Below, piece after piece: positions 1 through 21,124 of a stretch of 21,124 nt of DNA. The position numbers were made by a program, and so were the translations under genes. The first letter of the stretch is position 1, and each line of letters opens with the position of its first letter. The DNA is from a virus, in IMG/VR virus record IMGVR_UViG_3300023198_001039, positions 1 through 21,124 of that record; one strand, written 5' to 3'. The notes under the pieces are model-generated. The model was not told the origin of the DNA. It ran no database searches and worked only from the letters and a program-made list of their open reading frames with translations.

Positions 1-351
1 CCATTGAAACAGTCCAGCTTCAGCAGTTTTCAAAGTCACTGTATCGTCATCATTGGCACACACCGAAATCTCACTCAGCGTCTTAGTAAGTGGTTGTTGT
101 CCCTGGCTTTGAGTCACGCTTGCCGTGATACCTGCCTCTACGGGGAAGATTGTACCGCCATCATTTATCAGTAATTTACCTGTTGAGTCGGCATAGACAG
201 TATTTGTAGTAGTTCCTGTAAGGCTTTTGACAGTCAAAAAGGGATCATCAGTCATCCCGATATTAGCATTAAAGTACGTCATATAATCAGACCACATCTC
301 TGTCTGTAACAGGTCAGGCACGACTATTGTGGGTGGGGTATAAGTAGCCAT
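1..351 (-). CDS. partial tail-fibre-like or hypothetical protein (N-terminal 117 residues)
   Basis: The frame is open from an ATG at 351 to the window edge, so only the first 117 residues are present. The protein begins MATYTPPTIVVPDLLQ and is rich in Thr, Gly, Asp and small residues, with no signal peptide and no membrane segment. The ATG shares one base with the stop of the beta-helix protein upstream (TAATG), so translation is probably coupled. Its place directly after a fibre/spike gene at the end of the tail module suggests another appendage or baseplate-distal protein, but no domain is recognised and the role is inferred from position only. Confidence 0.7.
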   Translation of the reverse strand, partial: MATYTPPTIVVPDLLQTEMWSDYMTYFNANIGMTDDPFLTVKSLTGTTTNTVYADSTGKLLINDGGTIFPVEAGITASVTQSQGQQPLTKTLSEISVCANDDDTVTLKTAEAGLFQW

Positions 352-1706
352 TAACCCCCCGCTATGTTCTTAATATATTGAGGTGCTGTGCCACGGCCTA
401 CACAAACATAAGAACCTGTGACGGTGTTCGTATCATAGGCATTTGTCCCTATTTTCAGTGCTTTAACACCATAGTAATAAGTTGTACCTGGAGCTAGTGG
501 AGTCCCTGCACCTGTTTGGAAAACCGTAATTTCGTTAATACCAAAATTTACACTTCCAGCGAGTTCACCAGCTGCATAAGTAATTGCTGACGTACTTACA
601 AAGACATCATAGCGTGTAGCACCTGTTCCGGCTGTCCATGAAATTCTAAGGCTTCCATCACTCACCATCTGACTGCCTGTAAACCCTGCAAATGTTGGAA
701 CGGATGCTGATGGATAGTCAGGTATCGTTCCAATAGTTTCAAAACTTGAATTATTCGTGTCCAATATCCTTTCCAAACCTACCAGTTCTGTATCATCAAT
801 AGTAAGGGTGTAATCCCTTCCAGCTTGGTTAGCATATGGATCACCAGATAGTGTGATTTTAGTCTCTACTTCAGCCCAAGAAGTAGTTTGATACTCACCG
901 GAACCGTTATTATAAAAAGCTGTTGATACCGACTTAGTTTCAACGGTAGCACCTGAGACACCCCAATTTGTATTGTTTGTTGTAATGCAGTTAATTAAAA
1001 CAGCTCCACTATTATAAGTCTCAAATCCGTCATCACCGTTATCATCAGCTATACATCCTATTGCTGTGTTGTCACCGAACATATAATAACCGCTCCCTGT
1101 GTTATTATAAGCTAAACACCTGTAATATGTTGCATACAAACTAACTTTAAATCCATCAGCAGCATTTGAATGTGACACGCAAAATTGAAAATTTGACCAG
1201 CTACCTGTTAACTCTGCACCATAAACCGAATTAGAATAAAACTGGCATCTATAGGCAAGTGTTTCAATTCCTGAAGCCCTTAAACCTCTGCCACCATTTG
1301 AGTAGTATCTACAATTAATGTGTATATAGTTATTCCCTGTATTTTGATAGAATCCTGTACTTGTTGCACCTGTACAGTCGAATCCGTCCCAAGTCTGATA
1401 ATTCTTCCCAGTACTTACAATACAATTTGCTACCGCTGAATTTCCATCTACTAGATATCTAGTCCCATCTTGTACAAAACTTGCGTTAGTGGCTCTCCAA
1501 ATAATCCTTTGAGATGCAGTTCCAGAAGTGGCCAGTGTGACAGCAGAGGCAAGAGTTTCACCGCTTCCTCCGTCATAGCTTAAAACAAGGTCATCAGCAG
1601 CCACACCAGCAGCAGCATCGGCAAGAGATTGCCACGCATTTGCCTGTGTTGTGCCATCGTTTAAACCTGTGGCAAGTCCGTTGTGCAAATACCTTGTGGT
1701 ACTCAT
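351..1706 (-). CDS. tail fibre/spike-like protein: right-handed parallel beta-helix plus fibronectin type III domain
   Basis: This 451-residue protein is a likely receptor-binding appendage of the virion. Residues about 100-270 show repeating rungs in which short hydrophobic strands alternate with Asn/Gly turns (for example RCQFYSNS, RCLAYNN, GCIADDNGDDGF, NCITTNN). This is the pattern of right-handed parallel beta-helix proteins, common in phage spikes and polysaccharide-degrading enzymes. Residues about 345-430 look like a fibronectin type III domain (LRISWTAGTGATRYDVFVS, then PGTTYYYGVKAL). No N-terminal capsid-binding domain or catalytic residue set can be assigned. It overlaps the upstream gene by four bases (ATGA) and the next gene by one. 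A lyase or hydrolase activity is possible but cannot be shown from the sequence. Confidence 0.75.
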   Translation of the reverse strand: MSTTRYLHNGLATGLNDGTTQANAWQSLADAAAGVAADDLVLSYDGGSGETLASAVTLATSGTASQRIIWRATNASFVQDGTRYLVDGNSAVANCIVSTGKNYQTWDGFDCTGATSTGFYQNTGNNYIHINCRYYSNGGRGLRASGIETLAYRCQFYSNSVYGAELTGSWSNFQFCVSHSNAADGFKVSLYATYYRCLAYNNTGSGYYMFGDNTAIGCIADDNGDDGFETYNSGAVLINCITTNNTNWGVSGATVETKSVSTAFYNNGSGEYQTTSWAEVETKITLSGDPYANQAGRDYTLTIDDTELVGLERILDTNNSSFETIGTIPDYPSASVPTFAGFTGSQMVSDGSLRISWTAGTGATRYDVFVSTSAITYAAGELAGSVNFGINEITVFQTGAGTPLAPGTTYYYGVKALKIGTNAYDTNTVTGSYVCVGRGTAPQYIKNIAGG

Positions 1707-2083
1707 AGTGAAATGTCCTCTCTTGCATCGTCCAAAACTCGAATAGTAGTATTTTGTAATTCTATTTTAATTACCCTGTCCTCGATAACGTGTCTACATT
1801 CATCAACATTAGGCCCGCAAGTGTCGCCCTCTTGATAGCCCGGAAAATTTTCTAGGCCAATATCTTCATTGAGATGATAACATAAATCCTTTTTTACGTT
1901 TGCACATTTGCCTGTATTGTTTCCGGTCAAATTACAATTGAACATATTAGGCATGTCCTCAAGCACTAAATCTTGAGGGACTTCAGTTAATACTTGCCTT
2001 GAATAGTTGTTGCCCTCTATGATATCTCCATTTTGGAAATCAGGCAAGTCTATAAAAGCATAGTTTTTATTTTTATGTATCAT
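1703..2083 (-). CDS. small Cys/His-containing hypothetical phage protein
   Basis: This 126-residue protein has no recognised domain. It is acidic and contains five cysteines (50, 60, 68, 89, 96). Two of them form C-x-H pairs, at C68-H70 (LCYHL) and C96-H98 (ECRHV), with further cysteines nearby at 60 and 89. This would suit a structural metal site, although binding is inferred. The beginning (residues 9-30, with GDIIEGNNYSRQV) resembles small hypothetical proteins seen near phage tail-fibre genes. The gene overlaps both neighbours by four bases (ATGA), so it belongs to the coupled tail cluster. It could be a fibre chaperone or minor appendage subunit, but nothing in the sequence settles this. 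Confidence 0.7.
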   Translation of the reverse strand: MIHKNKNYAFIDLPDFQNGDIIEGNNYSRQVLTEVPQDLVLEDMPNMFNCNLTGNNTGKCANVKKDLCYHLNEDIGLENFPGYQEGDTCGPNVDECRHVIEDRVIKIELQNTTIRVLDDAREDISL

Positions 2084-2289
2084 AATACACTATCCAACGG
2101 TTTTAGTATTGCGTAAATAGATTTCATCTGTATATATATAGGGTCATCTGTTGAAATTTCAGATAATGTTTCAGGTTTTAAAGTAGCGTAAAAAAAGCGT
2201 TTTTCTACCTCTAACTTCCAATCAGGTAAGGTTTTGTCCAGCTCATCAGCTATCTTATAAGACTGTTTAAAATCTTTGTCTTTGCTCAT
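2080..2289 (-). CDS. small hypothetical phage protein (69 aa)
   Basis: No family is recognised for this 69-residue, highly charged, mostly helical protein. It has no cysteines and no membrane segment. The start is preceded by weak GAGAG only. A 12-codon frame (ATG at 2324) ends in a TGA that overlaps this ATG as ATGA, so initiation may depend on coupling to that mini-ORF. It overlaps the next gene by four bases. Position suggests a minor tail or assembly function, but that is a guess. Confidence 0.6.
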   Translation of the reverse strand: MSKDKDFKQSYKIADELDKTLPDWKLEVEKRFFYATLKPETLSEISTDDPIYIQMKSIYAILKPLDSVL

Positions 2290-2342
2290 GGTTTACTACT
2301 CTCAATTATTTTAAAAACTGCCATTGCTATTTATCTGTCTTC

Positions 2343-2783
2343 TCAGCCTGTCGAGTCCCCAACGCAGCGTAATTTATCCAGCTTCCCATTTAACGCCTTA
2401 AACTCGGCCCGAAATTCTTTGGAGTTAACCTCTATGTATCGTTCAAGCTCTTTTTCGTTTGCGCTTATAGAGCCTTCTAAATCTTTTACCATTTCAGTAA
2501 TATTAACCTGAACCTTACCAATCTTATCATGTGTTCTAGAGCCTTCTGCCGACGATACGGCTTGGTTACTTTTCAACGTACTGATACTATCCAATATTTT
2601 ACTGAGCATACCTGATATGTCCTGTTTGATGAAATCAAAAAAATTAGTGAGAGTACCGCTGTCACCGGTTGGTTTATTCCTCATTACCGACTTAACAAAG
2701 TTCGATACCTCTCTAAAAAACAAAAGCCCAACTAAAGCCCACACCGGAATAAGCTTTAAATCTATTGCGGTTACTTCGCTCAT
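2343..2783 (-). CDS. membrane-anchored coiled-coil protein, holin or spanin candidate
   Basis: The 146-residue product has one hydrophobic stretch near its N-terminus (about residues 9-25, LKLIPVWALVGLLFF). A charged segment follows, then a long heptad-like helical tail (about 45-140) ending in KALNGKLDKLR. A single N-terminal membrane segment with a C-terminal coiled coil suits an inner-membrane spanin, a type II-like holin or a membrane-docked assembly factor. No endolysin is visible beside it, so a lysis role is only inferred from topology and from its place in the late cluster. The ATG overlaps the stop of the upstream gene as ATGA. Confidence 0.6.
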   Translation of the reverse strand: MSEVTAIDLKLIPVWALVGLLFFREVSNFVKSVMRNKPTGDSGTLTNFFDFIKQDISGMLSKILDSISTLKSNQAVSSAEGSRTHDKIGKVQVNITEMVKDLEGSISANEKELERYIEVNSKEFRAEFKALNGKLDKLRCVGDSTG

Positions 2784-3247
2784 TTTTCAGCCCCTACCAC
2801 ATCATAATTGTTCGTAGCATAAGAGTATACCCAAGTGTTTAAAGTTACTCCGCTGGCTAGTAGAATTACATTGTCAATATGCCCATATACATTATATGCA
2901 TAATTCTTTTCGCCCTGAGTAATCCCTGAAAGGAGATATTGTTTTTTGGTGATATCTCCTTGAGCGTCCCTAGTGTCATCCCAATTGTCATAGTCGAATG
3001 GTAGCTGGTTTCCATTACCACCAGATCCAAAAACAACTACATCGCCATCCGCATCAAAACCCGCCGGCCTTGTCCCAGATCCAGCACCGTCTTTCATCCG
3101 GATAGCGCGAACCGTTATCTGCTTTTTCCCGTCTCTTATCGACTCACTAGGATTTTTGCGAATAGGTTCAGGAACACCAATTTCATTGGTTTTTCCACTT
3201 ACACCGTCTTCTGCGGTTGTACCTGGATCGCCGCTAATTCCCGCCAT
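2780..3247 (-). CDS. hypothetical virion-associated protein (155 aa)
   Basis: The first 60 residues are polar and probably disordered (Gly, Asp, Lys-rich). The second half is rich in aromatic residues and beta-prone (KNYAYNVYGHIDNVILLASG), followed by a Tyr/Asn-rich tail. No family is recognised. The gene starts 14 bases inside the end of the 661-codon gene, after a GAAAGG ribosome-binding site, and shares an ATGA with the membrane protein downstream. A small tail or fibre-attachment subunit would fit the position. Confidence 0.6.
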   Translation of the reverse strand: MAGISGDPGTTAEDGVSGKTNEIGVPEPIRKNPSESIRDGKKQITVRAIRMKDGAGSGTRPAGFDADGDVVVFGSGGNGNQLPFDYDNWDDTRDAQGDITKKQYLLSGITQGEKNYAYNVYGHIDNVILLASGVTLNTWVYSYATNNYDVVGAEK

Positions 3248-5219
3248 TTAAACGCCTTTCAATTGCTTGGGTTTTGGGATCTTGTTGTTGAACTGATAGT
3301 ACTTGTGCCCCTTTTAATCTAGATTCAGGAGACTTTAAAAACGCTGTTGGAGAAGTCAAAGAAGGGAATAACTTAGATATCCCTTCAACTGGCTGTGATG
3401 CCCTTCTTTGAATTGGCGCACTTATAAATGCCTCTCCTGTCCTAGCAAGTGTGTTTTTGAAAAAATCTAGAAAAGCGTTACTCGCACCTGTACCAGACAT
3501 ACTTAATACTGCATCGCCGAATCTATCGGTAAGCTTTATAAAATCATTAATTTCAGCCAATTCACCTTCACCAAACATTTTATTTAAAACGTTCTTTACT
3601 CGATTGCTTCGCATTGTGTTGCCTAATCTTTTAGCTGAGAACGCACCCTCTGCATCTGGAGTAATAAGTGATTGAAGGTAAGAAGATTTTACTGTTCTCA
3701 TATCTTCGGGACTTAATATCTTCTGTAATGTCTCTATCTTTCTAGTATCGGATGTTAAAGACCTAAACATCTTATCAGCACCTACATTAGGATTCCCTAA
3801 AATGGTAGATACTACGTTCTTTTCTGTGAACAAATCAGAGGCAGCTTTATTAAATCGTTTCAAAGCGTTTGCCGCCTCTGGTGCTATATCTTGCTCAACA
3901 GTCTTTATAAGAGCTTTATCAATAGTAAAATACATATCTCTAAGCTGTTTAATGTCTGGAGGAACATCAGCTAAGGAGGATTTATTCTTAAATGCCACTT
4001 CTCCGATATCTCTTAAAGATTCAACAGTCTGTTTATATGATCCATTTCCTTCCATTAGATTAGCAATAGCATTTTGAATCTGTTCCCCTTGCCCTTGCTG
4101 AGTCTTAGTAATACCTCTTTTTATATTTCTTTGTGCCTTTAACTCTATGCCTCTCATTTTGGTAAGCAGTTCGTCCCATGCTTTTTCATTTACTCTTAAT
4201 CCTGGCTGTGTTGCTATAATCTCATTGTGAGTAAGATTCATTCCATCAAAGAAATTATCAATACCCTCATCAAACTTTGCACCTATAAAAGCCCCCGCTG
4301 TAGTTTCGTCTAAAGGTTCTGCGAAACCTTTTATCTGAGATTCTATTGAACTTTCTAATTTAGAATGACCAGTTTCAAATTTGCTAAGTATAGATTCGCC
4401 AGACGGCCCTTCGGCTAACGCTCTTTCTGCTCTACTTAATACTGAACCTTTTCCAAACTCTACGGCTTTGGGTAAATCTTCAACGGGTATACCTGCTTTT
4501 CTAGCTATTTCTACCGATTCAGTAAATTCTGGTATTTGTTTTGCTCCAAATGTTCCTTTCAAACCTCCTGTAAGTGCTTCCCCTGCTTGTTCAGTACCTT
4601 TCAATAAGTCTGTAGCTACTTGTGTACCTGTCAAAATGTCCGTACCTTTAGCACCTACTTTTGCACCGAGTCCAAGAGCCGTTTTAGTACCTCTTATTCC
4701 TAATTTACCTAACATTCCTAGAGGAAAAATATTACTTATATCTGCTCCAACATCAACACCGAGTCCGGTAACACTAGCGGGAGATATTTTAGATAAAAAA
4801 CCGCCACTCTGTCCAGGAATTATTTCTTTAAAAGGTTTACTTGAAACCCCTAAATCCGTAGTTATTTCCTTGCCTGTTGGTGCTTTCTTTGGATCCCTGC
4901 CAAACTGTTTCAAAAATGCACCTACTGATACAAGGGCAGGGTCTTTAGTAAATGTTTCCCCGAATGTTTGAGGCTCAGATTTTATTCCCGCTTGAAGCCC
5001 CGCTCTAGTTGGTGCACCGGCAAATCTGTCAAAAAATGAGCCAACAGTTTCAACAGCCTTTATACCGCCTTTTAATATTTTACCCCCTAATTCAGAAGCA
5101 CTCATTTGTTGATTTAATTTATCTTTTTCAATTAAATCGTCTACAGACAAAGTTTTCACATCGCTTTTCGGTGTGGTTTTAGCTCTGTCCTGTTGAATAA
5201 GTTCGTCTACTGTTGCCAT
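3234..5219 (-). CDS. large internal virion / DNA-ejection-type protein
   Basis: This is the largest protein in the block (661 aa). It opens with two copies of a short acidic motif, TVDELIQQD (3-11) and SVDDLIEKD (25-33), separated by a polar linker. Residues about 138-200 form a glycine-rich amphipathic or weakly hydrophobic stretch (GLGVDVGADISNIFPLGMLG), and the rest is mostly long charged helices. There is no lysozyme or transglycosylase active site that I can identify. Size, composition and position after the tail-hub gene and before the fibres match ejection/pilot proteins of short-tailed phages, although the sequence itself gives no named domain. It overlaps its upstream neighbour by 13 bases and its downstream neighbour by 14. 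Confidence 0.65.
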   Translation of the reverse strand: MATVDELIQQDRAKTTPKSDVKTLSVDDLIEKDKLNQQMSASELGGKILKGGIKAVETVGSFFDRFAGAPTRAGLQAGIKSEPQTFGETFTKDPALVSVGAFLKQFGRDPKKAPTGKEITTDLGVSSKPFKEIIPGQSGGFLSKISPASVTGLGVDVGADISNIFPLGMLGKLGIRGTKTALGLGAKVGAKGTDILTGTQVATDLLKGTEQAGEALTGGLKGTFGAKQIPEFTESVEIARKAGIPVEDLPKAVEFGKGSVLSRAERALAEGPSGESILSKFETGHSKLESSIESQIKGFAEPLDETTAGAFIGAKFDEGIDNFFDGMNLTHNEIIATQPGLRVNEKAWDELLTKMRGIELKAQRNIKRGITKTQQGQGEQIQNAIANLMEGNGSYKQTVESLRDIGEVAFKNKSSLADVPPDIKQLRDMYFTIDKALIKTVEQDIAPEAANALKRFNKAASDLFTEKNVVSTILGNPNVGADKMFRSLTSDTRKIETLQKILSPEDMRTVKSSYLQSLITPDAEGAFSAKRLGNTMRSNRVKNVLNKMFGEGELAEINDFIKLTDRFGDAVLSMSGTGASNAFLDFFKNTLARTGEAFISAPIQRRASQPVEGISKLFPSLTSPTAFLKSPESRLKGAQVLSVQQQDPKTQAIERRLNGGN

Positions 5220-6280
5220 TTTACACCCTGAGAGTTCAAATATTTCTGTGCTTTTTTATCTCCCTCTTTGGCTTTTTTTATCAATTCGTTTCTTTCCGGT
5301 GACTCTCCGAAAGTGATCGTTTTATCAGGAATTGTAGGCAGACCGGAAACATTACGCTCCCCTGCCTGTAGGAACTGTACATTAGATTTGTATTTCTGTA
5401 CAAGCATATCCCTTAATTGATTAGCCTTATTAACTAAAACATCTTTTCTATCACCTAAATTGGGAATTATTTTCTCGTATTTGACTTCATCTTCTTTTCG
5501 TAGAACACCACCTTCAAGACCTTTACCAATTACCTGTTTTGTAGCTGCTACGTGTTGCTGGAAGGATTGTGCGTCCACGTCCCACGGATTTAAAGCCCTT
5601 ACTTTATCAGCAGGATTAAACCACAAACCTAACTTAGAAGCTCCCTGCATCATGTCATCTAATTGTTTTACCGATGCGCTAGTAGCTGCCAATTCCTTTA
5701 AAGTCCCCTCCCCTATTTCTTTGGGTGGTTTCGGTGTTGTAGGTTTAGGAAATTGTAAAGCTAAATCCCTGTCTAATTTTGCTTTTCTAGTTGCTTCGTC
5801 CGTTTCCTCTTTTGCTCTTTGTTCTGGTGTTTTTTGTATGTCTTTTAGTTTTTCACCTGCCAATATTTGCTTTAAAATATCCATTTCCGTTTCCTGTCTA
5901 GGAATACGACTTTTTATAATATCTTTAGTAAATCCGCCTCTAACACCAGCCAATTCAGCCGGTGTTAAATCTATTTTACCCTCAATATGTGCACCTAAGA
6001 TTTCATCAATCGCGGATTGTTCTTGCTCTTGACCTCTTTGTATTTGTCCTAACTGTGCTTGCTTCACTTGCCGATTTAACAACCTATCCTCACCCTGTGC
6101 TGCCCTCTCAATAGCTTTCTGCCTCTGCTCCTCATCAAGCCGTTTCTGTTCATCTAAACCCTTAATAGCTTGGATAGCACTTGTACCTACATTTCTACCT
6201 TTTGAAGCCTGTGAAGTTGCTATCGTCTCTAAGACTGACGCAAGGGGAAGTACTACGTTTCTGAATGTATTTTCTGCCAT
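5207..6280 (-). CDS. coiled-coil internal virion protein candidate
   Basis: The 357-residue protein is dominated by charged helices, including a Glu/Arg/Gln-rich coiled coil at about 40-90. It has a Lys/Pro linker at about 168-190. Residues about 245-306 form a distinct block containing GLEGGVLRKEDEVKYEKI and then a helix with MLVQKYKSN. A similar block recurs, from memory, in hypothetical internal proteins of other phages. No enzyme motif is seen. It lies between a small amphipathic protein and the 661-residue protein, so together they resemble the multi-protein ejection set of podoviruses. Start: AGGAT seven bases before the ATG. Confidence 0.6.
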   Translation of the reverse strand: MAENTFRNVVLPLASVLETIATSQASKGRNVGTSAIQAIKGLDEQKRLDEEQRQKAIERAAQGEDRLLNRQVKQAQLGQIQRGQEQEQSAIDEILGAHIEGKIDLTPAELAGVRGGFTKDIIKSRIPRQETEMDILKQILAGEKLKDIQKTPEQRAKEETDEATRKAKLDRDLALQFPKPTTPKPPKEIGEGTLKELAATSASVKQLDDMMQGASKLGLWFNPADKVRALNPWDVDAQSFQQHVAATKQVIGKGLEGGVLRKEDEVKYEKIIPNLGDRKDVLVNKANQLRDMLVQKYKSNVQFLQAGERNVSGLPTIPDKTITFGESPERNELIKKAKEGDKKAQKYLNSQGVKWQQ

Positions 6281-6283
6281 ATT

Positions 6284-6610
6284 TTATCCTATCGGTATCT
6301 CTGGTACTCTTAAAGGTGCTGATAATCCCCCAGGCTTTCCAACATTACTACCAAACCCTGAAGATCCCATAGTAAGCCCTAACTGCCCAATTCCCTGTAA
6401 AATAGCAGGCCCTGTTAAGTTAGGTGTGATTATTTTTTCACGTTTAGCAGGCCCAAAGTTCAAACCTATCGCCCTTTCAATGGCGTTTCGCCTAGCAATT
6501 TTCTGCTGTCGTTCAATCTCTGCTTTCCTAGCTTTTTCTTGCTCTTTAGCAGATAACACGCTACCTAATAATTGTGTTCCCGCTGCTGCTGCAATTAATG
6601 GTAATCCCAT
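6284..6610 (-). CDS. small amphipathic virion protein candidate (108 aa)
   Basis: Residues 3-20 are Ala/Leu-rich and hydrophobic (LPLIAAAAGTQLLGSVL). A strongly charged helix follows (about 21-48, KEQEKARKAEIERQQKIARR), then a Gly/Pro-rich tail. This hydrophobic-then-charged layout recalls the small internal virion proteins of T7-like phages (gp14 type), but homology cannot be claimed. An AAGGAG site six bases before the ATG supports the start. It is followed three bases later by the next coiled-coil gene. Confidence 0.6.
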   Translation of the reverse strand: MGLPLIAAAAGTQLLGSVLSAKEQEKARKAEIERQQKIARRNAIERAIGLNFGPAKREKIITPNLTGPAILQGIGQLGLTMGSSGFGSNVGKPGGLSAPLRVPEIPIG

Positions 6611-6619
6611 AATTTCTCC

Positions 6620-7789
6620 TTAAAATCCTGTAAATCTTCCTTCAGTTTTTTCTATAAACTCTTCGGCGGGAGTTTTTTTCTCTTCCCTCCCCGGTAAAGG
6701 GCCACCAGGAGTAGCGTTTATTTCTAGGCTCGTTAAAATCTGACCGAACAATTCAACGTCCTCGGCTTTAGTAAGATCTAGGTTTTCCATCGCCGATACT
6801 ATTATTGCCTTTTGAACATCTGAAGTTATCTTGTCACCAAATAAATCAGCCTCTAAATCCTGCCCTCTTAGTGTAGTAGCTTCCCTATTAGCGGCGATTG
6901 CTTCTTGACTTTCAAGCTGTCTATGGACTATATTTCTTTGAACCAGCTGCCCGCGCTCATCAATATCAAAACCCCTCTCAGCTAACACCTGTTGTATATC
7001 CTGACCTCTTCTAGTGGCCTCTATCTGTGCGTTAGCTATTTCTTTCTGCGCTTCCTGCCCACTTAAGGTTGCCCCTATCTGCCCGAGTCCAAGCTCTTTC
7101 TGTATTTCCTGACCACTTAGGGCTGCCCCTATCTGCCCGAGTCCAAGCTCTTTCTGAACCCCTAACCCCTCCCTCTGAACGTCTCTACCTAAATCTGCTT
7201 GCTCACCTATGAATTGTCTTTCCTTTTCGGCTTCACCTGATAACCTCTGCTGTTCTAGTTCACCAATATTTATACCTGTTAACTGTTGTCCAGCAGCCTG
7301 CCTAATATCCTGTTCAGCACCTCTTATTCTCGCTCCTTGTATTCCTGCGTCACTAATACCCTGTGCCCCTAACTGTCTTTTAATAGCCTCAACCCTTGCT
7401 TGCTCGGCTTTTGAAGCGTCCGCTCTCACCTGTTGTCTTTGCAAATCTGCTACTGTGGGCTCTGGCAACTGTCGAGGATTAGCAGCCCTATCTATAGCCT
7501 CTGCCCTTTGCTCTGTCATCCCTATGCCCGTTTCTTTCGGCACTTGAGGTCTGGGTAATACTGTTACTATAGATTTCCCAGGAAACCTATCAACCTCTTT
7601 TGGAACTATAGGTTTAGGTAATACCGTAGATGTTCCAGGTAATGGAGGGGGATTAGTAGGAGTAGGAGTAGGAGGGGGAGGAATTTTCCCAACCCTAGTT
7701 ACTGCTTTTGTTCTATTTGCTTCCTCCGTCAACGTCTGCCCTCCTGCGGGTAGTATCGATTTTGGTAATGTAGGGAAATTTATAGCCAT
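6620..7789 (-). CDS. proline-rich, repeat-containing coiled-coil virion protein
   Basis: The 389-residue product has three zones. Residues 1-90 are proline-rich, with a run PPPPTPTPTNPPPLP (37-51) and two copies of TVLPxPxVPKE at 55-65 and 76-86. Residues about 91-205 are a Gln/Arg/Ala-rich helix. Residues 209-280 are four tandem 18-residue units of the type QEIQKELGLGQIGATLSG, the first two nearly identical. The tail (about 320-389) is acidic. Such proteins are common between the tail-hub and ejection genes of short-tailed phages and may span or plug the tail, but no Pfam family is recognised. The start shares one base with the stop of the tail gene (TAATG). Confidence 0.65.
   Translation of the reverse strand: MAINFPTLPKSILPAGGQTLTEEANRTKAVTRVGKIPPPPTPTPTNPPPLPGTSTVLPKPIVPKEVDRFPGKSIVTVLPRPQVPKETGIGMTEQRAEAIDRAANPRQLPEPTVADLQRQQVRADASKAEQARVEAIKRQLGAQGISDAGIQGARIRGAEQDIRQAAGQQLTGINIGELEQQRLSGEAEKERQFIGEQADLGRDVQREGLGVQKELGLGQIGAALSGQEIQKELGLGQIGATLSGQEAQKEIANAQIEATRRGQDIQQVLAERGFDIDERGQLVQRNIVHRQLESQEAIAANREATTLRGQDLEADLFGDKITSDVQKAIIVSAMENLDLTKAEDVELFGQILTSLEINATPGGPLPGREEKKTPAEEFIEKTEGRFTGF
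7049..7156 (-). repeat. 54-bp tandem duplication within the coiled-coil gene
   Basis: Two head-to-tail 54-bp copies (7049-7102 and 7103-7156) match at 48 of 54 positions by my count, including an identical 32-bp block at 7071-7102 and 7125-7156. Each encodes one 18-residue protein unit. Two more divergent units continue toward lower coordinates and are recognisable only at the protein level. The near-identity of two units suggests a recent duplication in an older repeat array. Confidence 0.9.
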
Positions 7790-9645
7790 TAGTTTCTTAA
7801 TCCTCTTAAATTGTAAACAAGTTCTATTTTTCTGATTGCATACGGTTGATCTATTGCGGAATTATTATATTTAAACTGTATATTACGTCCTTGCTCATTA
7901 CCTAACCTAACCTTTACTATTTTAGTTGCCTCAGCTCCTGCCGCTGTCAGGTCAATAGAGTAGGTGTTTACCTGGAGTGTATCAATATATGTTGTCATTA
8001 CTATAGAATATGCAGCCGTGTCAACCGTTATATATATCCATCTAAAATCTTTCCAATTATCTTCATGTCCTTTTTTACCCTGATAAGGTGCTGTTTTGGC
8101 CGTTGCTGTTATTTTATCCAGCCCGTCCGCCGTCCCTGTGTCTAACTGAAGTATATGCCCGATCACCGAACTCTTAGAGCCATATAACTTATCTTCATGG
8201 GTTGCAAACTGACTTATCAAATTAGTTCCGGACGGAATAAATTTCGACCAAGCACCCTTTTTTCGATTACCAGAATTTAATAAAACAAAATCATAGACAT
8301 AGAATATATCATTTATTGTGTTCCCAGAACTTGGAACACTAAACCACACCCGATTCTCCCACGTAATAGCACAAGCATTTTTTAAATAATCCTTTGCTAA
8401 GTTTAAAACGTCTGGCTCAATAGCATCACTAATAGAATCCTCTGAAGTTGTGCCCGCTATTGATTCGGATGGGTTTATTACTACGCCTCCGCCTTTCCAT
8501 GCATGGATAGCGTCATGGTTCAACATCGTTACTAACCCACTATAATTTACCATTGCCCTATGAGAATCACTCCCAACATCGTCTGCAAACTTTTTTAAAT
8601 ACCAATTCGCTGGATCACTGTTTGTTGTGGGGTCGCCTATTTGTAACACATATACGGCAGTTCTGCCGCTAAAATCTGACTTAGATATTACTATATTTCC
8701 ATCTTGTTCAACAATGCCAGATATATCAAGGCCATCACCTCGACCAACCCGAATAAAGTTTACAGCGGGAAATTGTTCGGGCTGATTAATATTTGAATAC
8801 CATAGATAATCTTTGTTGGAATCACCAGCACCCCACATCCTCCCATTTGCAGGAAACATATATTTAAAAAACCTTGGCTGTCCGTTATCAGTGGGTGCTA
8901 GGTTTTCCAGGCTACTATCAGCTACGTTATCAGTAAAAGAGGTAACACCATTAGAAACATCAGTTAAATACCAATAAGCACCTTCAACTTGTGCAGTATT
9001 TCTATATACCTTCCAGTAGGAAATTCCCGCACTAACAGGAGCAGTGACAATGCTTCCCACTACCACACTTTCACCTACGGCAGCATGAGTCACGGATGCG
9101 CTGTTATAATCACCTTCGGCTAGATAACTATTCACACCCAGATATACCCATGTGTATGAACCTGTTAAATTCCCCGCTGTGGCATTAGTAGCTACTGTTA
9201 ATACGCCTGAAGGTGCGGACACTCCCATCTGAGTAAACTCGTTTCCATTGAATTTGTAAGGCTTCACATTTCCGTTGGAAAAGAAAAGAAGCTCGTTTTG
9301 TTGCTTCATTTCTATGGGAGTGTTCGCCGTCCAGACCGTGACACTGGACGCAATGTCATTAAATGCTGTAGCCGCCCCTGTGGCCACCGCTGCTCTACCA
9401 TTACATACAGCCACTAATTGAGCAGACATAGTAGAGGGTTTATAACTAAATACACCATCTACAACAGCCGCACCGAGACTGTCAGAATTTAACTTAGCAG
9501 ATCCTTTTCTGGTTTTAAAGGCTCCATAGTCATCAAAAACAATATTATCAGCTTGTACTAATTGATGTAAAGGCACGTTTAACGCCTGTGCCTTGGTGTT
9601 CAATCCACCGTCAAACGCATCTGTTCCGACTTGGAATTTAGCCAC
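7789..9645 (-). CDS. tail hub/nozzle-type (stabilization) tail protein
   Basis: The 618-residue protein starts MAKFQVGTDAFDGGLNTKAQ and continues with LVQADNIVFDDYGAFKTRKG. This opening (F-x-GG-L-N, a stretch about N-positioned residues, then a rules-for-zero-point K-T-R-x-G) is typical of large beta-rich tail proteins that follow the head-tail adaptor in short-tailed phages, comparable in role to T7 gp12 or P22 gp10. The body is Ser/Thr/Asn/Gly-rich beta sequence with aromatic repeats, as in a beta-propeller. No enzyme motif is seen. It overlaps the adaptor gene by eight bases and the next gene by one. Assignment to a specific family needs a profile search. Confidence 0.65.
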   Translation of the reverse strand: MAKFQVGTDAFDGGLNTKAQALNVPLHQLVQADNIVFDDYGAFKTRKGSAKLNSDSLGAAVVDGVFSYKPSTMSAQLVAVCNGRAAVATGAATAFNDIASSVTVWTANTPIEMKQQNELLFFSNGNVKPYKFNGNEFTQMGVSAPSGVLTVATNATAGNLTGSYTWVYLGVNSYLAEGDYNSASVTHAAVGESVVVGSIVTAPVSAGISYWKVYRNTAQVEGAYWYLTDVSNGVTSFTDNVADSSLENLAPTDNGQPRFFKYMFPANGRMWGAGDSNKDYLWYSNINQPEQFPAVNFIRVGRGDGLDISGIVEQDGNIVISKSDFSGRTAVYVLQIGDPTTNSDPANWYLKKFADDVGSDSHRAMVNYSGLVTMLNHDAIHAWKGGGVVINPSESIAGTTSEDSISDAIEPDVLNLAKDYLKNACAITWENRVWFSVPSSGNTINDIFYVYDFVLLNSGNRKKGAWSKFIPSGTNLISQFATHEDKLYGSKSSVIGHILQLDTGTADGLDKITATAKTAPYQGKKGHEDNWKDFRWIYITVDTAAYSIVMTTYIDTLQVNTYSIDLTAAGAEATKIVKVRLGNEQGRNIQFKYNNSAIDQPYAIRKIELVYNLRGLRN

Positions 9646-10312
9646 GAAATATCTCCCAAAAATCAGAACCTATCTGATCATCAGGATATAACTGCTCATC
9701 CCTTACCGTGTCATACCTATCATAATCTTCCTCATCACTAGCAATACTCCTAGCCCTTTGAATATTTTCGTCCCATTTTTGCTTATATACAGGTACTAAT
9801 TGATTTTCAGTGTCTTTGAGCATACACCTTAAGACACTATAATCTGGTATCATTTGCTGTATTGCTACATTGTGAATCGAAAATAAAGTGCTTGCCGTTG
9901 TTATCTGAGCAGGTGCTTCCATAAACTCGAAATACAGTTCTTTCGCTTCCTCAGGAGTGGGGTACAGTGTAACATTTGTCCCCCATTGTTTATATACTTC
10001 TGGTTTGCCTGCAGTGACCGTCCCGCCGTAGGTTGTGCCGTTAAGTAAGTCGATTTCCCTGGCGGTTGACCTTTTTAATGGTCTACCATCATAAGTCACC
10101 CTTGTGATCCTCAGAGAATCATCAGGAGTTGTATAAACCGAGGTGTCCGTTATTGTGGTATGAGCTGTTACTGCTTGTTCATATCCTACTATTGCACATA
10201 GTTGGTTCTCAGCCTCCCACATGTAAGCATATATTTCGGCATCACTCCAAAAGTTTGCCGTAGTCTCATTTATCTGGTTTCTTACCAGACTTAGCGCTTC
10301 TGCTGGGGTCAT
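9638..10312 (-). CDS. head-to-tail adaptor (connector) protein
   Basis: The 224-residue protein begins with the helical pattern MTPAEALSLVRNQINETTANFWSD, followed by EIYAYMWEAENQL. This resembles adaptor proteins that dock under the portal ring in podoviruses and some siphoviruses. A middle beta region (about 65-130) carries the recurrent features TPDDSLRITRVTYDGRPLK and VTLYPTPEEA. The C-terminal helices end in a Trp/Phe-containing tail. An AAAGGGG site precedes the ATG. Its position directly before the tail-hub gene supports the role of joining portal to tail. Confidence 0.7.
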   Translation of the reverse strand: MTPAEALSLVRNQINETTANFWSDAEIYAYMWEAENQLCAIVGYEQAVTAHTTITDTSVYTTPDDSLRITRVTYDGRPLKRSTAREIDLLNGTTYGGTVTAGKPEVYKQWGTNVTLYPTPEEAKELYFEFMEAPAQITTASTLFSIHNVAIQQMIPDYSVLRCMLKDTENQLVPVYKQKWDENIQRARSIASDEEDYDRYDTVRDEQLYPDDQIGSDFWEIFRG

Positions 10313-10331
10313 CTATACCCCTTTCTGCTAG

Positions 10332-10682
10332 TTAAGCAGGTTTCGGTGCAGGCTCCGCCTTTCCATGTTTTTTTCCAGTGTGTCCGCCAAGCGCCCGCTT
10401 GGATGTGAAACGTTCACCGCACATATTACATATAAATTCCTGTTTTTCCTCTATATTCCCATCATTAACATCTTCAGCCAATAGGTTTTTAATGTTTTCA
10501 GGGTTATCGGGAAATTCAGGATCAAAGTGAGTCGGAGCACCTAAAAAATCAACAGTCCACCGCCTGCCTCTCACAATAGAGCCATGAGGGGGAATGGTAA
10601 TCTCTTCGCCTTTAAATTCCTGAGTAAATACGGTATCTGCCCGATTCCATATTCTTCTCATTTGTTTGTCACGGTTTGGCAT
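10332..10682 (-). CDS. small head-module protein with C-terminal C2H2 zinc finger
   Basis: Residues 83-106 read FICNMCGERFTSKRALGGHT and continue to H106, giving C85-x2-C88-x12-H101-x4-H106, a complete classical C2H2 zinc-finger pattern with the hydrophobic positions (F92, L98) also in place. The N-terminal 70 residues (about IWNRADTVFTQEFKGEEITIPPHG) form a small beta domain of the kind often found in short phage head-completion proteins. A basic/proline tail follows. AAGGAG lies upstream of the ATG. The finger could bind DNA or simply stabilise a small virion protein. C2H2 fingers occur in a minority of phage structural-region genes, and the function is unknown. Confidence 0.75.
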   Translation of the reverse strand: MPNRDKQMRRIWNRADTVFTQEFKGEEITIPPHGSIVRGRRWTVDFLGAPTHFDPEFPDNPENIKNLLAEDVNDGNIEEKQEFICNMCGERFTSKRALGGHTGKKHGKAEPAPKPA

Positions 10683-10691
10683 ATACTCTCC

Positions 10692-11045
10692 TTATTTCAT
10701 GTTATGAATTAATACATCATAGCCATCGGTTGCCGCCGATGTGAATGCTACTTGCATCCAGTTATACCCCTCTACGGGACATATCGCATTATAATTGCCA
10801 CTTGTAGCCGGTATTGCCCAATCGGTAACGAAACTATTTCCCATTACCTTGAGAGTCCTAAAAGTATCAGCAGAATCCTGAGCTACCTTAACACTCAACC
10901 CCACAGTTGCAGCACCAAAGAGAGAATTAAAAGCAGGAACCTCAATTCCTATCTTATTCATTTCCCCAATAAAAACCGCTGTGGAAACACTAGCTGCACT
11001 TGCTACATTGACAGTTGTTGATTTGTGATGTGCAAAGCCATACAT
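10692..11045 (-). CDS. small hypothetical virion protein (117 aa)
   Basis: The protein is beta-prone and rich in Ala, Val, Ser and Thr, without cysteine clusters or a membrane segment. It ends SAATDGYDVLIHNMK, loosely like the end of the preceding 86-residue protein (GASGDGFDVWVMGN), so the two may be distant paralogues with an immunoglobulin-like or other beta-sandwich fold. Its start lies one base after the stop of that neighbour, without a strong ribosome-binding site, suggesting reinitiation. Head decoration or head-completion roles are plausible by position. Confidence 0.65.
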   Translation of the reverse strand: MYGFAHHKSTTVNVASAASVSTAVFIGEMNKIGIEVPAFNSLFGAATVGLSVKVAQDSADTFRTLKVMGNSFVTDWAIPATSGNYNAICPVEGYNWMQVAFTSAATDGYDVLIHNMK

Positions 11046-11046
11046 A

Positions 11047-11307
11047 TTAATTACCCATCACCCAAACATCAAACCCATCACCAGAAGCACCTGAACCGAT
11101 CCTCACATTTCCGCTGGTATGGTTTTTTGATGCACCAAAGCCACCAGTAGCAACACTAATTGGCGTGACACCAAAGGCTATTACATTATTTAACCCAAAA
11201 TTAGCCACACCACTAGCAGCGTCAAGTGTGACAACAGCTTCTTTGAATACCAAAGAGCCCACTACATCACGAGGTTTCTGTGCGTTTATCGTTACTGTTG
11301 CAGCCAT
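11047..11307 (-). CDS. small hypothetical virion protein (86 aa)
   Basis: The product begins MAATVTINAQKPRDVVGSLV and alternates hydrophobic and small residues as beta strands, ending GDGFDVWVMGN. No family is recognised. AAAAAGGAG precedes the ATG, and the ATG overlaps the stop of the 40-codon gene upstream by one base (TAATG). The late-operon position between capsid and adaptor genes suggests a minor head protein. Confidence 0.65.
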   Translation of the reverse strand: MAATVTINAQKPRDVVGSLVFKEAVVTLDAASGVANFGLNNVIAFGVTPISVATGGFGASKNHTSGNVRIGSGASGDGFDVWVMGN

Positions 11308-11429
11308 TATTTTTTCTCCTTTTTACCAATATATAAAACTCCTGCCGTTGTAACATACATTTCCCATGCTACACCCGCCTCATCTGTCCACTCCTGGACT
11401 GTCTTACTTTTCTTTGTTTCCTTTGCCAT
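11307..11429 (-). CDS. very small hypothetical protein (40 aa)
   Basis: A 40-residue frame starts with MAKETKKSKTVQEWTDEAGV and ends VLYIGKKEKK. An unusually strong ribosome-binding site, AAGGAGGAGAT, lies directly before the ATG, and the stop overlaps the ATG of the next gene (TAATG). These signals and the otherwise unexplained gap in a tightly packed operon argue that it is translated. Basic at both ends with an aromatic middle; function unknown. Confidence 0.65.
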   Translation of the reverse strand: MAKETKKSKTVQEWTDEAGVAWEMYVTTAGVLYIGKKEKK

Positions 11430-11438
11430 ATCTCCTCC

Positions 11439-12647
11439 TTAAAAGAGTGTCATTAATTGTTTTTTGTTCTTAAGTATTTTGGGTAACTCACGGTGTAGAT
11501 TGTATTCAGCTATAAACTCTCTTAACGTCCGCTGTCTGATTTGAATTATATTACCTTCAGGATATGAACCTAATATACCACCCTCGGTACAATTTACAAA
11601 GCTATGGATAGTATTACCATGTCCACCCATCGCTATAAATTCAAACCATGTCTTAAAACCATAGTAACTTTGCCAAGTCTCTTGCTTTTGACCGTAAACA
11701 TCAACACATGGGATTGTCCCGGTACATTGAGCATCATAAGGCGAATCCCATGAGTGAAATTTCTTGTCTTTAAAACTAAAGTCCGCACCTATAAAAACTA
11801 TCGGACTCCCACCAAGTATGGCCCTAGCGTGATAGAGGCAAGCCCCTAAAGTATTACCACCAGTCTGATATACTACCCGAAAGTCTTTAATTTCAGGACA
11901 CTCTTTAGATACCTCACCATTCATACCTTGTAAAACTGTGTCAAACCATAATACACGCCCCTGCCACCTCTTTATTAGTTCAGGATTGCTATTCAATGCG
12001 GTTACTAGGGTTTTATCTTTTGTCCTATCCCAGAAATTACACTTATCTAGGTAAGCTGTCTTATTTGCTATTGATAACCCTTTTATCTTCTTATATATAT
12101 CTGTAAACCCTTCCGCCGCTTCTGGTATTGTAATGTCCCCAGCGTCCAGGTTCAGATAATAATCGGCCTTGACTCCGATTTCTTCAAAGTATCCAAAATT
12201 GTGTAAAGTACTTACTAGTCCAATATCGCCCCTGTCCTTTAATTGCTCGGCGTTTTTCTTTAAGCTTGGCCCACTCCCTGCTATGATTACAGGTTTAAAC
12301 GCGAACTTACCATAATCTAGCATTACGTTATTCTTTAATACATCATAACTTCTGAGATTATTTGTTTTATTTTTTAGCCACTCATCCCACCATGTTTTAA
12401 TAGTAATAGCATCAGCAGCACTATATGTCTGTTGCATACCCTGTTGAGTCATTGGTGGTCTTGCTATTGGTGCCTGGAAAACCAGATCGACCACAGCTTG
12501 ACTATCTGTTACCTGTCTAAAGGTTTTTAAATGTGCCTGAAAGGCGTTTACATCCTCAAACACCTGTTTAGTAATCGGGCAGACATAATGAGCGATAGGG
12601 GGAGTTTTAATCCCCTTCTCGCTCTTACTTTTTACCTTGTTTACCAT
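11439..12647 (-). CDS. DUF115 / MptE-like (MAF-type) Rossmann-fold protein in the head module
   Basis: The 402-residue protein carries the signature series of the DUF115 family, which includes flagellin glycosyltransferase-like Maf proteins and archaeal MptE 6-hydroxymethylpterin diphosphokinases. These are KPVIIAGSGPSLKKN (118-132), ADYYLNLDAGD (161-171), GGNTLGACLYHARAILGG (263-280), IVFIGADFSF (283-292) and VNCTEGGILG (351-360). The order and spacing fit a full-length domain. Residues 21-43 (YVCPITKQVFEDVNAFQAHL, then KTF) keep the C2H2 finger register, with T26 and F43 in place of the second Cys and second His, and look like a decayed finger. Its location between decoration-like and minor head genes is unusual. 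It may modify a virion or host molecule, but the substrate is unknown. The ATG follows the upstream stop directly and has no clear ribosome-binding site. Confidence 0.75.
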   Translation of the reverse strand: MVNKVKSKSEKGIKTPPIAHYVCPITKQVFEDVNAFQAHLKTFRQVTDSQAVVDLVFQAPIARPPMTQQGMQQTYSAADAITIKTWWDEWLKNKTNNLRSYDVLKNNVMLDYGKFAFKPVIIAGSGPSLKKNAEQLKDRGDIGLVSTLHNFGYFEEIGVKADYYLNLDAGDITIPEAAEGFTDIYKKIKGLSIANKTAYLDKCNFWDRTKDKTLVTALNSNPELIKRWQGRVLWFDTVLQGMNGEVSKECPEIKDFRVVYQTGGNTLGACLYHARAILGGSPIVFIGADFSFKDKKFHSWDSPYDAQCTGTIPCVDVYGQKQETWQSYYGFKTWFEFIAMGGHGNTIHSFVNCTEGGILGSYPEGNIIQIRQRTLREFIAEYNLHRELPKILKNKKQLMTLF

Positions 12648-13136
12648 CTATTTTATGTAAACGGTTCCCGCTACACCAGTCGCAGCAGCTTGTACACACT
12701 GACCCAGGGGGACAGGGGCATTTGCTACATTTGACCATGTAGTAAGGTCACTGATTCGGCCTAAGTTACCTGTATTGGAAGTCTGAACCATATACAGATA
12801 ATCATTCAAGGCTATACCAGTGTTTAATCCTGCACTAGCTTTCGCATATCCCCTAGTGAGAATCCAGCCATATTCACCCGCTGGGATGTCTACATGCTGA
12901 GTTACTCCAAAGGGATCAAGCGTTCCGTCACTTACCGGCCCTGACATAGTTACAGTGTAACCAGTTGCAGACGATAAAGCTACGGCATACCCAACTAACG
13001 CAGTAACACCTGTTTTTACATAACAATAACAATACTCATTGCCACCAGCCAAGACCCTATCGCCTAAATTAGCAACGGGAACGGCGGTCACGTGAGAAAT
13101 GCTTTTGTTTAATGTTGGTCTAAATCCTGTACTCAT
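12648..13136 (-). CDS. head decoration-like protein
   Basis: The 162-residue protein follows the capsid gene after nine bases, with AGGAGT before its ATG. It is beta-rich and includes VPVANLGDRVLAGGNEYCY, a central LDPFGVTQHVDIPAGEYGWI segment and a GQCVQAAATGVAGTVYIK end. This composition and position match small capsid-stabilising or decoration proteins encoded just after the major capsid protein. No specific family can be named with certainty. Confidence 0.6.
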   Translation of the reverse strand: MSTGFRPTLNKSISHVTAVPVANLGDRVLAGGNEYCYCYVKTGVTALVGYAVALSSATGYTVTMSGPVSDGTLDPFGVTQHVDIPAGEYGWILTRGYAKASAGLNTGIALNDYLYMVQTSNTGNLGRISDLTTWSNVANAPVPLGQCVQAAATGVAGTVYIK

Positions 13137-13145
13137 AATAAACTC

Positions 13146-14057
13146 CTATAGGTTAGACATTACACCGGACATACGGCAGTTAGAATGAGTTAAAGCACCC
13201 GCCCAAAAGATATGAGCAATCATAGCATCCTGATTAGTAGGTTGCTGAAAAGGTGTTAACTTGAAGTTACGCTTAGTGGCATATTTCAGCGAAACGTAAT
13301 CTTCATTTATCATATACAGATATCCACTGTCTACATGACTATCTACAATGACAGGAATCCCATTCCACATAATGGAAGTGAAACCGGCTTTAATAGTATC
13401 CGAATCGCCAAATCTCTGTTGAGGCTGGATAAGTGAATGCATATCATCATATAAGTCTTGTGTTGTGAATATAACTGTAGGCCTGTCACTGTCTACCGTA
13501 CAATCACCGAAAAGGCTCTGCATCTTAGCAAGAGAGAGAGTAGCGGTTGTACTATCAACCTGTCCCTGCCACCATGAATAAGAGGCTTTAGCAATTCCAC
13601 CTAGCGTACCAGTGGATGCAGTAGAAAGTTTGAAACCCTGGAACTCTCCAGCAGTCGAACTGTCAGAAAAAAGTGACGTTCCAAGCTTGTCAGACAGTGA
13701 TTTTTCAGCGATCTGCACCTCTGTTTTTACATGAGACAGAATTGCTGATTCGCCAGCGTTTTTAATTGTGTCCAGTCCATCGATACTAATGGGAGCATGG
13801 GCTCTTTTCCATTCGTATTCTGCGGCTGTTTTTTTCGTATTACTGGTAGTCGTTAGTGAAGAAGAGGTTTGCCACTCAGCCTGTGAGTTTTGAGCATACA
13901 ACAAAGGCTGTATAATCTTTGTCCCACCATTCTGAGCACTATACCATTTCTTTTTCGCACGATGTAAACCAGCATTTGATGCAAAGATATTATCTACCAT
14001 CACAGGAATGTATGATTTCTGTGTTACAGCAGTAATATCGTCATATGTTAATGCCAT
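13146..14057 (-). CDS. major capsid protein (HK97-fold)
   Basis: The 303-residue protein is the likely main shell subunit. It begins MALTYDDITAVTQKSYIPVM and continues with DNIFASNAGLHRAKKKWYSA, then an E-loop-like Gly/Gln/Thr-rich stretch (about 42-75). A P-domain spine region follows, and the C-terminal part contains PTVIFTTQDLYDDMHSLIQP, GFTSIMWNGIPVIVDSHV and YLYMINEDYVSLKY (A-domain-like). These are characteristic of phage major capsid proteins of the HK97 fold. Scaffold and decoration-like genes flank it and a strong TAGGAGT precedes the ATG. No prohead protease is seen nearby. Confidence 0.85.
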   Translation of the reverse strand: MALTYDDITAVTQKSYIPVMVDNIFASNAGLHRAKKKWYSAQNGGTKIIQPLLYAQNSQAEWQTSSSLTTTSNTKKTAAEYEWKRAHAPISIDGLDTIKNAGESAILSHVKTEVQIAEKSLSDKLGTSLFSDSSTAGEFQGFKLSTASTGTLGGIAKASYSWWQGQVDSTTATLSLAKMQSLFGDCTVDSDRPTVIFTTQDLYDDMHSLIQPQQRFGDSDTIKAGFTSIMWNGIPVIVDSHVDSGYLYMINEDYVSLKYATKRNFKLTPFQQPTNQDAMIAHIFWAGALTHSNCRMSGVMSNL

Positions 14058-14065
14058 AATTACTC

Positions 14066-14857
14066 CTAGTTATTTAATCCTAAAGTTTGGAGTGCAAAAT
14101 TTTCAGCATCATCGTATGTCTTACCCTTAAATTCATTTGAAACAGCTGGCTTGGTTGCTGACCCTTGAGCTACTACACCGGCTCGGTGTTGCTTCTGGAT
14201 ATTTTCAGTTGCCACTTTTGCCCCGTTGAATTGTGCTTGCTGAGCTACATGGTCAAACCTAAAAGATTTATACGCCTGCTCTGGATTTGTATATCCTTGC
14301 TTGTGCATAAATTGCATAAGTTGTTGTTCAAGATTCCCCTGTGCTGGGTCATTTACAGTTACCCAATCCTCAGTTGAAAATTTTGCCTTAAGGTTTGTCA
14401 TTTCACTAGCTAAAGAGGCATCTGCAGACGCCTGTTCCATAGTAGTAACACGATTTTCCAATTCAGTATTTACCTGATTTGGCTGTGCCTGATTTTGTGC
14501 ACTCATATAGTTTTGATAGGTAGTCTCAAACTGTTGTGCTAGTTCGGGATGTTCCTTTAAAGTATTGTTGAGTTCATTATACTGTTGAAACTGCCCTGAT
14601 AAACGGGCGTTTTCCGTTTCCATAGTGGAAAACTTCTCTTTATTCGCTGAATAAGAATGTCCTAACTGTAATAATTCCTCTAAATGCGCCCTGTCTTTCG
14701 GGACAACTCGCTCACTCCTGAATGTCACTCCGTAGTTATCAGGATTAAAATTATATTTCTCAGGTTGAGAGGCTTCTGTCTGCTCAATCTGATCCGAACC
14801 AGTGTCTGCCGGTTCTATTTCGACAGGGTTTCCCCCGATTGGTTCTAAATCTTCCAT
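14066..14857 (-). CDS. capsid scaffolding protein
   Basis: The 263-residue product lies immediately before the capsid gene. It has an acidic N-terminus (MEDLEPIGGNPVEIEPADTG), a Gln/Glu-rich coiled coil (about 65-165) and a compact C-terminal segment (EFKGKTYDDAENFALQTLGL). This arrangement is typical of scaffolding proteins, in which the C-terminal helix binds coat protein. The ATG lies 16 bases after the preceding stop, with only a weak GGGA ribosome-binding site, so coupling to the small upstream gene is likely. Confidence 0.75.
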   Translation of the reverse strand: MEDLEPIGGNPVEIEPADTGSDQIEQTEASQPEKYNFNPDNYGVTFRSERVVPKDRAHLEELLQLGHSYSANKEKFSTMETENARLSGQFQQYNELNNTLKEHPELAQQFETTYQNYMSAQNQAQPNQVNTELENRVTTMEQASADASLASEMTNLKAKFSTEDWVTVNDPAQGNLEQQLMQFMHKQGYTNPEQAYKSFRFDHVAQQAQFNGAKVATENIQKQHRAGVVAQGSATKPAVSNEFKGKTYDDAENFALQTLGLNN

Positions 14858-14873
14858 GTCACGGATTCCCTAT

Positions 14874-15095
14874 TTAATTGTTTCCAGCAAAGTCAATCTT
14901 TCCTTTTCCACTCTGGTCTATCCCTAAACCTGAGTTTACTTTTTCAGATTCACTTACACCATTAGTATCTTTGTCGCCATCGCCTACCATATCAATAGGC
15001 CCGTTACCACTTCTGGAAGCTGACGGCATTTCTGCGTCTGGTGTGTTGCTGTTGAAATCCATTGAGCCGTCTCCAGCCATTTTCATAGTGCCCAT
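14874..15095 (-). CDS. small glycine/aspartate-rich hypothetical protein with a repeated motif
   Basis: The 73-residue product has three copies of the pattern G-x-G-x-(M/I)-D-(F/M): GDGSMDF (8-14), GNGPIDM (30-36) and GKGKIDF (63-69), plus GDGDKD at 38-43. It is polar and probably disordered outside these motifs. It has the best ribosome-binding site in the window (TATAGGAGGTG) and is the first gene after an internal candidate promoter, so it should be highly expressed with scaffold and capsid. The Asp/Gly motifs could bind metal or a partner; the function is unknown. Confidence 0.7.
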   Translation of the reverse strand: MGTMKMAGDGSMDFNSNTPDAEMPSASRSGNGPIDMVGDGDKDTNGVSESEKVNSGLGIDQSGKGKIDFAGNN

Positions 15096-15114
15096 GTGTA
15101 CACCTCCTATAATT

Positions 15115-15143
15115 AGTTTAAAGTATTATCAACAATCTGTCAA
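15115..15143 (-). promoter_or_regulatory. candidate sigma70-type promoter before the capsid block
   Basis: On the minus strand a perfect -35 TTGACA (15138-15143) is separated by 17 bases from TAAACT (15115-15120, four of six -10 consensus positions). The predicted start falls just before the AGGAGGTG site of the 73-residue gene. This 50-base gap is one of the few non-coding stretches in the late cluster. Confidence 0.55.
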
Positions 15144-15145
15144 CA

Positions 15146-15439
15146 CTAAATTACTGTTTGTCCTGTTTCTAGTGGTATTTGTCCACCTGCTTCAGGTGCA
15201 GGCACTTCTCCACCCGCCATTCCTTTCATCGCCTCTACTAACTGCTGAAAAGCACCCATTGCCATTTCGGCACCTGGATTACCTTGTTGGGCTTGAGTGT
15301 CAATAAACGCTTGAACCGCTTGCATCCCTTGCGCTAACATTTCCATTCCTCCACCAGCTTCAGGTGTTGCTTCCTCAACAGGTGCTTGAGGTAATGCTTC
15401 ACTTCCTGCTGCCCTTTCTACTGCTCCCATGTCTGCCAT
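15146..15439 (-). CDS. small acidic Met/Gln/Ala-rich hypothetical protein (97 aa)
   Basis: Start chosen at the ATG at 15439 (MADMGAVERAAGSEALPQAP). The frame extends upstream to 15532, but those codons lie inside the portal gene and encode an Arg/Ser-rich stretch unlike the rest. The chosen ATG shares a base with the portal stop (TAATG) and has AAGGAGT upstream. The protein has a Pro/Glu/Gly-rich beginning, a central helix (MEMLAQGMQAVQAFIDTQAQ) and a Gly/Pro-rich end. Similar small acidic proteins often sit between portal and scaffold genes; no domain is recognised. Confidence 0.7.
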   Translation of the reverse strand: MADMGAVERAAGSEALPQAPVEEATPEAGGGMEMLAQGMQAVQAFIDTQAQQGNPGAEMAMGAFQQLVEAMKGMAGGEVPAPEAGGQIPLETGQTVI

Positions 15440-17292
15440 TATTGTACTACTCCTTGTTGTGCTGCTGCCTGCTCGGCGGCCGCTTGTTCTTGTTCTTCCA
15501 CTCTTGCTAATACCTCTTCTGGATTCGGCCAATCATAACTATCTAATAATTCTTTCCTATCTATCGCCCCTCGATCAAATAGCTGTATAGCTCTTTGACC
15601 TTTTTGAGCTTTTTGGAAAGGGAGAGAAGTCCCACTTTTCACCTTAAAATTGAATTGTTTCATATTAGTAGAGGCGTTTCTCGTTTCAGGCGATTTATAC
15701 TCACCCGTCTGTGGGTCAAATTCAGTTACAATTTTAGTCATCTTGTAGCCCACAGTTTCCTCACCCTCTTCAATAGGGTCAATCGTATATTCAATAAAAG
15801 TGGGTCTGTCAGGGATTGGGCCGTCAATTACTTGTTTTCGAACGCCCCTTTCAAATTGCATCATTCTATTTGAGGTCATTCTTCCAAGCTGATTGAGAGA
15901 GTTTTCTAAGTTCCGGTCTTTCAATCTAATACGTGTTTGTGCTGCTTCTTGTAGAGTTTCGATAGCTTCAGCCGCCGTCACTCCTGCTGGTTTGCGCCCT
16001 TGAGTCACTTCCTGCACTCCGCTTTGTGTTTCACCAAGTCTAAGCAACGTCTCTAACCATGTAAACACATAGGCTGGTATAGAAGCTGGAAAGTCCCTTT
16101 TTACTTCACTTCCCGGTTCTTTTTTGATGATAAGACCAATTTTATTAGTAAGACCTTTAGCATTTACTCCTGAAGTTTTGTCTAATATCCATACTGGATT
16201 ACTCATAAGCCTTAGATATTCCATTATAATTTTAGCGGTGCGGTTCACATATGACTGAATTGGCATTAGTGGCCCGACTTCACCTTCACCATAAAAACAG
16301 CGCGGTACTATCGTATCGATAAACTTCACATACGGATTATAAGTATCACCCTCATACGGATTTTCACCGGTCGAGAGTATTAGGTTTTGGTTAGGTAATA
16401 GTGTAGTTAAGTGTCCATTTGGGTATTTTTTCTTTAACACCTTTGTTTCTTTATCTTTCTCACCTTCAATATATTCTTCTAGAACATCGTCAACATACCA
16501 TACTTGCCATCCTGTGGCTACGTTGTTATCGTCCATCATAGTACCATTGCCAGGGTCGTTGCTCTTATTCCTGTCTTGATCAGCTGGGCTCACTAATGTA
16601 ATACCATCACCATATGCACCTTTAGCCTTATCCCCTTGCTTATCATCTCTGGAACCGGAGGTATCAGGCTTTATCTTGTCGGCTAATTTAGGGAATAATC
16701 GCTTCCATTCGCCTACAGTCTTGGTAATCTCTTCAATCGCATATTTGAATTTTCGATCAAAATCAATACACTCTTTGTTTACCCAAAGCTTAGTAATATC
16801 AATCGGTTCATATTCTATATCCCCCAATCCATCTTGCAGGTCTGAGTTCCAGGGCACCTTGAGCACACTAGCATCTCGAATACACATTTCTGTGATTATC
16901 TCTACCATTTTGATAGGCATGGACTGTCTATCCCAGAGAGCTTCAATATTTTCTCCTACCATTTCAGTGAAGTCTATATCTCCAGGTTCTTCGGGTATTA
17001 TTCCAAACTTTGGTTTAGCGTCAGTCATCAATGGCACCACGGTCTGCACCGTTGGACGTACTATATTTATATTTGTCTTGAGAATCTTGTCGGAAGTCGT
17101 TTGCTGGAGCTTGTTGTAATATACTGCATCCTGTGACTTCCATTTCACTTCCCAATCTTTGCGCCATTTGTTTGAGTCAGCATACCAAGATTTTATCATC
17201 TTGATTTCCTGCATCTCCTTTGAATTAGGAGTAGGGCTTGACTGTCCCGCCTCTTTTATTGCGCCTTGATTTAAATCTACTTTCTCTGCCAT
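15439..17292 (-). CDS. portal protein
   Basis: The 617-residue protein should form the ring through which DNA is packaged and ejected. Features typical of podovirus portals include an N-terminal helical segment with W-x(n)-W pairs (KSWYADSNKWRKDWEVKW), NINIVRPTVQTVVPLMTDAK (74-93), then EMCIRDASVLKVPW. The central part has PVWILDKTSGVNAKGL and a helical core with TQSGVQEVTQGRKPAGVTAA, and the C-terminal tail is Gln/Ala-rich. Size and location between terminase and scaffold genes agree. The ATG has a weak ribosome-binding site (AATAGG), and its stop overlaps the next gene. Confidence 0.85.
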   Translation of the reverse strand: MAEKVDLNQGAIKEAGQSSPTPNSKEMQEIKMIKSWYADSNKWRKDWEVKWKSQDAVYYNKLQQTTSDKILKTNINIVRPTVQTVVPLMTDAKPKFGIIPEEPGDIDFTEMVGENIEALWDRQSMPIKMVEIITEMCIRDASVLKVPWNSDLQDGLGDIEYEPIDITKLWVNKECIDFDRKFKYAIEEITKTVGEWKRLFPKLADKIKPDTSGSRDDKQGDKAKGAYGDGITLVSPADQDRNKSNDPGNGTMMDDNNVATGWQVWYVDDVLEEYIEGEKDKETKVLKKKYPNGHLTTLLPNQNLILSTGENPYEGDTYNPYVKFIDTIVPRCFYGEGEVGPLMPIQSYVNRTAKIIMEYLRLMSNPVWILDKTSGVNAKGLTNKIGLIIKKEPGSEVKRDFPASIPAYVFTWLETLLRLGETQSGVQEVTQGRKPAGVTAAEAIETLQEAAQTRIRLKDRNLENSLNQLGRMTSNRMMQFERGVRKQVIDGPIPDRPTFIEYTIDPIEEGEETVGYKMTKIVTEFDPQTGEYKSPETRNASTNMKQFNFKVKSGTSLPFQKAQKGQRAIQLFDRGAIDRKELLDSYDWPNPEEVLARVEEQEQAAAEQAAAQQGVVQ

Positions 17293-17322
17293 AATTGCCT
17301 ATTCTATCAAGATTTACCGTGT

Positions 17323-17421
17323 TTAGACTTTATCCCCTAAATGATACAACCTTATCGTTAGAGTTTGTTGGCTGGGGCTTTGAAATCCCAACTTTACAGC
17401 CTCATTTAAGCTCTTATCCAT
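17323..17421 (-). CDS. possible micro-ORF (32 aa) between terminase and portal
   Basis: A 32-codon frame begins MDKSLNEAVKLGFQSPSQQT and ends before the portal. Its ATG is preceded by AGAAAGGA and overlaps the end of the 89-residue gene by eight bases (ATGGATAA). The product is small and has no motif. It is the only reading frame in the gap between that gene and the portal. Translation is plausible by coupling but weakly supported. Confidence 0.35.
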   Translation of the reverse strand: MDKSLNEAVKLGFQSPSQQTLTIRLYHLGDKV

Positions 17422-17683
17422 ATTCCTTTCTAGTCCCAAAATTAGTTAATTTAGCATCCCCTATTGCTTCGGGTCGGCTTCCAGTTCGGTCTTCAATCTT
17501 TGAGCATAAGGTACGCTCATCTGTTTTGCTACCACAATATCCACCGAGTGAGTCGTTATAACCTGATTTGTAAATGCTAAAATTAAACGATTCGTTTTCC
17601 TTTCGCCTTTTACACATAACCTCATTCTCAGGTAGCCATTGTTTTGCATCTTTATCCCAAAGAAATCTTTTACGATATGCCAT
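17414..17683 (-). CDS. small hypothetical phage protein (89 aa) after terminase
   Basis: Start chosen at the ATG at 17683 (MAYRKRFLWDKDAKQWLPEN) because AGGAG lies six bases upstream, inside the end of the terminase gene. A longer start at 17725 would overlap terminase by 56 bases. The beginning, with basic residues then a W-D-x-D-x-K-x-W/L pattern, resembles small proteins encoded near terminase or portal genes in other phages. The rest is polar, with cysteines and many Gly/Ser/Lys. A different frame at 17461-17688 competes for the same DNA but lacks this ribosome-binding site. Function unknown. Confidence 0.6.
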   Translation of the reverse strand: MAYRKRFLWDKDAKQWLPENEVMCKRRKENESFNFSIYKSGYNDSLGGYCGSKTDERTLCSKIEDRTGSRPEAIGDAKLTNFGTRKEYG

Positions 17684-19013
17684 CCCAATCTCCTGCCATA
17701 GCCGTTTCTGTCTCGGTAATGTCATCTAACCCGTACAATTCCTTTTCTTCCTCAAATATCGTGTTGTAAACTTTTGGTTTAAGTGCTTGGTTTCTAGTTC
17801 TCCTAAAAGATTTAGTCATTGTCGTGACATATTCATTCGCTTTCATCAGATGGTTATGATTATCAATCGGATTTTCATCTACATTTTTTTCCTGTCCGTC
17901 ATCTTCTGGGTAATGATAAGTTGCATATTCATCCTCAGTCTCCGGACACTTATTACTGAATATCTTATATTCCCTTGACTTAATCAAGGCATTATGATTA
18001 ATAATTCCATTTTTTATTGAACCTGGCCCTTTTTTAGCCGGTAACACCTTTATTCCTCCACTATTTAGATCGGCAATCCCTTGAGGGTCTTCTGAGTCTG
18101 CATACCAAATATCTATCCCCCATTTGATTTGTAATTCCATACACTTCTCAACCATGCTATCTGTGTCAAGATACGATTCATAAAACTCATCAACTTGGTA
18201 ATCGCCAGTTTTATTCTTACGCATAGCTCTTACTACAACGGCAAAAGGATTTGAGAAACCAAAATCGATACCGCCCACCATAAAGTATTCTCTTGAATTT
18301 GGTACAAAAGGTTCGCAAAAGTTTAGAAAGTCATGTAAGTCAGCATAGACAAGTCCTGCCATTCTCTCGAACTGCCCCAAGTACTTCATTGCAAACACTT
18401 TAGGGTCTAACAGGGAACGCTGTCTTTCAAATTCAGCTTTAGGGAAGAACGGGTTTTCTATTGAGGCAAACTGAAAAAAGTCCACATCTGGACGTTTACC
18501 AGCTTTCCAGGGTTTATAGATATCTTTCCAAAGCCAGTTTAAAGCGTAGGGTGTGGTTGTTAGGTCAATTGGGGCTTCACGGAAAGCGGCACGCCCATAG
18601 ATATTGGTCATAGCTTTACGTTTATACATTCCCGCTTCATCACCCCAAACGTGCTCGCAATTAGTGATACCTTCAATAGCGTCTGGGTCGTGTACTGTCC
18701 TTAGATATATTTTTTTGTCTGCTCCGAGTTCAAATTCTGCTTTACTTGCTTTATATATTCCCATTCCTTTAAAAGTGTCTAAAAAAGCTGGTAAAGTAGC
18801 TTGATAGAAGATTTTAGTGGTGGGGGCTGTGACTAGATAAGAGGCTTTTGCTAGGTGTGGGGCTGTGCGGTGTACTCGATTTCTTGATTTAATTGCACCG
18901 GTAAATGTTTTCCCCCCTTGTATCCCTGAGCATATTACACCTAGTTTTTTTGTGCTTTGGATTGCCAAACGCTGATTCCTATGCAGTTTAACTGTCTTCT
19001 TTTCCGCTATCAT
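17670..19013 (-). CDS. terL: terminase large subunit (packaging ATPase/nuclease)
   Basis: The 447-residue protein powers DNA packaging and cuts the concatemer. The ATPase domain shows a Walker A loop SGIQGGKT (29-36), Walker B HVWGDEAG (121-128, with D125 and E126) and a coupling-type TTTPY (152-156). The C-terminal RNase H-like nuclease has D250 in GGIDFGFSNPF and D306 in WYADSEDP. The third motif reads IDNHNHLMKANEYV, with Lys391 where the family usually has the Asp of the DAxRY motif, while D384 is nearby. An AGGAT site precedes the ATG, which lies 26 bases inside the small-subunit gene. Length is normal for phage large terminases. Confidence 0.9.
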   Translation of the reverse strand: MIAEKKTVKLHRNQRLAIQSTKKLGVICSGIQGGKTFTGAIKSRNRVHRTAPHLAKASYLVTAPTTKIFYQATLPAFLDTFKGMGIYKASKAEFELGADKKIYLRTVHDPDAIEGITNCEHVWGDEAGMYKRKAMTNIYGRAAFREAPIDLTTTPYALNWLWKDIYKPWKAGKRPDVDFFQFASIENPFFPKAEFERQRSLLDPKVFAMKYLGQFERMAGLVYADLHDFLNFCEPFVPNSREYFMVGGIDFGFSNPFAVVVRAMRKNKTGDYQVDEFYESYLDTDSMVEKCMELQIKWGIDIWYADSEDPQGIADLNSGGIKVLPAKKGPGSIKNGIINHNALIKSREYKIFSNKCPETEDEYATYHYPEDDGQEKNVDENPIDNHNHLMKANEYVTTMTKSFRRTRNQALKPKVYNTIFEEEKELYGLDDITETETAMAGDWDGIS

Positions 19014-19514
19014 CGAATCCTAGTTCAAACATTGTTTTTCCATTTTCATCTTGCAGTATCATTGGAGTAGGTAACTTTAGTTCCAAATCTTGTGTAAATA
19101 GCTTTAGATATCGGCCCATTAGTTCAAGAGCTTTTAGTTTATCATGGAATTTAACGTCTATTAAGACATTTCCCTCTTTATCTCTAGTTTCTTTTATTGC
19201 TTGTATTGATGCTCCGTCGATATCATCCCAGTTTTGGAGATTTATTCCGTGTTCGTTTGCAAATTTAATGGCATCTTTTACATCAAAAAAACCTATTTTA
19301 GCTACCTCTTCTAACCACCTTTCTGTAGTAACATCTATCTTTTTTAGTAGCTTTCCCATTAATTTAGATATTTTTTTTTTACTTCTGGTCTTGATAGCAT
19401 GTGAGATGCTTGTGTTTTTGCTGACTTCGGGCTGAAACCTGCCCTTATGGCAGCATTTTTGCCGTCGCAATCTTTTGGGTATTCATGGCAGAATTTTGTT
19501 ACCTTCGGGGTCAT
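18988..19514 (-). CDS. terS: terminase small subunit, split by a frameshift at an A10 run
   Basis: Two frames together make a normal small terminase of about 175 residues. The first (19514 to a TAA at 19359, 51 codons) encodes the DNA-binding start: FCHEYPKDCDGKNAAIRAGF then SPKSAKTQASHMLSRPEVKK. This is the helix-turn-helix region typical of Terminase_2-type subunits. The second frame (to 18988) carries the oligomerisation part: TTERWLEEVAKIGFFDVKDA, DKLKALELMGRYLKLF, and an acidic end. They join at ten adenines (19371-19380); a -1 slip or an eleventh A restores a single protein. An open frame from 19470 covers only the second part plus 33 unrelated residues. The ATG at 19514 overlaps the previous stop as ATGA, and the gene overlaps terL by 26 bases. 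Confidence 0.75.
19371..19380 (-). other. A10 homopolymer at the terS frame junction
   Basis: Ten consecutive adenines on the coding strand sit exactly where the two halves of the small terminase change frame. Such a tract supports -1 ribosomal slippage or polymerase slippage, and is also the classic place for a sequencing or assembly indel. No strong downstream hairpin was recognised. Confidence 0.8.
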
Positions 19515-19627
19515 GGTTTATGATCTAGTATTTTAATAAGTTTCTCTAACTGCTCTGATATCTTAGCTAACTGTACTATAATTTTTAAAAAAGGCTCTTC
19601 AGGAGTTGTATAATTGGGCGTCTCCAT
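19511..19627 (-). CDS. short helical ORF (38 aa) heading the packaging operon
   Basis: A 38-codon frame, METPNYTTPEEPFLKIIVQL continuing to a helical ISEQLEKLIKILDHKP end, runs into the small-terminase start with an ATGA overlap. It has no Shine-Dalgarno site. The ATG is seven bases after the -10 box of a good candidate promoter, as in leaderless mRNAs. The helix has regular Leu/Ile spacing, so it may be a small coiled coil. It could be a real small protein, or a leader that couples translation to terS, which itself lacks a ribosome-binding site. Confidence 0.5.
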   Translation of the reverse strand: METPNYTTPEEPFLKIIVQLAKISEQLEKLIKILDHKP

Positions 19628-19634
19628 ATGATCT

Positions 19635-19663
19635 ATTATACGCTATCTATTCACAATTTACAA
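19635..19663 (-). promoter_or_regulatory. candidate promoter for the packaging/late operon
   Basis: On the minus strand, TTGTAA (19658-19663; four of six) and a perfect TATAAT (19635-19640) are spaced by 17 bases. The predicted start is at or beside the ATG at 19627, so the transcript would be nearly leaderless. It lies upstream of every packaging and structural gene. Confidence 0.6.
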
Positions 19664-19784
19664 ACATTTTATCAACATTTTTTTCAACCAAGCTAACAAT
19701 AAACGTTATACCACAGTGAACACACTGCCACAGCCTCCACGACCGGAGGTGCATCTTATCACCACATCTAGCACACTTCATCAT
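19647..19784 (-). CDS. zinc-ribbon microprotein (45 aa)
   Basis: The frame starts MMKCARCGDKMHLRSWRLWQ and has C4-x2-C7 and C21-x2-C24, separated by 13 residues, a compact zinc-ribbon arrangement. It ends with a short charged helix. An in-frame ATG at 19805 would add seven residues, but the -35/-10 elements at 19792-19820 would then lie inside the coding region. I therefore prefer 19784, whose ATG is seven bases after the -10 box. No Shine-Dalgarno site precedes either start. Small zinc-ribbon proteins are common in phage genomes as regulators or host-takeover factors; here the role is unknown. Confidence 0.5.
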   Translation of the reverse strand: MMKCARCGDKMHLRSWRLWQCVHCGITFIVSLVEKNVDKMFVNCE

Positions 19785-19791
19785 ACAAATT

Positions 19792-19820
19792 AATGTACTT
19801 GCCATATTGACAAAAGTCAA
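19792..19820 (-). promoter_or_regulatory. candidate promoter for the zinc-ribbon ORF
   Basis: On the minus strand TTGACT (19815-19820, five of six) is followed after 17 bases by TACATT (19792-19797, four of six). The -35 lies in a small inverted repeat, TTGAC-AAAA-GTCAA (19807-19820), which could be an operator half-site or hairpin. Confidence 0.4.
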
Positions 19821-20013
19821 GGGGAAATGTTAGGAGCACCTAAACTTTGCTTGATATCAAGATAATTCTTGACTTTCAGTTGCTTTGGAAGTAGGTTTGG
19901 TGTTGAAAGTGGTTTAAAAGTGGTAATCTCTTTTTATTTAAGCTGGTAGCACCTTGTGTTCATCTGTGGGTTATAACCACTCCCACAGAGCCAGCGTCAA
20001 AAAAGGTGGTAAT
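19821..20013. other. divergent intergenic control region with a 12-bp palindrome
   Basis: This is the only sizeable gap in the window and separates the minus-strand late block from the plus-strand genes. It holds a perfect palindrome CTTGATATCAAG (19850-19861). It also holds a plus-strand CTTGACTTT (19868-19876) that mirrors a minus-strand copy at 19813-19821, a possible operator/-35 arrangement. A plus-strand -10 is not convincing (TAGGTT at 19892-19897 is weak). No RNA gene and no long ORF were found here. Confidence 0.4.
19963..19989 (+). repeat. inverted repeat upstream of the plus-strand gene
   Basis: TCTGTGGG (19963-19970) and CCCACAGA (19982-19989) form an 8-bp perfect stem with an 11-base loop. 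An alternative shorter stem, GTGG with CCAC (19966-19969 and 19977-19980), uses part of the same bases. It lies 24 bases before the start codon, so it may shape the 5' untranslated region. The following bases resemble the end of a tRNA but do not fold as one. Confidence 0.5.
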
Positions 20014-20703
20014 ATGAAGGCATACAAAGTATTTAATAATGACTGGACTTGTAAGGGGTTTCAGTATGAGGTGGGAAAAACTTATAAAATAGATGGTGAA
20101 ATTGATTTGTGTTCAAGAGGGTTTCACGCTTGTAAAAAGCTGGAGGATTGTTTTTCTTACTATGCTTCGGTACAGTGGAATAAAATTGCAGAAGTAAAGT
20201 TATCTGGTACAATTTTAGGAAAAAAGAGTGATAAACAATGTGCTGCTGAAATCACGATTGTTAAAGAGATTGATTTTAATGATATAGGGACTATTATCAG
20301 TGGAACTGCTGACTCATGGGGAACTGCTAACTCAAGGGGAACGGCTTACTCATGGGGGTGCTACGAATGCGAAGGAATATCTAGATCAATCTTCTGCAAC
20401 AATACAACAGGAAAGCTACTATTTTTCAACAAGAAAATAACAGAAGAAAGGTGGGGAAAAATAAATTCAGAATTTAGAACTATAATTAGTGAATGGTATC
20501 CTCAGTTTAACAACCTTAAGGCGTTGTATTTAAAGTCGGGTTCAGTTTGGGAAAAAACACCCATACCTAACTCTATGTCGTTAAGTAAAAAAGAGGCTTG
20601 GCACGATATGCCTATAGAAGCTATCGACTATCTTAAAAAACAAAAAGAATTTGACGCTAAAATTTTTGAAGAGATAACCGGCATCACATTTATTAAGGAG
20701 TAA
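20014..20703 (+). CDS. DUF7666-like accessory protein with 18-bp tandem repeat
   Basis: Start chosen at the ATG at 20014 after AAAAAAGGTGG; the frame also opens at 19954, but those 20 residues cover the hairpin and lack a ribosome-binding site. The 229-residue protein opens with MKAYKVFNNDWTCKGFQYEV then LCSRGFHACKKLEDCFSYYA (32-51), a pattern found at the start of DUF7666-type proteins of phages and mobile elements. Residues 97-114 are three GTAxS(W/R) units. The second half (RSIFCNNTTGKLLFFNKKIT, WYPQFNNLKALY, KEAWHDMPIEAIDYLKKQ, FDAKIFEEITGI) is a conserved tail that I recall from phage hypothetical proteins. The function is unknown. It is followed after one base by the next gene. Confidence 0.65.
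   Translation: MKAYKVFNNDWTCKGFQYEVGKTYKIDGEIDLCSRGFHACKKLEDCFSYYASVQWNKIAEVKLSGTILGKKSDKQCAAEITIVKEIDFNDIGTIISGTADSWGTANSRGTAYSWGCYECEGISRSIFCNNTTGKLLFFNKKITEERWGKINSEFRTIISEWYPQFNNLKALYLKSGSVWEKTPIPNSMSLSKKEAWHDMPIEAIDYLKKQKEFDAKIFEEITGITFIKE
20302..20355 (+). repeat. three tandem 18-bp repeats in the DUF7666-like gene
   Basis: Three adjacent 18-bp units start at 20302, 20320 and 20338 (consensus GGAACTGCTNACTCATGG) and encode GTADSW, GTANSR and GTAYSW. The first differs from the second at two positions, and the third differs from the first at three. Related proteins often carry longer arrays of such short repeats, so this may be a contracted array. Confidence 0.85.
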
Positions 20704-20704
20704 T

Positions 20705-20893
20705 ATGAAATTCTTACACATTTTCAAAAAAACTGAGGAACCTCTTCATAATCTAGTGGATATTGACAGAGACTACCACTGTCATTGTGGTGCTACAGTC
20801 AGGGTTAAAAGTGGCATGGTTTTGCATCGTGAGATAGATAAAATTGGCTGGTTAATGCCTTTTCATACAATAACGAAGTTTATTAACGACTAG
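20705..20893 (+). CDS. small Cys/His hypothetical protein (62 aa)
   Basis: The product begins MKFLHIFKKTEEPLHNLVDI and has an HCHCG motif (about residues 25-29) flanked by other histidines, which could hold a metal. An AAGGAG six bases before the ATG gives strong support. It follows the DUF7666-like gene after one base, as part of a plus-strand operon. No family is recognised. Confidence 0.6.
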   Translation: MKFLHIFKKTEEPLHNLVDIDRDYHCHCGATVRVKSGMVLHREIDKIGWLMPFHTITKFIND

Positions 20894-20895
20894 AT

Positions 20896-21081
20896 ATGAC
20901 AAATCAGCTCACATTATTACCTGAGAGTGACCCAGAGGCAGTGTACAGGCGTAATTTAGAATCTGGGACTCTCAGTAGGTGTAATCTAGAAAAGTGCTTA
21001 GAAGTTACTGAGGATGGTTTATCTGGTAGTCCTCCGTTTTTCCCGCTTTGTAATTTGTGTGATTGTGATTGGAGAGTTTAA
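20896..21081 (+). CDS. small cysteine-containing hypothetical protein (61 aa)
   Basis: The frame begins MTNQLTLLPESDPEAVYRRN and ends with FFPLCNLCDCDWRV. Five cysteines lie in the second half (C29, C34, C52, C55, C57), including C-x2-C-x-C near the end. It has no good ribosome-binding site but starts two bases after the previous stop, so coupling is likely. Function unknown. Confidence 0.5.
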   Translation: MTNQLTLLPESDPEAVYRRNLESGTLSRCNLEKCLEVTEDGLSGSPPFFPLCNLCDCDWRV

Positions 21082-21119
21082 GAAAAATGAAACTTTACTT
21101 AACTAAGGAGAAGTGAGTG

Positions 21120-21124
21120 ATGGA
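21120..21124 (+). CDS. possible start of a further plus-strand gene (cut by the window edge)
   Basis: AAGGAG at 21105-21110 lies nine bases before an ATG at 21120, at the very end of the window. Only the first codons are present, so neither the frame nor the product can be judged. A nine-codon frame (ATG at 21087, TGA at 21114) overlaps the ribosome-binding site and could be a leader or noise. Confidence 0.3.

Follow-up and report, generated by a model that had tools for sequence, protein, structure and literature searches.

Described relatives of the PF01973 family

To our knowledge, few systems have been described in which phage virions are glycosylated. Nonulosonic acids are nine-carbon, sialic-acid-like sugars. 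Maf uses pseudaminic or legionaminic acid in CMP-activated form to glycosylate serine or threonine, and consists of an N-terminal Rossmann-like domain, a central PF01973 domain that resembles Cst-II, and a C-terminal helical bundle (PMC11339370). The phage protein described here is similar to the Maf of Magnetospirillum magneticum AMB-1 (structure 5mu5) in its PF01973 core, in its fold over 250 residues, and in a GSGPS glycine loop. Unlike Maf, it has 402 rather than 666 amino acids, it lacks the N-terminal Rossmann-like and C-terminal helical domains, and its gene is in a phage capsid module, with no flagellar genes identified among the scanned neighbors. Because both flanking domains are missing, the phage protein is classed as Maf-like, not as a Maf. 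There is also a likeness in genome content – a nonulosonic-acid pathway is found in relatives of this phage, but it is absent from the DNA studied here and from its nearest relatives.

The archaeal MptE/MjHPPK (8sd5) also has a PF01973-type fold, but it is more distant from the phage protein in fold, no sign of pterin metabolism was seen here, and the genes linked with the family in relatives are those for a nonulosonic acid. The GT42 and GT29 sialyltransferases (Cst-I and Cst-II, ST8SiaIII), which use CMP-sialic acid, share the general fold at Z of about 9, but the match is to the core only, with no sequence membership, and fold alone confers no membership in these families.

Two other systems are comparable in outcome rather than in sequence. 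In mycobacteriophages, the glycosyltransferases Che8 gp110 and Corndog gp38 modify proteins of both capsid and tail (Freeman et al. 2023, as given in PMC12363180); they too are phage-encoded, and are compared here by that description only, which reports no link to Maf or nonulosonic acid. The VP4 spike of HRPV-1 carries terminal legionaminic acid (PMC6381117), and so places a nonulosonic acid on the particle of a prokaryotic virus, as is proposed here; it differs in that the sugar is part of an N-linked pentasaccharide on the spike of an archaeal pleolipovirus, not on a tailed-phage capsid. BFVD includes PF01973 proteins from uncultured Caudovirales (A0A0F7L3H2, A0A6J5PG89 and others) that have matching predicted folds and are annotated as MptE-like. 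Searches of the open-access literature gave no paper describing a PF01973 gene within the capsid module of a phage.

The PF01973 gene and its neighbors

The window, the 21,124-bp stretch of DNA that was analyzed, is a whole IMG/VR record and is probably a fragment of a larger genome. The PF01973 gene is on the minus strand, with its ATG at 12647 and its stop at 11439; a sequence-only reading of the window had given these coordinates correctly without stating the strand. It had also described the gene as the second after the major capsid gene, which is the case, with one gene (12648–13136) between them. The genes of the module are:

17670–19013, minus strand: terminase large subunit; no NeuB upstream of it in the window, unlike in most relatives
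15439–17292, minus strand: portal protein (phrog_156, E=1.9e-30)
14066–14857, minus strand: scaffold-like protein (synteny; PF06810 below its cutoff)
13146–14057, minus strand: major capsid protein (phrog_9953 'major head protein', E=7.7e-52)
12648–13136, minus strand: decoration-type head protein, 162 aa, candidate acceptor; putative role from position and conservation
11439–12647, minus strand: PF01973 (DUF115/MptE-like, Maf-like) gene, 402 aa, proposed glycosyltransferase from profile and predicted fold
11047–11307, minus strand: s1, conserved 86-aa protein whose gene comes next after PF01973; the other candidate acceptor
10692–11045, minus strand: s2, conserved small protein, 117 aa (synteny)
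10332–10682, minus strand: conserved head-module protein; the window copy has one C-terminal C2H2 zinc-finger motif (aa 83–106)
9638–10312, minus strand: SU10-type head-tail adaptor (PF24175, E=1.4e-15)

The decoration-type, major capsid, scaffold-like, portal and terminase genes are all upstream of the PF01973 gene on the same strand. The intergenic gaps are 9 bp between the capsid and decoration-type genes, 0 bp between the decoration-type and PF01973 genes, and 131 bp between the PF01973 gene and s1. The decoration-type protein of the window had no Pfam or PHROG match, and no flagellin or flagellar genes were identified among the scanned neighbors of the PF01973 gene. Promoter-like sites did not exceed their frequency in shuffled sequences, and no Rfam family was matched. 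Past the terminase genes, on the opposite strand, the window encodes a DUF7666 protein (19954–20703, E=3.6e-30).

The assignment of the protein to DUF115/Maf, originally proposed from sequence motifs, was borne out by a profile search – the match to PF01973 had E=1.2e-15 and 58.1 bits, above the curated cutoff of 34.6. The five motif segments named in that reading were all found in the order given, and are nearly invariant across 68 homologues, all of which match PF01973. The features of the protein, numbered from its N-terminus, are:

12513–12590, minus strand: N-terminal extension (aa 20–45) resembling a degenerate C2H2 finger, recognized by eye; also in L020–L022
11766–12371, minus strand: PF01973 profile match (aa 93–294)
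12261–12278, minus strand: GSGPSL loop (aa 124–129), the first glycine-rich motif; G124, G126 and L129 invariant in the 68 homologues
12135–12164, minus strand: DYYLNLDAGD (aa 162–171); D168 invariant in the 68 homologues
11844–11861, minus strand: GGNTLG (aa 263–268); G263, G264 and G268 invariant in the 68 homologues
11808–11831, minus strand: HARAILGG (aa 273–280)
11772–11792, minus strand: IGADFSF (aa 286–292), followed by an invariant FH (aa 297–298)
11577–11594, minus strand: NCTEGG (aa 352–357); N352 and G357 invariant in the 68 homologues

E355 is present in 67 of the 67 alignment rows that have any residue at that column. The polar residues S146, H149, N150, D168, E176, H298, Y304, D305, Y328 and N352 are invariant in all 68 homologues, and this invariance suggests that the protein is a working enzyme. 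An NCBIfam search with the protein gave no match. Its single PHROGs match was judged meaningless, and a weak profile match to the phiX174 spike protein G, limited to a short GAD..F stretch, was judged to be due to chance.

Predicted fold

The AlphaFold2 model of the window protein, made from the 68-row alignment, had a pLDDT of 92.2 and a pTM of 0.88, and contains a Rossmann-like core with the Maf/MptE topology. When Foldseek was used to compare the model with the PDB, Maf 5mu5 was the first match (E=8.7e-9), followed by ST8SiaIII and MjHPPK/MptE, the last at E=5.6e-4. VIA superposed the model on Maf 5mu5 with Z 21.2 (250 residues, 3.6 A), on MptE (8sd5) with Z 14.0, and on ST8SiaIII, Cst-I and Cst-II with Z of about 9, the range for Cst-II and ST8SiaIII being 9.0–9.5. 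The Maf-like fold covers residues 80–386 of the protein, the only part that aligns to Maf (residues 238–517). A sequence-profile search of solved structures also ranked 5mu5 first, and did so likewise for the divergent PF01973 protein of contig L170 (see below). Maf was closer than MptE in Foldseek, in VIA and in the profile search. Neither of the two outcomes that the sequence-only reading had named as counting against its assignment, a missing DUF115 profile match and a model lacking the Rossmann core, was obtained.

Conserved gene order in a clade of uncultured phages

Single PF01973 sequences detected no relatives. A tblastn search of annotated phages with the window protein found nothing, even at E=10; single-sequence searches of annotated phages with the PF01973 proteins of L014 (against 50,697 phages) and L170 gave no match; and a single-sequence scan of viral contigs with the window protein found none. 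A search seeded with the capsid protein found nine viral loci, seven with a PF01973 gene whose product was 36–43% identical to that of the window; the two without it were short contigs that end early, though L002, described below, has to be set beside this. A profile made from an alignment of the first capsid-seeded loci recovered 142 relatives in viral contigs. The same profile had one match in 84,980 species genomes, on a 3.5-kb MAG contig (L098) that is probably viral; when bacterial Maf comparators were sought through the phylum of that genome, the PF01973 matches were all weak.

The relatives share the order capsid, decoration, PF01973, s1. A second sample was drawn with a capsid-protein profile so as not to select on the PF01973 trait. 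In this sample, the PF01973 gene directly follows the decoration-type gene in 49 of the 49 ingroup records that extend 1 kb or more past the capsid gene. Among the outgroup records with room past the capsid gene, 1 of 22 has a PF01973 gene in that place (L170). The remaining 27 outgroup records have no PF01973 at all; they include five annotated phage genomes, Myxococcus phage Mx9 and Stenotrophomonas phage BUCT555 among them. The PF01973 carriers cluster together in the capsid tree, though the placement of some long branches is unsure. Within this uncultured Caudoviricetes clade, the PF01973 gene belongs to the core of the capsid module.

One exception is L002, a fairly close capsid relative, in which s1 is directly behind the decoration gene with no PF01973 gene between them. 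The end of the L002 contig (7313–7484) is an inverted repeat of part of the capsid gene, a probable assembly chimera, so the PF01973 gene of L002 could be elsewhere. In another record (L074:11324–18407) an insert between s1 and the C2H2-type gene encodes collagen-like proteins with a carbohydrate-binding module (CBM96), and also a LamG/concanavalin-like protein.

Distances between PF01973 proteins, whose mean identity was ca. 48% in the set used for this comparison, correlate with those of the portal (r=0.83), the terminase (0.72) and the capsid protein (0.64), all beyond permutations. These correlations indicate that the PF01973 gene has been inherited together with the structural module.

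The arrangement is also found in very divergent lineages. Of 18 NeuB-carrying viral records outside the clade, only one (G139) has a PF01973 match above cutoff; in it (L330:845–2388) the PF01973 gene directly follows the capsid and decoration genes, and NeuB is in the same record. Its capsid and decoration proteins match the clade profiles at 1e-42 and 7e-9, and its PF01973 protein has no detectable match to the PF01973 profile of the clade. In L170, a phage of the capsid outgroup, a PF01973-methyltransferase fusion (6504–7874) directly follows the decoration gene; no NeuB was seen in its 12-kb record. The recurrence of the position after the decoration gene with such divergent PF01973 proteins argues that the enzyme is tied to the head and is not there by chance.

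Nonulosonic-acid genes in the relatives

If the enzyme works like Maf, CMP-activated nonulosonic acid has to be available. NeuB was present in 34 of 43 records with PF01973 and in none of 28 capsid-related records without the family (Fisher P ca. 3e-12 over all records). In records of at least 30 kb, NeuB was found in 20 of 23 with PF01973 and in none of 12 without (Fisher P ca. 5e-7). Both P values overstate independence, because the records overlap by kinship and a few are nearly redundant; the counts come mainly from one clade and do not represent independent events. A CMP-transferase (CTP_transf_3, PF02348) was present in 25 of the 43 records with PF01973. Of 25 near-complete genomes, 17 had all five core pathway genes; of five outgroup genomes, none did.

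The NCBIfam matches of the pathway proteins are all below the equivalog cutoffs: the NeuB/PseI-type synthase (TIGR03586, E=3e-39; TIGR03569, E=4e-40), the PseB-type dehydratase (TIGR03589, E=1e-68) and the PseH-type acetyltransferase (TIGR03585, E=1e-20). The aminotransferase present is of class III; a DegT-type PseC (PF01041) and PseG (TIGR03590) had no match in 24 genomes. NeuB is on the same strand as the terminase gene and just upstream of it in most genomes of the clade, while a separate operon contains the genes of PseB, CMP-transferase, aminotransferase and PseH type.

In a search seeded with NeuB, 62 of the best 80 viral matches were members of this clade. Outside it, the phages L313 (9998–12884) and L323 (8931–11816) have NeuB 1.1 kb upstream of a gene for an SU10-like adaptor. 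Five large viral contigs outside the clade (L303, L304, L318, L326 and L329) have several nonulosonic-acid genes clustered around NeuB.

Proposed function and alternatives

The protein is probably a Maf-like transferase with a CMP-activated nonulosonic acid as its donor and a head protein as its acceptor; we infer the donor from the fold and the pathway genes of relatives, and the acceptor from gene position. The enzyme, a phage glycosyltransferase of the Maf/sialyltransferase-type fold, would be made in one late operon with the head proteins. It would bind a CMP-activated nonulosonic acid of the pseudaminic or legionaminic kind, and move the sugar onto serine or threonine of a newly made head protein. 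By its position the acceptor would most likely be the decoration-type protein, whose gene is immediately upstream, or else s1, immediately downstream, and the outcome would be a sugar-coated capsid. In most relatives the donor would be made by the phages' own PseB-, aminotransferase-, PseH-, NeuB- and CMP-transferase-type enzymes. The Maf-like fold, together with the sugar-making genes of most relatives, suggests that these viruses probably cover their own particles with sugar. Of the ideas in the sequence-only reading, a sugar modification of virion proteins is the one best supported by the closeness to Maf, the conserved order and the co-encoded pathway. Whether the same account extends to the clade as a whole – a large group of uncultured tailed phages in which self-made CMP-nonulosonic acid is fixed on the capsid by a Maf-like core transferase of the head module, with the arrangement and NeuB present in at least one divergent lineage – is evenly balanced.

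A late Maf-like glycosyltransferase might instead act on tail fibers or on the host surface (flagellin, S-layer or envelope glycan), for example to block superinfection, with its place in the capsid module setting only the timing of expression. Bacterial Maf does act on flagellin, and the transferase and pathway genes are far apart in the genomes. However, host-conversion genes are usually found in variable regions, not fixed within the head module, while the PF01973 gene has a head-type gene immediately on either side in all ingroup records tested and is in the same position again in G139 and L170, which makes an external target unlikely. The fixed position and the co-inheritance with portal and terminase would suit a non-catalytic descendant that now serves in the structure or assembly of the head. 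This is improbable given that the glycine loop and the motif regions have invariant polar residues at a mean protein identity of ca. 48%, and that the donor pathway is co-encoded in relatives.

The other two alternatives concern the substrate. The enzyme could use another nucleotide sugar or other donor, and the nonulosonic-acid genes of the relatives could have another function, for instance in altering the host surface; the phages closest to the window have the transferase without the pathway, and most NeuB phages outside the clade lack a PF01973 match above cutoff. NeuB, though, is within the late structural operon in most genomes of the clade, and the Maf and sialyltransferase folds are those of CMP-sugar enzymes (PMC11339370), so that a different donor seems somewhat less probable even than a non-catalytic head protein. 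Least probable is an MptE-type 6-hydroxymethylpterin pyrophosphokinase for folate or pterin metabolism; the sequence-only reading mentioned pterin biosynthesis for known relatives. The Pfam family name and the rank of MjHPPK as the second-best fold family point that way, but Maf is clearly closer by every comparison above, the linked pathway is that of nonulosonic acid, and a pterin role leaves the fixed place among head genes unexplained.

With a nonulosonic-acid transferase of the head as the preferred reading, a class of protein-glycosylating enzymes would be tied to the capsid module of a whole phage clade, along with a phage-encoded donor pathway. The particles would bear sialic-acid-like sugars, with possible effects on adsorption, particle stability, and recognition by host-surface lectins or immune systems. 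Such phages could be a source of compact Maf-type enzymes for protein glycoengineering, and the finding hints at the role of some phage genes labeled 'MptE-like'.

Phages closest to the window

Neither NeuB nor CTP_transf_3 was found anywhere in the 21-kb window. The usual NeuB slot upstream of the terminase is without NeuB, and the end region past the terminase has no pathway gene. Four records from the same part of the tree (G013, G014, G016 and G017, the last of 34 kb) have no NeuB, and no sugar-nucleotide family was found among the other genes of G017. Since donor genes were not found in this subclade, the donor there would be host-derived, or different; under the preferred reading these phages would use a CMP-sugar of the host. 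The earlier proposal that the enzyme acts on host nucleotide-sugars would accordingly apply at most to this subclade, most relatives encoding their own pathway. G017, a phage of this subclade, also encodes an RtcB-type RNA ligase (L211:8512–9666), and a pooled gene-content scan of G017, G014 and G016 gave one match to an Acb2/Tad1 hairpin domain.
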